Below, piece by piece: positions 1 through 64,000 of a stretch of 64,000 nt of DNA. The stretch spans positions 682,001-746,000 of the forward strand of contig NZ_AP018049.1 of the NCBI RefSeq assembly GCF_003609775.1. Direction: 5' to 3'. This DNA is from Prevotella melaninogenica. GTDB taxonomy: Bacteria > Bacteroidota > Bacteroidia > Bacteroidales > Bacteroidaceae. Position 1 is the stretch's first letter. Every line of letters starts with the position of its first letter. A program made the position numbers and the translations under genes. The notes under the pieces are model-generated. The model was not told the origin of the DNA. It did no database searches and saw nothing but the letters and a program-made list of their open reading frames with translations.

Positions 1-1817
1 TCCCTTTACAACGTGATTGGCAGCGACTCCGTGAGACTTCTATTCCTCTTTTAAAGCTGAATGGTGCAGAGGGAATCTATGAGATAAAAGACTATATTTG
101 TCCAGCTTTCGCCATCGTGAGTCATACAGAGAAGCATGATAAAGAGTTGTTCAGCTATTTATATGAGTCATTGCCTTTGAAGGAAGATGAGATAGAGCCA
201 ATGATGAATATCGTTGCTTGGCGCAGCGAGGAAGGCTTTGTGTCGGTTGTGTTTCCACGTGAGAAGCATCGCCCCGATTGCTATTCGGCAGAAGGAGAGG
301 CGCAGCGTCTGGTCAGTCCGGGCAGTTTAGATATGGCTGGATTGCTGATATTGCCTCGTCAGAGTGACTTTGAAGGGATGACAGCGGAACGCGCTGAGGC
401 TATTTTACGTGAGGTGTCGCTGTCGAATGAAGCGATGGTCGAAGTCGTAAAGCGGATTTGCAATAGGGCTGTTGACCTTTCCTTTGATGATTGGAAACAG
501 GAACCTGTGGTTTCAGTAGGTATTGTTAGTGGTGACGAAATACGTTTTCAGTTAAATGGTACTTATACGATAGCAAACAAGGAGGTGACAGGTAAGCAGA
601 CTGTAAAGTTCAAAGACGGACAGATTCTGTGGGATTCTGTGGCCTATCAGGAACTTTGTTTTACTCCGCAAAATGATGATATATCCTTCACTTTGGAGGA
701 TGTTACTATCGGTGTAGACTTCCATTGGGAGCGTAAAGAGGCACAGACCTTCCTCGGCAAGCTACGCTTTGTTGTCGATGGAGATAAGCTTTGGGCTATC
801 AATGAACTACCTGTAGAACGTTATTTGGCAAGTGTAATTTCAAGTGAGATGAGTGCAACGTCTTCTCTTGAGCTTTTGAAGGCACATGCTGTAATCTCTC
901 GTAGTTGGCTTTTGGTACAGATGAGACGACGAAAATCTATTGAAATGGGTGTTCAGACAGCATCTGCACCAGTAAAAGTATCGGATGAAGAGGGTGTTGT
1001 TTGGTATGATAGCGATGCACATACATTGTTTGATGTCTGTGCAGACGACCATTGTCAGCGTTATCAGGGTATTACAAAGGCAACAAGTCCACATGTTGAA
1101 GAGGCTATCAAGGCTACGCGTGGCCAGTTGTTGATGAATGGAAAAGAAATCTGTGATGCCCGTTTCAGTAAGTGTTGTGGCGGTGTTTCGGAGGAATATG
1201 AGTACTGTTGGGACAATACTCATAAGCCCTACCTGCTCTCGGTAGTAGACAATGCACCTTTGGGGACAACCCCTACAATAGATCTCACTGATGAGAAGAC
1301 AGCACAGAAGTGGATTCTGTCTTCTCCAGAGGCGTTTTGTAATACAAAGGATGCGGTAGTCTTGGGGCAGGTGCTTAATAACTACGATCAAGAAACACAA
1401 GACTTTTATCGCTGGACAACAGACTTTACGCAAGCAAAACTTGCCGAACTAATCCGTCGTAAGAGTGGTCTTGATTTCGGAGAGATTATCGACCTTCAGC
1501 CTTTGGAGCGTGGTAAGAGCGGTCGTATCACTCGTTTGAAGATTGTAGGAACAAAGCTTACCCGTATTATTGGTAAGGAGTTAGAGATAAGACGTACGTT
1601 GAGCGAGAGCCATCTTTATAGCTCTGCTTTTGTCGTAGAACGTAGTGAGATAGTGAATGACGTCCCACAGCACTTCTGTCTTGTTGGTGCAGGATGGGGA
1701 CATGGTGTAGGTTTGTGTCAGATTGGTGCCGCTGTGATGGGCGAGAAAGGCTATCGATATGACGAAATCCTCCATCATTATTACCAGACAGCAGCTATTC
1801 AAGCACAATACAAATAA
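1..1817 (+). CDS. DUF4922-like / SpoIID-LytB fusion protein (5' end outside window)
   Basis: The frame is already open at base 3 and runs without a stop into the GTG at 117, so the true start lies left of the window and 117 is only an internal valine. The first part (to about base 560) resembles DUF4922, a HIT/phosphorylase-like region, with the run FPREKHRP. The rest is a SpoIID/LytB domain: a YLASVISSEM segment, then LLKAHAVISRSWLL near 880-920, and the C-terminal GWGHGVGLCQIGA motif near 1692. In sporulating bacteria SpoIID is a peptidoglycan lytic transglycosylase; non-sporulating Bacteroidota carry homologues whose role is less clear. An AmpG-like transporter gene starts 11 bp after the stop, which suggests a role in cell-wall recycling. 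The domain assignment of the C-terminal half is firm; that of the N-terminal half is moderate. Confidence 0.85.
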   Translation, partial: PLQRDWQRLRETSIPLLKLNGAEGIYEIKDYICPAFAIVSHTEKHDKELFSYLYESLPLKEDEIEPMMNIVAWRSEEGFVSVVFPREKHRPDCYSAEGEAQRLVSPGSLDMAGLLILPRQSDFEGMTAERAEAILREVSLSNEAMVEVVKRICNRAVDLSFDDWKQEPVVSVGIVSGDEIRFQLNGTYTIANKEVTGKQTVKFKDGQILWDSVAYQELCFTPQNDDISFTLEDVTIGVDFHWERKEAQTFLGKLRFVVDGDKLWAINELPVERYLASVISSEMSATSSLELLKAHAVISRSWLLVQMRRRKSIEMGVQTASAPVKVSDEEGVVWYDSDAHTLFDVCADDHCQRYQGITKATSPHVEEAIKATRGQLLMNGKEICDARFSKCCGGVSEEYEYCWDNTHKPYLLSVVDNAPLGTTPTIDLTDEKTAQKWILSSPEAFCNTKDAVVLGQVLNNYDQETQDFYRWTTDFTQAKLAELIRRKSGLDFGEIIDLQPLERGKSGRITRLKIVGTKLTRIIGKELEIRRTLSESHLYSSAFVVERSEIVNDVPQHFCLVGAGWGHGVGLCQIGAAVMGEKGYRYDEILHHYYQTAAIQAQYK

Positions 1818-1828
1818 AGCATAAGGAG

Positions 1829-3142
1829 ATGCACGAGGAGCAAAAGATTATCAATGGAATACCAATTGTAGACCAGTGGCGCAGTCATTGGCTCTGCCTT
1901 CCTACGCTCTATTTGACACGTGGACTACCGTATGTTATCTTGTTGATGACTTCACTGGTCTATTTCAATAGAATGGGCTTAACGAACGGTGCTATCACAC
2001 TGACTACATCGTGGTTTCTTCTACCGTTTATTCTTCGCCCTTTGTTGGGAAGATTTGTCGTTGGCTATTGGAGTAAGTATGCTTGGATTATCCTGACAGA
2101 GTTGGTGATGGCACTGAGTCTTGGTGGATTAGCGTATACTGCATCATCTGCAGACTGGTTTGAGTGGACAGTCTTCTTCTTAATGATAATCGCAACGATG
2201 GCTGCTTTACATGATGTGGCTATCGAAAGACTGTATAAGCGTGAAACGGCCTTGCATAATCGCCCTGCTTTCTTTGGAACTCGAGCCATTTCTTATATGC
2301 TTTCTATCATAGTGGGAATGGCTATTCCTATAACGATAGCGGGTAACTTAGAGGTTATTTATAGGACTGTTGCACCTTCATGGGCAACTATTTACAGGGT
2401 TCTGTCAGTTTTAATGACTTGCTTGATGATATTTCATGCAATTATACTTCCCAAAGATAATATTCATGCGAACCTCCCGATATGGACAGGGGTGACACGT
2501 CAATGGTGGCATGATGTCAAGGCAGCCTTTGTACGTCGTCCTCATTATGTGGCAAACTTGTTTTTCCTTTTTGCCTTTCTTATACCCGAAGGAATGTTCT
2601 TTAGAATTGCTCCTCTCTTCTTGGTTGACCCGGGAAGTAATGGAGGACTGGCTCTTTCACCACAGGAGTTAGGATTAGTGCTGGGTACAGTGGGTACATT
2701 CTCATTAATAGGCGGTAGTGCCTTAGGAGCAAGTTTGGTGCGTCGTGATGGCTTAAAGCGATGGTTGTGGCTTTTTGTCACGGCTTTGACTTTGCCAAAG
2801 TTTGTCTTTGTCTACCTCAGCTATTACTTTGTTTCCACCTTGTCAATCATCAATTTCTGTATGATTGTTGAACAGTTTGGAGCAGGTCTTGGATTGACGG
2901 TTTATGTTGTATGGCTTGCTCACTGTACGAAAGGGGAACACTCTACATTTACTTATTCTATAGGTACGGCAATAACAGCCTTCTCACTGGTGATGACAGG
3001 ATGGTTTACAGGCTTCTTACAGGAGTATGTGGGCTATCGTCTGTTCTTCCTTCTTGTGGCTATGTTGGGTGTTATCAGCTTTATAGTAACCTACTTTATA
3101 CCCGTAACAAAGGAGATAGGAAGACGAAAAAGGATGGTTTAA
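1829..3142 (+). CDS. MFS transporter, AmpG-like
   Basis: This 437-residue protein has about twelve hydrophobic segments and the early LTRGLPYVILL pattern seen in AmpG-type major facilitator proteins, which import anhydro-muropeptides across the inner membrane. AAGGAG touches the ATG directly, so ribosome-binding spacing is poor, but there is no better ATG nearby. It follows the SpoIID fusion gene by 11 bp and is very likely co-transcribed, linking a wall-cleaving domain with a fragment importer. The substrate is inferred from family and neighbour only; another sugar or peptide cannot be excluded. Confidence 0.75.
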   Translation: MHEEQKIINGIPIVDQWRSHWLCLPTLYLTRGLPYVILLMTSLVYFNRMGLTNGAITLTTSWFLLPFILRPLLGRFVVGYWSKYAWIILTELVMALSLGGLAYTASSADWFEWTVFFLMIIATMAALHDVAIERLYKRETALHNRPAFFGTRAISYMLSIIVGMAIPITIAGNLEVIYRTVAPSWATIYRVLSVLMTCLMIFHAIILPKDNIHANLPIWTGVTRQWWHDVKAAFVRRPHYVANLFFLFAFLIPEGMFFRIAPLFLVDPGSNGGLALSPQELGLVLGTVGTFSLIGGSALGASLVRRDGLKRWLWLFVTALTLPKFVFVYLSYYFVSTLSIINFCMIVEQFGAGLGLTVYVVWLAHCTKGEHSTFTYSIGTAITAFSLVMTGWFTGFLQEYVGYRLFFLLVAMLGVISFIVTYFIPVTKEIGRRKRMV

Positions 3143-3211
3143 TTATATTTGAAATGGCGGCTTAGATGTTTGTTTTCAGCCGTTAACCTTTATAAAAAAG
3201 TCATGATTTTG

Positions 3212-3242
3212 TTTGTGTCTCACGAAAAATGTTGTACTTTCG
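3212..3242 (+). promoter_or_regulatory. Promoter of the M48 protease gene
   Basis: A TTTG at 3212-3215 and TACTTTCG at 3235-3242 are separated by 19 bp, close to the Bacteroidota -33/-7 pattern TTTG...TAnnTTTG with one mismatch. Confidence 0.55.
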
Positions 3243-3274
3243 CAAATAGATAGTTATAGAAAACAGTAAATAAA

Positions 3275-4174
3275 ATGAAGATTAAGTATTTCTTAATGGC
3301 AGCTGTTGTCGCTTTGATGACAGCTTGTGGTACGGCTTCAAAGGTTCCTTTGATAGGTCGTACACATCGTATCAGTATTTCTGATGCGCAGCTTCTTAGC
3401 CTCAGTAATCAGGAATATACAAAGTTTATGGCATCAGCAAAACGTTCTACTGATGCAAAGAATACTGCTATGGTTCAGCGTGTAGGTCGCAACCTTGCCA
3501 ATGCGGTGGAGACTTACTTACGTAATAATGGTTATGCCAGTGAGATTAATAACTTCAAGTGGGAGTTTAATCTTGTTCAAGACAAGCAGGCTAACGCTTT
3601 TTGTATGCCTGGAGGTAAGATTGTTGTTTACGAAGGATTATTGCCTTACACACAGAATGAGGCAAGTCTGGCAATCGTTTTAGGTCATGAGATTGCGCAT
3701 GCTGTAGCTAAGCACAGTGCTGAGCAGATTACAAAGCAGATGAATCAGCAGATGGGAACCAATATATTGGGTACTGTCTTGAACTCTGCTGTTGGTAGTG
3801 GAGTAGGCGATATCGCTTCACAGGTAGCGGGAGGATACTTCTCTTTCCGTAACTTGAAGTATAGTCGTGACAACGAGAGTGAAGCTGATTATATGGGACT
3901 TATCTTTGCTGCAATGGCTGGATATGACCCAGCAAATGCCGTAACATTCTGGCAACGAATGGCTGCAGCAACGAATAGTAGCCGTTCTGAGATTCTGAGC
4001 GATCACCCTTCAGATGCTCGTCGTATTGAGAATATCAAGAAGTGGCTGCCAGAAGCTGAAAAATATTATCGTGGTCGTGGCTCTAATCGTGTCTCTTCTG
4101 CGGGATATTCACAGTCGTCTGGGACATTACATATAGGCGGTTCTTCGTCTTCTAAACGTTCAAACAAACGTTGA
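3275..4174 (+). CDS. M48-family metalloprotease, lipoprotein
   Basis: The 299-residue protein begins with a lipoprotein signal (hydrophobic run ending LMTAC, Cys about residue 19) and carries the zinc motif HEIAH at residues 138-142, with the third ligand in the later NESEADYMG segment. This is the pattern of periplasmic M48 proteases such as LoiP/YcaL. It probably sits on a membrane facing the periplasm and degrades misfolded envelope proteins. The C-terminal 30 residues are Ser/Gly/Arg rich and look disordered. It has its own promoter and a strong terminator, so it is a single-gene unit. Confidence 0.9.
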   Translation: MKIKYFLMAAVVALMTACGTASKVPLIGRTHRISISDAQLLSLSNQEYTKFMASAKRSTDAKNTAMVQRVGRNLANAVETYLRNNGYASEINNFKWEFNLVQDKQANAFCMPGGKIVVYEGLLPYTQNEASLAIVLGHEIAHAVAKHSAEQITKQMNQQMGTNILGTVLNSAVGSGVGDIASQVAGGYFSFRNLKYSRDNESEADYMGLIFAAMAGYDPANAVTFWQRMAAATNSSRSEILSDHPSDARRIENIKKWLPEAEKYYRGRGSNRVSSAGYSQSSGTLHIGGSSSSKRSNKR

Positions 4175-4206
4175 TAATTTGAACGACCATCATTTTATGA
4201 TATCTT

Positions 4207-4256
4207 ATTACGGCTATTTGCTTTTTTAAGAACGAAAGCAAATAGCCGTAATTTTT
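4207..4256 (+). terminator. Rho-independent terminator after M48 gene
   Basis: A perfect 18-bp stem (ATTACGGCTATTTGCTTT paired with its complement at 4235-4252) with a 10-base loop is followed by a T run. Confidence 0.9.
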
Positions 4257-4458
4257 ATATAGTCAATATTGTTTGATAAAAAATGTAATGACATTCTTTA
4301 GTATATGAAATTTCTATCAAATAAACTTAGTCGTTTTAGGCTCTGAAAAGTAATATTCTTCTGACCGAACAAGTCGTGCTGTTTTATGCTTGAATAACTT
4401 CCTTTTGACAACCGATTAATTCCATTTTGATGGTATATTATAAGCTGACGAGTACTCC

Positions 4459-4515
4459 GCACCATTGGTGCGAAGCGTTAACACGACATGTGCTAAGCCT
4501 CAACACATCATGTGC
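4459..4515. repeat. 22-bp palindromic array, family A, locus 1
   Basis: Three 13-mers of the form GCAC-N5-GTGC (first GCACCATTGGTGC, then two with ACAC at the left end) start at 4459, 4481 and 4503, a period of exactly 22 bp. The 9-bp spacers resemble GAAGCGTTA and TAAGCCTCA. Confidence 0.8.
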
Positions 4516-4713
4516 TAAGCACCAATACGTTGGTTGTATATATGCAGATAGAAGCATTATGGTCATCATAAAGGCTCTCAAAAGCACTAACGGAGAACAT
4601 ATACGTAATGTTTATTAGACGTTATGATTTGTATTATATCGTCATCTTATAAAGAAATACCTTTCTGATAGTTGGTAAGTAGCCGCTAAAGTGTTATTTT
4701 TTTCATTGAAAGA

Positions 4714-4745
4714 TTTGATAGAATCATCTTTTTTTATTATCTTTA
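4714..4745 (+). promoter_or_regulatory. Promoter of nfeD-SPFH operon
   Basis: TTTG at 4714-4717 and TATCTTTA at 4738-4745 have 20-bp spacing, 26 bp before the nfeD start. Confidence 0.6.
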
Positions 4746-4770
4746 CAAGCGGAATTAAACCTTTATAACG

Positions 4771-5220
4771 ATGATGGATTATCTGATACAAAACCTGTGG
4801 TTAACATGGTTGTTAGTAGGTCTTGTTTGTCTAATTTTAGAGATGATGAACGGAGATTTCTACATTATGTGCTTTGCAATAGGTAGTTTCTGTGCTTCAC
4901 TTTCTTCTGCATTCACTGATAGTATTGTTGTTCAAGTTATCGTGTTTGTAGTCTTCTCGGTATTGAGTATATTCTTGGTACGGCCGATAGCGTTGAAATA
5001 CCTGCATCAAGGTGCGGATAACAGACTTAGCAATGCTGATGCATTGATTGGTCGTGAGGGAAAGGTAACAGATACGATAGAGGCTGGTGGATACGGCAGA
5101 GTAAAGATTGACGGTGACTCATGGAAGGCGCAGTCGGTTGACGGAATGGAAATAAGTTCGGGTGCTGCTGTGCGTATTTTACGACTTGACTCTATTATCG
5201 CAACGGTTGAACGTTGTTAA
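4771..5220 (+). CDS. NfeD family membrane protein
   Basis: This 149-residue protein has two or three N-terminal membrane segments (residues about 8-75) and a small C-terminal OB-like domain with IGREGKVTDTIEAGGYGRVKIDG, the hallmark of short NfeD (YbbK-type) proteins. These act with SPFH-domain proteins in membrane microdomains, and an SPFH gene follows by 98 bp. The family role is membrane organisation or quality control; no enzymatic residues are visible. Confidence 0.88.
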   Translation: MMDYLIQNLWLTWLLVGLVCLILEMMNGDFYIMCFAIGSFCASLSSAFTDSIVVQVIVFVVFSVLSIFLVRPIALKYLHQGADNRLSNADALIGREGKVTDTIEAGGYGRVKIDGDSWKAQSVDGMEISSGAAVRILRLDSIIATVERC

Positions 5221-5318
5221 ATAGTAATCAGAAAATAATTAAATAACAAATAATAACCTTCGGTTTCTCCCCCTCATTTAGGTAATAAAATACCTGGGCT
5301 GAGGAATTAAAAACTTTA

Positions 5319-6272
5319 ATGCTTATGGATATGATAGCTTATGTGCTGATTGCAATTGTTGTGTTAGCACTCGTTTTTGCCAAGATGTCAATCGTGATTA
5401 TTTCACAGAGTGAAACAAAGATTATCGAACGTCTTGGTAAGTATTATGCAACCCTTCAACCAGGTATTAATATTATTATACCTTTTATTGACCATGCAAA
5501 AGATATTGTTGCATTGCGTGCTGGACGTTATACCTATACAAATTCCATCGATTTGCGTGAGCAGGTGTATGACTTTGATCGCCAGAATGTAATTACAAAA
5601 GATAATATTCAGATGCAGATTAATGCGCTGCTTTATTTCCAAATCATCGATCCTTTCAAGGCTGTTTATGAGATTAACAACTTGCCAAATGCGATAGAAA
5701 AGTTGACACAGACTACACTTCGAAATATTATCGGTGAGATGGAACTTGACCAGACATTGACTTCTCGTGATACGATTAATACCAAACTGCGTGCCGTTCT
5801 TGATGATGCTACAAATAAGTGGGGTATCAAGGTGAACCGTGTCGAGCTTCAGGATATTACTCCTCCTGCAAGTGTTTCTGAGGCAATGGAGAAGCAGATG
5901 CAGGCTGAACGTAACAAACGAGCAACCATCCTTACCAGTGAAGGACAGAAGCAGTCGGCTATTCTTCAGTCAGAAGGTGAGAAGCAGGCAGCTATTAACC
6001 GTGCTGAAGCTAACAAACAGCAGCAGATTCTCATCGCAGAAGGTGAGGCTGAGGCTCGTATTCGTAAAGCTGAAGCTGAGGCAATTGCCATTCAGAAGAT
6101 TACTGATGCTGTTGGAAAGAGCACGAATCCAGCAAACTATCTCATTGCACAGAAGTACATTCAGATGCTTACAGAACTCGCTCAGAATAACAATCAGAAG
6201 ACTGTTTACCTGCCATTTGAGGCAAGTAACCTGATGGGTTCTATTGGTGGAATTAAAGACATGTTTAAGTAA
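5319..6272 (+). CDS. SPFH/stomatin family protein (QmcA-like)
   Basis: The 317-residue protein has one N-terminal membrane anchor (about residues 5-27), an SPFH/band-7 domain (ERLGKYYATLQPGINIIIPF onward) and a long charged helical tail (about 190-275) rich in Glu, Ala, Lys and Gln that should form coiled coils. This matches QmcA/HflK-like scaffolds. The start at 5319 gives MLMDM; the internal ATG at 5325 is an equally good start. It pairs with the upstream NfeD gene, a standard partnership. Confidence 0.9.
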   Translation: MLMDMIAYVLIAIVVLALVFAKMSIVIISQSETKIIERLGKYYATLQPGINIIIPFIDHAKDIVALRAGRYTYTNSIDLREQVYDFDRQNVITKDNIQMQINALLYFQIIDPFKAVYEINNLPNAIEKLTQTTLRNIIGEMELDQTLTSRDTINTKLRAVLDDATNKWGIKVNRVELQDITPPASVSEAMEKQMQAERNKRATILTSEGQKQSAILQSEGEKQAAINRAEANKQQQILIAEGEAEARIRKAEAEAIAIQKITDAVGKSTNPANYLIAQKYIQMLTELAQNNNQKTVYLPFEASNLMGSIGGIKDMFK

Positions 6273-6334
6273 TACGCTTGTTAAGCGTCACTTCTGTTGC
6301 AAACAATAAATATAAACACTAAAATAGATGACTG

Positions 6335-6372
6335 CTCCGTAAGATTCTTTTGCTGTAGAGGAGCTTACGGAG
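6335..6372. promoter_or_regulatory. Leader hairpin before the epimerase-like gene
   Basis: CTCCGTAAG (6335-6343) pairs with CTTACGGAG (6364-6372), leaving a 20-base loop. No T run follows and the next start codon is only 15 bp away, so it may be a leader structure rather than a terminator. Confidence 0.45.
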
Positions 6373-6387
6373 TGAGTCTTTGAAGAA

Positions 6388-7512
6388 ATGAAAAAACTTT
6401 GTATCTTTTGTGGTGCACGTCCTAACTTTATAAAGGTAGCACCAATTATCAGGGTAATCAATAGACTTTCTGATGAGAATAGTTCTCATAAGGTTTCTTA
6501 TTCTTTGGTTTATGCAGGTAGCGAGAATGATCCTACACTCGAAGATCAGCTCTTTGAGAACCTTTCTATTCGTAGACCAGATGTTTATCTTGGTGTTGAA
6601 TGTGAGAACTTGAATGAGCTTACGGGTCAGGTAATGTCTAAGTTTGAGAAGTATCTACAAGAGAATCCATCTGATGTGGTTATCGTTGTAGATGATCTTG
6701 CTTCTACAATGGCAGCCGCTATTGTGACTAAGAAGCAAGCAATTACCCTTGCTCATATTGCAGCTGGTACTCGTTCTTTTGATATTACTATGCCTAAGGA
6801 AATCAATCGATTAGTGATTGATGGTCTTTCAGACATACTCTTTACTGCTGGATTTAGTAATAACAGCATTGCTAACAAGGAAGGTGCAGAACTCTCGAAG
6901 GTTTATATGGTGGGTAATATCCTCATTGATAATATCCGCTATGACCGTGAACGAATTGAAGGAATGAAACTTTCAGATATCGATGAGTTGGCTGGTTTAC
7001 CTTTGAAGGAGGGCAATTACCTTGTCTTTACACTGAATCGTAAGGCTTTATTAGCTGACCAAGAAAATCTTGAACGTATGTTACACGTGTTGAGTGAGAC
7101 TGCTGGCGATATGCCTATTATTGCTCCTCTTCGTGAGTCTGCAGTGCAGGTTATCATGGCACTCAGCTTGAAGAAGAATATCAAACTCCACAACCTCCAT
7201 ATCGTAAAACCATTGGGTTATCTTGAATTTGCTTACCTTACAGCTCATGCTAAGGGTATCATTACTGACTCTGGTAATGTTGCAGAGGAGGCAACATTCA
7301 ATGGTGTGCCATGTATTACGCTTAATAGCTATACAGAGCATATTGAAACAGCGAAAGTAGGTTCTAATGTTTTGGTTGGTGAAGACCCAGAACTGCTTCG
7401 TTCGGCGTTGTCTGATATGGTTTCAGGAACATGGAAGAAGTGTGGTGTTCCAGAACGTTGGGATGGCCGTTCAGCTGAGCGTGTTGTGCAGATTTTGCTC
7501 GAGCGTCATTAA
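6388..7512 (+). CDS. UDP-GlcNAc 2-epimerase homologue with altered active site
   Basis: The 374-residue protein has the UDP-GlcNAc 2-epimerase (WecB) fold: GARPNFIKVAPI at the N-terminus, HIAAGTRSFD near 123, PKEINR near 136 and TDSGNVAEEATFNG near 290. Compared with E. coli WecB, Lys15 and Asp95 appear kept (K16, D103), but Glu117 is Ala125, Glu131 is Lys137 and His213 is Asn217 (in FTLNRKAL where active enzymes read HRRE). Three of four residues tested by mutagenesis in WecB are therefore changed. It could be an inactive paralogue, a binding protein, or an enzyme with another chemistry. It stands alone with a hairpin just upstream, not in a sugar-nucleotide cluster. Confidence 0.8.
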   Translation: MKKLCIFCGARPNFIKVAPIIRVINRLSDENSSHKVSYSLVYAGSENDPTLEDQLFENLSIRRPDVYLGVECENLNELTGQVMSKFEKYLQENPSDVVIVVDDLASTMAAAIVTKKQAITLAHIAAGTRSFDITMPKEINRLVIDGLSDILFTAGFSNNSIANKEGAELSKVYMVGNILIDNIRYDRERIEGMKLSDIDELAGLPLKEGNYLVFTLNRKALLADQENLERMLHVLSETAGDMPIIAPLRESAVQVIMALSLKKNIKLHNLHIVKPLGYLEFAYLTAHAKGIITDSGNVAEEATFNGVPCITLNSYTEHIETAKVGSNVLVGEDPELLRSALSDMVSGTWKKCGVPERWDGRSAERVVQILLERH

Positions 7513-7551
7513 TTAGATTATATACTGCGAGGCATTTTTACGCTTTTAAGG

Positions 7552-7619
7552 CAGGGATAGATAAGCTTCTTGTTCGGCATAAATATGTTTTGTCGGGCAC
7601 TGGGGAATATCTATCCCTG
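7552..7619. terminator. Long-loop inverted repeat after epimerase-like gene
   Basis: CAGGGATAGATA at 7552-7563 is perfectly complementary to 7608-7619, with a 44-base loop. It lies just after the stop of the epimerase-like gene and probably acts as a terminator or 3' stabiliser, though there is only a short T/A stretch after it. Confidence 0.45.
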
Positions 7620-7706
7620 TAAAATTATAATCTTTGTACTCAGCATAATGACTTGACTAAAATCATAAATCTGGGTTTTGAGCTATGATTTTTGATTGAA
7701 GTCGAA

Positions 7707-7735
7707 TTTGAAACTCATTTATATACTTATCTTTG
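7707..7735 (+). promoter_or_regulatory. Promoter of MATE/HMA-AraC operon
   Basis: TTTG at 7707-7710 and TATCTTTG at 7728-7735 form a promoter. Its -7 box lies inside the frame that could be read from a TTG at 7696, which argues for the ATG at 7762 as the real start. Confidence 0.65.
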
Positions 7736-7761
7736 TATTAAGGGAAAAGGATGAAAAGTTT

Positions 7762-9126
7762 ATGCATGGACATACAGATAATTATACCTTCTTAACGCAA
7801 GCACCAGTTCATCGAGTCATTATCACTATGGCGATACCGACTATTATCTCAATGCTTGTGACGGGATTATACAATATTGCCGACACGTTCTTTGTTGGTA
7901 AGATTGATACACAAGCAACTGCAGCAGTGGGAATAGTATTCTCTCTAATGTTTTTTGTGCAAGCAATGGGCTTTTTCTTTGGGCATGGTTCGGGCAATTA
8001 TATCTCTCGTGAGTTGGGCGCACGTCGCCATGAGAACGCTGTAAAAATGGCTTCAACAGGCTTTTTTAGCTCGTTCTTTTTCGGATTAGTTATCCTTGTT
8101 CTTGGTGAAATATTTCTTACACCACTCTCTCTGATGCTGGGTAGTACAGCTACCATCCTTCCTTACACAGAAGACTATATGCAAGTCATCCTACTTGGCG
8201 CACCTTTCTTGACCTCATCACTTACCTTGAACAATCAGATGCGATTGCAGGGAAACGCCAAGTTTGCAATGTTTGGAATTGTTACGGGCGCTATATTAAA
8301 CGTTATTCTTGACCCAATCCTCATCTTTACTTGTGGTATGGGTGTCAGCGGTGCAGCATGGGCAACAGTGATAGGACAGGCAGTATCCTTCGTTATCCTT
8401 TTCTTAATGACGCGCAGGGGAGAGAATATTGCTATCAAGTTTCGCAATTTTTCGCCTTCAATACAGATGTATAAGGAAATCTTCTATGGGGGTAGTCCTT
8501 CTTTTATGAGGCAAGGTTTAGCTTGTATTGCCACAATGTCCTTAAACTTAGCAGCAGGTGTTTATGGCGATTCGGCTATTGCAGCGATGAGTATTGTTGG
8601 GCGTATTGCAATGCTTTCTTTTGCTGTTGTCATCGGATTGGGACAGGGCTTTCAGCCCGTCTGTGGCTTCTGCTATGGTGCAGGATTATATGAAAGACTG
8701 AAAGAGGCTTATAAGTTTACTGTAACTATTGGTACGATTTTTCTTATCGTGTTAGCTATTATCGGCTGGATGATAAGTGGAACGCTGATAGGTGTTTTCC
8801 GTGATGACCCCGAAGTAATTGCTATTGGTGTTGTAGCCTTGCGATGGCAGCTTTGTGTCTTCCCTGTTAATGCACTTATTTTGGCAAGCAATATGCTTGC
8901 TCAGACCTGCCGTAAGCCGTGGCGTGCAAACATCTTGGCAGCTGCCCGACAAGGTTTGTTTTTTATTCCGTTGATATTTATTCTTCCATCTTATTTTGGC
9001 CTGTTAGGTGTTGAGATGTGTCAAGCCGTCAGTGATGTGCTCTCTTTCATGCTTACAGTACCTATTGTTATTTACACCTTCCGTGAGTTTACACGTGAAG
9101 CAGCAGCAAGGAAAGTATCCGTATGA
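7762..9126 (+). CDS. MATE family efflux transporter
   Basis: The protein (454 residues from the ATG at 7762) has twelve hydrophobic segments and the MATE signature region, beginning with PTIISMLVTGLYNIADTFFVG. An upstream TTG at 7696 is in frame, but the promoter -7 box at 7728-7735 lies after it, so I place the start at 7762 (MHGHTDNY). MATE proteins export cationic compounds using Na+ or H+. The stop overlaps the start of the HMA-AraC regulator (ATGA at 9123-9126), so the two are translationally coupled. Confidence 0.9.
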   Translation: MHGHTDNYTFLTQAPVHRVIITMAIPTIISMLVTGLYNIADTFFVGKIDTQATAAVGIVFSLMFFVQAMGFFFGHGSGNYISRELGARRHENAVKMASTGFFSSFFFGLVILVLGEIFLTPLSLMLGSTATILPYTEDYMQVILLGAPFLTSSLTLNNQMRLQGNAKFAMFGIVTGAILNVILDPILIFTCGMGVSGAAWATVIGQAVSFVILFLMTRRGENIAIKFRNFSPSIQMYKEIFYGGSPSFMRQGLACIATMSLNLAAGVYGDSAIAAMSIVGRIAMLSFAVVIGLGQGFQPVCGFCYGAGLYERLKEAYKFTVTIGTIFLIVLAIIGWMISGTLIGVFRDDPEVIAIGVVALRWQLCVFPVNALILASNMLAQTCRKPWRANILAAARQGLFFIPLIFILPSYFGLLGVEMCQAVSDVLSFMLTVPIVIYTFREFTREAAARKVSV

Positions 9127-9686
9127 GTACACTTTATATTAAAAATATGGTTTGTGACCGCTGTAAAATGGCTGTTAGCCAAACTTTGCAGCAGCTTGAC
9201 CTACACCCGACAAAGGTTGAATTGGGTGAGGTTAGTGTTGAAGAAGTCTTATCTTCATCCCAATTAGCTACCCTTCGGACAGCCCTTAAAGAACTGGGTT
9301 TCGAACTTCTTGACGACCGGCGTCAGCAAACCATCGACCATATCAAGTCTGCTTTAATTAGACTTGTACATTACCATGATAATCAGAGTTCAACTAATCT
9401 TAGCGATTATCTTTCATCTGAACTTCGTCAGGACTATAGTGCGCTTTCAAAACTCTTCTCTGAGGTTGAAGGAAAGACTATCGAAAGATATTATATCGAG
9501 TTGCGTATAGAGCGGGTGAAAGAGTTTATTCGTTATGATGAGTTGACCTTGACGCAGATAGCCCTTCGTATGAATTACTCTTCTGTGGCTTATCTTTCCA
9601 GTCAGTTTAAGTCAGTAACTGGTATGACTCCCAGTCAGTTCAAGGGGATGAAAGATAATCTTCGAACGTCCTTAGATAAACTTTAG
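9123..9686 (+). CDS. AraC-family regulator with N-terminal HMA-like metal-binding domain
   Basis: The 187-residue protein starts with a heavy-metal-associated-like segment containing MVCDRC (Cys11, Cys14), followed by a ferredoxin-like half to about residue 65. A C-terminal AraC helix-turn-helix pair covers about residues 100-180 (RIERVKEFIRYDELTLTQIA and MNYSSVAYLSSQFKSVTGMTPSQFK). This is a compact one-component design in which Cu(I) or a similar metal could be sensed directly. Its start overlaps the MATE stop by 4 bp, and a CopZ-like gene and CopA-like gene lie downstream beyond a 566-bp gap. Metal identity and targets are inferred from context. Confidence 0.82.
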   Translation: MSTLYIKNMVCDRCKMAVSQTLQQLDLHPTKVELGEVSVEEVLSSSQLATLRTALKELGFELLDDRRQQTIDHIKSALIRLVHYHDNQSSTNLSDYLSSELRQDYSALSKLFSEVEGKTIERYYIELRIERVKEFIRYDELTLTQIALRMNYSSVAYLSSQFKSVTGMTPSQFKGMKDNLRTSLDKL

Positions 9687-9814
9687 ACTGCAATTTAAAA
9701 AGTTAAGTCTACTGCTTATAGGTGGAATATAATTTTTGTTCTTACTTTCGGGATGGAAAATAGACAGATGTTAGGAGGAGAGTGAGTATATGTTTAATGA
9801 TGCAAAGAAGAATC

Positions 9815-10062
9815 TTTTGTTGTAATATTTTACTCGTCATATTTTAATAGAGCACTAATAGCGTTTCAATTAAGCCTTAATTGTCTTCTTAAAGATGCCC
9901 TTTAGGAAGCGAACTAACGCCCTTTTGCACCCTTGTTAAGCACCTTTTGAAATACAATTTTGTAACTAATTGATTTGCTGTTGGTTATAAACTCGACTTT
10001 TATATCTATCTTTTAGCATTATTCTAAGGCTTTTATTCGAAATTATGTAATAATTTTTCAAT
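9815..10062 (+). repeat. ~245-bp dispersed element, family C, copy 1
   Basis: This segment matches the reverse complement of 58371-58618. Shared blocks include AATTAAGCCTTAATT, AAGATGCCCTTT, AACTAACGCCCTTT, TAAGCACCTTTT and GAAATTATGTAA. GCC-type motifs start at 9874, 9897, 9919 and 9940, spaced 23, 22 and 21 bp. No open frame or transposase is present. Confidence 0.8.
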
Positions 10063-10185
10063 ACTTGGATGATGATATTTCAGACTCTTTTCTTACCATG
10101 TTATGAATGAACTTCTTGTAGAACTGATGCGAGAAATTATAATCTTTATCCATAATTCTATAAGGCTTGATAGATAATATATGTG

Positions 10186-10193
10186 TAACTTTG
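10186..10193 (+). promoter_or_regulatory. -7 box of copZ-like gene
   Basis: TAACTTTG at 10186-10193 matches TAnnTTTG and lies 59 bp before the ATG. A clear -33 element at correct spacing is not obvious, which could fit activator dependence. Confidence 0.5.
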
Positions 10194-10252
10194 CAAACGA
10201 TAAGAATAAAACAGAATAGTAATCACATAATATTAATAGAAAGGAAAGACTT

Positions 10253-10465
10253 ATGGAGAAGAAAGTTTTTGCAGTAAGTGGTATGAAGTGTGTACATTGT
10301 AAGGCAAATGTTGAGAACGCCTTAAAAGCACTCAATGGTGTAGTGTCTGCTGAAGCTAATCTTGAAGATGCTAATGTCACAGTAGAATATGACGAAAGTA
10401 AGGTTAATCCTTCTGAAATCAAGGAAGCTGTAGACAACAGCGGACGCTATGAGCTGAGTTTATAA
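10253..10465 (+). CDS. copZ: CopZ-like copper chaperone (HMA domain)
   Basis: The 70-residue protein is a single HMA domain with metal site GMKCVHC (Cys13, Cys16) and the usual beta-alpha-beta-beta-alpha-beta layout. It should bind Cu(I) in the cytoplasm and pass it to the CopA-like ATPase encoded 97 bp downstream. The histidine between the cysteines is a common variant. A small hairpin with a T-rich tail (10484-10505) separates the two genes, so chaperone message may exceed ATPase message. Confidence 0.87.
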   Translation: MEKKVFAVSGMKCVHCKANVENALKALNGVVSAEANLEDANVTVEYDESKVNPSEIKEAVDNSGRYELSL

Positions 10466-10483
10466 CAGCTTATTTATAATCTT

Positions 10484-10508
10484 AAGAGCATATTTTTATG
10501 CTCTTTTC
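10484..10508 (+). terminator. Hairpin between copZ-like and copA-like genes
   Basis: AAGAGCATA and TATGCTCTT form a 9-bp stem with a TTTT loop, followed by a short TTCGTTTG tail. It may be a partial terminator or processing site within the operon. Confidence 0.55.
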
Positions 10509-10562
10509 GTTTGTGAATTCTTTCTCCTTCTTATGTAAGGGGAATCAAAATATAGTATCATT

Positions 10563-12482
10563 ATGAAACAAACAATTCCTGTTATAGGTATGGCTTGTTC
10601 GGCATGTTCAGCCAATGTTGAAAAGAAGTTGAATGAGCTTGATGGCATTAATGCAGCGTCTGTTTCGCTTCCAGGGCGTTCAGCTTTGGTGGATTTTGAC
10701 CCTCAGGTGATTTCGCTTGAGAGGATGAAGGCTGAAATTAATGCGCTTGGATATGACTTAGTGATTGATAAGGAGACATCGGTCGAAGAGATAGAAAAGC
10801 GTGAGTATGTACTCTTAAAGCGTAAAACGGCATTATCATGGTTGTTCTCAATAGCTGTGATGTGTGTGTCTATGCGATGGGTAGACTTAGGTTCTCGTGA
10901 TATTGCCAATCAGGTTGCATTATTGATAGCCTTGGCAAACATGCTTTATTGCGGTCGCCAGTTCTATGTATCATCGTTTAGACAATTACTTCATGGCAGT
11001 GCAAACATGGATACATTGGTGGCTTTATCTACGGGAATCGCCTTTCTGTTCAGTACGTTTAATACGTTTTGGGGCGATGCCGTATGGATGAGTCGGGGAG
11101 TTGTATGGCACACCTACTTTGATGCTTCAGTAATGATTATCACCTTTGTCTTGACTGGTAGACTATTAGAAGAGAAAGCCAAAGACGGTACAGCATCCTC
11201 TATTCGTCAGATGATGGGTATGGCTCCAAAGACAGCACATATCGTTGATGGCGACAAGATAGAGGAGGTTCCAATCTCAACCATTGAGGTTGGGGATGTT
11301 TTGGAGGTTCGCCCCGGTGAGAAGGTACCTGTGGATGGTGAAGTAATATGGGCAGAAAGCTTTATGACAGCTGATGCAGCCTACGTCGATGAGAGTATGA
11401 TAACGGGTGAACCAACGCCTGCGGAGAAGAAAAAAGGCTCAAAGGTGTTGGCAGGAACGATACCGAGCCAGGGTAAGTTTCGCATGCGTGCTCGTCAAGT
11501 TGGTGAAGATACAGCCTTAGCACATATTATTCGAATGGTGCAAGAAGCACAAGGTTCAAAGGCACCTGTACAACGAATTGTGGATAAGGCAGCCTTGGTA
11601 TTCGTCCCAGTAGTAGCTTGTATTGCTCTTGCTACCTTCCTTTTGTGGTGGTTGATAGGTGGGAATAGTGCTTTACCACAAGCTATTATGTCAGCTGTTG
11701 CAGTCTTAGTCATTGCGTGTCCATGTGCAATGGGGTTGGCAACACCAACAGCTCTGATGGTTGGTATTGGTAAAGCTGCTCTGAAACAAATACTCATTAA
11801 GGATGCTGCAGCCTTAGAGAGTCTGCGTAAGGTAGATGTGTTGGTGACCGATAAGACTGGTACATTGACCATTCCGAATAAGAATATCGATTTTACAAAG
11901 GCTGATAACCTTCCTTTTGAAGAGCGTGAAACATTAAAACCTAATGCTCGTGAGGCAATGGATGAGCTACAGAAGAAGGGGATTGAGGTCTATATGATGA
12001 GTGGAGATAAGGACGAGGCTGCTCGTTATTGGGCTGAAAAAGCTGGTATAAAACACTATCATAGTAAGGTGTTACCACAAGATAAGGAGAATCTTGTTAG
12101 ACAGTTGCAAGCCGAAGGAAAACGTGTAGCAATGGTAGGTGACGGTATTAATGATACACAAGCCTTGGCTTTGGCAGATGTAAGTATTGCTATAGGTAAG
12201 GGAACGGACGTAGCTATGGATGTAGCACAGGTGACACTCATGGGAGATGATTTGTCTGCTATCCCTGAAGCAATACAGTTGAGCCGCAATACAGTACGTA
12301 TGATTTGGGAGAATCTCTTCTGGGCTTTCATCTATAACATTGTCTGTATCCCATTAGCAGCAGGTATGCTTTACGCTTTCGGCATTGATTGGCAGATTAC
12401 TCCATCATGGGCAAGTGCGCTGATGGCATTCTCCAGTGTTAGTGTTGTACTTAACAGTCTTCGCTTACGGTGGATGAAATAA
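10563..12482 (+). CDS. CopA-like P1B-type ATPase lacking the nucleotide-binding N-domain
   Basis: The 639-residue protein has an N-terminal HMA site (Cys12, Cys15), an actuator domain with TGEP, the CPC metal motif (residues 386-388), the phosphorylation site DKTGT (Asp430), the MVGDGIND hinge (524-531) and the final MAFSSVSVVLNS signature of copper pumps. Between Asp430 and LKPNAREAM (Leu458) there are only 28 residues, where active P1B ATPases carry an N-domain of over 100 residues with an SEHPL motif. That motif is absent from the whole protein. The frame is intact and the flanking P-domain parts are well conserved, so the deletion looks selected or old. It may be a reduced pump, a regulator or metal buffer, or it may obtain ATP binding otherwise. 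Confidence 0.88.
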   Translation: MKQTIPVIGMACSACSANVEKKLNELDGINAASVSLPGRSALVDFDPQVISLERMKAEINALGYDLVIDKETSVEEIEKREYVLLKRKTALSWLFSIAVMCVSMRWVDLGSRDIANQVALLIALANMLYCGRQFYVSSFRQLLHGSANMDTLVALSTGIAFLFSTFNTFWGDAVWMSRGVVWHTYFDASVMIITFVLTGRLLEEKAKDGTASSIRQMMGMAPKTAHIVDGDKIEEVPISTIEVGDVLEVRPGEKVPVDGEVIWAESFMTADAAYVDESMITGEPTPAEKKKGSKVLAGTIPSQGKFRMRARQVGEDTALAHIIRMVQEAQGSKAPVQRIVDKAALVFVPVVACIALATFLLWWLIGGNSALPQAIMSAVAVLVIACPCAMGLATPTALMVGIGKAALKQILIKDAAALESLRKVDVLVTDKTGTLTIPNKNIDFTKADNLPFEERETLKPNAREAMDELQKKGIEVYMMSGDKDEAARYWAEKAGIKHYHSKVLPQDKENLVRQLQAEGKRVAMVGDGINDTQALALADVSIAIGKGTDVAMDVAQVTLMGDDLSAIPEAIQLSRNTVRMIWENLFWAFIYNIVCIPLAAGMLYAFGIDWQITPSWASALMAFSSVSVVLNSLRLRWMK

Positions 12483-12502
12483 GATGAATTTAGTATTATA
12501 AA

Positions 12503-12561
12503 AAATAGAGTTTACTAATTACTCGTTCAGCAATGTGCTGTAGTAATTGTAAACTCTATTT
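12503..12561. terminator. Bidirectional terminator between convergent genes
   Basis: AAATAGAGTTTAC pairs with GTAAACTCTATTT, and the stem continues through AATTACT/AGTAATT with one mismatch, around an 18-base loop. It lies between the CopA-like gene (+) and the Gly/Tyr-rich gene (-). Confidence 0.85.
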
Positions 12562-12584
12562 CCTTATCTAAACCTGTTGTTTCT

Positions 12585-13454
12585 TTATCTTACAGGATAA
12601 TCGTATCGATTGCTATTATAGAAACCATTACGTTGCGAAGGGAGACGGTCAAACTCTACGCTAACAGAAATTGAATTCTGATTGTTTGAGCCCCATTGAT
12701 AGGTCACACCACCACCAATTCTATCCATGTAGCGACTAACTCCGGTACCATAAGTCCAAGCCATTGGTCCATATCCGTATCCCATTGAAGCATAACCATA
12801 GCCGAAAGGCGAATAGCCAAAGCCACCATAGCCAGCCCAATAAGGTGAACCGTAACCTCCGTAGCCAAAGGCATCTCCGAAATTGTTAGATGTGAAAGCC
12901 TTCTGTACGAAGGCGTATGCACTCCAATGTTCATTGAACTGATAGCCAAAGACAGCATTGATACCACCCACGAAATAGTTATCACCACGGTAGGTAAGGT
13001 GGTTTACATATCCACCCACAGCCAATGTAGCCTTCTTTGATAGGTTTGTAACATACATTAATGATACATCCTGTGAGAAGCCTGCACCATGATTGCTTCC
13101 GTGACCAAAGCTTGCAAAGGCCGATGCACCAAGGTTGATGTTCAATCCTTTATGTAATCTCCAAGCTCCAACACCATAACCCCAAGCCGGATAATAGAAA
13201 TCATTTGGTGTAACTGTTTGTCCGTTCTCTGTAATGAGGGGTAGGTTGTTATCTATCTGTGCCTGTTGTGCACGGTCTTCAGCCAATCGTCTGGCATACT
13301 CCTTCTCAGCCTCTGTGGCCTCGCGTGGGCCTTGTAGACGTGCCGATTCTATAGGTTCCACATTGGAAGTGTTCCCATTGTGGTCTCCATTTGTATTCTG
13401 TGCATACAATGGTATACAGAGAATAGCCGCTATTATGAAACTATATTTCCTCAT
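12585..13454 (-). CDS. Secreted protein with Gly/Tyr-rich segment, predicted outer-membrane barrel
   Basis: The 289-residue protein has a signal peptide ending at about residue 19 (CIPLYAQ), a charged helical stretch (about 35-70), and then alternating hydrophobic strands (LNINLGASAFASFG, ATLAVGGYVNHL, INAVFGYQF) that suggest a small beta barrel. Residues about 195-240 are almost entirely Gly, Tyr, Phe, Ala and Pro in repeats such as GYGGYGSPYWAGYGG. I do not recognise a family. The low-complexity part could be an exposed loop. Single gene, convergent with the CopA-like gene. Confidence 0.7.
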   Translation of the reverse strand: MRKYSFIIAAILCIPLYAQNTNGDHNGNTSNVEPIESARLQGPREATEAEKEYARRLAEDRAQQAQIDNNLPLITENGQTVTPNDFYYPAWGYGVGAWRLHKGLNINLGASAFASFGHGSNHGAGFSQDVSLMYVTNLSKKATLAVGGYVNHLTYRGDNYFVGGINAVFGYQFNEHWSAYAFVQKAFTSNNFGDAFGYGGYGSPYWAGYGGFGYSPFGYGYASMGYGYGPMAWTYGTGVSRYMDRIGGGVTYQWGSNNQNSISVSVEFDRLPSQRNGFYNSNRYDYPVR

Positions 13455-13573
13455 TTGCTTGCAAATATAAATATTTGACAGTCAACTGCCAAGGATTTTA
13501 AAGATAATTAGTGCTTTTTCAAACTGGAGATATGAACGTCCGAGTAATACAGAAGTTCTTAACGCTTATCCTT

Positions 13574-14524
13574 TTACTTGGTGCGCATAATCAGTGGAGG
13601 ATCAGTTGTGAAGAAGAAAACTGTGGCACCATGGAATACCTGTCCTGGGCGTAATTCGTTACTTACTTTCTCCATACCACTATTATATCCAGCATGAATT
13701 GGCTGTAATGAGATACCGTAACTCTCCTTACCGTATGTGTTAATATTGAGTGTTGGTTCACTTGAATAGACCGTCATAGCACGTCCACTCTGTGCATCAA
13801 AGAGAATTGCTGCCGCCTTCTGCATGTTGTCTGGATGTCGCAACTGATAGGCATTGTCATATCCCTTACTCGTACTCTTGATACGCTCACCAATCTCCCT
13901 TGGTTTGGTAAAGTCGAATGGTGTGTTCTTTATGCGTTGAAGCACACCAGTCAACTGTCTTTGAGCGTTATAAGTATTAATCTGGACAGCATCAACCCAA
14001 AGATGTTGTTTGAGGATAGAGCGGTGCATCTCTCCTGATAAGTTGAAACAAATACCATTTGTTACTTCCAACTTTGTTTCAGCTGTTGTTGCAACACGAT
14101 AGTCTACATCAAGGGCGTTTTGGTCAGATAGGGTGTAAGTAACTGTGGCGTTTAACTTTCCATCTAATCCATTCTCTCCCTCTGAAGTCACATATCGCAG
14201 CGTAACTGATTGGTTGTCAGAACTAACAAGTTCCCACACTTTTCCAGATAGTGTCTCCTCATTATTTTTACCAAAGTAGATGAGCGTAGCACCTAAAGTT
14301 CTATCTTTCAAATATTCCTCCTTATTGGTATATCCTTTTACGACAGGCTCCAACCTACCATTCCAGTTGTGGGCAGTAAGCGAGACAAGGCGAGCACCAT
14401 AGTTACTGATAACTGCCTCCATACCGTTTCCGTTCACAAGTCGTATTTGTACTTGCTCTTGTGCGTGTGAGCAGAGAACAACGCTAAGCATTGCTACTGT
14501 CAGTATTGCATATAACTGCTTCAT
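13574..14524 (-). CDS. Secreted aldose 1-epimerase homologue lacking catalytic residues
   Basis: From the ATG at 14524 the protein is 316 residues with a signal peptide (MKQLYAILTVAMLSVVLCSHAQ). A further 30 upstream codons are open, but TATCTTTG promoter boxes lie within that stretch on this strand, so 14524 is preferred. Galactose mutarotase features remain: YGARLVSL, GKVWELV, FNLSG, TPFDFTKPREIGERI and GYDNAY. However the segment with the first catalytic His (usually NSLHGG) is deleted, the second (usually NHTYFNL) reads NGICFNL, and the catalytic Glu position (usually GVCLETQ) reads GISLQPI. It is thus probably non-catalytic, perhaps a sugar-binding protein of the envelope. Confidence 0.8.
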   Translation of the reverse strand: MKQLYAILTVAMLSVVLCSHAQEQVQIRLVNGNGMEAVISNYGARLVSLTAHNWNGRLEPVVKGYTNKEEYLKDRTLGATLIYFGKNNEETLSGKVWELVSSDNQSVTLRYVTSEGENGLDGKLNATVTYTLSDQNALDVDYRVATTAETKLEVTNGICFNLSGEMHRSILKQHLWVDAVQINTYNAQRQLTGVLQRIKNTPFDFTKPREIGERIKSTSKGYDNAYQLRHPDNMQKAAAILFDAQSGRAMTVYSSEPTLNINTYGKESYGISLQPIHAGYNSGMEKVSNELRPGQVFHGATVFFFTTDPPLIMRTK

Positions 14525-14787
14525 AGATTTCTTTATATGTTTATGCAAAGATAGTACCAGCGAGTGCAATGAAAGTTTACTTTTATATTGCCGAGTGCAG
14601 CCTATCTTATGCAAAGATAATAAAAAAGATGATATGTTACTCAGAATTTCCTTATTTTAATAGAAAGGAATAATGTGTTTTAGTGATAGACACTGGTCAC
14701 AGAAGCTGGTTATAAGTGTTTTTTAGTGTTTTATACATGTCTATATTGACTCTTTTTTACCATTTTCTATAATGGTATTGATGCCCC

Positions 14788-14844
14788 GCACATATTGTGC
14801 TGTTGGTAAGCACCAATGGTGTTGAGGGCAAGCACAAGGTGTGA
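14788..14844. repeat. 22-bp palindromic array, family A, locus 2
   Basis: GCACATATTGTGC, GCACCAATGGTGT and GCACAAGGTGTGA start at 14788, 14810 and 14832, exactly 22 bp apart. Spacers are TGTTGGTAA and TGAGGGCAA. Confidence 0.8.
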
Positions 14845-14999
14845 TGAGCGTTTAATGCCTTGAAGTATGTTGTAGAGAGACGTATGGTCGTCCGTTATGT
14901 GCGTATTTTTCTACGTCTAAAAGAGTAGTTGATGATGAAAGCATGCAATCAAATTGTATCTTTAGAATGGTAAAATAAGGTTTTATGCATGATTTGTAT

Positions 15000-15007
15000 T
15001 ACCTTTG
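15000..15007 (+). promoter_or_regulatory. -7 box of DAHP synthase gene
   Basis: TACCTTTG fits TAnnTTTG and lies 35 bp before the ATG. Confidence 0.45.
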
Positions 15008-15041
15008 GGGAACAATTAAGTAAATAAGGAATATAAGATAT

Positions 15042-16112
15042 ATGATGATGGAGTTAGAATTAGAGCCATTGCGACTTCCGAGCGACAAGGAACGTCCATT
15101 AGTCATTGCAGGGCCTTGTTCGGCAGAAACAGAAGAACAGGTGATGTCTACGGCACATAGTCTTGCAGCCAAGGGGTGCCATATCTTTCGTGCAGGCGTA
15201 TGGAAACCGCGTACGAAACCAGGTGGTTTTGAGGGCAATGGAGAGATGGCTTTACCATGGATGCAGCGTGTAAAGGAAGAGACAGGCATGATGATTTCGA
15301 CCGAGGTGGCGACGCCAGAGCATGTTGAATTAGCTCTGAAATATGGTATGGACATTCTTTGGGTAGGTGCAAGAACATCTGCTAACCCTTTTGCTATGCA
15401 GGCTTTGGCTGATGCTTTGCAAGGAATAGATATCCCAGTGTTGGTAAAGAACCCTGTGAATCCTGACCTTGAGCTGTGGATTGGTGCACTTCAACGTCTT
15501 AATCAGGCAGGCTTGAAACGTTTAGGAGTTATTCATCGTGGTTTCTCAAGCTATGATAAGAAAATCTATCGAAATGCTCCTATGTGGCAGATTCCTATTG
15601 AGTTGCGGAGAAGAATACCAGGACTTCCTATCATCTGTGACCCAAGTCATATCGGTGGTCGTCGCGATTTGATAGCACCACTATGTCAGCAGGCTATGGA
15701 CTTAGGCTTTGATGGGTTGATCGTTGAGAGCCATTGTACGCCAGAGAAGGCGTGGAGCGATGCAGAACAGCAGGTAACTCCTGATATCCTTGATTATATT
15801 CTTTCGCTTTTGGTAGTACGCGATCACAGCTCTACAACTGAAGGATTAAGATTTCTTCGTGCCCAAATAGACGAGCTTGATAACTCCTTAATGGGACTTC
15901 TTGCCAAGCGTTTCCGCATTTGTCGTGAGATAGGAGCCTTTAAAAAAGAGCATAATATGACCATTCTTCAAGCTGGTAGATATGGTGAAATCCTCGAAAA
16001 GCGTGGCGCACAAGCAAGCCTATGCGGTATGGATGCCAACTTTGCTGCTCAGGTATTTGAATTAATACATGAGGAGAGTGTACGTCAGCAGTTGGAGGTT
16101 GTGAATAAGTAG
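15042..16112 (+). CDS. Bifunctional DAHP synthase / chorismate mutase
   Basis: Residues 1-265 form a class I (KDO8P-like) DAHP synthase: IAGPCSAE, GVWKPRTKPGGFEG, VKNPVNPD, HRGFSS and CDPSHIGGRRD. It condenses phosphoenolpyruvate and erythrose 4-phosphate to start the shikimate pathway. Residues about 275-350 form a helical chorismate mutase (LRFLRAQIDELDNSLMGLLAKR, ICREIGAFKKEH), converting chorismate to prephenate. This fusion is common in Bacteroidota, where the mutase part often mediates feedback control. Three consecutive ATGs allow starts at 15042, 15045 or 15048. It stands alone here, away from pheA or tyrA; aroC is 5 kb to the right. Confidence 0.93.
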   Translation: MMMELELEPLRLPSDKERPLVIAGPCSAETEEQVMSTAHSLAAKGCHIFRAGVWKPRTKPGGFEGNGEMALPWMQRVKEETGMMISTEVATPEHVELALKYGMDILWVGARTSANPFAMQALADALQGIDIPVLVKNPVNPDLELWIGALQRLNQAGLKRLGVIHRGFSSYDKKIYRNAPMWQIPIELRRRIPGLPIICDPSHIGGRRDLIAPLCQQAMDLGFDGLIVESHCTPEKAWSDAEQQVTPDILDYILSLLVVRDHSSTTEGLRFLRAQIDELDNSLMGLLAKRFRICREIGAFKKEHNMTILQAGRYGEILEKRGAQASLCGMDANFAAQVFELIHEESVRQQLEVVNK

Positions 16113-16289
16113 GGTGATAGGTGGTGAGTGTAGATGAATAGTGATGAAGGAGGTTATTATGGTTTTATGTAGATATTGATGAAAAGGATACAGCTGACAT
16201 GAGGCGTATTAGGCTAAAATATGTAATCATGTGGCACGAGAGATTGAGATAAAGAAATAATAACTTACTTATCTATAAACCTGAAACTT

Positions 16290-17264
16290 ATGCGTATCTT
16301 GTTAACCTTTTTGTTCTTGTTGAGTTCTTTTTTATCTGAAGCTCAAACTCGTTTGACGATTGTTGAACTCAATACCGAGAACTTGTTTGATACTCGACAC
16401 GATACTTTGAAGAATGATTATGAGTTCTTACCAGACTCTCCTCGCCATTGGACACGTACGAAGTATTGGCAGAAACTGAATAGAATAGGACAGACAATCA
16501 TTGCTTGTGGCGAAGATAGTAGCGGTTGGACGCTACCTGATATTGTAGGTTTATGCGAGGTAGAGAACGATAGTGTGCTCTTTGACCTTACTCGTCGATC
16601 TTTGTTGCATAAGGCTCGTTATGAATATGTGATGACAGTTTCGAATGATGCGCGTGGTATTGATGTGGCGTTGTTATATTCCCCTTTTTCCTTCCGATTG
16701 ATAAAAGCCGATACGATACGTGTCATACCCATGAAGGAAATGCGCCCAACTCGAGATATTCTATATGTAGAAGGTGAAATAGAAAGCGGTGATACGCTAC
16801 ACGTCTTCCTACTTCATGCACCAAGTCGAATGGGTGGTGAACTTTATTCTCGTCCTTTTAGAAAGCACGTGATGGAACAGTTGTGTAATGTAATAGATTC
16901 TCTTCGTAGGCAGTATGTTGAACCTAAATTGTTGGTGATGGGTGACTTTAATGATTATGCAGATAGTCCTTCACTACAACTTGCGTACGAACATGGATTG
17001 ATAAATGTGTCTGCGGAAGCACATGGGTGTAATGGAGCAAAGGGAACTTATCGCTATCATGGAGAATGGGGAAGTCTGGATCAGATTCTTGTAAGTGAAA
17101 ATCTACGTTCATGGGTGATAGACTGCCGTATTAATGATGCTCGATTTCTGTTAGAAGAAGATACAAAATACGGCGGAGTAAAGCCCCGCCGCAATTATAA
17201 TGGTATGCGTTTTAATAATGGATTTAGCGACCATCTTCCACTTGTTCTGCGTCTCCAGCATTGA
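16290..17264 (+). CDS. Secreted endonuclease/exonuclease/phosphatase family protein
   Basis: The 324-residue protein has a signal peptide (to about residue 18, FLSEAQ) and all EEP-fold motifs: LNTENLFD, LCEVEND with the metal Glu, RGIDVALLYS, MGDFNDYADSP and the final SDHLPL. EEP enzymes hydrolyse phosphodiester bonds in nucleic acids, lipids or nucleotides. Its export suggests a periplasmic or extracellular nuclease or phosphatase; the substrate cannot be told. It is convergent with a lipoprotein gene. Confidence 0.88.
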   Translation: MRILLTFLFLLSSFLSEAQTRLTIVELNTENLFDTRHDTLKNDYEFLPDSPRHWTRTKYWQKLNRIGQTIIACGEDSSGWTLPDIVGLCEVENDSVLFDLTRRSLLHKARYEYVMTVSNDARGIDVALLYSPFSFRLIKADTIRVIPMKEMRPTRDILYVEGEIESGDTLHVFLLHAPSRMGGELYSRPFRKHVMEQLCNVIDSLRRQYVEPKLLVMGDFNDYADSPSLQLAYEHGLINVSAEAHGCNGAKGTYRYHGEWGSLDQILVSENLRSWVIDCRINDARFLLEEDTKYGGVKPRRNYNGMRFNNGFSDHLPLVLRLQH

Positions 17265-17287
17265 TATTTGCACTTCTTCCCGTATTA

Positions 17288-17365
17288 TTTTCATGAAAAA
17301 AAATATTTTTCTTCATGAAAATAAACATTTACTTTCATGAAAATAAATATTTATCTTCGTGAATA
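17288..17365. repeat. 22-bp palindromic array, family B, locus 1
   Basis: Four copies of TTTTCATGAAAA-like palindromes have their TCATGA/TCGTGA cores at 17291, 17313, 17335 and 17357, a period of exactly 22 bp. AT-rich 10-bp spacers such as TAAACATTTA separate them. The array starts 24 bp after the EEP gene stop. Confidence 0.85.
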
Positions 17366-17373
17366 AAAAAAGA

Positions 17374-17408
17374 AAACACTACCCTTCTCGATAGGAAAGG
17401 TAGTGTTT
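17374..17408. terminator. Bidirectional terminator between convergent genes
   Basis: AAACACTACC pairs with GGTAGTGTTT around a short loop, with A/T-rich flanks on both sides. Confidence 0.8.
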
Positions 17409-17435
17409 AAATTTATGAATTAGTGCAGTCTTCGA

Positions 17436-17858
17436 CTATTGGTTATTAACAAACTTGATGCGTTTGTTACAGTCATCAATCTTTGCCTGAAGCTTAGCAA
17501 TCTTTCTTTCCATCTTGCTTAAGGTCTTCTGACTCTTAGCCAACTTCTTGTTGATAGACTTAGCTTCCTTCAGACGCTTGATAGTGGTCTTTGCATCCTT
17601 AACAGTGCTTGATGCGTTGGTTGTGCTGAATTCTGTTGTTGCTATATTTGCTTCAACATTGATGTCAGCAGCTTTCTTACTGAGTTCGACATTGTTTGCC
17701 TTCTCTTTCTCGTAATCTAACTGTAGTTTGTTCAACTCAGTAGTCATCTTAAGCACCTTCTGCTGCTCTTTCAGAGTGTCAATCTTTTCATTATTAAGAG
17801 AAGAGGCACAAGATACAAAAGACAACGTTATTAACGCTAAAAAAAATAATTTCTTCAT
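17436..17858 (-). CDS. Coiled-coil lipoprotein, unknown function
   Basis: The 140-residue protein has a lipoprotein signal (LITLSFVSC, Cys about 17) and is otherwise almost all charged helix, with heptad-like repeats (KSQKTLSKMERKIAKLQAKI). It probably forms an elongated coiled coil attached to a membrane, like small Lpp-type spacers. I do not recognise a specific family. Confidence 0.7.
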   Translation of the reverse strand: MKKLFFLALITLSFVSCASSLNNEKIDTLKEQQKVLKMTTELNKLQLDYEKEKANNVELSKKAADINVEANIATTEFSTTNASSTVKDAKTTIKRLKEAKSINKKLAKSQKTLSKMERKIAKLQAKIDDCNKRIKFVNNQ

Positions 17859-18033
17859 ACTTGTATTCTATTTAAATTAATTGTGCAAATGTATATAAAA
17901 TATTGTTTACATGCAAAAGATAATATGTAAAACCTTTCCTTTTATGTAGAAATATTGTTTTTTAACAACTATCTTTTGCATTATTATCCATCTATAAGTC
18001 AGTTCTCTTGTTATCTGAAAGCCTAATATTTAC

Positions 18034-18900
18034 TTAGATAGAATCAGCTTCCACTGTCTTTTTCTTACTATGTCTTGAGGGTTGATTGTCTAAACCGATT
18101 TCATCCAGAAGACCATCCATAGCACTTCCCAATAGTCCTTCGATGGCTGAGGTTGCAGGTGCAATGATGTTTTCCTGTAACATCTTCTGTGCTTTCTTCT
18201 TAAGTTGTTCCTTCATGTTGATTTCTTCTTTCTTGTAATACTGTTCTGCAGCTTCTTGAAGGTCATCTTCATCTACAGTAAAGATATGCCCGAAGACACC
18301 TAAAGATACGATATGATCTTTGCCATCATAGTGTACCTTACCCAATGAGCACACAACATAGTTGTCGACTGTGACGAGATTATCAACTGCAGTCTCAATA
18401 ACCTTACCTGCAAAGGCATTGCTGACTGTTTTGAAAGCGTTGTCGATGAAAGTGTTGCCTGTAAGATTATCGTTGTCATTTACAGCATCGTTCACAGTAG
18501 TGGTGATAACGGTAGAGAGAACTTCCTTGTGTTGTTCCGTCTTAGGACAAGTAACAACCATTACTGCAACCAAGACTACGAGTGTGAGCAGAATACCGAT
18601 AAGGCAGCCAGTATGGCTTTTCTTCTTAGGTGCTGGCTGCGCCTGCTGGGTTGCTTCTTGTGGTGCAGCTTGTATGATTGGTCTGGCTTCAACAAAAGGT
18701 ATGTCTTCTGTTTTAACAGGATTATCAGTTGAATCTTTGCTATCAAAGAGTGTGCGAAGTTCCTCTATCTGGTTGGCAGGGATCCATTCTACACCATCTG
18801 TTGGCATAACCAATGACGTTTCATCCAACTTACGTTCAGCTAATTCGTTGAGGCTATAAGGACCTCTCTTTTCTTCGTTAATCTTGATATAGTATTCCAT
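18034..18900 (-). CDS. GYF_2-domain membrane protein
   Basis: From the ATG at 18900 the protein is 288 residues. Residues 1-50 (MEYYIKINEEKRGPYSLNEL and a VEWIPA segment) match the GYF_2/DUF4339 protein-interaction domain. A Pro/Gln/Ala linker follows, then one transmembrane helix (GILLTLVVLVAVMVV) and a polar helical C-terminus. In-frame codons continue to 18960, but GYF_2 proteins begin at this methionine and a TATAACTTCG-like box lies near 18980 on this strand. Function is unknown; GYF_2 domains in bacteria usually sit at the cytoplasmic face. Confidence 0.75.
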   Translation of the reverse strand: MEYYIKINEEKRGPYSLNELAERKLDETSLVMPTDGVEWIPANQIEELRTLFDSKDSTDNPVKTEDIPFVEARPIIQAAPQEATQQAQPAPKKKSHTGCLIGILLTLVVLVAVMVVTCPKTEQHKEVLSTVITTTVNDAVNDNDNLTGNTFIDNAFKTVSNAFAGKVIETAVDNLVTVDNYVVCSLGKVHYDGKDHIVSLGVFGHIFTVDEDDLQEAAEQYYKKEEINMKEQLKKKAQKMLQENIIAPATSAIEGLLGSAMDGLLDEIGLDNQPSRHSKKKTVEADSI

Positions 18901-19209
18901 TTTTGTCTTTATTTTATGGTAAAGGGGAAGAATCCTCTTATTTAGGCATCTATTAATCACTCTACCAATTTGTTCGGTGCGAAGTTATATATTATTTCTG
19001 AACTGGCAAAGGAGTTGCTTTCTTTTTTAATTCTACAAGTGGCTTTATAGCTATATAAGACTTGTTTATAGGCTTTCTGTAAATAGAATTAATTGTTTCG
19101 TAGTGTATTTTTAGTCATGTTATTTGCGAGTTAAGTATAAAAGACGTATTTTTGTAGCATCAAAAAGAATAAAAAATGAATTTATAATTACGCCTTAAAA
19201 CAACAAGAA
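18901..19209. other. Divergent promoter region
   Basis: The 309-bp gap lies between the GYF_2 gene (-) and the DUF421 gene (+). It holds a promoter for each; I see nothing else. Confidence 0.5.
19123..19154 (+). promoter_or_regulatory. Promoter of DUF421 gene
   Basis: TTTG at 19123-19126 and TATTTTTG at 19147-19154 have 20-bp spacing, one of the best promoter matches in the window. Confidence 0.65.
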
Positions 19210-19920
19210 ATGATTGAATTTATTCAGCCTTATGTAGGCATTACCTTGAAACTTGTTACGGGTATGATTGGTATCTTGGCTTTTCTGCGTATTACAGGAA
19301 AAGCCCAAATGGCACAGCTTACGCCACTTGATACCGTGAGTGCCTTTGTGATTGGTGCATTAGTCGGTGGTGTCTTGTATAATCCTGATATGTCTATGTG
19401 GCATATTCTCTTTGCTTTGGCAGTGTGGACGGGCTTTAATATGCTTGTTCGTTTTGCTATGCGTTCTGCTCGTCTACGTCATATTATCAAAGGAGAGAGT
19501 GTTTTTCTTGTGAAGAATGGCGTTATTAACTTTAAGAATTTTAAGCGTAATAGTCTTGAAATGGAGCAGTTTCGTTTGCTTTTAAGGCAGAAAGGAATCT
19601 TCTCAATGTTTGAAGTTGAGGATGTTTTGTTTGAAGTAAATGGTGCGGTGACAGTCCTTCCAACAGGCAAGACATCAGAGTCTTTTTTATTGGTAAATAA
19701 TGGTGAGTTCGTAGCAAGTGGTCTTATGCAGAGTGGTCGTTCACAGGCATGGGTATTACGCGTTATCAAGAAGAATGGGTTTAATAGTCCTGGAGAACTC
19801 TTCTGTATGGAGTGGACACCAGGTAAGGGTATTTACTTCGTTACTTACGATGGTCATGTTAAGCGTGGTGTTGTAGAGGTAGGAGCCGACGAGATCGAGT
19901 TGGATAACGCACAAGTATAA
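19210..19920 (+). CDS. DUF421 (YetF-like) membrane protein
   Basis: The 236-residue protein has about three N-terminal membrane segments and the DUF421 signature (FLRITGKAQMAQLTPLDTVSAFVIGALVGG), followed by a soluble domain with the LVKNGVINFKNFKRNSLE segment. YetF-type proteins are widespread inner-membrane proteins with no settled function; some are linked to sporulation or stress. Single gene with its own promoter. Confidence 0.85.
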   Translation: MIEFIQPYVGITLKLVTGMIGILAFLRITGKAQMAQLTPLDTVSAFVIGALVGGVLYNPDMSMWHILFALAVWTGFNMLVRFAMRSARLRHIIKGESVFLVKNGVINFKNFKRNSLEMEQFRLLLRQKGIFSMFEVEDVLFEVNGAVTVLPTGKTSESFLLVNNGEFVASGLMQSGRSQAWVLRVIKKNGFNSPGELFCMEWTPGKGIYFVTYDGHVKRGVVEVGADEIELDNAQV

Positions 19921-20105
19921 ATATTCAAATATTAGATGGTGATACATGGTTTATGTGTCACTATTTTTATGTTGTTTTTGAAGGGTTCGGAAAATATCTA
20001 TTACTTATTAACGTTAATAGTATAAAGCTACTATATAAACTCTGTTAGCTTTATGCTATAGAGAATGAAACTATTAGTTCTTAGTATTTAAAGGGACAAT
20101 AAAAT

Positions 20106-20654
20106 ATGAAAAAGCTATTGTTAATAGTCGATCCACAAATCGACTTTATTACAGGAACACTTCCTGTAGCAGGTGCAGCAGAAGCAATGGATGCGCTGGC
20201 AACGTATGTAAAAGAACATGGTAATGAATATACTGTAAAGATAGTTACAGCAGATTGGCATCCTTATCATCATAGTTCGTTTGCTGATGAGGGTGGAGTG
20301 TGGCCACGCCATTGTGTGCAGCATTCTGTTGGTGCAGCTATTTGGGAATCATTATTGGTTGCTCTTAATGAATCAAAGGGCGGCTTTACCTTATTATATA
20401 AGGGTGATAGCATAGAAAAGGATGAGTATTCTATCATGCAAAATGAATCTTCTGCGGATGTTCTCAGCCAGTTGATTAAGGCTTTGAAGATAGAACAAAT
20501 AGATGTTTGTGGCTTGGCTGGAGATATATGCGTTCTAAATACTGCAAAGGATTTAAAGGATGTTATTGGCAGTACAAAGCTTAATGTACTTGAAGATTAT
20601 TCGCCTTCTTTGGATGGTGGAACGGCTTTAAGTGCTTTTATTGCAAGCCTATAA
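20106..20654 (+). CDS. Nicotinamidase / isochorismatase-family hydrolase
   Basis: The 182-residue protein begins KKLLLIVDPQIDF, giving catalytic Asp9. The metal-site segments TADWHPYHH and WPRHCVQHS match nicotinamidase (PncA), the KGDSIEKDEYS region supplies the Lys, and GLAGDICVLNTA supplies the catalytic Cys. It should deamidate nicotinamide to nicotinic acid for NAD salvage. No other NAD genes are nearby. Pyrazinamide-type amides are alternative substrates in this family. Confidence 0.85.
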   Translation: MKKLLLIVDPQIDFITGTLPVAGAAEAMDALATYVKEHGNEYTVKIVTADWHPYHHSSFADEGGVWPRHCVQHSVGAAIWESLLVALNESKGGFTLLYKGDSIEKDEYSIMQNESSADVLSQLIKALKIEQIDVCGLAGDICVLNTAKDLKDVIGSTKLNVLEDYSPSLDGGTALSAFIASL

Positions 20655-20712
20655 CAAACGAGAAGAAGATTGGTTAGTTCTGTTTTCTTAAATGGGAATA
20701 GAGCTAAAACAA

Positions 20713-20796
20713 ATTAGAAGGAGTTAAGTCCATGTCTGTCTCCGCTACTATCTATAGAATGTTAGCGTGAGAAGATAGGATTTAACTCCTTCTAAT
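20713..20796. terminator. Long inverted repeat between convergent genes
   Basis: ATTAGAAGGAGTTAAGTCC (20713-20731) pairs with 20778-20796, 19 bp with one wobble, around a 46-base loop. The loop can extend the stem with CTATCT/AGATAG. It probably terminates both the nicotinamidase gene (+) and aroC (-). Confidence 0.65.
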
Positions 20797-20847
20797 ATAT
20801 TGTTTTTTAACTGCTGTGGGGAGTAAGTCCTGACGAAAGATAATTGT

Positions 20848-21936
20848 CTAAAGTCTGTTAGTCTTACTTATCAGCAATGCGTCGAGTATTGTCATTGCAG
20901 CCATAGCCTCAACAATAGGGACGGCACGAGGTAAGACACAAGGATCATGTCGGCCACGTACATCCATCGTTGTTACTTCACCCTCCATGTTTACTGTCTG
21001 CTGTTCCATAAGCAGGGTTGCGACAGGCTTGAATGCAACACGGAAGTAAATATCCTCTCCGTTACTGATACCACCTTGTATACCACCGCTATGGTTAGTT
21101 TCTACATTGCATATTGGATATTGCATACTATCACCAGCAGGTAGGAAGGTATCATTCTGTTGGCTACCTCTCCATGAAGAACCAGCAAAGCCTTCGCCAT
21201 ATTCAAAACCCTTTACAGCATTGATACTAAGCATAGCAGCACCTAATTGTGCATGAAGTTTTCCAAATTCTGGTTCGCCTAAGCCCACTGGACAGCCTTT
21301 GATAACACAAGAAATAACACCGCCGATGGTGTCTCCTTCGTGCTTTACCTGTGCTATCAGATTCTCCATCTCCTTTGCCTTTAAAGGGTCAGGACAGCGA
21401 ACAGGATTGGACTCAATAAGAGTTAAATCATATTTATGATAATCTCTTTCAAGTTGAATGTCACCCACTTGTGAGGTATAGGCTAAAATGCTGATACCTT
21501 GCTGACGTAATACAAGTTTGGCTAAGGCACCTGCTACGACACGTGAAAGAGTAATGCGAGCCGATGACCGACCGCCTCCACGATGGTCACGAATACCATA
21601 CTTACTATAATAAGTATAATCAGCATGCGAAGGGCGGAATAAGTCACGGATATTATCATAGTCCTTTGAATGTTGATTGGTATTGCGGACAAGAAAGCCA
21701 ATAGGCGCACCTGTTGACTTTCCCTCAAACACACCGCTCAGCAGTTCTATTTGGTCTGCTTCCTTTCTATCCGTTGTGATGTGGCTTTGTCCTGGTCGAC
21801 GACGTGCCAGCTCACGCTGAATGAAGTCTATATCAATGGTTACGCCTGCAGGCATACCATCAACAATACCACCCACGGCAGCTCCATGGCTTTCGCCGAA
21901 GGTGGTAAGTGTGAAGAGTTTTCCGAATGTATTCAT
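20848..21936 (-). CDS. aroC: Chorismate synthase
   Basis: The 362-residue protein has full-length chorismate synthase features: [18 protein letters not shown] at the start, [27 protein letters not shown], and [20 protein letters not shown]. It converts EPSP to chorismate using reduced flavin, the last step of the shikimate pathway. It is followed by the SlyD gene upstream in the same direction (134 bp apart). Confidence 0.97.
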
Positions 21937-22070
21937 ATCAAAGTTTCTATGAATGATTATCGTGAAGTGTGATGATTAGTTGAAAAGCCTGTAGCTTGTC
22001 TTACCCAATCACTTCTTTCGCGCTAACTCTCTCTTGTCATTAACAAACGGAAGAGTGCATGGGGTGACTC

Positions 22071-22673
22071 TTAATGGCAGCCGCAGCAGCCTCCTTCACC
22101 TTCCTCATGGCCTCCGCAACCACAGCCACCTCCGTTGTCGCTACCGCAGCCTCCGCCACATCCACCACCACAGTGGTGCTGATTCATCTGCTCAAAGAAG
22201 TCCTTTACTTCCTCTTCGCTTGCTTCGCGGTTTTCGAAAACATGACCATAGAACACAAGGTCCTTGCCAGCAAGAGGATGGTTGAGGTCGATGGTTACTT
22301 TATCATCTGATACTTCCAAGACCTTACCTAAGAAACGCTGACCATTTTCATTCTGCAAAGGAACGACGGCATCTTTGTAGATATTCTCTGCATCAAATAC
22401 TCCGTTAGGAGAGAAGGTAGACTTGTCGAGTGCCAAAACACTATTGTCATCATGCTCACCATAAGCCTGCTCCTTTGTGAGAGAGAACTTAAAGTCTGCA
22501 TCTTTCTCAAACTTAACAATCTCCTCCTCAAAGGCTGGTAACGCCATGTCGCAACCTGTATAGAGCTGCATGGGCTGCATATCCTCTGTCTTTTCGAGGA
22601 ATTGCTCCTCACCATTTTCTATACTGTATAGTTCGTAGCTGACTACAACGAGTCGATGTGTATTATTCTCCAT
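22071..22673 (-). CDS. slyD: FKBP-type peptidyl-prolyl isomerase, SlyD-like
   Basis: The 200-residue protein has an N-terminal FKBP fold interrupted by an insert-in-flap domain, as in SlyD (LYTGCDMALPAFEEEIVKF, YGEHDDNSVLALDKS, DLNHPLAGKDLVFYGHVF). Its last 35 residues are Gly/Cys/His rich, with many CGGGC-type clusters, typical of the metal-binding SlyD tail. SlyD folds proteins and delivers nickel to hydrogenase or urease in enterobacteria; none of those genes is in this window. Confidence 0.92.
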   Translation of the reverse strand: MENNTHRLVVVSYELYSIENGEEQFLEKTEDMQPMQLYTGCDMALPAFEEEIVKFEKDADFKFSLTKEQAYGEHDDNSVLALDKSTFSPNGVFDAENIYKDAVVPLQNENGQRFLGKVLEVSDDKVTIDLNHPLAGKDLVFYGHVFENREASEEEVKDFFEQMNQHHCGGGCGGGCGSDNGGGCGCGGHEEGEGGCCGCH

Positions 22674-22844
22674 TGTTATTTTATTAATCTATATTTATTA
22701 TACGTATTTGCAAAGGTAATGATTTTAAACGGAATAAAATCTGCTTAGTTACTGTTTTTTCCTTTTAGTAGTACTAATATATAGGGGCTATTATATAAGT
22801 CAGTGTTGAAACTTTACTTTTGTTACTGATATAAATCAAATGTA

Positions 22845-22858
22845 TTGATGTGTATCAA
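22845..22858. promoter_or_regulatory. FNR/CRP-like binding site
   Basis: TTGAT-GTGT-ATCAA matches the FNR consensus TTGATnnnnATCAA at all ten fixed positions. It lies 61 bp before the -7 box of the next gene, in an activating position. Confidence 0.5.
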
Positions 22859-22918
22859 AAATACACTAAAAAATAAATGATAAGTGTTGAATAGTTATAT
22901 TGTGTGCGAATAAACTTG

Positions 22919-22926
22919 TATCTTTG
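22919..22926 (+). promoter_or_regulatory. -7 box of small secreted-protein gene
   Basis: TATCTTTG matches TAnnTTTG fully and lies 82 bp before the ATG. Confidence 0.55.
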
Positions 22927-23008
22927 CACTCGTAATAAGGAAATAAATTACAGAATATAAGATAATGATTAGTCTTTTAATAAGACTTTAAATAAATAAG
23001 AAAGGATA

Positions 23009-23383
23009 ATGAATATGAAGAAGATTGTATTGACAGTAGCAGCGGTAATGAGTATGACAATGGCTTTCGCAGCGGGCGAGAACGATAACAACAACACAAC
23101 TACAAACGCAAATGCATACAAGTTTAATTTAAGCACATACGCTTTGAGTCGCGCGCTGAACCTTAATTATGATCAGGTTGATATTGTTGAGGATATTAAT
23201 CGCACTTTTGCTACAGATATGATGAATGCTTCTGTTGCTGATGGCTCAGAGCGTGAGGCAAAGGTACAGAGTGCTATTAAGAAGGATCTTTCTTACATGC
23301 GTTATGTTTTGAACGACCGTCAGTATCGTGAGTATGTAAAACTTCTCAACGTTACACTGAACAACCGTGGTTTGAACAAGTAA
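23009..23383 (+). CDS. Small secreted protein, unknown
   Basis: The 124-residue protein has a signal peptide (cleaved about residue 22, MAFAAG), then an Asn/Thr-rich stretch, then a helical domain with YALSRALNLNYDQVDIVEDINRTF and MRYVLNDRQYREYVKLLNVTLNNRG. The latter looks like small periplasmic helical repeats often seen in Prevotella. I do not know the function. It has its own promoter, an FNR-like box upstream and a strong terminator. Confidence 0.7.
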   Translation: MNMKKIVLTVAAVMSMTMAFAAGENDNNNTTTNANAYKFNLSTYALSRALNLNYDQVDIVEDINRTFATDMMNASVADGSEREAKVQSAIKKDLSYMRYVLNDRQYREYVKLLNVTLNNRGLNK

Positions 23384-23432
23384 TAGTTTAAGATACTCTC
23401 AGGTAGAAAAGGTTTTATATATGTTATTGGAT

Positions 23433-23468
23433 GGCTATGAGTCAGATTCTGACTTGTAGCCTTTTTTT
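23433..23468 (+). terminator. Rho-independent terminator
   Basis: GGCTA, AGTCAGA and their complements form a stem with a small internal loop, followed by seven T residues. Confidence 0.85.
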
Positions 23469-23584
23469 GTGTGTTTTTATTGCTGCCAGGTGAAAGTTTC
23501 TTGTATAAGTCAGTGTTTTTTCTTGTCGTATTAATGACATCTACAGAGTCGACTAATCAATTTTAATCTACGTACTATTGCTTA

Positions 23585-23641
23585 GCACATGTTGTGTTAG
23601 TGCTCCGCACATGTCGTGCTGGCGGTAAGCACAAATGGTGC
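23585..23641. repeat. 22-bp palindromic array, family A, locus 3
   Basis: GCACATGTTGTGT, GCACATGTCGTGC and GCACAAATGGTGC start at 23585, 23607 and 23629, exactly 22 bp apart, with spacers TAGTGCTCC and TGGCGGTAA. Confidence 0.8.
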
Positions 23642-23739
23642 TGATTACTAAGATGTCTTGCAAGAGTCAGTTTTTTTTTGTTCCTTTGTAGCAGAATATA
23701 CGCCTTATAATACATTAATTGCAATTAGCCGATAAAGAA

Positions 23740-25827
23740 ATGAACCGTTTAATAGTCTTTCTACTATTTATATTTATCTCTCTCAGCATGAATGCTCAGC
23801 GTCCTCGATATGAGAAGATGTCGTCCTTTGTGCGTGAAGCAATGGCTTCTTCTCTGGTCAATAAGCAGCTTACTCGTAGTAAGAGTGACAATAGATTGCT
23901 GACTGCTTTTGTGCGTATTGATGGTAATTCAGCAGAAGTGCTTAAACAATATGGCTGTAAAGAACTGGCACGTGTGGGAGATGTTAGTATTGCGGCTATC
24001 CCTCTTAACAAACTTGGGGCATTGTCTTGTGGTAAACAAGTAAAGCGGATAGAAACGGGTAGGCGATGCAGTGTACAGATGGATACGACTCGTTTGGTTG
24101 TTAATGCTGAGGCTGTTTATATGGGTGAGGGACTATCACAAACCTATACTGGACGTGGTGTAGTTGTTGGTGTACAAGACATAGGGTTTGATTTGACACA
24201 TCCTAACTTTTATTCGGGAGATATGAGTCGTTATCGTATCAAAGCGATGTGGGATCAGTTGTCGCGTGATACGATAGGTTCAAATTTATATGTGGGGCGT
24301 GATTACGTGGGAAAAGATGTCTTGTTACAGTTGAGTCATCCTTTTGATGGTGAAACACAAACACATGGAACGCATACGGCTGGCATCGCAGCTGGTAGTG
24401 GGGCGGAAGGGAACAGAGTGATTTCTCCTTATCGAGGTGTGGCATGTGAAGCTGATTTGGTTTTGGTAGATAATGCTGCTGATAATATTTCTTTGATTGC
24501 CCCAAAGGATTATTATAAGTACACCTATGCTACTGATGCACTTGGTTTCAAATATATTTTTGATTACGCAGAACGTATGCATCAACCTTGTGTTATCAAT
24601 TTTAGTGAGGGCAGTTCACAAGACTTTCATGGTGATGACCAGTTGTATTATGATTTACTTGCTAAACTGGTAGGACCGGGACGAATTATTGTGTCTTCTG
24701 CAGGTAACAATGGAGCAAGGAATTCGTATATACATAAAGGTTTTGGGAAGGAGCGAGCTGGAGCATTTATCATGAGTAGTGAGAAGCGATTCAGTTGTAC
24801 GGCTAAGTCTAAGCAGCCTTTTACTTTCCGTGTTAGTGTATATGAGAATGCTACTTCTCCAACTATTGTTGATGTCTCAACAGTTAATATTTGTAGTGCT
24901 CAAGACTCACTTCTCACTGATACCTTATCAGTAGGAGGAAAGAAGTATATATGGCGTGTGTTGGCTTATCCTAATAGTTACGATGCGAGTGAGACGGCTT
25001 ATGACTTTCAACTGAGTAGTCCATCAAAAGTAGGGGATAGTCCACAGGTTTCACTACAAGTTATAGGTAGGGATGCTGATATAGAACTTTATCGTATGTC
25101 GGGCTATATGTTTCCACACACACTTGACCCAGTATTGGATGCGGGTGATTGCAGATATACAATCTTTTCCCCTTCCAGTTCTCCTGATGTGATATGTGTT
25201 GGTTCAACAAGCTATCGTACACAGTTTGTCAATTATCTGGGTGAAAAGAAAGTATATGATAGCGGGCGGAATGGTATACGTTCTCCATTCTCCGCTATGG
25301 GACCAACGTTGGACGGGCGTATAAAGCCAGATGTAATGGCACCAGGTCAGAATATCGTTTCATCTTATAGTACTTTCTTTATCAACAATCCAGCGAATGT
25401 AAATGGTTCTGTACAGAGTGATGTTCGTCATTTTGATTATAATGGTCGTACCTATGCATGGAACGCTAACGCAGGGACATCCATGTCTGCACCAGTTGTA
25501 GCAGGTGCGATAGCACTTTGGTTGCAAGCAGATCCAACGTTGACACCAGCTGATTGTCTGGAGATATTCTCTAAGACTTGTACCCGCTATGATACTTCAC
25601 TTAGTTATCCTAATAATCTTTATGGATATGGACAGATTGATGTTGCTGCAGGTCTGAGAGAAGTCTTACGTAGAACGACTTTAGGTATTAATACGATTGG
25701 TCAAAAGAAGGTGCCAACGCAAAATGATAATCGTATTTACCTCTTAGATGGTCGTTATGTAGGAATTTCTGAAACAAATCTACCTAAAGGTATATACATA
25801 AGAAATGGAAAGAAGTTTATAAAGTAA
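23740..25827 (+). CDS. Secreted subtilisin-like (S8) protease with Por-secretion-type C-terminus
   Basis: From the ATG at 23740 the protein is 695 residues with a signal peptide (FIFISLSMNAQ). A TTG at 23719 is in frame, but would spoil the signal peptide. The S8 triad is visible: Asp in VGVQDIGFD, His in THGTHTAGIAAG, Ser in GTSMSAPVVAGAIALW. The last 35 residues (RIYLLDGRYVGISE, LPKGIYIRNGKK) resemble the type IX secretion C-terminal sorting domain of Prevotella proteins. It is thus probably exported and surface anchored or released, with a nutritional or virulence role. Confidence 0.88.
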   Translation: MNRLIVFLLFIFISLSMNAQRPRYEKMSSFVREAMASSLVNKQLTRSKSDNRLLTAFVRIDGNSAEVLKQYGCKELARVGDVSIAAIPLNKLGALSCGKQVKRIETGRRCSVQMDTTRLVVNAEAVYMGEGLSQTYTGRGVVVGVQDIGFDLTHPNFYSGDMSRYRIKAMWDQLSRDTIGSNLYVGRDYVGKDVLLQLSHPFDGETQTHGTHTAGIAAGSGAEGNRVISPYRGVACEADLVLVDNAADNISLIAPKDYYKYTYATDALGFKYIFDYAERMHQPCVINFSEGSSQDFHGDDQLYYDLLAKLVGPGRIIVSSAGNNGARNSYIHKGFGKERAGAFIMSSEKRFSCTAKSKQPFTFRVSVYENATSPTIVDVSTVNICSAQDSLLTDTLSVGGKKYIWRVLAYPNSYDASETAYDFQLSSPSKVGDSPQVSLQVIGRDADIELYRMSGYMFPHTLDPVLDAGDCRYTIFSPSSSPDVICVGSTSYRTQFVNYLGEKKVYDSGRNGIRSPFSAMGPTLDGRIKPDVMAPGQNIVSSYSTFFINNPANVNGSVQSDVRHFDYNGRTYAWNANAGTSMSAPVVAGAIALWLQADPTLTPADCLEIFSKTCTRYDTSLSYPNNLYGYGQIDVAAGLREVLRRTTLGINTIGQKKVPTQNDNRIYLLDGRYVGISETNLPKGIYIRNGKKFIK

Positions 25828-25879
25828 AACTAAGTACTCCCTAAAAGTAGGTATTTTGCACAAACCATCATTTTTAGGT

Positions 25880-25911
25880 ATTGCAGGTAATAGTTTTTCA
25901 TTGTATCTTTG
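25880..25911 (+). promoter_or_regulatory. Promoter of flavodoxin gene
   Basis: ATTG at about 25880-25883 and TATCTTTG at 25904-25911 have 20-bp spacing, 46 bp before the ATG. Confidence 0.6.
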
Positions 25912-25957
25912 CAACCGTAAAGATTAATAAAATCAGAAATTAAATCAGTAACAAAAT

Positions 25958-26446
25958 ATGAAGAAGACTATTGTTGTTTACGGTTCATCAACCGGTACAT
26001 GCGAAAGCATTGCAAATACCATCGCTGAGAAACTCGGCGTTGAAGCTATTAACGTGTCTGATTTCTCTGCAGATGTTGTAGCAGAGAATGATAACCTTAT
26101 CCTCGGTTCTTCAACATGGGGTGCAGGTGAGTTACAGGATGATTGGTATGATGGTATCAGCGTACTGAAGGGTACTGACCTCTCTGGCAAGACTGTTGCT
26201 ATCTTTGGTTGCGGTGATAGCGAGAGCTATTCAGATACCTTCTGCAGTGCAATGAAGGAGATTTATGATGCAGCAGAGGGCGCAAATATCCTTCCTGGTG
26301 TATCAACAGATGGCTATACTTTTGATGACAGCGAGGCTGTTGTTGATGGTCAGTTCGTAGGTCTTGCTTTGGACGATGTAAATGAAGACGATCAGACAGA
26401 AGGTCGTATCGATGCATGGTTGGCAGCTATTAAGCCTGCATTGTAA
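25958..26446 (+). CDS. fldA: Flavodoxin
   Basis: The 162-residue protein has the FMN phosphate loop GSSTGTCESIA, the LGSSTWGAGELQDDW segment with the stacking Trp, and FGCGDSESYSDTFC with the second flavin contact. It is a long-chain flavodoxin that carries low-potential electrons in place of ferredoxin. A DUF2023 gene follows by 53 bp, a pairing known in Bacteroidota. Confidence 0.95.
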   Translation: MKKTIVVYGSSTGTCESIANTIAEKLGVEAINVSDFSADVVAENDNLILGSSTWGAGELQDDWYDGISVLKGTDLSGKTVAIFGCGDSESYSDTFCSAMKEIYDAAEGANILPGVSTDGYTFDDSEAVVDGQFVGLALDDVNEDDQTEGRIDAWLAAIKPAL

Positions 26447-26499
26447 GGTAAATTGAAACTTAGCGCTTACATTATAACTATTCACACAAAGGGATAACT

Positions 26500-26862
26500 A
26501 TGATGACAGATATGATTACCGCCGACATGAAGGTGTTGATGAATCACATCTACGAGTTTCAGAAGGGCGTTCGACAGATGGTTTTGTATACTTGTAACAA
26601 GAAGTATGAGTCATTCGCTACGCTACGCCTTGAACGTCAGAATATCCCTTATATTATTCAGCCGGTGGGTCGTGACCGTATGAACCTGTTCTTTGGTCGA
26701 CAGGAGTGCCTTGATGCTATCCGACTGATGATAACTAAACCACTCAACCAATTGTCACCAGAAGAGGATTTTATCCTCGGTGCAATGTTGGGTTATGACA
26801 TTCGCGTGCAGTGCGAGCGGTACTGCGAACGCAAGTGTCGCACTTGTAAATGTGCGACATAA
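26500..26862 (+). CDS. DUF2023 family protein with Cys-rich tail
   Basis: The 120-residue protein matches DUF2023: an initial helix with MNHIYEFQKGVRQMVLYT, a central QPVGRDRMNLFFG and a PLNQLSPEEDFILGAMLGYD segment. The C-terminus holds five cysteines (CERYCERKCRTCKC) that could bind a metal or an Fe-S cluster. It follows flavodoxin in the same transcription unit, suggesting a linked redox role, but no function is established as far as I know. Confidence 0.88.
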   Translation: MMTDMITADMKVLMNHIYEFQKGVRQMVLYTCNKKYESFATLRLERQNIPYIIQPVGRDRMNLFFGRQECLDAIRLMITKPLNQLSPEEDFILGAMLGYDIRVQCERYCERKCRTCKCAT

Positions 26863-26931
26863 GCCATAATTATTAAATGATAATCTTGTTCGCGAAATAA
26901 ATTATTTCATAATGTTTTTGTATTATAAATA

Positions 26932-26956
26932 GGTTTGTCGGGAGACAAGCCTTTTT
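26932..26956 (+). terminator. Terminator of flavodoxin-DUF2023 unit
   Basis: GGTTTGTC pairs with GACAAGCC across a tetraloop, followed by TTTTT. Confidence 0.85.
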
Positions 26957-27032
26957 ATCTTTTATGTGGTTCTTACTTGCTGAAATATTAAACCCAGATT
27001 GGTCATTAGAGGCTAAACAAATTTTGTTTTCA

Positions 27033-27117
27033 GTTGCTGTCACTTTTAATATTTCTCGTAATATGCATATTATAAAGTGTTTATGTTATATGTTAGGCTG
27101 ACAGTAGTGACAGTAAC
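27033..27117 (-). repeat. TIR element (family D), copy 1
   Basis: This 85-bp segment begins GTTGCTGTCAC and ends GTGACAGTAAC, 11-bp terminal inverted repeats with one mismatch. The right end has a doubled TGACAG motif, and the left inner part reads TTTTAATATT, so it is in the opposite orientation to the copies at 42103 and 61791. Confidence 0.75.
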
Positions 27118-27442
27118 TTTAAACTCATGTCGTTTATTAGTGACTAAGGCTGTCTAATTTGATCGACAAATAAATGAAAGAAGTTAGGAATAATATGCAA
27201 AGAAGAAATGATGAGTATTATCGTCTACTAATCAATTAGGGTTAAATAAAAGTAGGTGTGTAAAAATACAAATATCTTTCAGTAATATTATAAACAGAAA
27301 TAAACCAATCAAAAAAGACCATTTCAATAGTCGTTTTATAATAAAGAAATAGTCTTTTCTTTTCGGAGAATCCTACTAATAGTTCTAAAACTTGTCAAAC
27401 TGTAAATTTATATTTTGACACATCCTCTTTTTTACTATTTTA

Positions 27443-27937
27443 TTATTCTACCTTTAATGTTGTATTTGCTGCAACATTTGCTTGTATTTCATATCCAGCT
27501 TGCATTTCAGCTTTTGAACCACAAATAAAGCATGCTGGCCATACGACAAAAGTAAATAGTACAACAGACAAGGCTGTTCTATTTTTACCTTGAATTTGTA
27601 CCATACCATTTTCCAATGGAATAACTGTACCATTTGGCATAACCAATTCTGTAACATTAAGACTTAGTCTTCCTTTTGTACCCCACCAAGAAGATTTCTT
27701 TGCTAATGTAATTATTCCTGAGACAGAAGTTCCATAGGGGATAGCTGTCACGCCATCAATATTGACATCACGTGCTACTGTAAATAAAACTTTGTCACCA
27801 GCCTTCACATCAGCAGCAGCTACTGTGTTTGTAGCTCTTAAAGGAATAATTGTTCCTGCTTTTACTTGAACTTCTTTCTGCGCAAAAGCAGATACACACA
27901 TCAAACTCATAATGAGTGAAAATAAGAACTTTTTCAT
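27443..27937 (-). CDS. Secreted protein, unknown function
   Basis: From the ATG at 27937 the protein is 164 residues with a signal peptide (MSLMCVSAFAQ). A further 11 codons are open upstream but would extend the peptide before its basic start. The mature part is mostly beta (VKAGTIIPLRATNTVAAADVKAGDKVLFTVARDV), with a hydrophobic stretch (ALSVVLFTFVVWPACFICG) that may be a membrane helix. I do not recognise a family. A nearby promoter-like TTACTTTG lies at about 27970 and a second promoter at 28240-28247. Confidence 0.65.
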   Translation of the reverse strand: MKKFLFSLIMSLMCVSAFAQKEVQVKAGTIIPLRATNTVAAADVKAGDKVLFTVARDVNIDGVTAIPYGTSVSGIITLAKKSSWWGTKGRLSLNVTELVMPNGTVIPLENGMVQIQGKNRTALSVVLFTFVVWPACFICGSKAEMQAGYEIQANVAANTTLKVE

Positions 27938-28312
27938 AGTTTTGTTCTTTATGCAAACTTGACTCCCCAAAGTAAGCAGTTTGAAAATTAAGTTAAATAG
28001 AGAAGCGTGGGGGCAATGACGTTTATCCCCTTTGTCTGTTCGTTTATCTATTACTAAAAATAAAGTAGTTCTTTACCCTACGCATACAGAAAAATCATTC
28101 CTTTAAAGGACTTGGTTAAGCGCAGTTACTATCATTCAGAATAGATGAATTTTCAGGTGAGGGTTGGTCAAACGCTCTTTAATTCAGGTGAAATCTTTAT
28201 AGCGTAAATCTACACATAGATCTGCTTGATATTCGGCTGCAAAGGTAAATAAAATTTATTATATAATGTTTGGTTTCTTTAAAATATTATATACATTTTC
28301 TTTATATATTTT
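27938..28312. other. Intergenic region with a distant minus-strand promoter
   Basis: This 375-bp gap lies after ugd and before the 27937 gene, both minus strand. It holds a TACCTTTG box at 28240-28247 on the minus strand, implying a leader of about 290 nt, and a weaker box close to the gene. Confidence 0.5.
28240..28247 (-). promoter_or_regulatory. Minus-strand -7 box with long leader
   Basis: On the minus strand this reads TACCTTTG, matching TAnnTTTG. Transcripts would start near 28233 and run about 300 nt before the 27937 start codon. Confidence 0.45.
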
Positions 28313-29572
28313 TTAATCCCTCCTAAATATATCTCTTGTGTACACTTTTTCTTTTACATCATCAAGGCACTTATCGTATCGGTTGGCAATGATGGCATGG
28401 CAACGCTGTTTGAAGTCAGCAAGGTTGTTGACAACAAGGCTACCGAAGAAGGTTGCGCCATCTTCAAGCGTAGGCTCATAGATGATGACTTGTGCACCCT
28501 TTGCCTTAATTCGTTTCATTACTCCTTGAATTGAACTTTGGCGGAAGTTGTCACTATTAGATTTCATAGTAAGTCGATAGACACCGATGATGCACTCTTT
28601 CTCATCTTCAGGGCTATAGTCGCCACGGTCGTAATAGTTGTAATAACCAGCTTTGTGCAATACTTGGTCAGCTATGAAGTCCTTGCGTGTACGATTGCTC
28701 TCAACGATGGCTTGGATAAGATTTTCAGGTACATCGGCATAGTTAGCAAGCAGCTGCTTAGTGTCCTTAGGCAAACAATAGCCGCCATAACCGAAAGAAG
28801 GATTGTTATAAAAAGAGCCGATACGTGGGTCAAGGCATACACCTTGAATGATATTAGACGTATCAAGCCCTTTTACCTCTGCATAAGTGTCTAACTCATT
28901 GAAATAACTTACGCGCAGGGCAAGATAAGTATTCGCAAATAGCTTCACTGCTTCTGCCTCTGTTAATCCCATAAATAGGGTAGGGATATTCTCTTCAATA
29001 GCTCCTTCTTGCAATAACTGAGCAAATAACTGGGCTGCTTGTTCCAAGCGTTCGTCACCTTCAGGACGACCAATGATAATACGACTTGGATAAAGATTGT
29101 CGTAAAGTGCTTTACTTTCGCGTAAGAATTCTGGAGCAAAGAGAATATTATTGCAGTTGTATTTTGCTCTGATATTCTCTGTGTAGCCAACAGGGATAGT
29201 AGACTTAATGACCATGATAGCCTCTGGGTTCACCTTCATTACGATTTCGATAACTTCCTCAACACGACGTGTATCAAAGTAGTTCTTCACTGGATCGTAA
29301 TTTGTTGGCGTAGCGATGACTACAAAGTCAGCACCTCTATAAGCAGTCTCTGCATCCAAAGTAGCAGTGAGTTTTAAGTCTTTCTCTGCCAAATACTGCT
29401 CAATATAATCATCTTGAATAGGCGAACGTCTATTATTTATCAGGTCAACCTTTTCTTTTACTACGTCAACAGCCGTTACATGATGGTGCTGACTCAGTAA
29501 TGTTGCAATGCTGAGTCCTACATAGCCAGTTCCGGCTACAGCTATCTTTAAGTCTTTAATATCCTTATCCAT
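28313..29572 (-). CDS. ugd: UDP-glucose 6-dehydrogenase
   Basis: The 419-residue protein has the N-terminal Rossmann motif [10 protein letters not shown], the central [12 protein letters not shown] and [15 protein letters not shown] segments and the catalytic Cys in [11 protein letters not shown]. It oxidises UDP-glucose to UDP-glucuronate for capsule or polysaccharide synthesis. It is a single-gene unit; no other polysaccharide genes are beside it. Confidence 0.95.
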
Positions 29573-29740
29573 TGTCTTGTTCAGATTCTTTGCAAAGATA
29601 CGTATTTCTATTTGAATAAGACAATGGATAAGGACAAAATCCTTACTAAACTCTTTCTTATCTCTTTTTCGCTTTTCTATGTGTTCCCCCTATTACTTAG
29701 AGTGATCATAGCCCAGTAAAGGTAATTAACAGGATAGTGC

Positions 29741-30466
29741 CTAAACCAAGTGATAGGTTTCCTCAAATGGACGGCGATAACGATCTCCCCACACACCATT
29801 TGGCATACGAACCCCACAGGTAATAACCATGTTTATTTCTGTATTGTAAGGTAGATTCAGTGCCTTCTTTACCAATAGACTGTCGAAACCTTCAAGTGGA
29901 CAGGTGTCATAGCCAGCCTCACTCATAGCTAACATAAAAGTCTGAACAGCCAAAGCACAACTTTTGTGTACATTAACTCGCATATCACCTTCGCTCACTT
30001 GGCGCATGATTGGGCGGAAAAGACCAATTGTTTGTGCTAAGACCTTACGAACAAGTCCCCATAATCCAAAGCAACGCGAATAGAGAAGCGGCATTACTTT
30101 CGCATAATATAGTTCTAACTTTTTAATGCGCTTTTCCTTCTTCTCTGTTGGACTATAATTATTAATATTTTCCTTTTCAAATGCAAGTGCCGCCTGTGCA
30201 TGTTTCTTGTAGAGGTCTTGACGGGTTACAAACACAACTATCTGTTGGGCAGAACGCGCTGTTAACTGGTCTAAGCATGCTGGTGCCAATTTCTCTAAAA
30301 CCTTCTTGTCAGTTACATGATAAGCCTCCCAAAGTTGTAAGTTAGAACTTGTAGGGGCTAAGGTTGCCTGCTCAATACATTTCTTTACAACAGTGCTATC
30401 AAGTGGCTTGTTAGAGTCAAAAAGCCTAACAGCCCTTCTATGGTCTAATATTTCTTGTAAACTCAT
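29741..30466 (-). CDS. Nitroreductase family protein
   Basis: The 241-residue protein begins with the nitroreductase FMN-binding pattern (DHRAVRLFDSNKPL, ATLAPTSSNLQLWEAYHV) and ends with NLPYNTEINMVITCGVRMPNG. The fold is FMN-dependent NAD(P)H oxidoreductase. It is longer than the usual 200 residues because of a charged insert around residues 95-130. Substrate unknown; nitro compounds or quinones are typical. Confidence 0.87.
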   Translation of the reverse strand: MSLQEILDHRRAVRLFDSNKPLDSTVVKKCIEQATLAPTSSNLQLWEAYHVTDKKVLEKLAPACLDQLTARSAQQIVVFVTRQDLYKKHAQAALAFEKENINNYSPTEKKEKRIKKLELYYAKVMPLLYSRCFGLWGLVRKVLAQTIGLFRPIMRQVSEGDMRVNVHKSCALAVQTFMLAMSEAGYDTCPLEGFDSLLVKKALNLPYNTEINMVITCGVRMPNGVWGDRYRRPFEETYHLV

Positions 30467-30607
30467 AATTTCTTAATCTTTAATAGATTTAAAAGTAGCA
30501 AAGTGTATGCCATTAATTCTCTTCAGATAGGTTTGTATGATAGTCTTGTAATAATATGTTAAGTATGAGATTAGATATATAAAACTAAGTAAAACTTTTA
30601 TGTTTGA

Positions 30608-30643
30608 AAAATCCCAGACAACCTTTTCGTTGCCTGGGATTTT
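30608..30643 (-). terminator. Terminator of glnA
   Basis: AAAATCCCAG..CAAC and GTTG.CTGGGATTTT form a 15-bp stem with one mismatch, AT-rich on both sides; it follows the glnA stop on the minus strand. Confidence 0.85.
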
Positions 30644-30687
30644 ATATTTGGACTACTATTAGTCACACTTTAAAATGATATTTTGCT

Positions 30688-32193
30688 TTATCCGCAGTGG
30701 AAGTATTGGCGAACAAGTTTCTCCATCATCATTTCCTTGCTCTCAACCTCTTGGCGAAGTGTACGGTCGTTGAAAGAACGGAGCTGTTTGATTATACCAT
30801 CAATCATAGCAGGAGAGAAGACACCATGCTCTTCATATACCTTACGTTGACGCTCTAAACAGTCAGCCGAAGCGGCACAACTGTCAGGTAACTGAGCTAA
30901 TGTGGCATAGCGTTCTGCATTCTTTGGATCGTGGATATCACCATCAGCAAAGGTTCTTTCTGCCTCAGCCTCCGCATTCTCCATCTCAAATCCATGGCGA
31001 CAAGCTACGCAAAGACCAGCTAAAAGCTGATAGATATCAGCTGAAGCGTCTGGGGAACGCATCTCAACGGTCTGCTTGATTGTGTAGTCACGTGCTGTGA
31101 GTGGCTCTATGTCATTAGCTTTGTGACACATATCTTCGCCAGAAGTCCAACCTAATGGTACGCGAACAAGTACAGAACGGTTGCTCATACCCCAGCATAC
31201 ATTTGTTGGTGCTTCCTGATGCGGAACAAGACGGAAGTAAGAGGTTGGGTTCTTATTGCCAAAGGCTGTGATACTTTCTGCTAAGTCCATCATACCTGCA
31301 ATAGCACGGCGCGCATCCTTAGAGAGCTTTCCTCCATCGAGCATCATGTTTTTACCATCTTTCATTATACGCATGTGGATGTGCATACCAGAACCAGCTT
31401 TGCCCACAGTAATCTTTGGAGCGAAAGTAACATCGAGTCCTTCTTCATAACCTAAGCTACGGATAACCCATTTGGCAATGAGTAACTGTTCTGCACATTC
31501 ATTTGCAGGAACAGGCAGGAACTCAATTTCGTTCTGCTCATAACAGCGTCCATTCTCGATGAAATTACCCACTTCAGAATGTCCATACTTAATCTTTCCG
31601 CCACACTCAGCAATCAACTGCATAGAGCGCATACGGAAGTCATTACCCTTAGAGAAAGGAGAACTCTCGTGATATCCATGCTGGTCGTCTGCAGGGAACA
31701 CTCCTTCGTCCTCTCTGATAACATAGTATTCTAACTCACCCATGGCATGAAACTCCATTCCTGTCACTTTCTTAAAGGCATCCATAGCCTTGTGGAGTGT
31801 GTACTCTGGAGACGAAGCTAACGGATTTCCATCTCGGTCGAAGAAAGAGCAGAGCATACAGAGCGTTGGAATCTCAGAGAAAGGATCGATAAACGCTGTA
31901 GAGAAACGTGGCATGACGTAGAGATCACTACTTGCTGCAGCAATAAAGCTGAAAAGCGAAGAACCATCAACGCGCTCGCCACTTGTAAGTATTGTTTCCA
32001 AGTAGTCGGGTGTGTGAAGCATGAAGTTTAGTGTCTTCAATCGTCCGTCACCAGCAGGATACATGAAGTTGATCATTCTGATATTCAAGTCACTAACAAC
32101 TTGCTTGATATCATCTTTTGTAAACTCATGTGAATCTTTGCCCAAGTGTGCTTCCAGTCTATTGGCTGAATGCTTAAAAAGGTTATTCTCCAT
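30688..32193 (-). CDS. glnA: Glutamine synthetase
   Basis: The 501-residue protein has the glutamine synthetase beta-grasp part (NFMYPAGDGRLKTLNFML, then ERVDGSSLFSF) and catalytic domain with GELEYYVI, GKAGSGMHIHMR, NPTSYFRLVPHQEAP and GMSNRSVLVRVP. It is the dodecameric type I-like form rather than the larger GSIII of Bacteroides. It condenses glutamate and ammonia. Single gene with its own terminator; a TATTTTTG box lies upstream near 32235 on the minus strand. Confidence 0.93.
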   Translation of the reverse strand: MENNLFKHSANRLEAHLGKDSHEFTKDDIKQVVSDLNIRMINFMYPAGDGRLKTLNFMLHTPDYLETILTSGERVDGSSLFSFIAAASSDLYVMPRFSTAFIDPFSEIPTLCMLCSFFDRDGNPLASSPEYTLHKAMDAFKKVTGMEFHAMGELEYYVIREDEGVFPADDQHGYHESSPFSKGNDFRMRSMQLIAECGGKIKYGHSEVGNFIENGRCYEQNEIEFLPVPANECAEQLLIAKWVIRSLGYEEGLDVTFAPKITVGKAGSGMHIHMRIMKDGKNMMLDGGKLSKDARRAIAGMMDLAESITAFGNKNPTSYFRLVPHQEAPTNVCWGMSNRSVLVRVPLGWTSGEDMCHKANDIEPLTARDYTIKQTVEMRSPDASADIYQLLAGLCVACRHGFEMENAEAEAERTFADGDIHDPKNAERYATLAQLPDSCAASADCLERQRKVYEEHGVFSPAMIDGIIKQLRSFNDRTLRQEVESKEMMMEKLVRQYFHCG

Positions 32194-32372
32194 TGTTGTA
32201 GTTTTTTATAAGATTAGTATTTGATTATGATGACAAAAATACATATTAATTTCTTTATTCGCAATTATTTTTTGTACATTTTTTCTTCATCTCATTATCA
32301 GCGAGATACTCATTATTTTTCGTTTTGTCCAACTTTCTTTTATATCAAGAACTTGATGTTAGGTTTTCTTTG

Positions 32373-32380
32373 TATTTTTG
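32373..32380 (+). promoter_or_regulatory. -7 box of GNAT gene
   Basis: TATTTTTG matches TAnnTTTG and sits inside the frame that could be read from a TTG at 32378, supporting the downstream ATG at 32411. Confidence 0.6.
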
Positions 32381-32410
32381 CATCGTAGGAAAAACAAAAG
32401 TAGCATTCTT

Positions 32411-32932
32411 ATGACAAAGGAGAAAACAATCAATCCGTCATCTGGTCGTACTATCTGCAGAGCATCAATAGATGATTTATCTATTGTGATGGGACTTATT
32501 GAGCAAGGGAAAGCAAAGATGATTAAGGCAGGTAATCCTAATCAATGGTCAGCAAGTTATCCTGCTGAGAGTACTATAAGGCGTGACATCACACAAGGTG
32601 TTTGTTATCTAATTCATGAGTGTGGAAAACCTATAGCAACATTTGTAGCTAAGGAGGGACCAGAGCCTAATTACCACCATATTGATAATGGTAGTTGGCT
32701 TGATGATCAACCTTATTATGTCATTCATCGTGTGGCTTCTGTGGAAGGTGTACATGGTGTAATGGCTGATATTATCAAGTATTGTTCGGCACTAACCTCA
32801 TCTATTCGTATAGATACTCATGCAGATAATCGTCCAATGCAGACCTCTTTGGCTCGGTTAGGTTTTGTTTATTGTGGTATTATTTATGTTGAGAATGGAG
32901 ATAGTCGACAGGCTTATCAACGTGTCTTTTAG
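32411..32932 (+). CDS. GNAT family acetyltransferase
   Basis: From the ATG at 32411 the protein has 173 residues. The GNAT fold is indicated by the N-terminal CRASIDDLSIVMGLIEQGKAK, a YVIHRVASVEGVHGVMADI core strand-helix where the usual acetyl-CoA loop is partly altered, and ADNRPMQTSLARLGF at the end, typical for this family. Substrate unknown. Single gene. Confidence 0.8.
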   Translation: MTKEKTINPSSGRTICRASIDDLSIVMGLIEQGKAKMIKAGNPNQWSASYPAESTIRRDITQGVCYLIHECGKPIATFVAKEGPEPNYHHIDNGSWLDDQPYYVIHRVASVEGVHGVMADIIKYCSALTSSIRIDTHADNRPMQTSLARLGFVYCGIIYVENGDSRQAYQRVF

Positions 32933-33057
32933 TTGTTTTTCATCGTATAACCTTGTTTTTATTTTATAATAAAGAGCTTATTTTGTCTTTAATCGTATAA
33001 CTTTTTATCCTTCATTGTGGGCTCTTTTATATGGACCTAAGTTCTATGTCCGAATTA

Positions 33058-33135
33058 TTTTCGTGAAAAGAAGAATTTATTTACGTGAAAAAAAATAATT
33101 TTCTTCATGAACAAAAATATTTTTTTTCATGAAAA
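33058..33135. repeat. 22-bp palindromic array, family B, locus 2
   Basis: TTTTCGTGAAAA, TTTACGTGAAAA, TCTTCATGAACA and TTTTCATGAAAA have cores at 33061, 33083, 33105 and 33127, exactly 22 bp apart, with A/T-only or nearly A/T-only spacers. Confidence 0.85.
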
Positions 33136-33294
33136 TAATTTGTAGTTAGTAGTCGGAATGGTCATATATAATTGGTTATACGAGTCTTATATTGCTATTC
33201 TTCTATAGCTTAAAAGCATGCTTTAGGAGTATAATAAGTTATGCTTGATAAAACTCTAAATTTATCCTTTGCCTTTATCAAAATGTAAGGAAGC

Positions 33295-33366
33295 AATAAG
33301 GGCACACGTTTCATACTTCTGTGTTAAGAGTTTGTTTACAGCTGTGTGAAAGGTGTGCCCCTTATT
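33295..33366. terminator. Bidirectional terminator, long loop
   Basis: AATAAGGGCACACGTTTCA pairs with 33346-33366 apart from a bulge and a mismatch, around a loop of about 32 bases, between convergent genes. Confidence 0.65.
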
Positions 33367-33379
33367 ATGATGCTTCTAT

Positions 33380-34054
33380 TTACTCCATAGTTTCGACGGT
33401 TACGTTTTCAAATTCAGCCATAAAGTTGAGGAGGTGGTTCTTATAACGCTTCCGCTTGAACTTCATTTCCATCGTTACAACGTAGTAATAGCCTGATGAC
33501 GTGTCTTTGCGCTTCATCTCGTAGGAGTCAATGATAATTTCCTTATCACGTAATCGCTGCAGAACAAGTTGGATATTTTCTTCTTTTGGTGTGCTGAACG
33601 TAACTGTTATATTGCGTGTGCCAAAGTGTAGGAGAATAAAATAAAGTGCTTCCAAACAGAGCAAGACAAGGACCGTTGTAGCAATAGATAGAACATACAT
33701 TCCTGCACCTGCCGTCATACCGATAGCCGATGTGACCCATAGACCTGCCGCTGTCGTCAGTCCGCGTACCACATGTTTTTGGAATATGATAGTTCCTGCA
33801 CCAATGAAACCAATACCCGTTACTACCTGTGAGGCTATACGGCTGGGGTCGAGTGAAACCAGTTCGTAATGTCCGAGTACATCGTCAAAGCCAAATTGTG
33901 ATAGAATCATAAACAGACCGCTACCTAAAGCAACGAGAAAGTGAGTTCTGAAACCTGCTTCCTTCGCACGATATTCACGTTCCAAACCAATTACACCACC
34001 GAGAATTGCTGCAACGAAAAGTCTCAATAAAAATTCGTATGTTATCGTATTCAT
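33380..34054 (-). CDS. MgtC/SapB family membrane protein
   Basis: The 224-residue protein has four or five membrane helices with the MgtC signature (GGVIGLEREYRAKEAGFRTHFLVALGS and TGIGFIGAGTI) and a C-terminal ACT-like domain (residues about 145-224). MgtC proteins are linked to survival at low magnesium and in host cells. The start at 34054 is well placed. Single gene. Confidence 0.9.
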   Translation of the reverse strand: MNTITYEFLLRLFVAAILGGVIGLEREYRAKEAGFRTHFLVALGSGLFMILSQFGFDDVLGHYELVSLDPSRIASQVVTGIGFIGAGTIIFQKHVVRGLTTAAGLWVTSAIGMTAGAGMYVLSIATTVLVLLCLEALYFILLHFGTRNITVTFSTPKEENIQLVLQRLRDKEIIIDSYEMKRKDTSSGYYYVVTMEMKFKRKRYKNHLLNFMAEFENVTVETME

Positions 34055-34185
34055 GTTTTTTCTTTATTAAGTTATTAATAGATTGTAGTCGCAAAAATAC
34101 AAAAAACTTCACGCATCTCGGCCTTTTCTTCCTTAAAAATATATTTTTCGTGAATGAAAATCTCTGTTTCTTAGAAATTGATTTG

Positions 34186-34193
34186 TATCTTTG
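34186..34193 (+). promoter_or_regulatory. -7 box of acetyltransferase gene
   Basis: TATCTTTG matches fully and lies 27 bp before the ATG at 34220; it falls inside the frame open from 34178, so that earlier TTG cannot be the start. Confidence 0.65.
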
Positions 34194-34219
34194 TGAGCAT
34201 AAACGTTAAAGTCAAGATT

Positions 34220-34777
34220 ATGACAGAGAAGGAGAAACAGCAGAAAGGGATGCTTTATCAGGCAAACGACCCAGAGGTTTTGAGTGATCTATACAACTGC
34301 GAGAATGAATGTTTTGAAATCAATCAAATTCCGCCTTCACGTAGGGAGGAACGCATGGAACGCCTTAGAAAGTTGTTTGGTAAGGCTGGCGAGGGAATGT
34401 TTATTGTTGCTCCGTTCTTTTGTGACTATGGTTATAATATTGAAGTAGGTGAGAATTTCTTTGCTAATACTAATTGCGTGATCCTCGATGAGGCTAAGGT
34501 GACATTTGGCGATAATGTTTTTATTGCGCCTAATTGTGCCTTCTATACAGCTGGACATCCACTTGATGTTGAGCAGCGAAACAAGAAGTTAGAGTATGCG
34601 TTGCCTATTCATGTAGGAAATAATGTGTGGATTGGTGGTAATGTCGTAGTTGTTCCGGGTGTGACAATAGGCGATAATACAACTATCGGTGCTGGTTCTG
34701 TCGTGACACATGATATACCAAGTGGCGTTGTGGCTGCTGGTAACCCTTGTAGGGTGATTCGGAAACTGGAAGAGTAA
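34220..34777 (+). CDS. Sugar O-acetyltransferase (maltose/galactoside type)
   Basis: The 185-residue protein is a left-handed parallel beta-helix with hexapeptide repeats (IGGNVVVVPGVTIGDNTTIGAG) and the catalytic His in FYTAGHPLD. The N-terminal KQQKGMLYQANDPEVL matches the Maa/LacA group, which acetylates maltose, glucose or galactosides with acetyl-CoA. Start at 34220 follows the promoter at 34186-34193. A secreted-protein gene follows by 41 bp. Confidence 0.92.
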   Translation: MTEKEKQQKGMLYQANDPEVLSDLYNCENECFEINQIPPSRREERMERLRKLFGKAGEGMFIVAPFFCDYGYNIEVGENFFANTNCVILDEAKVTFGDNVFIAPNCAFYTAGHPLDVEQRNKKLEYALPIHVGNNVWIGGNVVVVPGVTIGDNTTIGAGSVVTHDIPSGVVAAGNPCRVIRKLEE

Positions 34778-34818
34778 GGTGCTTCCTTAATTACGATCAA
34801 GAGCATGAAGTTGAAGAT

Positions 34819-35748
34819 ATGAAAGAATTTTATAGTACTTATGTCATTAAGGTTTTGTTGCTTTCATTGCTACTCTTTATGGCGATAGCCTCGGTGGCAC
34901 AGAACCGTCTTTCCCCTTGTAATAAGCAGGATTATGAACTCTATGCGCCTGTACTTAAGGAGTTGTATAATCCTCTCGCCTCACAACAGTATATTGTTGT
35001 AGACGGGGAGTCTGAGAAGTACGCTTTGCAAGTAATCAAGGGTTCACACTTCTCAGAACGAACATACATACTTGCTTACAAGGACTTAAAAGGCAATAAG
35101 AAAGAAATCACTGATAGTCTTTGTCAAATGAAAATAGCATCATTGCTGCGTTATGCTGTGTTTTCTTCTACAACTTTTGTACGTAAGAAGCTTGGTATTC
35201 AATTAAAGACTTGTTTCTTCTTTGACTTGCAAGATGGGGCTGAATACTCTTCACGTAAGGTAGATGTTGGGCGAGGAAGTTTGATTGATATTTTGGAAAT
35301 ATCATGTAATGCTGTGAAGAATAATAAGCCAGAAGTTATTCAACAGCTCATCCCTCAAATTGATTCTTTGACACGACACTTTAAGACATTTGAGTTGGCG
35401 GAGAGTTGGAATGTCTCTACGTCTGAGGGTTATGCGTATAGTTCCCCTTGTACACAATTATCTACACACTATAACGGATTTCATGTGTGTTTTCTTCGAC
35501 CAGCGATGACGCCCGATGAACTCAGTAATAAATATGGGAACTTGACACAAACAGTTGCAAAGTGGTTGTTCCTAAATTCAAATATATTAGACTTCACGAG
35601 GAGTGTATATATCAATGTGTGCCGTGATAAACCTGATAAGAACAAAAGATTTTCATATAGTTATGGGCATTACTATATAAATGTAACAGAGGATGAACTG
35701 ACGGAAGAAACTCTGATAGCTCTATTCAAGTTATATTTATTAAAATAG
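34819..35748 (+). CDS. Secreted protein, unknown function
   Basis: The 309-residue protein has a signal peptide (LLLFMAIASVAQ, to about residue 28). The mature part is mixed alpha/beta without clear repeats, and has Cys34, Cys102 and others. I do not recognise a family. It is 41 bp after the sugar acetyltransferase and probably in the same transcript, and 327 bp before the SusC gene, which has its own promoter. It could be a lineage-specific periplasmic protein. Confidence 0.6.
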   Translation: MKEFYSTYVIKVLLLSLLLFMAIASVAQNRLSPCNKQDYELYAPVLKELYNPLASQQYIVVDGESEKYALQVIKGSHFSERTYILAYKDLKGNKKEITDSLCQMKIASLLRYAVFSSTTFVRKKLGIQLKTCFFFDLQDGAEYSSRKVDVGRGSLIDILEISCNAVKNNKPEVIQQLIPQIDSLTRHFKTFELAESWNVSTSEGYAYSSPCTQLSTHYNGFHVCFLRPAMTPDELSNKYGNLTQTVAKWLFLNSNILDFTRSVYINVCRDKPDKNKRFSYSYGHYYINVTEDELTEETLIALFKLYLLK

Positions 35749-36074
35749 CTCCATGTGGTTTTGAAAAGTATCTTTGTCTATTAATTAATGTATAATCTTG
35801 ATAGTAGTAGAATCAGTCTCTTTTTTCTCGATTGAGCTTCCTTTGTTGAATAGCATGTTATCCATGTGCCTGAAAGAGTCGCTGTCAGGTCTTGTTTAAT
35901 GTAGAAAAGTGCAAAAGAATGTATGAATTGTGGTTGTTTTTATTACAATAAACTAAACAAAGCGTATCTTTAACGTTTTTTATCATTGATATTGTAGAAT
36001 GGACGTTTAAAATGATTTAACTTTGCGATAAATAAACCTAAAAGTATTTTTTAACCTAAGTATACTTAAAGCCT
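35749..36074. other. Promoter region of SusC-SusD operon
   Basis: The 326-bp gap holds a TAACTTTG box at 36018-36025 and a weaker TATCTTTA at about 35964. No gene, array or clear operator is visible. Confidence 0.5.
36018..36025 (+). promoter_or_regulatory. -7 box of susC-like gene
   Basis: TAACTTTG matches TAnnTTTG and lies 49 bp before the ATG. Confidence 0.5.
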
Positions 36075-39000
36075 ATGTACCTAAAAAGAAAAAGGACTAC
36101 GAGCTTGTTAATGGTGGCTTTGTTCAGTACAAGTTTACTGCATGCCAACATTACGTATGAAGCGAATGCAGCTGTTGTTCAACAGCAGTCTGTATGTAAA
36201 GGAACAGTTGTCGACAATAATGGAGATCCTGTCGTAGGAGCATCTGTCTTTGTCGTAAGTAATGGACAGAAAAAGGGAAGTGTAACTGACCTTGATGGTA
36301 ATTTTGAGATTGCAGGCGTTGCTTCTGGATCTTCACTTACTATTTCTTATGTTGGTTACAAGACCCAGCAGGTAACTTGGAGTGGTAAGGACCTTAAGGT
36401 TACTCTCCAAGAGAACAGTGAGATGCTCGAGAACGTTGTTGTTGTCGGTTATGGTACTCAGAAGAAGGTCAACCTTACTGGTGCTGTCTCTGTTGTAAAC
36501 TCAAAGCAACTTGAGTCTCGTCCTGTAACGAGTGTTGCACAGGCATTGCAGGGTGAGGTTCCTGGTTTGAACTTCAGCGTAGGTAATGCGGGTGGTTCAT
36601 TGAAGAGCCGCATGGGACTTAACATTCGTGGTATAGGAACTATCGGTCAAGGTTCTAATGCTGCTCCACTCGTACTTATCGATGGTTCTGAGGGTGATTT
36701 GTACTCTATTTCTCCAAATGACATCGAGAGTATCTCTGTATTGAAGGATGCTTCATCAAGTGCAATCTATGGTTCACGTGCTGCGTTTGGTGTTATTCTC
36801 GTTACAACCAAGAGTGGTAAGGAAGGTCGTATGAACGTTTCTTATAATGGTAACGTACGTTTCTCTACAGCAACTCAGATTCCTGAGATGCCTAACTCAT
36901 ACGATTTCGCACGCTATTGGAATGATGCTGCTGCTAATAGTGGTGGTAATGCTCCATTCAGCCAGGATATGCTGAACAAGATTAAGAATCATATCAATGG
37001 CACACCTGCACCAGGTGAAGAGGTTACTACAACATGGCAGGGTACTGCTGCTAATGAGCCTTGGAGTATGTACACAGGTTCTTGGGACAATACCAACTGG
37101 TTCAAGGAGATGTATAGATCTGCCGTACCTTCAACAGAACATAATATTTCTGTAAGTGGAGGCGGTAATAAGGTGAACTACTATATCAGTGGAGCTATCT
37201 TAAGTCAGCGTGGATTGATCCGTCATGGTAAGGATAAGTTGAAGAGATATAACTTCTCTTCTAAGGTTACAGCAAATCTCACTGATTGGGCAACAGTTAC
37301 CTATAACTCTAAGTGGATTCGTGAAGACTATAGCAGACCATCTTATATGACTGGACTCTTCTTCCATAATATCGCACGCCGCTGGCCTACCAACCCTGTT
37401 TACGATCCAAACGGACACTATGTTCATGGTAATGAGATTCTACAGATGGAAAATGGTGGTATTGATGCAACCCAAGAGGATAAGCTCTTCCAGCAGCTTG
37501 CTCTTGAGTTCCGACCAATCAAGGGTTGGAAGATTAGATTAGAAGGTAACTATAATACAACTAACTACCACAACCATTGGGATGTGTTGCCTATCTACTA
37601 CTATGACCCAGATCAGCATCCAGTAGCTGCAGCATGGAGTGGAGACTATGCAGCAGGAAAGTCTAATGTTGGTGAAGCAATGTCAAAGAATAATTACTAC
37701 AATGGACGTTTCTTCACTGAGTATAATATGACACTCAATGACAAGCATGAATTTAAGTTCCTTGCTGGTTTGGACATGGAGTCTAATCTTTATACTTACC
37801 TCAGTGCTTCACAAGCTGACCTTGTAACACCATTAGTGCCAACCCTTAACAATGCAACTAATAAAGTTGTTGGACGTGGCTTCTCTAATACACAATGGTC
37901 AACGATGGGTATGTTTGGTCGTATCAACTATGCTTACGACTCACGTTATTTGGCTGAGTTCTCTATCCGTAGAGACGGCTCTTCACGTTTCATTGGTGAC
38001 AAGACATGGGGTACTTTCCCATCTATTGCACTCGGTTGGAATATTGCCAACGAACAGTTTTTCAAGCCTCTTACTAAGACTATTAATACTCTTAAGTTGA
38101 GATTGACATATGGTTCACTTGGTAATACTAATACAGTACAACTCTACCCTTGGTTCCTCAGTCAGCCTATCAGCTCAAACTCTTCTGCATGGATTATCAA
38201 TGGCGAACGCGTCAATACTTCAAATGTTCCTGGACTTGTTTCACCTTTCCTCACATGGGAGAGAGTACAGTCATGGAACATCGGTCTTGACTTCGGTATG
38301 TTCAACAACAGATTGCAGGGTACTTTCGACTACTTCGTTCGTACAACAAAGGATATGGTAGGTCCTGCTCCTGTTAAGCCTTCTATCTTGGGTGCAAAAC
38401 AGCCAGCTGAGAATAATAGTGATATGCGTTCTAATGGTTGGGACTTAGAAGTAAGATGGAGAGATAGAGTTGGACAAGTAAACTATGGTATTAAGGTTGT
38501 TCTCTCTGATGATTACCAGACTATTACGAACTTCTATAATCCAAATAGACTGCTTTCTCAATGGTGCGCAGGTAAGCGTATGGGCGATATCTATGGTTAT
38601 AAAGTAGAAGGTATAGCACAGACTGATCAGCAGATGAACGAATGGTTAGTTAATAACAAACCATCTTGGGGTTCTAACTGGGCTGCCGGTGATGTTATGT
38701 ACAAAGACCTTGATGGTGATAAGAAAGTGAACTCTGGTAAGAGCACATACGATGATATGGGTGACTTGACCAAGATTGGTAACTCTTTGCCACGTTATCG
38801 TTTCGGTATTACTTTGGATGCTAACTGGAAGGGCTTTGACTTCCTCATCTTTATGCAGGGTGTTGGTAAGCGTGACTTCTGGGATGCTTCTCCTTATAGC
38901 GTTGGTGCTAATACTGGTTTGTGGCAGAGTGCAGCATTTAAGGATCACCTTGACTACTGGCGTCCAGCTACCGATACCAACTTCGGTCCTAATCCAAATG

Positions 39001-39302
39001 CTTTCTATCCAAGACCTCTCTTCGGCGCGGGTTCTAAGAACTTCCAGACAAGCGACAGATATCTACAGAATGCAGCATACATGAGAATCAAGAATATTCA
39101 GCTTGGTTATACTCTCCCTGCTGCTATTGCAAGCAAAATTGGTGCAAGCCGCGTTCGTTTCTATTTCTCTGCTGAGAACCTTGCTACATTCACTAAGATG
39201 AATAAGATTTTCGACCCTGAAGCAACAGGAGGAGACTGGGGACCTGGAAAGATTTATCCTCTTCAGAGAACTGTTTCATTCGGTTTGAATCTTAACTTCT
39301 AA
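36075..39302 (+). CDS. SusC/RagA-family TonB-dependent transporter
   Basis: The 1075-residue protein has a signal peptide, a carboxypeptidase-like regulatory domain (GTVVDNNGDPVVGASVFV to about residue 112), the TonB-box-like ENVVVVGYGTQKKVNLTGAV, a plug domain (LRGxG-type NIRGIGTIGQ near 195) and a long beta-barrel ending in an aromatic (GLNLNF). It imports oligosaccharides or peptides together with the SusD-like partner encoded 13 bp downstream. There are no glycoside hydrolase, regulator or sensor genes nearby, so the substrate cannot be deduced. Confidence 0.95.
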   Translation: MYLKRKRTTSLLMVALFSTSLLHANITYEANAAVVQQQSVCKGTVVDNNGDPVVGASVFVVSNGQKKGSVTDLDGNFEIAGVASGSSLTISYVGYKTQQVTWSGKDLKVTLQENSEMLENVVVVGYGTQKKVNLTGAVSVVNSKQLESRPVTSVAQALQGEVPGLNFSVGNAGGSLKSRMGLNIRGIGTIGQGSNAAPLVLIDGSEGDLYSISPNDIESISVLKDASSSAIYGSRAAFGVILVTTKSGKEGRMNVSYNGNVRFSTATQIPEMPNSYDFARYWNDAAANSGGNAPFSQDMLNKIKNHINGTPAPGEEVTTTWQGTAANEPWSMYTGSWDNTNWFKEMYRSAVPSTEHNISVSGGGNKVNYYISGAILSQRGLIRHGKDKLKRYNFSSKVTANLTDWATVTYNSKWIREDYSRPSYMTGLFFHNIARRWPTNPVYDPNGHYVHGNEILQMENGGIDATQEDKLFQQLALEFRPIKGWKIRLEGNYNTTNYHNHWDVLPIYYYDPDQHPVAAAWSGDYAAGKSNVGEAMSKNNYYNGRFFTEYNMTLNDKHEFKFLAGLDMESNLYTYLSASQADLVTPLVPTLNNATNKVVGRGFSNTQWSTMGMFGRINYAYDSRYLAEFSIRRDGSSRFIGDKTWGTFPSIALGWNIANEQFFKPLTKTINTLKLRLTYGSLGNTNTVQLYPWFLSQPISSNSSAWIINGERVNTSNVPGLVSPFLTWERVQSWNIGLDFGMFNNRLQGTFDYFVRTTKDMVGPAPVKPSILGAKQPAENNSDMRSNGWDLEVRWRDRVGQVNYGIKVVLSDDYQTITNFYNPNRLLSQWCAGKRMGDIYGYKVEGIAQTDQQMNEWLVNNKPSWGSNWAAGDVMYKDLDGDKKVNSGKSTYDDMGDLTKIGNSLPRYRFGITLDANWKGFDFLIFMQGVGKRDFWDASPYSVGANTGLWQSAAFKDHLDYWRPATDTNFGPNPNAFYPRPLFGAGSKNFQTSDRYLQNAAYMRIKNIQLGYTLPAAIASKIGASRVRFYFSAENLATFTKMNKIFDPEATGGDWGPGKIYPLQRTVSFGLNLNF

Positions 39303-39315
39303 ACATAACGGAATT

Positions 39316-41379
39316 ATGAAAAAGATTATTTCAGATATACTAAAAGGTGGTCTACCATTGCTGTGCCTTGGCATGACTGTTACTTCATGTAATGATTTCC
39401 TTGATAGAAAACCTCTTGATCAGGTTTCACCAAGCGAATACTTCAAAACTGCGGATCAACTTGGTACATTCACCATCAACTACTATACAAGTATTTTCCC
39501 TAATAATAGTGGCTGGTTTGGAGGTGTTGCTACATTTGATAATGGTACAGATAACCAAGCTGCAAGAGATGGAAACTCTGGAATGTACCTACAGGACCAG
39601 TGGAAAGTCCCAACATCAGGAGGTCTTGATGTGTATGCTATCAGAAATGTAGATAAATTCATTAATGAAAGTGAAGCAAAGATTGCCAAAGGAGAAGTAA
39701 CTGGTACACCAGAACTCATCAATCAATACATGGGTGAAGCTTACTTCATCAGAGCTATGCTCTACTTTGATAAGTTGAAGACTTACGGTGACTTCCCTAT
39801 CATGCTTGAGGAGTTAAACATTGATAAAGACCTCGTAGCAGCAAGTAAGCGTCAGCCTCGTAACCTTGTTGCACGTCAGATTCTTTCTGATATGGATAAG
39901 GCTATTGATAAGTTGCAGGTGAACTTTGCTAATAAGGTTCGCATCAATAAGAATGCTGCTTTGGCTATGAAGTCAAGAATGGCACTCTATGAAGCAACCT
40001 TCGAGAAGTATCACAGAGGAACAGGTCGTGTACCAGGTGATGCTAACTGGCCAGGTAAGAATAAGGAGTGGAACAAGAACTTCACTATCAATCAGGATGA
40101 TGAGGTAAACTTCTTCCTTGATCAAGCCATTGATGCTGCTAAGAAGGTGTGTGATGCTGTACCTTTGTCTACTCAGAATAGTCATGTGATGAACCCAAGT
40201 ACTATTGGACAGTATAATGGTTGGAATCCATACTATGATATGTTTGCAAGTCCAAACTTGGCAAAGTATCCAGAAGTTCTGTTGTGGAGAGAATTCAATA
40301 CTGATATCAATGTAGCTCACCTTACATCAAACAAACTGCGTGGTGGTTTGTCTTCAGGTTGGACACGTGGTCTCGTAGAGTCATTCCTTATGAAGAATGG
40401 TTTGCCTATCTACGCATCTGGTTCAGGCTATCACGGTGATACTACTGTTGACTTGGCTAAGACTGATCGTGATGAGCGTCTGCAGCTCTTCATGTTTGGT
40501 GAGTCTGATGTTCTTGGTATTGATCAGAAGAGTATTGACTTGGCTAACGAAAAGTTGGCTGCAGGAGCAACTCCACTTACTAAGATCTTGTTTAATGCTG
40601 CAACACTTTTTGCAACAGACCAGGCAAGTAGAGACGTAACTGGTTATCGCCAGCGTAAGTTCTACAACTACGACCCTGCAATGCAGTTAGGTCAGACTTT
40701 CTCTGATGTTGATGGTCAGATTATCATCCGTGTTGAGGAAGCTATGCTCAACTACATTGAGGCTTCTTACCTCCGTACTGGTTCTTTGGATGCAACAGCA
40801 ACAGGTTATTGGACAGCTTTGCGTGCACGTGCAGGTATCACTGCTCCAATCTCAACAACTATTGCTGCTACTGATATGAGTAAGGAGGCTGATGTGAATC
40901 GTCCATCATACGATTGGGCAGCATTCTCAGCTGGTCATCCAGTAGATGCAACACTCTATTCTATCCGTCGTGAGCGTCGTAGCGAGTTTGCAGGTGAGGG
41001 TCTTCGTGACGATGACTTGATTCGTTGGGCAGCTTTGGATCAGGTGAAGAAGTATCAGATTGAGGGTGTTAACTTCTGGGATCAGATCTATCAGAATCCT
41101 TCTTTTGTAAATGATAAGGGTGTGAGTCTGATTATTGCTGATGGTGAGTCTAAGGCTACGATGTCAGCTAAGACACTTTCAAAGTATATTCGTCCTTACC
41201 AGATTCAGAAGACTAACAACATTCTCTATAATGGTTACACCTTCTATCAGGCACACTACTTGTCTCCATTCTCTTATCAGGAGATGCAGCTCTGTTCACC
41301 TGATGGTAATGCAGAGAACTCTAACTTGTACCAGAATATCTATTGGCCAGTTGAGGCAAATGGTGAAGCTATCAAGTAA
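39316..41379 (+). CDS. SusD/RagB-family lipoprotein
   Basis: The 687-residue protein has a lipoprotein signal (LCLGMTVTSC, Cys about 25), the DFLDRKPLDQVSPSEYFKT start typical of SusD, TPR-like helices and the RRERRSEFAGEGLRDDDLIRW motif near the C-terminus. It sits on the surface lid of the SusC channel. It is longer than the usual 500-600 residues. A strong terminator follows (41426-41460). Confidence 0.95.
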   Translation: MKKIISDILKGGLPLLCLGMTVTSCNDFLDRKPLDQVSPSEYFKTADQLGTFTINYYTSIFPNNSGWFGGVATFDNGTDNQAARDGNSGMYLQDQWKVPTSGGLDVYAIRNVDKFINESEAKIAKGEVTGTPELINQYMGEAYFIRAMLYFDKLKTYGDFPIMLEELNIDKDLVAASKRQPRNLVARQILSDMDKAIDKLQVNFANKVRINKNAALAMKSRMALYEATFEKYHRGTGRVPGDANWPGKNKEWNKNFTINQDDEVNFFLDQAIDAAKKVCDAVPLSTQNSHVMNPSTIGQYNGWNPYYDMFASPNLAKYPEVLLWREFNTDINVAHLTSNKLRGGLSSGWTRGLVESFLMKNGLPIYASGSGYHGDTTVDLAKTDRDERLQLFMFGESDVLGIDQKSIDLANEKLAAGATPLTKILFNAATLFATDQASRDVTGYRQRKFYNYDPAMQLGQTFSDVDGQIIIRVEEAMLNYIEASYLRTGSLDATATGYWTALRARAGITAPISTTIAATDMSKEADVNRPSYDWAAFSAGHPVDATLYSIRRERRSEFAGEGLRDDDLIRWAALDQVKKYQIEGVNFWDQIYQNPSFVNDKGVSLIIADGESKATMSAKTLSKYIRPYQIQKTNNILYNGYTFYQAHYLSPFSYQEMQLCSPDGNAENSNLYQNIYWPVEANGEAIK

Positions 41380-41425
41380 GTTTAGACTGAACGAAGTATA
41401 ATCAAATAGATTACAAATAATGTTT

Positions 41426-41460
41426 GAGGGTGTGTCAAGTGATTGATACACCCTCTTTCT
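41426..41460 (+). terminator. Terminator of SusC-SusD operon
   Basis: GAGGGTGTGTCA pairs with TGATACACCCTC (one wobble) around a 6-base loop, then TTTCT. Confidence 0.85.
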
Positions 41461-41659
41461 ATAACATGTTGCAAGGAGTTTAACAATCAACGCTATGTGT
41501 GACGAGTTACAATATATACATGATAAAACTTTCTTGTAAGTTATTGAAGTCATTTCTTTATAGATGCTTCACTTGTATATGTGAGAATAAAAGGATATCT
41601 TTGCAAGAGGTCTTTCTTGTTATTTATACGGTCGGCTTTTCTGGCACAATAAATTAATT

Positions 41660-42094
41660 ATGATTGCATTTACTATCATTATACTAATTTGTATTCTTGC
41701 TCTTGGTGTATCACTATTAGTGAGTCATTGGAATAATGGTGCGAAGAGTGGGGAAGCGGTAAAAATAGAAACGCTTTATAAAAAGAATTGGCTCTCCTTT
41801 TTTTGGATATCCCTACGTGTGCTGGCGTTTGCTTTGGTTACTGCCTTTCTGTTCTTAACATTATACGCTTCGTTTGCAGGTGATGATGCAGGCGAATGTT
41901 GCTTTTGGATCATGATATTTGTTGTTGGAAGTTGGTTTATTTCAATACCTCTTATTATTATTTATTTTTGCTCGCTGGTTCAAGCTATTCGACATCGTGA
42001 TAATACGAATAAAGTTTTTCTTGTTTTTCATTGTTTTAATGCTCTCCAGCTACTTTGTGTTGTGATATTGGGTAGTTTACCTATTTCTTCCTGA
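41660..42094 (+). CDS. Short membrane protein, paralogue of the next gene
   Basis: The 144-residue protein has three membrane helices. Its residues 90-140 (WFISIPLIIIYFCSLVQAI, VFLVFHCFNALQLLCVVI) align with the downstream 325-residue protein, but it stops where that protein continues into a soluble domain. A TIR element begins 8 bp after its stop. It may be a truncated duplicate or a true short form. A TATCTTTG box lies near 41600. No family recognised. Confidence 0.6.
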   Translation: MIAFTIIILICILALGVSLLVSHWNNGAKSGEAVKIETLYKKNWLSFFWISLRVLAFALVTAFLFLTLYASFAGDDAGECCFWIMIFVVGSWFISIPLIIIYFCSLVQAIRHRDNTNKVFLVFHCFNALQLLCVVILGSLPISS

Positions 42095-42102
42095 AATCAA
42101 AT

Positions 42103-42185
42103 TTGCTGTCACTGCTGTCATTCTTTGTAAAGAGGTAATAAACTGTTACACAGTGAGTTCTCTTTAAATGTTAAAATGACAGCAA
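42103..42185 (+). repeat. TIR element (family D), copy 2
   Basis: TTGCTGTCA at the left and TGACAGCAA at the right form perfect 9-bp terminal inverted repeats around 83 bp. The left inner part repeats GCTGTCA; the right inner part is ATGTTAAAA. Confidence 0.8.
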
Positions 42186-42352
42186 CTTGAAAATAAAAAA
42201 AACATTATACCGATGTGTAATAAATGGCTTCTTAGTTAAGTGAGATTTAGCCTATTTATTAATGAACATATTTTAGCTTGTTCTCTTGTAATTAAGGAGA
42301 TAAATAAGTATCTTTGTCCAATAATGTCCTGAAAGTTTAATCAACATATAAT

Positions 42353-43330
42353 ATGATTATTTTTACTGTTAACATTTTCCTCTTCTTAATAGTTCTTGGA
42401 GTTTGGCTATTGATGAATCAAGGGAAGAGGAATAAACAAAAACAAGATGTAAGTAGTATGGATGTGACTTGCGTAAGTAATTATCACTTCTCTTGCTGGT
42501 TGTTATTACGTTTTTTGATGCTTGTTTTTATAACAATTTTGTTGTTAATAATCATGTATGTCATCTATGAAGAGGACGATATAGCTGGCTCCTTTTCCTT
42601 GCTTATCTTTTTTGTGAAGCTTGGGTGGTTTATTTCAATACCGATTGCTATTGTTTATATCAGTTCTGTTGTACAGTCAGTTTGGTATCGTAATTATGTG
42701 AACAATATCTTTCTTGGGCTCCATTGCTTTAATATCTTACAGATGTTGTGTATTACGGTATTTGCTGTTGTTCCACAAAAAGAATGTACCCCTGAGACGA
42801 TGGAGGCATCATACAAGGCTAATCAACAGAATATAGAGAGACTTATTAAGGTTACAAGAAGTTGGCTGCCAGATAGTACAGGCTTCTTTGTAGAATATTC
42901 GAAGCATGGAAAACTGACGCACTGGGGAGTCTCTTCAAATCAAGAAATCAATTTTCATGGCGTTGATATTGGGTCCCAAAAGGAACAAGAGAAGGAGTTA
43001 CGAAAGATAGGGTTAAGTTTAGAGCGGCTTGATTCAGTTCGTTTAGCCTTGCAGAAGATGGGCTATCGAAGCTTGTCTATCAATAGAGATGGTCCAATAA
43101 GTGACTATACAGAAATCGTTTATGGGAAGACAGGAAATAAAGAATTTAATTATAGAATCTATGATAAACCGCTTACAGACTCGCTTGTGTATAAGTTAAA
43201 TAGGTGTTATGACCTGATAGTTTACAATCGATATGTGGTATTTAGTTGTGTAGAGGATTTTGATTATGATAGCCCTTTCCCTGGTAAATATGATTATTTG
43301 GAGAAACGTACAAAGTCAAAGGAAAAGTAG
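42353..43330 (+). CDS. Membrane protein with soluble C-terminal domain, unknown
   Basis: The 325-residue protein has three or four membrane helices in its first 145 residues, then a soluble domain (about 150-320) with many charged residues and no recognisable motif. Its N-terminal half is a paralogue of the short gene upstream. It has its own TATCTTTG box near 42310. Two adjacent copies suggest local duplication. Function unknown. Confidence 0.6.
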   Translation: MIIFTVNIFLFLIVLGVWLLMNQGKRNKQKQDVSSMDVTCVSNYHFSCWLLLRFLMLVFITILLLIIMYVIYEEDDIAGSFSLLIFFVKLGWFISIPIAIVYISSVVQSVWYRNYVNNIFLGLHCFNILQMLCITVFAVVPQKECTPETMEASYKANQQNIERLIKVTRSWLPDSTGFFVEYSKHGKLTHWGVSSNQEINFHGVDIGSQKEQEKELRKIGLSLERLDSVRLALQKMGYRSLSINRDGPISDYTEIVYGKTGNKEFNYRIYDKPLTDSLVYKLNRCYDLIVYNRYVVFSCVEDFDYDSPFPGKYDYLEKRTKSKEK

Positions 43331-43391
43331 TAGAGTATAGGGAAGTATGAGCACAATAAGTTTGTGAGCTTTATTTTATATTGATAAAGAA

Positions 43392-43453
43392 AAGAAGTTG
43401 CAGTAAAAATAAGAAAACGCTGATAGAGCCTCTATCTTTTACTGCAACTTCTT
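43392..43453. terminator. Bidirectional terminator with nested hairpin
   Basis: AAGAAGTTGCAGTAAAA pairs perfectly (17 bp) with 43437-43453, and the loop contains a second stem (GATAGAG/CTCTATC). It separates the membrane protein (+) from the DUF805 gene (-). Confidence 0.85.
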
Positions 43454-43539
43454 TGTTTGAGTTAAGAGTGAAATTGTTAAATCTTTAAGTATATCTGCAT
43501 GTAATTTCTGCAGCTCTACTTATCAGTCTTCTATTCCGT

Positions 43540-44076
43540 TTATTGTTCAGAGTGCTCAAGAACATATTTTGGTGACTCACCATACTTGTTTGCTTCTGGC
43601 TGGCTGTCTTGGAGAAGGAAAATCAAGATTATAATGGCTAAAGCCATGTTTAAAAGATAGAAAACAATGGCTAAAAGCCCTGTTGTACTTGTGATTGCAG
43701 TTGTAAGGACATTAATTGCACCTTGAACATCTTGTGATCTTAAGGCTTCAAAGTAGGCACTGAAATCAATTGAAACGATGAAAAGTGTAATAGCAGTGAA
43801 GCCTACACAAGTCTGAGCTGCCCACCACCAGCCACTTCGCCCAGTGTCATGTAAGCGACGAAACTGCATAGATACGCCTGCAAGTCCTAAAACAAATACT
43901 CCAAGTATTCCGACAAATGGAATTAATGAAACCACAATGGATGCGAGGAAGATTGTAAGAACGCCCCACCAATATTCAGAGCGACGAATACGTCCATTGA
44001 ACTGGATGATTTTTTTGAATGCATTCTGTGCAGCTACTTCAAACCCAACTTGTGGAAGTTCCTTAAACTGTGACAT
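43540..44076 (-). CDS. DUF805 membrane protein
   Basis: The 178-residue protein shows DUF805 features: NAFKKIIQFNGRIRRSEYWW near the start and QFRRLHDTGRSGWWWA in the middle, with about four membrane helices. It follows trmD by 32 bp and is probably co-transcribed. No biochemical role is established. Confidence 0.88.
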   Translation of the reverse strand: MSQFKELPQVGFEVAAQNAFKKIIQFNGRIRRSEYWWGVLTIFLASIVVSLIPFVGILGVFVLGLAGVSMQFRRLHDTGRSGWWWAAQTCVGFTAITLFIVSIDFSAYFEALRSQDVQGAINVLTTAITSTTGLLAIVFYLLNMALAIIILIFLLQDSQPEANKYGESPKYVLEHSEQ

Positions 44077-44108
44077 AGTTATTATTATTTTAAAAGTATG
44101 CGTTTGTC

Positions 44109-44786
44109 TTATTCTTTCAATAGGTCAGGACGTAGGCGTTTGGTGCGTTCCATTGCTTGATCAAATTCCCATTGTCTAATCTTTGCCTCGTTTCCACTGA
44201 GTAGAATCTCAGGAACATCCCAACCATTATAGCTGCGTGGACGTGTGTAGATCGGTGCTGAGAGCATATCATCCATAAAGCAGTCGGAGAGTGCACTTTG
44301 TTCGTCACTGATAACACCTGGAACTAATCGTACAACAGCATCGGCAATGATGGCTGCTGGTAATTCTCCACCTGTTAGAACGAAATCACCAACAGAAATC
44401 TCACGCGTAATAAGGTGATCGCGTACACGTTGATCAACACCTTTATAATGTCCTGCAAGAATAATGAAGTTACCTCCCAATGAGAGGTCATTAGCAATCT
44501 TCTGATTGAATTGTTCACCATCTGGTGACGTGAAGATAACTTCATCATAGTCACGTTCTTCCTTCAAAGCAGCGATACAACGATCGATTGGCTCAATCTG
44601 CATGACCATACCAGCCTGTCCACCAAAAGGATAGTCGTCGACACGACGCCATTTATCCTTTGTGTAGTCACGAAGATTATGCAGACGAATCTCTGCCAAC
44701 CCTTTCTTTTCAGCTCTGGCAAGGATACTCTCGTGTACGAATCCCTCCAGCATCTCTGGTAATACGGTGATGATATCTATTCTCAT
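44109..44786 (-). CDS. trmD: tRNA (guanine-N1)-methyltransferase
   Basis: The 225-residue protein starts [13 protein letters not shown] and carries the trefoil-knot SAM site ([12 protein letters not shown]) and GRYPxVD-like regions of TrmD ([12 protein letters not shown]). It makes m1G37 in tRNA, essential to prevent frameshifting. Its divergent promoter (TAACTTTG near 44792-44799 on the minus strand) gives a very short leader. It is transcribed with the DUF805 gene. Confidence 0.95.
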
Positions 44787-44820
44787 ATAGGCACAAAGTT
44801 AACTAATCTTTTGCTATTAC

Positions 44821-44851
44821 GTTGATAGTTTAGGATTTTTTTGTAACTTTG
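44821..44851 (+). promoter_or_regulatory. Promoter of DUF5020 gene
   Basis: GTTG at 44821-44824 and TAACTTTG at 44844-44851 have 19-bp spacing. Confidence 0.6.
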
Positions 44852-44884
44852 CCGTAGATTCTAATATATAAACTAAGAACAGTT

Positions 44885-45634
44885 ATGAAGAGATTCTTTA
44901 CCCTCGCTATCTGTATGGTAGCAGCTTTTTGTTGTGCAAATGCACAAGATGTCCAGTTACATTATGACTTGGGTCATAGTCTTTGCAAGGACCTTAATTC
45001 ACGTACGTCAGTAACAACGACGGTTGAAATGTTTAAACCTGACACTTGGGGTTCTACCTTCATGTTCACAGATCTTGATTACAAGAGCGATGGAGTAATG
45101 GGTGCTTATTGGGAGATTTCACGTGAGTTTAATCTTACGAAGAATAAGCAGTGGGCTGCACATATAGAGTATAATGGTGGTTTAGGCTCTGGTAAAACTA
45201 TGGATAGCTATTATGGTAATCGTTATCAGCATGCTGTTCTTCTTGGTGGAGCATGGAATTGGGCTTCAAAAGACTTTTCAAAAACGTTTAGTCTTCAGCT
45301 AATGTATAAGTATCAGTTCAAGAATGGTCACACTGGTGCACATCCTTTCAGTGGTTTTCAGCTGACAGAGGTGTGGGGTACAACCTTCGCTAAGGGTCTT
45401 TGTACATTCTCTGGCTTCTGTGACCTTTGGTATGATCCAAATGTTAATGGTAAAATGATTCTTCTCTCTGAACCTCAGTTCTGGTTTAATCTCAATACGC
45501 TAAAGGGAATGAAGGATGTAAACCTCTCTTTGGGTACAGAGGTTGAGATTAGCAACAACTTTGTTTGGAATGATAAAGGTCAGAACAACCGCTTCTATGC
45601 TATCCCTACTGTAGCTGCTAAGTGGACCTTCTAA
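44885..45634 (+). CDS. DUF5020 family outer-membrane protein
   Basis: The 249-residue protein has a signal peptide (to about residue 20, CCANAQ) and regular beta strands with alternating hydrophobic and polar residues, ending in an aromatic (AAKWTF), as in outer-membrane channels. It matches DUF5020, distantly like the nucleoside channel Tsx (HYDLGHSL, YWEISREFNL). Substrate unknown. Single gene with a strong terminator. Confidence 0.82.
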   Translation: MKRFFTLAICMVAAFCCANAQDVQLHYDLGHSLCKDLNSRTSVTTTVEMFKPDTWGSTFMFTDLDYKSDGVMGAYWEISREFNLTKNKQWAAHIEYNGGLGSGKTMDSYYGNRYQHAVLLGGAWNWASKDFSKTFSLQLMYKYQFKNGHTGAHPFSGFQLTEVWGTTFAKGLCTFSGFCDLWYDPNVNGKMILLSEPQFWFNLNTLKGMKDVNLSLGTEVEISNNFVWNDKGQNNRFYAIPTVAAKWTF

Positions 45635-45663
45635 ATTAGCGAATAAGACTTTTATTATTATAA

Positions 45664-45707
45664 TACAACAAAAGGAGATGATGTGTATATCATCTCCTTT
45701 TGTTGTA
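45664..45707. terminator. Perfect bidirectional terminator
   Basis: TACAACAAAAGGAGATGAT pairs perfectly (19 bp) with 45689-45707 around a 6-base loop; it serves the DUF5020 gene (+) and ligA (-). Confidence 0.9.
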
Positions 45708-45727
45708 TATAGTTTTTTCTTTTATCA

Positions 45728-47749
45728 TTAGAATAAACTTCCTTCTGTTGGTTGTGAGGGAGAATCTGGGGCTGTGGACTGTGCAAAGCGAGCGATGAAC
45801 TCATCTTCAGAGATAATTGGAATAGAAAGTTCCTTTGCTTTCTGATTCTTTCCAGAAGAGCTTTCTACATCATTATTAATAAGAAAATTCGTTGATTTAG
45901 AAACAGAACCAGTTACTTTACCTCCCTGACTTTCAATGTATGCTTTCAGTTCGTTACGGTTCTTATAATGATGAACATCACCTGTAACAACAAAGGTTAA
46001 TCCCTGGCAACTATCACCAGTTGGTGCTGATGAAGGTTGACTAATATTTAGCTCAACCAGCAGATGTTGTAGCATAGACTGATTATCAGTATCTTTCATC
46101 CAGCGCACAAAACTTGCACTCTTCTCTGGTCCAATACCAGCAATGGTCGAGAAGACATCTTCTGCAGCACTTTCTGTAGCCGTTTTAATAAGTTCCTCCA
46201 ATGGATATGCTGATAACAAACGATTGCAGACATCTTGACCTACAAGTGGAATGTTTAAAGCAAAGAGTAGACGACGTGCCTCTACGTTGCGAGCCTTTTC
46301 AATGGCCGCCAACAACTTGGTGACACTCTTATTACCGAAGCCTTCCATTGTACGCAGCTCATTAGCATGGTCATTGAGGTGGAAGAGGTCAGCATATTCA
46401 CGAATCCAACCAAGATTGATAAACTTCTGCACGGTTTGTTCAGAGAGTCCGTCAATGTTTACACCTTCTTTTGATACAAATCTACCAAACTTCTTCAGCT
46501 GTTTAGCTGGACAATGTGTATTGGTACAGTGTAGTGTGCGTGTTCCACTAACCTCGCTTTCACTAACTTCTGTAGCAGAATGGCATACTGGGCAAGTCGT
46601 AGGAATATGGAAAGTACCAACGCTTTCAATAACGTTAATAACCTTCGGAATAATCTTATTTGCCTTTATAACAGCTATCTTTGTTCCTTTATCACCAATC
46701 CCTAATCGTTCACATTCGGAGATATTGCAGAGTGAAGCACGCTTAACGGTTGTTCCTTCTAAGTCTACAGGACGAAAAACAGCTACTGGAGAGATAGTTG
46801 AAGCAGCACATGACCATTCTATATAGTTTAATTCTGTTTCAGCACTCTCGTCTTGCCATTTGAAGGCATAGCCTGCACGTGTGGCATGATGCCCTGTGAC
46901 AGAACCTGTTGCAGCATAAACGGTATCGTCGTAAGTGATGACTAAGCCATCAACAGGGTAGGGGAAAGGCGATGAACTTGCGCCTGTTACCCTTTCTGTC
47001 CAATGATGTATGACAGTTTCTATATTGTCAACGGTTGGTTGTTCGATAACCTCTCTGTCTATAACTTTGAACCCTTGTTGTTCAAGCCACTCCATTCTTT
47101 TTCCCCAAGAAGTTATTTCTTCCTCTGTATAAACGAGTGTAAAAGGAATCCAACGCAAGTGGCGAGCTTTTACTTCATTGATGTCTTTCAGTGTGAGTGA
47201 GCCTGATGCGAGGTTGCGAGGATTAGCATATTCTTCCTCTGCTTCCATGTTAAACTGTTCAAAGTCAGGATAACTGATGACAGCTTCACCACGGATAACA
47301 AGATGTCCCTTGTAAGGAATGGTTTGCAAGATACCATCAATAGCCGTAGAAAGATGAGTAATATTGGTACCAATATGACCATTACCACGTGTGACAACCT
47401 TTGTCAGTTTACCATTATCGTATGTAACAACAAGTGTCAATCCATCCAACTTCCATGAAAGCCATATAGGTCTATTCTCTGCCCATTTGGCAAGGTCCTC
47501 TACCTTCTTGGTCTTTGCTAAAGATAGTGCAGAGAATTCATGTTCTTCCTTTTTACCAGCAACATTATCAGCAGATACGTTTTGTGTTGGAGAATTCGGG
47601 AGTATAATACCTGTTTCTTCTTCTAACTTCTTTAACTTATCAAAGGCTGCGTCCCATTCATAGTCAGTCATAAGTTCATCACGACCATTGTAATATGCAT
47701 CGGAAGCAGCATTAAGTTGATTGACAAGTGATTGTATTTCTGTGTTCAT
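45728..47749 (-). CDS. ligA: NAD-dependent DNA ligase
   Basis: The 673-residue protein has the full LigA layout: Ia domain (NQLNAASDAYYNG), adenylation motif WKLDG, an OB fold, a four-cysteine zinc finger (CPVC...CTNTHC), helix-hairpin-helix repeats and a C-terminal BRCT domain (about 590-660). It seals nicks during replication using NAD+. It is not coupled to neighbours. Confidence 0.97.
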   Translation of the reverse strand: MNTEIQSLVNQLNAASDAYYNGRDELMTDYEWDAAFDKLKKLEEETGIILPNSPTQNVSADNVAGKKEEHEFSALSLAKTKKVEDLAKWAENRPIWLSWKLDGLTLVVTYDNGKLTKVVTRGNGHIGTNITHLSTAIDGILQTIPYKGHLVIRGEAVISYPDFEQFNMEAEEEYANPRNLASGSLTLKDINEVKARHLRWIPFTLVYTEEEITSWGKRMEWLEQQGFKVIDREVIEQPTVDNIETVIHHWTERVTGASSSPFPYPVDGLVITYDDTVYAATGSVTGHHATRAGYAFKWQDESAETELNYIEWSCAASTISPVAVFRPVDLEGTTVKRASLCNISECERLGIGDKGTKIAVIKANKIIPKVINVIESVGTFHIPTTCPVCHSATEVSESEVSGTRTLHCTNTHCPAKQLKKFGRFVSKEGVNIDGLSEQTVQKFINLGWIREYADLFHLNDHANELRTMEGFGNKSVTKLLAAIEKARNVEARRLLFALNIPLVGQDVCNRLLSAYPLEELIKTATESAAEDVFSTIAGIGPEKSASFVRWMKDTDNQSMLQHLLVELNISQPSSAPTGDSCQGLTFVVTGDVHHYKNRNELKAYIESQGGKVTGSVSKSTNFLINNDVESSSGKNQKAKELSIPIISEDEFIARFAQSTAPDSPSQPTEGSLF

Positions 47750-47828
47750 TGTTTTGTTTGATGATTGACGATGACAAATCGTATTAAATGATTAAAAGTA
47801 AAAATAGGTAAAGGCAAACTCCTTACTA

Positions 47829-48224
47829 TTATTTCCAAAGCTTTTTGATAAGTGCGGCGTCAGCTTCAGTCCAGTTGAGTTTTGAGAACTCTTCAGGCTT
47901 TAGCCAGCAAGAGTCAATATGCGCAAGCAACTTAAAGTTATTGTCATGTGCCATACAGTCGTAGGCTGTAAGGGTGATGGTAAAGTCTGGATAGTCATAT
48001 TCAATAGTTCCCAACTTTGCCCCGACATAGATACTCCAATCCATCTCTTCAAGCAGTTCACGACGCAAAGCCTCATGATCACTTTCTCCCTCATTGACTT
48101 TCCCGCCAGGAAACTCCCAGTGTTCAGCAATATAATTAGGACCTTTACGCAATCGCTGTGTACAAAGAATTCTGTCACCGTCATGGATAACAGCACAGAC
48201 AACGTTGAGATGTTTCTTTTCCAT
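47829..48224 (-). CDS. Nudix hydrolase, MutT-like
   Basis: The 131-residue protein has the Nudix box GKVNEGESDHEALRRELLEE, with the metal-binding REXXEE residues kept, but the glycine after the box is Asp (EEMDW). It starts MEKKHLNVVCAVIHDGDRILCTQR, typical of 8-oxo-dGTP diphosphatases (MutT). It probably cleans the nucleotide pool. It lies 79 bp upstream (in transcription order) of ligA. Confidence 0.87.
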   Translation of the reverse strand: MEKKHLNVVCAVIHDGDRILCTQRLRKGPNYIAEHWEFPGGKVNEGESDHEALRRELLEEMDWSIYVGAKLGTIEYDYPDFTITLTAYDCMAHDNNFKLLAHIDSCWLKPEEFSKLNWTEADAALIKKLWK

Positions 48225-48358
48225 AATCTTATCTATTGTTCGGTTATTTCTTCCCTTTTATTTCTTGCTTTACATGCAAATATACTACAATTTGGTGAAT
48301 GATTCCATCTTTCTTAGAATTTATTTGATTTCTTTATGTGCAACTCATATCTTTTGCG

Positions 48359-48366
48359 TATCTTTG
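48359..48366 (+). promoter_or_regulatory. -7 box of nhaD
   Basis: TATCTTTG lies 35 bp before the start. Confidence 0.55.
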
Positions 48367-48401
48367 TACATTAAATAAGATATTAGAAATTATAATCATT
48401 T

Positions 48402-49787
48402 ATGTCTACACTAACAATTGCGATTATTGTAGTCTTCGTGCTGGGCTATGCGCTCATAGCAATGGAGAGCCTTACTAAGGTTAACAAGGCAGCAGTTGCC
48501 TTGTTGATGTTTGTTTTCTGCTGGACACTTTACATGTTTGATCCAGCACCGTTTGTACAGCTAATGCACCCAGACTTTGAGGGAACAGGTGATAAGGTTG
48601 TGTCGTTTGTAAATGCTTTGATAACGGAGCATTTAGGCGATACTGCTACCACACTCTTCTTCCTTATGGGAGCTATGACGATTGTGGAAATCGTCGATCA
48701 GAACGGAGGATTCAACTGGGTGAAGAATGTGATGCAGTCTAAAACAAAGCGTAGTCTTTTGTGGAAGATTGCTTTCATGACCTTCTTCCTTTCTGCTATC
48801 CTTGATAACCTGACAACAAGTATTGTTATGGTTATGATTTTGCGTAAGCTTGTGCAGGATAAGCATGACAGAATGATTTATGCTTCGTTAGTTATCATTG
48901 CTGCTAATTCTGGTGGAGCTTTCTCTCCAATTGGCGACGTAACCACGATTATGTTGTGGAACGCAGGTATGATAACTGCAGGTGGTGTAATTAGTGAGAT
49001 ATTTATTCCTTCATTAGTTTCAATGTTGATACCAGCATTCTTGCTTCAGATGCTTTTGAAAGGTAATATCCAGTATGATGATATGACAAGTGATATGTCA
49101 GGTGATCGTGAAGTCTTGGAGTTTAATGGGTTCCAGCGTAAGATAGTCTTTGCTATCGGTGTAGGTGGTCTTTGCTCTGTTCCTTTGTTCCACTTCTTTA
49201 CTGATTTACCTCCTTTTGCTGGTATTTTGCTCGTATTGGGTATTTTATGGACAGTGACAGAAGTATTCTATCGTAATCTTCATAAGAAAAGAGGTGATGA
49301 GATTCAATTCTCAAAGCGTGTAAGCAGTTTGCTAAGTCGTATTGATATGTCTACTATCCTTTTCTTCCTTGGTATTTTGATGGCTGTGGCTTGTTTGGAA
49401 GAAGTAGGTGTGTTGAAGGAGTTAGGTCGTGGTCTGAACACAACCTTTAATGGTAATCATTATGCTGTGACTGGTATTATTGGTGTACTTTCAGCTATTG
49501 TTGACAACGTTCCACTCGTAGCTGGTAGTATGGGTATGTATCCTATCGGAATAGAGCCAGATATGGCAGTGGATGGTATCTTCTGGCAGTTGCTTGCTTA
49601 TTGTGCTGGTGTGGGCGGTTCAATGCTCATCGTTGGTTCTGCAGCAGGTGTTGTTGTTATGGGTCTTGAGAAGATTACCTTTGGCTGGTATATGAAGCGT
49701 ATTACGTGGATTGCTTTCTTAGGTTACATTGCAGGTATCCTTTCATACTGGGTTATCCGTACATGTATTTTTACCACTCCGCTTTAA
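48402..49787 (+). CDS. nhaD: Na+/H+ antiporter, NhaD type
   Basis: The 461-residue protein has about twelve membrane helices and NhaD features (FLMGAMTIVEIVDQNGGF, LDNLTTSIVMVMILRKL, ANSGGAFSPIGDVTTIMLW, AIVDNVPLVAG). It exchanges Na+ or Li+ for H+ at alkaline pH. Single gene with a terminator (49825-49879). Confidence 0.92.
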   Translation: MSTLTIAIIVVFVLGYALIAMESLTKVNKAAVALLMFVFCWTLYMFDPAPFVQLMHPDFEGTGDKVVSFVNALITEHLGDTATTLFFLMGAMTIVEIVDQNGGFNWVKNVMQSKTKRSLLWKIAFMTFFLSAILDNLTTSIVMVMILRKLVQDKHDRMIYASLVIIAANSGGAFSPIGDVTTIMLWNAGMITAGGVISEIFIPSLVSMLIPAFLLQMLLKGNIQYDDMTSDMSGDREVLEFNGFQRKIVFAIGVGGLCSVPLFHFFTDLPPFAGILLVLGILWTVTEVFYRNLHKKRGDEIQFSKRVSSLLSRIDMSTILFFLGILMAVACLEEVGVLKELGRGLNTTFNGNHYAVTGIIGVLSAIVDNVPLVAGSMGMYPIGIEPDMAVDGIFWQLLAYCAGVGGSMLIVGSAAGVVVMGLEKITFGWYMKRITWIAFLGYIAGILSYWVIRTCIFTTPL

Positions 49788-49824
49788 TCGCTAATTCTCA
49801 AAATACTATATTTTAAGTAGGAGT

Positions 49825-49879
49825 ATAAACCCTCGTCTGTCCAATCTGAATATTATCATGTGGATAGGTGAGGGCTTAT
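49825..49879 (+). terminator. Terminator of nhaD
   Basis: ATAAACCCTC and CTGTCCA pair with TGGATAG and GAGGGCTTAT across a 2-base internal loop, then T-rich sequence follows. Confidence 0.7.
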
Positions 49880-49962
49880 TCTATTCTTTAGGAAATGAGA
49901 GGTAAGGTAAGAAGTAGCTTCTTTTCCATCTTACGAAAATGCAACAAAGTAGTTTTATTTTT

Positions 49963-50052
49963 GTTTTGCTGTCACTTTTAACACTTTGTTTAAATGTGTT
50001 GTAAATCAGTAGGTTGCATGGTTAAATTAGATGATAGGAATGACAGGAAAAC
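49963..50052 (-). repeat. TIR element (family D), copy 3
   Basis: GTTTTGCTGTCA at the left and TGACAGGAAAAC at the right are 12-bp inverted repeats with one mismatch. The TTTTAACA motif is at the left, so this copy is in the orientation of the 27033 copy. Confidence 0.75.
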
Positions 50053-50263
50053 TTATTTTGTAGAAATTGCTTTGTTATAAGAAAGCAGAGAAACGGAATG
50101 AAAGAGGATAGAATATTACAAATACAGAATTGTCTTTGGTGAACAGTGTTAAGGGTTATCTTTTACATTGAAAGCATGCCTTATCATTATGCTTATTTCT
50201 CTATATGAAAAGAAATCTATCATTAAGCTTTCTTCCCTTTCTTTATTATTGTGTGGAGGCTCA

Positions 50264-50342
50264 GCACCAATTGTGCGGAGGCTTAACACTAATTGTGCGA
50301 AGGCTTAACACTAATTGTGCGAAGGCTTAACACCAATCATTT
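50264..50342. repeat. 22-bp palindromic array, family A, locus 4
   Basis: Units start at 50264, 50286, 50308 and 50330, exactly 22 bp apart: GCACCAATTGTGC, then ACACTAATTGTGC twice, then a decayed fourth. Spacers GGAGGCTTA and GAAGGCTTA are nearly identical, the most uniform array of the family. Confidence 0.85.
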
Positions 50343-50421
50343 GGATGGTTTATAGCCTTGAAATCTTTCTCTTATATTTAGAATAAAAAGAGCAGTTAGC
50401 ATGTTTATTACGATTAAAAAT

Positions 50422-50452
50422 ATAGGAGATGCACAAGTCATGCACCTCCTAT
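50422..50452 (-). terminator. Terminator of BtuB-BtuG operon
   Basis: ATAGGAG and TGCA pair with TGCA and CTCCTAT around a 7-base loop; on the minus strand a T-rich tail follows. Confidence 0.75.
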
Positions 50453-50570
50453 TTATCGTTTATAGCGAGTTTTATACAGCCTTGACCTTATTGTGTTTGT
50501 GTATTATATAAAACTTTATGATTATTTTGACTCTTTATAAAAGTCGTAAAGTCAAGCTGTATAGTTTATC

Positions 50571-51620
50571 TTAGTTGGCAAAACGAACGTTCTGTGCGCT
50601 ATAGCCTACCTGAATATTGCCCTGAATAAGTTTACCCTCTGGAGAGTAATAGAAGACTTCACTTGGTACTGTATAGCTTGGGATATCTATAACATAGATG
50701 TTACCATAGCGGTCAACATTAACCTGTGATGGATTATGGAGGCCTGTCATATCAAGGTCGGTTTCCTTTCCAGTTGCGAGATCATAAATAAAGAAACGCT
50801 TGTTCGTATCATAGTAGGTAGCATATAGACATACAAGTGCGTTCTTTTTAGCACTGTATGCAATTGAACTTGCCTTGAAGAGTTTTTTAACCTCATCATT
50901 TTTAGCATTAATCTTCTGTACAAGTGCATCGTCGTTCTTGAACATTGATACAAAGTAAACATCATTACCAACAGCAATACTTTGGTTATAAGGATTTTTC
51001 CCTACGGTAAGTGTCTTTGTCTTCTTAAATGAGTTACAGTCAACAACAGCAACAGTATTTCCTTTACCATAACCTGAGATGTTTGCATAAAGTTTACCAT
51101 TAGCAACAGAAAGTGCCTCTGGATGATCGCCTACTTCTACAGAGTCAACTAATGGTTTCTGTGCGTTGTTAGGGTTCATCTTGTATACCTTACCATTGTA
51201 AGCAGAGAAGTAAACATAATTACCATCTGTTGCCAAATAGCGTGGGCTGGCGTTATGCAACTTAATTGTCTGTTCTTTCTTACCCATTCTATTCAAAACT
51301 TCAACCTTTGAAGAGGTTGTACAGGTAACGACAAGCTTAGTTCCAAAGACAATTAAGTCCTGTGCATCACCGATTCCGATACCATTCTGAGTTCTATAAG
51401 CATCACTGTAGATGTATGGTGCAGTTGGACGTGACTCGCTGTTATAGTCGAGAATACCCACTGTACCATCATTTGCATTCCAATTACCAGCACAAGCAAC
51501 ATATACATCTGTGTTAGATACTGCTGGCTGTGTGTAAGTAAAGTCATTATCATCACTACAAGCCGTAAATGTAAGTGCTGACATAAGAATAACACCAAGT
51601 GTAAGAAGATTCTTTTTCAT
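50571..51620 (-). CDS. btuG: BtuG-like cobalamin-binding beta-propeller lipoprotein
   Basis: The 349-residue protein has a lipoprotein signal (SALTFTAC, Cys about 21) and YncE-like propeller repeats (YLATDGNYVYFSAYNGKVYKMN, PEALSVANGKLYANISG, NQSIAVGNDVYFVS, PSQVNVDRYGNIYVID). It follows the BtuB-like receptor by 99 bp and both lie under a cobalamin riboswitch. In Bacteroides, BtuG is a surface propeller that binds B12 very tightly and hands it to BtuB; length, architecture and context match. The B12 role is inferred from the riboswitch. Confidence 0.8.
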   Translation of the reverse strand: MKKNLLTLGVILMSALTFTACSDDNDFTYTQPAVSNTDVYVACAGNWNANDGTVGILDYNSESRPTAPYIYSDAYRTQNGIGIGDAQDLIVFGTKLVVTCTTSSKVEVLNRMGKKEQTIKLHNASPRYLATDGNYVYFSAYNGKVYKMNPNNAQKPLVDSVEVGDHPEALSVANGKLYANISGYGKGNTVAVVDCNSFKKTKTLTVGKNPYNQSIAVGNDVYFVSMFKNDDALVQKINAKNDEVKKLFKASSIAYSAKKNALVCLYATYYDTNKRFFIYDLATGKETDLDMTGLHNPSQVNVDRYGNIYVIDIPSYTVPSEVFYYSPEGKLIQGNIQVGYSAQNVRFAN

Positions 51621-51719
51621 TTTTTCTTGTTGTTTTGTTTATAATTTATTGTTATCTTGTTTTGTTCTCTTTCTTATTATTTTTGCACATTCCTCTTTTG
51701 CTTTTTTGCTACTTTTTCC

Positions 51720-53699
51720 TCAGAGTTTCCAACTTACTGTGAGTCGCCAGTTTGTTCCTGGCATAGGATAAAAGCGTACCACCTCATAGTTCTTGTTGCC
51801 AAGGTTGCGTAAGTCTAATTGTAGGCGCAGTTGTTGTTTGAAGATGTTGATATCCTTTGAAACCGTAATACTATGGTCGGTGAAGGCTGTCATGCGGTTG
51901 TCAGGAATATTATATCCCAATGAATAGCGTTCGCCCATCAACAATAGGTTGTAGCTTAAATCCAGCCACGGAGTGTGTAGTAGCGAACTAACTGACCCCG
52001 AGTGGCGTGGAGTATAAGCTATCTGGTGTCCATAGTAAATATAGGTTGGATTAGTTTTATCGGTTGCGTTGAGCATACTATAGCTTCCTGTCACACTGAG
52101 TGACCAGTCATTCCTCCATCGTTTCTCCGCATTAGCGGAGATATCAAGTCCTATTTGTCGCACTTTACCCGCATTCATCATTTGCCAATAGAACATCTTT
52201 GGCACTGCAATAATCTTATCGGTGACATTCCCGAAGTATCCATCTGCCGTCAATGAGAGCTGAAGTGTACGGTTGAAGGTATGAGAATAGGTTGCGCCGA
52301 GATTCCACTGGCGTGACTTCTCAGGATTTAAGCGACGATTTCCAATACCTGTATAATAAAGTTCATTAAGTGTTGGTGTGCGGAAGATGTCCTTATATCC
52401 AAAGCGGAAACGGAGGTCTTGTAATGCTCTCCATTGTAGGCTGAAGGCAGGGGAGAGGCGATGGAAACCATCAGAGGCATTACCTATCTTTACATGCTCC
52501 GTGATATTCGTTGCAAGGAGTGAGGCATTGAAAGTGAACTGACCTATACGATAGTTTGCTGCCAATGCTGTCCATAGGGAGTTGCGTGTAGGGTTTGCAG
52601 CCTGTGAAAGCGACATTGATAGATGATTATGCGCATAGTCTTGTGCCAAAGAGAGGTGAAGCCCTTGTAAAGGCTCACTCCATAAAGTTGCTGTCAGATA
52701 TGCCTCCTGCTGTCTGTAGATATCTTCTTTATAACCACTGGCAGGTACATCTGAATAGCGTGACCATGAATAATTCCACTTAGCAGCAGCTTTCAACTTG
52801 ATATGCTGGCTGAATTTATTCTCATAGAAAAGCTGTGTGAAGACATTCTTGTCAACTAATCGCTCAGCAGAGTAGGTGTTATCGTAGATGACTGCACCCG
52901 GTAAGCCTCGATGAGAGGTGAAACCGTATGTCTTCCACTTCAGTATTTGCTTATCATTGAGCTGATAATCAAGGTTAATTTCTCCTCTCCAAGTCTCAAT
53001 GTCACTATTGTTACGTCGTTCATTGATAGTCTTGATACCATTTTTCAACTTGAATGCGTAAACGCCATCAGCCCTTTCATAGCTTCCGTATGCTCCAATG
53101 CCAAGCCGTGAGAACTGCTGGTGAAAGAGTAGGGAAGGTGAAAAAAGTCCGTAACTACCCGTGCGGATGGTTGTGGAAAGTTCTGTCTTCTTTCTTGTTG
53201 ACTCGCTATCACGGTCTGTATAGCTTTGCAGTGTATTAATATTAATCATTCCCGCAGAAGCGTATGACTTTGCACTCTGATAAATATTATCGTCTTGACC
53301 AATCTGAAGACTGATGAGTGAAATGTTATCGAGGGTAAAGCGAGATAAATCTACTTGTCCGCTTTGACAGTCATCCACCTGTACACCATCATAGATAACC
53401 CCTGTATGAGCAGCACCAAGACCACGAATGTTGACCGTCTTCATACCGCCCACACCGCCATAGTCCTTCACCTGCACGCCTGCAAAACGTTTTAAGGCAT
53501 CACCCATATCGTGGATGCCAAGTCGTTCCATATCAGCATGTGAAAGTGTCTGTACTGGCGAACTTGCCAATACATTTCCAGAAATGCGGAAACCATTGAC
53601 CACAACCTCATCTATGGTTTGTGTTGTGTCAGTACCAAGGGGCTGTGCAGTTGTACCGAGCGGGCACAATAATAGCAAGAAAGAAGCCAATTGCCTCAT
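51720..53699 (-). CDS. btuB: BtuB-like TonB-dependent cobalamin receptor
   Basis: The 659-residue protein has a signal peptide (to about residue 18), a TonB box region (TIDEVVVNGF), a plug (DALKRFAGVQVKDYGGVGGMKTVNIRG) and a barrel ending in Trp-Lys-Leu. It lacks the N-terminal regulatory domain of SusC proteins. The cobalamin riboswitch immediately upstream marks it as the outer-membrane B12 transporter. The plug region DDCQSGQVDLSRF follows the BtuB pattern. Confidence 0.88.
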   Translation of the reverse strand: MRQLASFLLLLCPLGTTAQPLGTDTTQTIDEVVVNGFRISGNVLASSPVQTLSHADMERLGIHDMGDALKRFAGVQVKDYGGVGGMKTVNIRGLGAAHTGVIYDGVQVDDCQSGQVDLSRFTLDNISLISLQIGQDDNIYQSAKSYASAGMININTLQSYTDRDSESTRKKTELSTTIRTGSYGLFSPSLLFHQQFSRLGIGAYGSYERADGVYAFKLKNGIKTINERRNNSDIETWRGEINLDYQLNDKQILKWKTYGFTSHRGLPGAVIYDNTYSAERLVDKNVFTQLFYENKFSQHIKLKAAAKWNYSWSRYSDVPASGYKEDIYRQQEAYLTATLWSEPLQGLHLSLAQDYAHNHLSMSLSQAANPTRNSLWTALAANYRIGQFTFNASLLATNITEHVKIGNASDGFHRLSPAFSLQWRALQDLRFRFGYKDIFRTPTLNELYYTGIGNRRLNPEKSRQWNLGATYSHTFNRTLQLSLTADGYFGNVTDKIIAVPKMFYWQMMNAGKVRQIGLDISANAEKRWRNDWSLSVTGSYSMLNATDKTNPTYIYYGHQIAYTPRHSGSVSSLLHTPWLDLSYNLLLMGERYSLGYNIPDNRMTAFTDHSITVSKDINIFKQQLRLQLDLRNLGNKNYEVVRFYPMPGTNWRLTVSWKL

Positions 53700-53729
53700 A
53701 TCTCATTCAGTAATCAAAGGGTTCTATGC

Positions 53730-53925
53730 AGGGCCCTTCCTCGAGGGGTGCAATGACTTGCAATGGCAGGTCTTCTGACTTGTTGTTTAAAGTGAGGTAA
53801 GCGCCTTCCCAGTTTAATATGAGCCAGTGGCATTAGCTTACCTTTGACAAACAACTTACAGCTGCGGGACAGTAGCGGACTCCCACCGCTTTCCCTTTTT
53901 AATCATGATGGTAATGAACCTATTG
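53730..53925 (-). ncRNA. Cobalamin riboswitch
   Basis: On the minus strand this holds AAAGGGAA, GCGGTGGGAGTCCGC, ACTGTCCCGCAGCTGTAA and the B12 box AAGTCAGAAGACCTGCC (53765-53781), the hallmark segments of the AdoCbl riboswitch in the right order. It lies just upstream of the btuB start at 53699, so it should repress translation or transcription when cobalamin is plentiful. The ends are approximate. Confidence 0.95.
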
Positions 53926-53931
53926 CATTTG

Positions 53932-53939
53932 CAAAGATA
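53932..53939 (-). promoter_or_regulatory. -7 box of the btuB operon
   Basis: On the minus strand this is TATCTTTG, placing the transcript start just before the riboswitch. Confidence 0.65.
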
Positions 53940-54019
53940 CGATAAAGGTGAGAGATAGGCAAATAAAGGTGTACTTTTCTACTTACAGCGTAATGGTTAT
54001 CACTTATTGAAAAGTGATT

Positions 54020-54589
54020 TTAGAGGGGTTTTTGTAGGTGTTTCATCTTATGACCACCCCATTGGTTGTCATCTACGTAAACGAAACCTACTCGATGATA
54101 AAGTCGTTCTGCTTGTGGGTTGCTTGTGTCAACAAGTAATCCAGTAGGGAGGTTCATCTTTCTACCTTTCTCAATTGTTGCTTCAAGCAGTTGCTTTGCA
54201 AGACCTCTTCCACGGAAAGAATTGTCAACACAAAGCGAATCAATATATAGTTCACCAGCTGTTGTCTCGTCATCCATATCAGAAAAGTCACGACCGAAAG
54301 CCTCCAAAGCTCCTTCAACGAAAGCCTTTCTTAGTTCTTTAAGTTTGGCTCCATCGTAGCTGACACAGACACCAGCAATCTTATTTGTTTCCGTTATTGC
54401 TACAAGTGTATTAAGATAGGAGTATTGCGAGTCTTCACGTTCTACCAACTTTGTTATGAGTTGATGAAAGTCTTTTAAACTATGGTTGGGGCCTGCAAAC
54501 CACTGACAACACTCATGGTTCATAGCCTCCATTATCAGATGGGCTATCACCGTAGCCTGCTCTTTTTGTGCATCTTCAATCCTAATCAT
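54020..54589 (-). CDS. GNAT family N-acetyltransferase
   Basis: The 189-residue protein has the acetyl-CoA loop NSFRGRGLAKQLLE and the ELYIDSLCVD and ADRLYHRVGFVYVDD-like strands (here AERLYHRVGF) of GNAT enzymes. The N-terminal part contains QWFAGPNHSLKDFHQLI. Substrate unknown. Confidence 0.87.
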   Translation of the reverse strand: MIRIEDAQKEQATVIAHLIMEAMNHECCQWFAGPNHSLKDFHQLITKLVEREDSQYSYLNTLVAITETNKIAGVCVSYDGAKLKELRKAFVEGALEAFGRDFSDMDDETTAGELYIDSLCVDNSFRGRGLAKQLLEATIEKGRKMNLPTGLLVDTSNPQAERLYHRVGFVYVDDNQWGGHKMKHLQKPL

Positions 54590-54669
54590 AATGCGAAGAT
54601 ACGAAAACTATTTGATTTAATATGTTTATCGTGGATGTTATCTATCGAATAAGGTGTGTTTTTCAAAAT

Positions 54670-54707
54670 ATCCCCAACTCTTTTTCAAACTGAAAAGGGT
54701 TGGGGAT
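54670..54707 (-). terminator. Terminator of Ala-rich lipoprotein gene
   Basis: ATCCCCAAC and CTTTTTCA pair with TGAAAAG and GTTGGGGAT with one bulge. Confidence 0.75.
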
Positions 54708-54717
54708 AAACGTTAAT

Positions 54718-55305
54718 TTATTGGAGACCTAAGTCCTTCATTGCCTTCTGTGCAGCCTCGCCAGTCTTGCCCTGCATCTTTTCTGCAGCTTCCTTGGCAG
54801 CCTTCTTTGCAGCTTCTACCTGCTCAGGTGAAGCAGACTCAACAGCTTCCTTAGCCTTTGACATACCCTCAGTGATAGCCTTTGGATCAGCCTTTGAGGC
54901 AGCGTCGATAGCAGCACCTACTGCGTTTGCTGCAGCCTCATTGCCAGAAGACTTCAATGCAGCCTGAATATTCTCAGAGTTACTCTGCATCCACTGCTGA
55001 AGCTTTGCAACATAAGCCTGTGCCTCTTTTGGATCTTTCTGTGCCAATTCAGCCATCTTTGTCTGTGCTGCTGTAAGCAATGCAGCTACACCCTTATCGT
55101 CCTTAGCCTTTACTTTCTCGTTGAGCTGCTCGATAAGCTGGTCTGGTGAAGCAGGAGCCTCTGCTGTTACAGCTGAGTCACCAGCAACTGCTTCTGTTGT
55201 AGCTGAGTCAGCATTAGCCTTTGGAGCGTTGGTCTTACAGTTGTTACAGCAACTTGTGAAGGTCATTGCTGCTACAGCAATTGCCATGATAAATACTTTC
55301 TTCAT
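54718..55305 (-). CDS. Ala/Lys/Glu-rich helical lipoprotein, unknown
   Basis: The 195-residue protein has a lipoprotein signal (AVAAMTFTSC), then a low-complexity Ala/Thr/Ser stretch, and several amphipathic helices with a repeated pattern like EAAKKAAKEAAEKMQ. It resembles histone-like or Lpp-like helical envelope proteins, but I cannot name a family. Two cysteines follow the lipobox. A TATCTTTGGC box lies near 55350 on the minus strand. Confidence 0.65.
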   Translation of the reverse strand: MKKVFIMAIAVAAMTFTSCCNNCKTNAPKANADSATTEAVAGDSAVTAEAPASPDQLIEQLNEKVKAKDDKGVAALLTAAQTKMAELAQKDPKEAQAYVAKLQQWMQSNSENIQAALKSSGNEAAANAVGAAIDAASKADPKAITEGMSKAKEAVESASPEQVEAAKKAAKEAAEKMQGKTGEAAQKAMKDLGLQ

Positions 55306-55703
55306 AATTTTTTTAGCTTAAGTGATTAAAATCTTAACTATAATAATTGCCAAAGATAGGTATTATTTTGTTTATTCGTTCCCCTTTTTAGTATGTTTTA
55401 ACTATAAAGATGAAAAAAGTACTAATACTACCTTCTTCTAAAGGTGATCTGTTTACTTTCTTAAGGTATAGTATAAATAATAAGATTGATAGGTGTTGTA
55501 GGAATGATATTTGTTTTTACATAAAGTCCAATAACACACTCTTTTATGATATAATGTATGCCTATTTCTTTTAGAGTAGAACAGAGTAGTAACTCGAATA
55601 TAGTAGATAAAACGAATTGTTTTTCGTGAAAATAATTCTGAAATGATTGATATTTTGGATAGGGTAGAGAGAAGACTACTTCTCTATTTTATATTAATGG
55701 GGG
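55306..55703. other. Intergenic region
   Basis: The 398-bp gap holds the promoter of the Ala-rich lipoprotein (-) and one isolated TTTTCGTGAAAA palindrome at about 55621, but not an array. Nothing else is visible. Confidence 0.45.
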
Positions 55704-57149
55704 TTATTCCACCTGTGTTTTCGGCCAGTTTACGAGGTATAAATGCTCTGTAGCACGAGTGAAGGCCGTGTAAAGCCAATGGATGTAGTCGGGTGTGAGC
55801 ATTTCATCTGTCATATATCCTTGGTCAAGATAGATGTGTGCCCACTGTCCGCCTTGTGCTTTGTGACAAGTGATAGCATAGCCAAACTTTACTTGTAGGG
55901 CATTGTAATATTCATCTTCGCGCACCTTCTTCATACGATCAGCCTTTAATGGGATATCTTCGTAATCCTCTAATACACGTTGGAAGAGTTGTTCGTTCTG
56001 CTCTTGTGTCAAGGCTGGGGCTTCCGTCATCAGTGCATCAAGGATAACTGTCATCTCCTCTTCTGCATTATCATAATCAGGAAACTCCAAAGATACATCG
56101 GCAAAGCGGAATCCATAGAACTCTCGAAGATTACGAACACGGCGTACAACTGCGCGGTCACCGTTGGCAATAAAAGTAAGTGCTGGTTGCTTCTCCTTCC
56201 CATGCTCCGAGGGGAGGGGGGATAGAGCATTCTTGTACTTATTCTTCACCACCATCAGCATGTCGCCTGTTGTCAGTTCTTCCTCACGTCCAAGAACCAT
56301 GTTTCGAATGCCTTGATTGAAGACATTTGCACGTTTGTTAGAGCGGGTGATGACCATTGTTTCGTCTATTCCTACCTCTGAATAGCTGGAAGCAAGTCGT
56401 TCGATAAGTTCATCACCTGGTACGATGGAGATGTCAGCAAAACCTTTGAAGCGAATCTTTGGTAGTTGCGTTACCTCATCATGGGTTATCATTTGACGAA
56501 TAACAGTGGCATTATAGAGGATACCAGAGTCTTGACTCTGTCGGAGAACTTCGTTCAGATCACATTCATAGACTGTTAATCCATAGGCACGAAGGACATC
56601 TGAACGCAGGGCCGGACTCTCTTCTTCACCAATAGGGGGAAGCTGTGCCTTGTCGCCAACGAGCAACATACGGCAGTTACGGTCGTTGTAAACAAATTGG
56701 ATAAGGTCGTCGAGAAGGCAACCGCTGCCGAAAGTGCTATTATTTGATGACAAACTAATCATTGATGCTTCATCAACCATAAACAAACGGTCATGGAAGA
56801 GATTGATATTTAGATTAAATTTTCCATCAAGTCCTGTAAATGCTTTTTCCCGATAGATTGCGCGATGAATCGTTGCTGCAGGCTGATTGGCATTTAATGA
56901 GAATACCTTTGCGGCACGCCCCGTCGGAGCCAGTAGCGAAACCTTTTGTCGTAATTCCAGCATTGTGCGCACAATCGCACCTGCTAAGGAGGTTTTACCC
57001 GTACCAGCACTTCCACGGAGAATCATTACAGCACGCTCATCACGGTCGGTCATAAAGCGTGCAAAGAGGTCTACAGCATACATCTGGTCGACTGTTGGTT
57101 CAAAGCCGAAGTTCTGTAATATTCTGTATTTTAGTTCCTCATTTATCAT
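55704..57149 (-). CDS. RecD-like ATP-dependent DNA helicase
   Basis: The 481-residue protein is a short superfamily 1 helicase: Walker A GSAGTGKTS (about 46-54), motif II MVDEASMI, motif III-like LLVGDKAQLPPIG, and C-terminal motifs VKFGYAITCHKAQGGQW and YTAFTRATEHLYLV. It lacks a long N-terminal domain of RecD2. It follows a nuclease gene by 23 bp. It may act in DNA repair or in processing incoming DNA. An insert of about 18 residues (near 310) may be lineage specific. Confidence 0.85.
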   Translation of the reverse strand: MINEELKYRILQNFGFEPTVDQMYAVDLFARFMTDRDERAVMILRGSAGTGKTSLAGAIVRTMLELRQKVSLLAPTGRAAKVFSLNANQPAATIHRAIYREKAFTGLDGKFNLNINLFHDRLFMVDEASMISLSSNNSTFGSGCLLDDLIQFVYNDRNCRMLLVGDKAQLPPIGEEESPALRSDVLRAYGLTVYECDLNEVLRQSQDSGILYNATVIRQMITHDEVTQLPKIRFKGFADISIVPGDELIERLASSYSEVGIDETMVITRSNKRANVFNQGIRNMVLGREEELTTGDMLMVVKNKYKNALSPLPSEHGKEKQPALTFIANGDRAVVRRVRNLREFYGFRFADVSLEFPDYDNAEEEMTVILDALMTEAPALTQEQNEQLFQRVLEDYEDIPLKADRMKKVREDEYYNALQVKFGYAITCHKAQGGQWAHIYLDQGYMTDEMLTPDYIHWLYTAFTRATEHLYLVNWPKTQVE

Positions 57150-57172
57150 TGCTTAATGTCTTATATATCTTA

Positions 57173-58057
57173 TTAATTCCACTCTTTAATGTCTGCTTGA
57201 CCTTCTATCTGTTGTTCGATATCATCTGGAAGTTGTGAGAAGAAATCCATTCCCGTGATTCGTTCTACCTCGTCAACAGTATTGACGTAGTCGGTCTTCT
57301 TATGTCCTTTGGCAGATGCGTTCCTACATATAAAACCAATAGCCTTCGGTTCGTCTTTCAAACGGAGGACAACCTTGAAGAAAGCCTCAGGTACTTGTAC
57401 TTTGTTCTTTCCAATAGTCTTATGCTTTTGATTGAAATAGATAGGTCCACAGACGATATAGACATCGCTATACTCTTGTGCCCATGTACGGCATTGTTTC
57501 TCTATTGTGTTCCACAAGCCACTGTTTAGAGCTGGTATTTGCGGACAAATATTTGTCATTAGGAAACTCTGTTCCATTGCTTTTTGGCTCCAATGGTTAT
57601 CACCAGCAGGACACATGTGTCCACGATCATATCCAGAGCGCATATAATCGTAGGTGTCAACGCGTGGTTCTGGAACCTCTTCGTCTGCTTGAAAGTTAAT
57701 ACCATTACGCTTAACTGGTCCGTTGGTATGGTTTGCTGTAAGGTGCCATGCCACCCAGTTAGGCGTACGTGTGTCGACATTATACGAAGTGGTATAACCT
57801 TCACGATAGAGTAGTAAAGATGGAACATTAGCTTTACTTATAGGAATTTCTAAACCTTGTTTTACCTCAAAACTACTCTTTTGAGTTGTCTTCTTTTTCC
57901 CATTTGTCTTTTGGGGAGAATCAGACTTATCGCTGTTATAGGATTCTACAAAGGGTTTGTCTAATGTTGAGAAATCTCCCTTCTTCTTCACTCCTTGGCA
58001 AGCAATAGCCATAAAGGATAGAGAGAGTATGATAATCTTAAAGAATATACGATTCAT
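57173..58057 (-). CDS. DNA/RNA non-specific endonuclease, lipoprotein
   Basis: The 294-residue protein has a lipoprotein signal (SFMAIAC), a low-complexity Lys/Ser/Asp stretch and a NucA-type beta-beta-alpha-metal domain with YDRGHMCPAGDN (catalytic His) and MTNICPQIPALN (metal Asn). It should cleave extracellular or periplasmic DNA and RNA. The helicase gene follows 23 bp downstream, an unusual partner for a surface nuclease. Confidence 0.9.
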   Translation of the reverse strand: MNRIFFKIIILSLSFMAIACQGVKKKGDFSTLDKPFVESYNSDKSDSPQKTNGKKKTTQKSSFEVKQGLEIPISKANVPSLLLYREGYTTSYNVDTRTPNWVAWHLTANHTNGPVKRNGINFQADEEVPEPRVDTYDYMRSGYDRGHMCPAGDNHWSQKAMEQSFLMTNICPQIPALNSGLWNTIEKQCRTWAQEYSDVYIVCGPIYFNQKHKTIGKNKVQVPEAFFKVVLRLKDEPKAIGFICRNASAKGHKKTDYVNTVDEVERITGMDFFSQLPDDIEQQIEGQADIKEWN

Positions 58058-58370
58058 CTATTGATTTTCTTACTATAATCCCTCTTGAAACAGGTGCTTT
58101 GCTCTCTTATTTTATATTACTCTTAATGAAAGATGATAATAGTTTCCATATCAAATAACTGAATAGGAATAAATTAAAAGAAGCATATTTTGCTGTTAAG
58201 GGTTCAAACTTAAAGTAAATTGATTATGTTTACAAAGTTACTATTTTCTTGTTATTTAATTGGTGCTTTTCATTAAAGACTTTACTTAAAATCTGTCTTT
58301 TATTTGCTTTTTGGGGGTTTAGCGTATGGTTAAGAGTTTGTTCTTTGATTGAATATTTTATCCTTTAAGG

Positions 58371-58618
58371 TATGAAATATATTTACATAATTTCTTATTT
58401 TTAAGCCTTTTGAAATGTATAAAAGTGGGTTTTATGTTGTCTTTGTAACTTCTTTATATTCTGATAGTTATAAGGTTGTATTTTAAAAGGTGCTTACTTG
58501 GCTCCTTAAAGGGCGTTAGTTAGACCTCAAAAGGGCATCTTTTGAAAGCCAATTAAGGCTTAATTCAAACGCTGCTGAGCATGAATTGAAAATGAAGCAA
58601 TGAAAAAATATTACAAAA
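58371..58618 (-). repeat. ~245-bp dispersed element, family C, copy 2
   Basis: The reverse complement matches 9815-10062 over nearly equal length, including AATTAAGCCTTAATT, AAGATGCCCTTTT, CTAACTAACGCCCTTT and TAAGCACCTTTT. GCC-type motifs are again about 22 and 21 bp apart. Confidence 0.8.
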
Positions 58619-58760
58619 TATGTTTTATAGTTGTTACTCTATTCTATTTATACCTTATTTATATATGGTTATCTTTTTTCGTAGAAAACCTATAGAATAT
58701 GATTGTTAAGTTGAGGTTAGTCATAAGAAAATGATTATCTTTTCATCACTTTTTTACTAA

Positions 58761-58776
58761 AATACTTGCAAGTATT
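58761..58776. promoter_or_regulatory. Perfect 16-bp palindrome over the -33 region
   Basis: AATACTTGCAAGTATT is a perfect palindrome and includes the CTTG of the -33 element. Confidence 0.55.
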
Positions 58777-58796
58777 GATTTTTAATCTTACTTTTG
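58765..58796 (+). promoter_or_regulatory. Promoter of ABC/DUF2807/GntR operon
   Basis: CTTG at 58765-58768 and TACTTTTG at 58789-58796 have 20-bp spacing. Confidence 0.65.
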
Positions 58797-58798
58797 CA

Positions 58799-58822
58799 GT
58801 GTACTATTATAGTAGTACACTT
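58799..58822. promoter_or_regulatory. Probable GntR (YtrA-type) operator
   Basis: AGTGTA and TACACT are 12 bp apart, and the inverted arms GTGTACTA/TAGTACAC are perfect. YtrA of Bacillus binds AGTGTA-N13-TACACT. The site overlaps the expected transcript start, so the GntR at the end of the operon likely represses it. Confidence 0.65.
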
Positions 58823-58887
58823 AGGTTAAAAAAAATGAGAATAAAAAATGCAATCAAAGAAAACAATCTATTAAAAAGAAAAGCCTT

Positions 58888-59709
58888 ATGATTCAAGTAA
58901 ATGAACTGACTTTCAGCTATCCTAAAAGCAAGCACAACGTGTTTGAGGGGCTGAATCTACAACTCAATGAGAACCGAATTTACGGTCTCTTAGGAAAGAA
59001 TGGTATGGGAAAGAGTACGCTGCTATACCTTATAGCTGGACTTCTGAAACCTAAGAAGGGTAGTGTTATCGTTGATGGTTACACCGCTTCATGCCGTTAT
59101 CCAGAAATGTTAGAGGAACTGTATATTGTACCTGAGGAGTATGACTTGCCTAACATGTCACTCAGTAAGTATGCAAAGATTCATGAAGACTTCTATCCTC
59201 GATTCAGTGAGGAGGTTCTTGAGAAGTGCTTGACAGACTTTGAGATGTCCGTTGATATTGACTTTAAGCAACTCTCTATGGGACAGAAAAAGAAGGTGTA
59301 TATGAGTTTTGCACTTGCTACTGGTTGTCGCCTTCTTCTGATGGATGAGCCAACTAATGGTCTTGATATTCCATCAAAGGCTCTCTTCCGTAAGGTTGTG
59401 GCAGGCAATATGGCAGAAGATTCATCGCTGATTATCTCTACCCATCAGGTACACGACGTTGAGCAGCTGCTTGATCATATCATCATCCTTGACAATTCAC
59501 AAGTGATTGTGAACGCATCAACTGAGGATATAACAAATGATTACACCTTCGGTATTCGTCAACCTAACGAGATGGATGACAGCGTACTCTATGCAGAGCC
59601 ATCCATTCAAGGCAACAACGTGATTGCACGACGTCAGACGGGTGACAATGAGACTACTATCAATCTTGAATTGTTGTTCAATGCAGCAACAACAGGTAAA
59701 CTTAAATAA
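58888..59709 (+). CDS. ABC transporter ATP-binding protein
   Basis: The 273-residue protein has Walker A GKNGMGKST, signature LSMGQKKKV, Walker B LLLMDEPTNGLD and the His switch. The last 70 residues are a C-terminal extension. It is the first gene of an operon with a DUF2807 lipoprotein, a permease and a GntR regulator, the pattern of YtrA-type stress-responsive ABC systems. Confidence 0.92.
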   Translation: MIQVNELTFSYPKSKHNVFEGLNLQLNENRIYGLLGKNGMGKSTLLYLIAGLLKPKKGSVIVDGYTASCRYPEMLEELYIVPEEYDLPNMSLSKYAKIHEDFYPRFSEEVLEKCLTDFEMSVDIDFKQLSMGQKKKVYMSFALATGCRLLLMDEPTNGLDIPSKALFRKVVAGNMAEDSSLIISTHQVHDVEQLLDHIIILDNSQVIVNASTEDITNDYTFGIRQPNEMDDSVLYAEPSIQGNNVIARRQTGDNETTINLELLFNAATTGKLK

Positions 59710-59728
59710 AACGAGGAGGAAGAGAATT

Positions 59729-60457
59729 ATGAAGACAACATTTGCAAAAATCATTAATATCAGCCTAATCTCTGTAGCTTGCTTACTTGCTTTAAGTTCT
59801 TGCTACATCCGAAAAATTGACTACGGAAAGATGGTGACAGAGGAGGCCTCTGTTGATTCGTTTGACACGATAGACATCCGTGGAGCTGCTACTGTTTATA
59901 TATCACAAGGTAAGAAGTACAGCTTAAAGTTTAAAGGGGAGGAGAAGCGACTTGATGTATTAAGTTTTGTCAATCCACAGAATAGACTGGTAATTGACAT
60001 GAAAAACCTGATTCGCCACATAGGTTTTTTTAATGTGAGACCTTCAGATATGGTAACGCAAAGTATTGATATTTATATCACTACGCCAACACTCTCAAAG
60101 CTAAGTTGGAACAATTCTGCTACTGTTATTCTTTCAGATTCTTTTAAACTTGATAAGCTCAGCATTGATGCTCCTTTAGGTGGTAATCTGAAGATAAATA
60201 AGATGAATATCAATCAGTTGGAAGTCTCTATGGTGGGTTTTGGGGCTGTTGATGTTAAAAGCCTAACTGCTAAAAAGGTAATCTTTGATACCTATGGCGA
60301 TATAGGCTTAGGTGTAAATTTCTATCGAACTGATACGGCAATTATCTCTGCGAAGGGTGAACCAAAGATCAATACTACGGGAACAACGCGCTTACCTTTG
60401 ACCATGGTTACAAAGAAGGGAGCCGTTATTAAAGATAAAACAACAAGAATAAAATAG
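59729..60457 (+). CDS. DUF2807 (GIN-domain) lipoprotein
   Basis: From the ATG at 59729 the protein is 242 residues with a lipoprotein signal (LLALSSC). The rest is a beta-solenoid like DUF2807 putative auto-transporter adhesin head domains (FDTIDIRGAATVYISQGKKYSLKFKG, VDVKSLTAKKVIF). A strong AGGAGG lies about 12 bp upstream, which fixes this start; a longer frame from 59624 overlaps the ATPase gene and would lack a signal peptide. Role in the ABC operon is unknown. Confidence 0.85.
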   Translation: MKTTFAKIINISLISVACLLALSSCYIRKIDYGKMVTEEASVDSFDTIDIRGAATVYISQGKKYSLKFKGEEKRLDVLSFVNPQNRLVIDMKNLIRHIGFFNVRPSDMVTQSIDIYITTPTLSKLSWNNSATVILSDSFKLDKLSIDAPLGGNLKINKMNINQLEVSMVGFGAVDVKSLTAKKVIFDTYGDIGLGVNFYRTDTAIISAKGEPKINTTGTTRLPLTMVTKKGAVIKDKTTRIK

Positions 60458-60477
60458 AATCAAGGAGGACATAAATT

Positions 60478-61266
60478 ATGACAAAGTTTGATTTAGACCG
60501 TTTCGGTAATGTAATGAGCAGACTCTTGGTTATGTGCCAGCGCAAGATAAATGTAATCTTTATTACTTTTCTTATTATATTCTTAGCTCTTGCAATGTTC
60601 ACTATACCTATGTTTTCTGGAAAGACGATGGATGATATTAGTTACAGGCAACTCGTCATTGACCTCGTACCTCTTAGGGGTTTTTCTCCAGTTGTCTTCT
60701 TCATGTTAGGTACATTTTTTATTCAAGACCTTGAAGGACGTCAGCAACGTATCAATGAATTGATGCTACCAGCTACTAATCTTGAGAAATTTGTTGCCCG
60801 TGTACTATTGGTTGCAGTGATTTATCCATTAGCTATTTGTGCATCTTTTATTGTTGCAGACGGATTACAGCAGTTGATTTCAATGATTATTGCACACGGA
60901 GAAAGGATGTCTATGGTGGTAGCCTACTTTGATGCTGATACGTATGTAAGTGCAGACTCACCCCTATGGACCAAGGCTTTGTCGACACTTTCGAACTATT
61001 CAATTGCTATCTTTGGAGGTTTACTCTTCCGCAAGTTAGCTTGGCTGAAGTCGATAGTTATTTATTTTGTAGTGATTATTCTTTCTTTTATAGGTTTTAT
61101 CTACTTAAAGTTGTACCTTTACGAAAATACAGACTATGAGATTGTTTTTATAGAGAATCCTTATGCTTCTCTTATCTCGATTGGAGTAAGCCTATTGATG
61201 TTCTGGTCTTCCTACAAGATTTTCACGCATCTGCAGGTTATTAATAACCGATGGAGAAACTTTTAG
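60478..61266 (+). CDS. ABC transporter permease (ABC-2-like)
   Basis: The 262-residue protein has six membrane helices (about 27-48, 68-88, 105-130, 165-190, 195-215 and 230-250). It pairs with the ATPase gene upstream. An AGGAGG lies about 12 bp before the ATG. Substrate unknown. Confidence 0.8.
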   Translation: MTKFDLDRFGNVMSRLLVMCQRKINVIFITFLIIFLALAMFTIPMFSGKTMDDISYRQLVIDLVPLRGFSPVVFFMLGTFFIQDLEGRQQRINELMLPATNLEKFVARVLLVAVIYPLAICASFIVADGLQQLISMIIAHGERMSMVVAYFDADTYVSADSPLWTKALSTLSNYSIAIFGGLLFRKLAWLKSIVIYFVVIILSFIGFIYLKLYLYENTDYEIVFIENPYASLISIGVSLLMFWSSYKIFTHLQVINNRWRNF

Positions 61267-61293
61267 TAAAGAGCTGATTAAATATTAAGGCTT

Positions 61294-61653
61294 ATGAATT
61301 TTGAAAATAATAAGGCTATCTATGAGCAAATGGCTGACCGCCTTTGCGATGAGATCATAGCTGGAACCTATAAAGCTGACGACCGAATACCGTCTGTCCG
61401 GGAGTATGCGGTTATGCTGCAGGTGAATACGAACACTGCAGTGAAGGCCTATGAGCTACTTTCTCGTGAGGAGATTATATACAATCGGCGTGGACTTGGC
61501 TACTTCGTTTCAGCTGGTGCACGTGAGCAAATTATAATAGCTCGGCGTAAAACATTCCTTACACAGTCTCTTCCCTCTGTCTTTCGTGAGATGAAACTAT
61601 TAGGAATAACAATAGAAGATATAGAGAAAGAGTGGGAAAAAGCGCAACAATGA
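61294..61653 (+). CDS. GntR family transcriptional regulator, YtrA type
   Basis: The 119-residue protein has a GntR winged helix (IYEQMADRLCDEIIAGTYKADDRIPSVREYAVMLQVN) and a short helical C-terminus, as in YtrA-subfamily regulators. It lies last in the operon, 27 bp after the permease gene, and the promoter region has a YtrA-like operator, so it probably autoregulates the whole operon. Confidence 0.92.
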   Translation: MNFENNKAIYEQMADRLCDEIIAGTYKADDRIPSVREYAVMLQVNTNTAVKAYELLSREEIIYNRRGLGYFVSAGAREQIIIARRKTFLTQSLPSVFREMKLLGITIEDIEKEWEKAQQ

Positions 61654-61719
61654 CAGCCTCTTTCTAAATGGATAATAAGTAAGAGGGTTCTCTCTCTATC
61701 ATGATCTGATAATAAAACT

Positions 61720-61749
61720 GAGGGATGCACAGGCTGAAGTGCATCCCTC
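61720..61749 (+). terminator. Terminator of ABC/GntR operon
   Basis: GAGGGATGCAC pairs perfectly with GTGCATCCCTC around an 8-base loop. Confidence 0.8.
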
Positions 61750-61790
61750 ACTTTATCAACACTTACGGATATATAGGTTTAAGATTTTGT

Positions 61791-61877
61791 GTTTGCTGTC
61801 ATTCCTGTCATGCAGAATTAAACGTTAAGAAATTGATTATAAGTCTGTTATAAGCAAATGTTAAAATGACAGTAAAC
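61791..61877 (+). repeat. TIR element (family D), copy 4
   Basis: The element begins GTTTGCTGTCATTCCTGTCA and ends TTAAAATGACAGTAAAC. Terminal inverted repeats are GTTTGCTGTCAT and ATGACAGTAAAC with one mismatch. Confidence 0.8.
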
Positions 61878-61903
61878 TATTCTTAAACATATAATAGAGA
61901 TAA

Positions 61904-61964
61904 AAACCTATGGTATCAGAAATGTACTTGTATGAAAGAGTTACATTCAAGTTACCATAGGTTT
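61904..61964 (-). terminator. Terminator of recA operon
   Basis: AAACCTATGGTA pairs with TACCATAGGTTT around a loop of about 37 bases; on the minus strand TTTTTATC follows. Confidence 0.7.
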
Positions 61965-61971
61965 GTGCTTA

Positions 61972-62997
61972 TTACTTCGTCTGCTCAATGATAGCATTTT
62001 TAATCAAGCCCTCCAACTCTTCTGCAAGTTCTGGATTATCCTTGATCATAGTCTTAGTTGCATCACGTCCCTGTGCGAGTTTGGTTCCATTGTAGCTAAA
62101 CCAGCTACCACTCTTCTGGATAATACCATACTGAACACCCAAGTCAACAATCTCGCCAATCTTTGAAATACCCTCACCAAAGGTAATCTCAAACTCTGCC
62201 TTGCGGAAAGGAGGAGCAACCTTGTTCTTTACAATCTTCACACGAACCTGATTACCGATAACCTGATCGCCATCCTTGATAGATGTAACACGGCGGATGT
62301 CAAGGCGTACAGAGCTATAGAACTTCAGCGCGTTACCACCAGTCGTTGTCTCAGGGTTACCAAACATCACACCAATCTTCTCACGTAGCTGGTTGATGAA
62401 GATACAGCATGTATTGGTCTTTGAGATGGTTGAGGTGAGTTTACGCAATGCCTGACTCATCAGTCGTGCTTGCAGACCTACGGCAGAGTCGCCCATATCG
62501 CCCTCAATCTCTTTCTTTGGAGTCAATGCTGCAACTGAGTCGACAACGAGGATGTCAATAGCAGAAGAGCGAATCAGCTGGTCGGCAATCTCTAAAGCCT
62601 GCTCACCATTGTCTGGCTGTGAAACCCAAAGATTATCAACATCCACACCTAATTTCTCTGCATAGAAACGATCGAAGGCGTGCTCAGCATCAATGAAGGC
62701 TGCAATACCGCCCTGCTTCTGTGCCTCTGCAATAGCGTGAATGGCCAATGTAGTCTTACCAGAACTTTCTGGACCATAAATCTCAATGATTCTACCACGT
62801 GGATAACCACCCACTCCGAGTGCAGTGTCAAGTGCAACACTACCTGTCGGGATAACCTCCACCTGTTCTATTTGTTCGTCGCCCATACGCATGATGGACC
62901 CTTTACCAAAGTCTTTTTCTATCTTAGACATTGCTGCCTGCAAGGCTTTCAGTTTTCCTTCAGCTGACGATGTCGTACCTGTATCTTCTTTTGCCAT
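61972..62997 (-). CDS. recA: Recombinase RecA
   Basis: The 341-residue protein has Walker [10 protein letters not shown], the DNA-binding loops and the [18 protein letters not shown] segment of RecA. It drives homologous recombination and the SOS response. It follows a TfoX-domain gene by 32 bp, and that gene follows the dehydrogenase gene by 4 bp, so the three are probably co-transcribed. No LexA box is obvious in this short spacer. Confidence 0.97.
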
Positions 62998-63029
62998 ATA
63001 CTATTATCTTGTTTTTGATTGATAAAACA

Positions 63030-63350
63030 TTATTTATTCTTCTTTCTACTCTTTGGATAAGGCAATACCTCTGCCAAGATCTTAACGACCTTGACAGCAA
63101 AATCAGATCTTGAAACATCTAACACATAGTGTTCCTTAGCTCCTTCATAAGGGAATCCACGTTCGGCAGATAACATCATTGATTTAATTGCCTCGTGTTC
63201 TTTGACATAAGGAATATTGTCACAGACTATGATAACAGGCTTTTCGTCAACATAAACCATGTATTCACCAAACATCTTCCTACATCTCACAGTCCCTGCA
63301 GCAGCTATCTGACTACTGACAAATTCAATAAAGTCTAAAGAGCAAGCCAT
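63030..63350 (-). CDS. TfoX N-terminal domain protein
   Basis: The 106-residue protein matches the TfoX/Sxy N-terminal domain (VRCRKMFGEYMVYVDEKPVIIVCDN). In gamma-proteobacteria full TfoX induces competence; here only this domain is present, as in many bacteria where it has no known role. It lies directly upstream of recA (transcription order) and 4 bp after the dehydrogenase gene. Confidence 0.85.
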   Translation of the reverse strand: MACSLDFIEFVSSQIAAAGTVRCRKMFGEYMVYVDEKPVIIVCDNIPYVKEHEAIKSMMLSAERGFPYEGAKEHYVLDVSRSDFAVKVVKILAEVLPYPKSRKKNK

Positions 63351-63354
63351 CTTC

Positions 63355-64000
63355 TTATAGTTCTAAATCACCACCAAACTCTTCATGCCAAGGTAAGCCC
63401 TGCTTATTGAGTACCTCCAAGAATGGATCTGGGTCGAAGTCTTCCACATTCCATACACCTGGTTTTCTCCAAAGTCCCTTGAAGAACATCATTGCACCAG
63501 CCATTGCCGGTACGCCAGTAGTATAGCTCACTCCCTGCATACCTGTTTCGTTGTAAGCATCTTGATGCTTGCAGTTATTATAGATGTAATAAGTCTGCTC
63601 CTTACCATCCTTGATACCACGAATACGGCAGCCGATAGAAGTCTCACCATCATAGTTCTCACCGAGGTCCTGTGGGTTAGGCAACACAGCCTTCAAGAAC
63701 TGTAAAGGTACAATATTAACCTTCACTGTCTTACCAGAACCGTCTGCCAATGGTGCTTCATACTCAATCTCGTCGATACGGCTCATACCAAGATTCTGGA
63801 TACAATCGAGGTAAGTGAGGTACTGCTGACCAAAGGTCATCCAGAAACGTGCACGCTTAATCGTAGGATAGTTCTTAACCAATGACTCCAACTCTTCGTG
63901 GTGCATCAAGTATGAGTCACGAGGTCCGATATTTGGATAGGTTATGTCCTGATGTACTACCAATGGGTCAGTCTCAATCCATTTGCCATTCTCGTAATAA
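63355..64000 (-). CDS. Carboxynorspermidine dehydrogenase-like protein (5' end outside window)
   Basis: The frame stays open from the stop at 63355 to the right edge of the window, so a TTG at 63963 is not a true start and the N-terminal NAD domain is missing. The visible part (ESLVKNYPTIKRARFWMTFG, VPLQFLKAVLPNP, TYYIYNNCKHQ, SYTTGVPAMAGAMM, WNVEDFDPDPFLEVLNKQGL) matches the C-terminal half of carboxynorspermidine or saccharopine dehydrogenase-like proteins, which make polyamines. The first gene of a probable operon with tfoX-like and recA. Confidence 0.88.
   Translation of the reverse strand, partial: YYENGKWIETDPLVVHQDITYPNIGPRDSYLMHHEELESLVKNYPTIKRARFWMTFGQQYLTYLDCIQNLGMSRIDEIEYEAPLADGSGKTVKVNIVPLQFLKAVLPNPQDLGENYDGETSIGCRIRGIKDGKEQTYYIYNNCKHQDAYNETGMQGVSYTTGVPAMAGAMMFFKGLWRKPGVWNVEDFDPDPFLEVLNKQGLPWHEEFGGDLEL

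What the first reader, a model, noticed from the sequence alone, without database searches (positions are those of the whole stretch)
50264..50342. Exactly 22-bp-spaced GCAC...GTGC palindrome arrays at four intergenic loci
Short palindromes of 13 bp (best forms GCACCAATTGTGC, GCACCATTGGTGC) recur in tandem with a period of exactly 22 bp at four separate places: 4459-4515, 14788-14844, 23585-23641 and 50264-50342. Palindromes and period are kept although spacer sequences vary between loci, which is unlike a simple slipped duplication and suggests selection for spacing. Twenty-two bp is about two helical turns, so a dimeric protein could bind all sites on one face. The loci lie between genes in different orientations, so they are not just promoters. 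I do not recognise this family.
Basis: partly seen in the sequence, partly recalled or inferred. Interest (0 to 1): 0.72.

Follow-up and report, generated by a model that had tools for sequence, protein, structure and literature searches.

The report
Spaced 22-bp palindrome arrays in Prevotella
Some oral Prevotella chromosomes carry many short DNA arrays between genes, built of palindromes exactly 22 bases apart; in the half chromosome examined, these and a second array family of different sequence lie about 9,000 bases apart on average and rarely close together, which suggests docking sites that help organise the chromosome.

Summary
The four arrays are at the stated places with an exact 22-bp period. 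The own genome has 272 such unit pairs (control 0); two others of 200 genus genomes also have over 200. Each array is usually 3-4 GTGY-N9-RCAC dyads, 5 bp apart, inside a polar element of roughly 200 bp. Between related species, indels inside arrays are 22 or 44 bp (8 of 8), and GTG/CAC change about four times less often than the adjacent flanks, so spacing and half-sites look selected. Pairing tests argue against RNA hairpins. A second 22-bp lattice family of different sequence (F2), at least partly carried by a MITE, shares the chromosome. In 810 contiguous kb, 56 F1 and 34 F2 arrays avoid one another: 4 gaps under 3 kb against 18 expected. Some other Prevotella have 22-bp lattices of other sequence; one is probably PINSR, a published repeat of unknown function. 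Best reading: protein-docking arrays for chromosome organisation, spread by an old mobile element. Protein binding is inferred; the protein is unknown. New variant of a known kind.

The parts
4446..4528 (-). F1 array, 4 blocks GTGY-N9-RCAC (outer blocks degenerate); element called by HMM at 4352-4618
14775..14844 (+). F1 array, 3 blocks by the rule plus a further degenerate half; element called by HMM at 14710-14928
23572..23654 (+). F1 array, 4 blocks; element called by HMM at 23490-23735
50251..50333 (+). F1 array of the finding, 4 blocks; element called by HMM at 50181-50367
9761..10034 (-). F2 array (second family, AAAAG-type 22-bp lattice)
   Evidence: HMM call of 155 bits; sequence read
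58409..58624 (+). F2 array (second family)
   Evidence: HMM call of 142.5 bits; sequence read

Best explanation
Each array is a docking site for a dimeric, probably cooperative DNA-binding protein: dyads alternate every 11 bp (centre of N9, then centre of N5), so dimers can load side by side on nearly one face over 3-4 repeats, inside an element of about 200 bp whose arms are also phased at 11 bp. The elements were spread by an old mobile element and then kept by the host. F1 and F2, and perhaps the lattices of other sequence in other Prevotella, would do the same job: marking the chromosome every several kb for nucleoid or supercoil organisation, whatever the direction of the neighbouring genes. 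SHOWN here: exact spacing, dispersal of one element, conserved places, constraint on GTG/CAC, indels in 22-bp steps, scarcity of close neighbours. INFERRED: protein binding, cooperativity, chromosome role, equivalence of F1 and F2. UNKNOWN: the protein.
For: Substitutions in 38 ortholog pairs: GTG 20/426, CAC 16/426 against flank 1-50 bp 652/3743 and N5 centre 24/104; G000-G146 alone 15/342 against flank 290/1457, Fisher 2e-14, and against N5 35/210, 2e-6. Indels inside arrays 22 (7) and 44 (1) only. F1 array present at 15 of 16 mappable own places; the other place has an F2 array in both relatives. Spacing in 810 contiguous kb: gaps under 3 kb 4 against 18.0, under 5 kb 16 against 32.8, each 0 of 3000 simulations; G146 under 5 kb 6 of 28 against 14.4, 0 of 2000. 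No link to gene direction or GC skew (rho 0.001, p 0.99). Pairing tests do not support RNA.
Against: No protein identified, no binding or expression data. Strong half-site constraint is shown for F1 only. F1-F2 avoidance weakens when intergenic regions that hold F1 are excluded: 3 of 34 F2 within 3 kb of F1 against 7.3 (fraction 0.031, length weights) or 10.0 (0.002, equal weights). F1 alone is not regular by CV (0.83 against 0.91, fraction 0.23), F2 alone neither (1.20 against 0.92). In G132 spacing does not differ from chance (2 of 12 gaps under 3 kb against 3.4) and 5 of 11 F2 lie within 3 kb of an F1. Nine gaps exceed 13 kb. 5 of 56 arrays lie mostly inside an ORF call. Five of the sampled congeners showed no lag-22 lattice in 20-40 kb.
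Confidence: 0.45

Rival explanations
1. Decaying selfish elements (MITE-like). The arrays were binding sites of a transposition protein, and the spacing comes from target immunity or from loss of close insertions, not from a host function.
For: Copies share arms and slot consensus, so they were dispersed as one polar element. One F2 locus is a MITE of about 590 bp with ~20-bp inverted repeats and an apparent 8-bp duplication, absent in two relatives; several F2 loci align over about 590 bp; ISL3-family transposases are present. Target immunity over kilobases, and 22-bp binding sites in Tn7 and Mu ends, are recalled.
Against: Places are conserved between species and GTG/CAC are constrained there while arms are not; no terminal repeats or clean empty site were found for F1; F2 MITE ends are absent from the window at up to 3 mismatches although it holds two F2 arrays.
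Confidence: 0.25
2. Gyrase or other bend-and-wrap sites, like BIME-2: the arrays are read by shape and phasing rather than by sequence, and hold supercoil domains.
For: F2 has strong 11-bp G+C phasing (power 2.31 at 11 bp against 0.31 in random intergenic DNA); F1 arms have a weaker coherent one (0.40 and 0.35 against 0.29, sd 0.025). E. coli gyrase has a 130-bp motif with phased G+C variation of about 10 bp, and BIME-2 are enriched in gyrase cuts (PMC6379681, passages). It would explain why sequence differs but geometry is kept.
Against: The F1 core has no 11-bp G+C phasing (0.17) and is constrained at particular bases. Common descent alone can make phasing coherent.
Confidence: 0.15
3. Operators of a transcription regulator with many targets.
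For: Clustered dyads with constrained half-sites look like operators.
Against: Convergent and divergent contexts occur in proportion to intergenic length; wide spacing along the chromosome is not expected for a regulon.
Confidence: 0.08
4. Structured RNA or terminator hairpins.
For: Units are palindromic; palindromic candidate RNAs of Bacteroidetes have been predicted (PMC8040213, passages; not compared with these arrays).
Against: Within blocks, complementary pairs at positions 4/14 and 5/13 are rarer than in shuffles (z -3.1, -3.7) and the inner pairs show no covariation. Inverted pairing between blocks is not above shuffles (largest z 1.9, lowest -2.5). Rfam at gathering cut-offs gives only a cobalamin riboswitch in the window.
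Confidence: 0.05

Closest known systems
[quoted passage not shown] abstract, passages and section 3.4 read)
   Same: Intergenic, 177-184 copies per genome, places largely kept between strains, no coding capacity, function unknown. Its 188 bp is about 8.5 times 22, and P. falsenii, a PINSR species, has a 22-bp lattice.
   Different: F1 has another sequence (GCAC half-sites) and another host group. In the passages and section read, the paper does not mention a 22-bp period or palindromes for PINSR.
BrickBuilt MITE of Porphyromonas gingivalis (PMC4596501; abstract, section 5 and part 1 of section 7 read)
   Same: Tandem repeat of similar length (23 nt) between a leader and a tail, always intergenic.
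   Different: 1 to 22.8 copies at 19 loci, IS5-like terminal repeats, confined to P. gingivalis and P. gulae; F1 has 22-bp dyads, mostly 3-4 copies, no terminal repeats found.
REP/BIME elements and gyrase-binding BIME-2 (PMC2817692 abstract start in listing; PMC6379681 passages)
   Same: Hundreds of intergenic palindromes in regularly spaced composite structures; possible role in chromosome topology.
   Different: Rigid 22-bp lattice; lies between divergent genes too; no Y1 transposase found in the own genome.
ISL3-family MITE (for F2)
   Same: Inverted ends like those beside ISL3 transposases of the same genome, apparent 8-bp duplication.
   Different: The 22-bp array inside; F1 shows no such ends.

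Membership tests
PINSR | 188-bp consensus sequence | not testable with these tools
   The consensus is in a figure that is not held; F1 sequence differs from the P. falsenii lattice
PINSR | Intergenic, of the order of 180 copies per genome | tested here: met
   F1: 56 arrays in 810 kb, 5 of them mostly in an ORF call; G084 lattice: 341 forward and 376 reverse unit-pair matches
PINSR | Restricted to P. intermedia, nigrescens, falsenii, disiens | tested here: not met
   F1 is in G000, G132, G146 and absent from the P. falsenii loci held (0 in 141 kb); the PINSR-like lattice also occurs in P. aurantiaca and P. pallens, which were PCR-tested in the paper and are not among its positives
BrickBuilt | 23-nt tandem repeats with leader and tail | tested here: not met
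   Period is 22 bp; arms exist
BrickBuilt | IS5-like terminal inverted repeats | tested here: inconclusive
   No conserved terminal repeat seen in the F1 profile; not searched for by sequence
REP/RAYT | Y1 (RAYT-type) transposase in the genome | tested here: not met
   PF01797: 0 matches in the own genome, control genomes ring in 5 of 14
REP/BIME | Many intergenic palindromes in composite structures | tested here: met
MITE (F2) | Terminal inverted repeats and target duplication with an empty site | tested here: met
   One locus, L037 about 16809-17395; other F2 loci only by similarity
MITE (F1) | Terminal inverted repeats and target duplication with an empty site | tested here: inconclusive
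   Arms found but no ends; the one locus lacking F1 in relatives has F2 and an unalignable intergenic region
Gyrase site | G+C variation phased at about one helical turn | tested here: inconclusive
   F2 yes, F1 arms weakly, F1 core no
Gyrase site | Gyrase binding or cutting | not testable with these tools
   Needs ChIP-seq or Topo-Seq

The most novel reading that the evidence does not exclude
A Prevotella chromosome-organising system in which geometry is conserved but sequence is not: lattices of dyads 11 and 22 bp apart, every several kb, whose half-site sequence turns over between lineages (GCAC, TGCAC, AAAAG, GCAAAAG) together with a fast-evolving binding protein, so that different families replace one another at the same chromosomal slots.
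Probability: 0.25. Interest if true: 0.85.

Novelty: new variant of a known kind. Interest (0 to 1): 0.62.

Why it matters
Highly repeated intergenic elements are usually treated as selfish leftovers. Here orthologous copies show base-level constraint and a fixed 22-bp phase, and two families of different sequence share one spacing rule. If the arrays are docking sites, they offer a ready map of chromosome organisation in a phylum whose sequence-specific nucleoid organisers are poorly known (recalled), may give PINSR a function, and make the question 'does spacing or sequence matter?' directly testable.

Tried and rejected
RNA or terminator hairpins: pairing at or below chance. Strand-of-replication polarity (KOPS- or Chi-like): a first impression of imbalance was not borne out in 105 oriented arrays (arm orientation against GC skew rho 0.001, p 0.99; array polarity against skew rho 0.10, p 0.33). 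Gene-direction dependence: none seen. REP/RAYT: no Y1 transposase. F2 as a fixed part of the ISL3 insertion sequence: two own transposase loci have F2 downstream, but the one G132 copy read (L143; eight identical transposase matches were listed) has no F2 in its flanks; further IS copies fetched were not analysed. One search gave a stronger regularity (CV 0.45) but its stretches had been picked because they held arrays; it was replaced by the contiguous 810 kb. Arrays of yet another sequence in the own long gaps: lag 22 is not above lag 21 (8 and 8 at the main threshold). Viral contigs: 46 stretches match the bare pattern, 1 of them matches the element HMM at E<=1e-3 and none the F2 HMM, so most look like chance. 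Plasmid search with window 50181-50367: no match; phage records were not searched. A list of positions that seemed to stop at 821 kb was an effect of the capped listing. Literature searches cover open-access papers only; I found no description of the F1 family in their listings.

Full report
CHECK. In the window, units with at most one mismatch pair, at lags of 13-44 bp, only at 22 (8) and 44 (4); 100 Markov-1 sequences gave no pair at 22. Single units are only twice the chance rate (28 against 15.1). The own genome has 272 pair matches with up to 2 mismatches, control 0. Of 200 genus genomes, own included, 25 have a match at up to 1 mismatch: own 207, G132 210, G146 203, G011 15, the others 1-7; controls are 0 or 1 except for one genome (G089, 15 control matches). 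Among 119 genomes of the order, own included, the only other match is a single one in G266.

ANATOMY. F1 is best written as blocks GTGY-N9-RCAC at a 22-bp period with N5 between them. In 1.264 Mb of own stretches (most chosen round known matches) 108 arrays have 4 (55), 3 (44), 5 (5), 2 (3) or 6 (1) blocks. The arrays lie in a polar element: two arm classes are on opposite sides in 54 of 79 elements with both arms scored, both arms of one class in 25; arm orientation learned from flank columns agrees with the purine polarity of the array in 88 of 105. In 53 four-block copies each slot has its own consensus, e.g. CAATG in the third N5, and column bias extends 60-85 bp on either side (104 copies). 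An HMM of 53 copies finds 107 of 108 arrays. That the copies descend from one dispersed element is inferred from this shared sequence.

SELECTION. Over 38 ortholog pairs among G000, G146 and G132 (not independent) GTG changed 20/426, CAC 16/426, Y 11/142, R 13/142, N9 positions 5-27 of 142 (the first as little as GTG), N5 positions 11-24 of 104, flank 1-50 bp 652/3743, 51-100 bp 485/3729, 101-200 bp 734/7257, the outer flanks reaching into genes. On G000-G146 alone GTG+CAC is 15/342 against N5 35/210 (p 2e-6), N9 61/513 (p 1e-4) and flank 1-50 bp 290/1457 (p 2e-14). Indels inside arrays: seven of 22 bp, one of 44 bp, no other size; flanks: 80 indels, four of them 22 or 44 bp. Of 42 own arrays 16 have flanks that map to a relative's held stretches (15 to G146, 11 to G132); 15 have an F1 array there, and the remaining place (L039:987) has F2 calls in both relatives.

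NOT RNA, NOT GENE-DIRECTED. Pairs 4/14 and 5/13 within blocks are complementary less often than in shuffles (z -3.1, -3.7); the inner pairs show no covariation. Inverted pairing between blocks is not above shuffles, the largest z being 1.9. Contexts are tandem 20, divergent 10, convergent 9, stretch end 3 of 42 own arrays, close to the shares of intergenic length (simple ORF calls). Orientation is unrelated to GC skew.

A SECOND FAMILY. Weak hits of the F1 HMM (19 without a GCAC array) exposed F2: AAAAGGGCATCTTTTGCAAGTC-like units, seed distances 22 (29), 44 (16), 66 (14) and three single others. HMM calls: own 106 F1 and 46 F2 in 1.264 Mb; G146 23 and 17 in 240 kb; G132 17 and 12 in 160 kb. 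One F2 locus (L037 about 16809-17395) is a MITE of about 590 bp with ~20-bp inverted repeats and an apparent 8-bp duplication, absent in G146 and G132; several other F2 loci align with it over similar lengths. Six ISL3-family matches occur in the genome (one protein checked in Pfam). That ISL3 elements make 8-bp duplications is recalled.

SPACING. In contiguous C1:1-810000 there are 56 F1 and 34 F2 arrays, mean gap 8.8 kb. Gaps below 3 kb: 4 against 18.0 when arrays are put in random intergenic regions (0 of 3000 as low); below 5 kb 16 against 32.8 (0 of 3000); CV 0.68 against 0.88 (fraction 0.003). F1 alone: below 5 kb 5 against 13.2 (0.0017), but its CV is not significant (0.83 against 0.91); F2 alone: below 5 kb 0 against 5.0 (0.003), its CV higher than simulated (1.20 against 0.92). 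F2 within 3 kb of F1: 3 of 34, with 42% expected. When intergenic regions that hold F1 are excluded, the expectation falls to 7.3 (0.031) or, with equal weights, 10.0 (0.002); rotation of one set gives 13.6. Nine gaps exceed 13 kb. G146: 3 of 28 gaps below 3 kb against 7.7 (0.007), 6 below 5 kb against 14.4 (0 of 2000). G132: 2 of 12 against 3.4 (0.22), no effect, and 5 of 11 F2 within 3 kb of an F1. Both relatives' stretches were chosen round F1.

OTHER PREVOTELLA. A sequence-free scan for three dyads at equal lag gives, for lag 22 against the mean of other lags: G000 53 and 6.2, G146 12 and 0.8, G132 13 and 0.6, G084 8 and 0.3, G011 9 and 0.5, G160 4 and 0.3, G010 2 and 0.15, G061, G016 and G163 1 each, and G024, G124, G185, G195 and G137 none (the G011 and G160 stretches were picked by the GCAC pattern, and G084 includes two transposase loci). 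G084 has 341 forward and 376 reverse matches of its own AAAA..TTTTGC lattice, control 0. A 37-base pattern common to F2 and that lattice matches 53 stretches: P. histicola 29, P. falsenii 18, P. aurantiaca 5, P. pallens 1. The P. histicola loci have an F2-like lattice and 1 F1-rule hit in 229 kb; the P. falsenii loci have none in 141 kb. PINSR (PMC4755523, section 3.4) fits the falsenii lattice in host, place and length (188 bp is about 8.5 times 22), but its consensus could not be read, and P. aurantiaca and P. pallens, which carry the lattice here, were PCR-tested there and are not among the positives.

MECHANISM. Dyads every 11 bp with constrained half-sites and strict phase point to dimers bound side by side. 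Insensitivity to gene direction, conserved places and the scarcity of close neighbours point to a chromosome-level role rather than control of single genes. F2 has strong 11-bp G+C phasing and the F1 arms a weaker coherent one; the F1 core has none, so a pure bend-and-wrap (gyrase) reading does not cover F1. Spread by a mobile element and later use by the host are compatible. Which protein binds, if any, is unknown.

VERDICT. Real, apparently selected, shared in part of the genus, functionally unexplained. The best reading is a family of docking arrays for chromosome organisation; selfish decay plus insertion rules is the main rival.

Noticed in passing
window 53748-53939 (-): Cobalamin riboswitch (RF00174, 105 bits).
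   Followed up: no
L037 about 16809-17395 (own C1 about 56.8-57.4 kb): MITE of about 590 bp with GGTTCTTCCGTTAAATG-type ends carrying an F2 array, with an empty site in two relatives; this end pattern occurs 35 times in the genome at up to 2 mismatches.
   Followed up: partly
L075-L083 (G011): GCAC-type lattices several of which end in TTAAC...GTTAA-like palindromic halves, a compact variant with another spacer.
   Followed up: partly
L159 about 1333-1440 (G163): AAACATATATGTTT and CAAAGTTCAACTTTG palindromes at about 22-bp steps beside an ISL3-like transposase.
   Followed up: no
L040 about 17195 (own) against L060:7327 (G146): By coordinate offset, an F2 array in the own genome seems to face an F1 array in G146; not aligned.
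   Followed up: no
G146 contigs: Contig sizes 1796408 and 1371874 match Prevotella melaninogenica ATCC 25845 as recalled; not checked by any search.
   Followed up: no
G089: 15 matches to the reversed control pattern, an unexplained repeat of its own.
   Followed up: no
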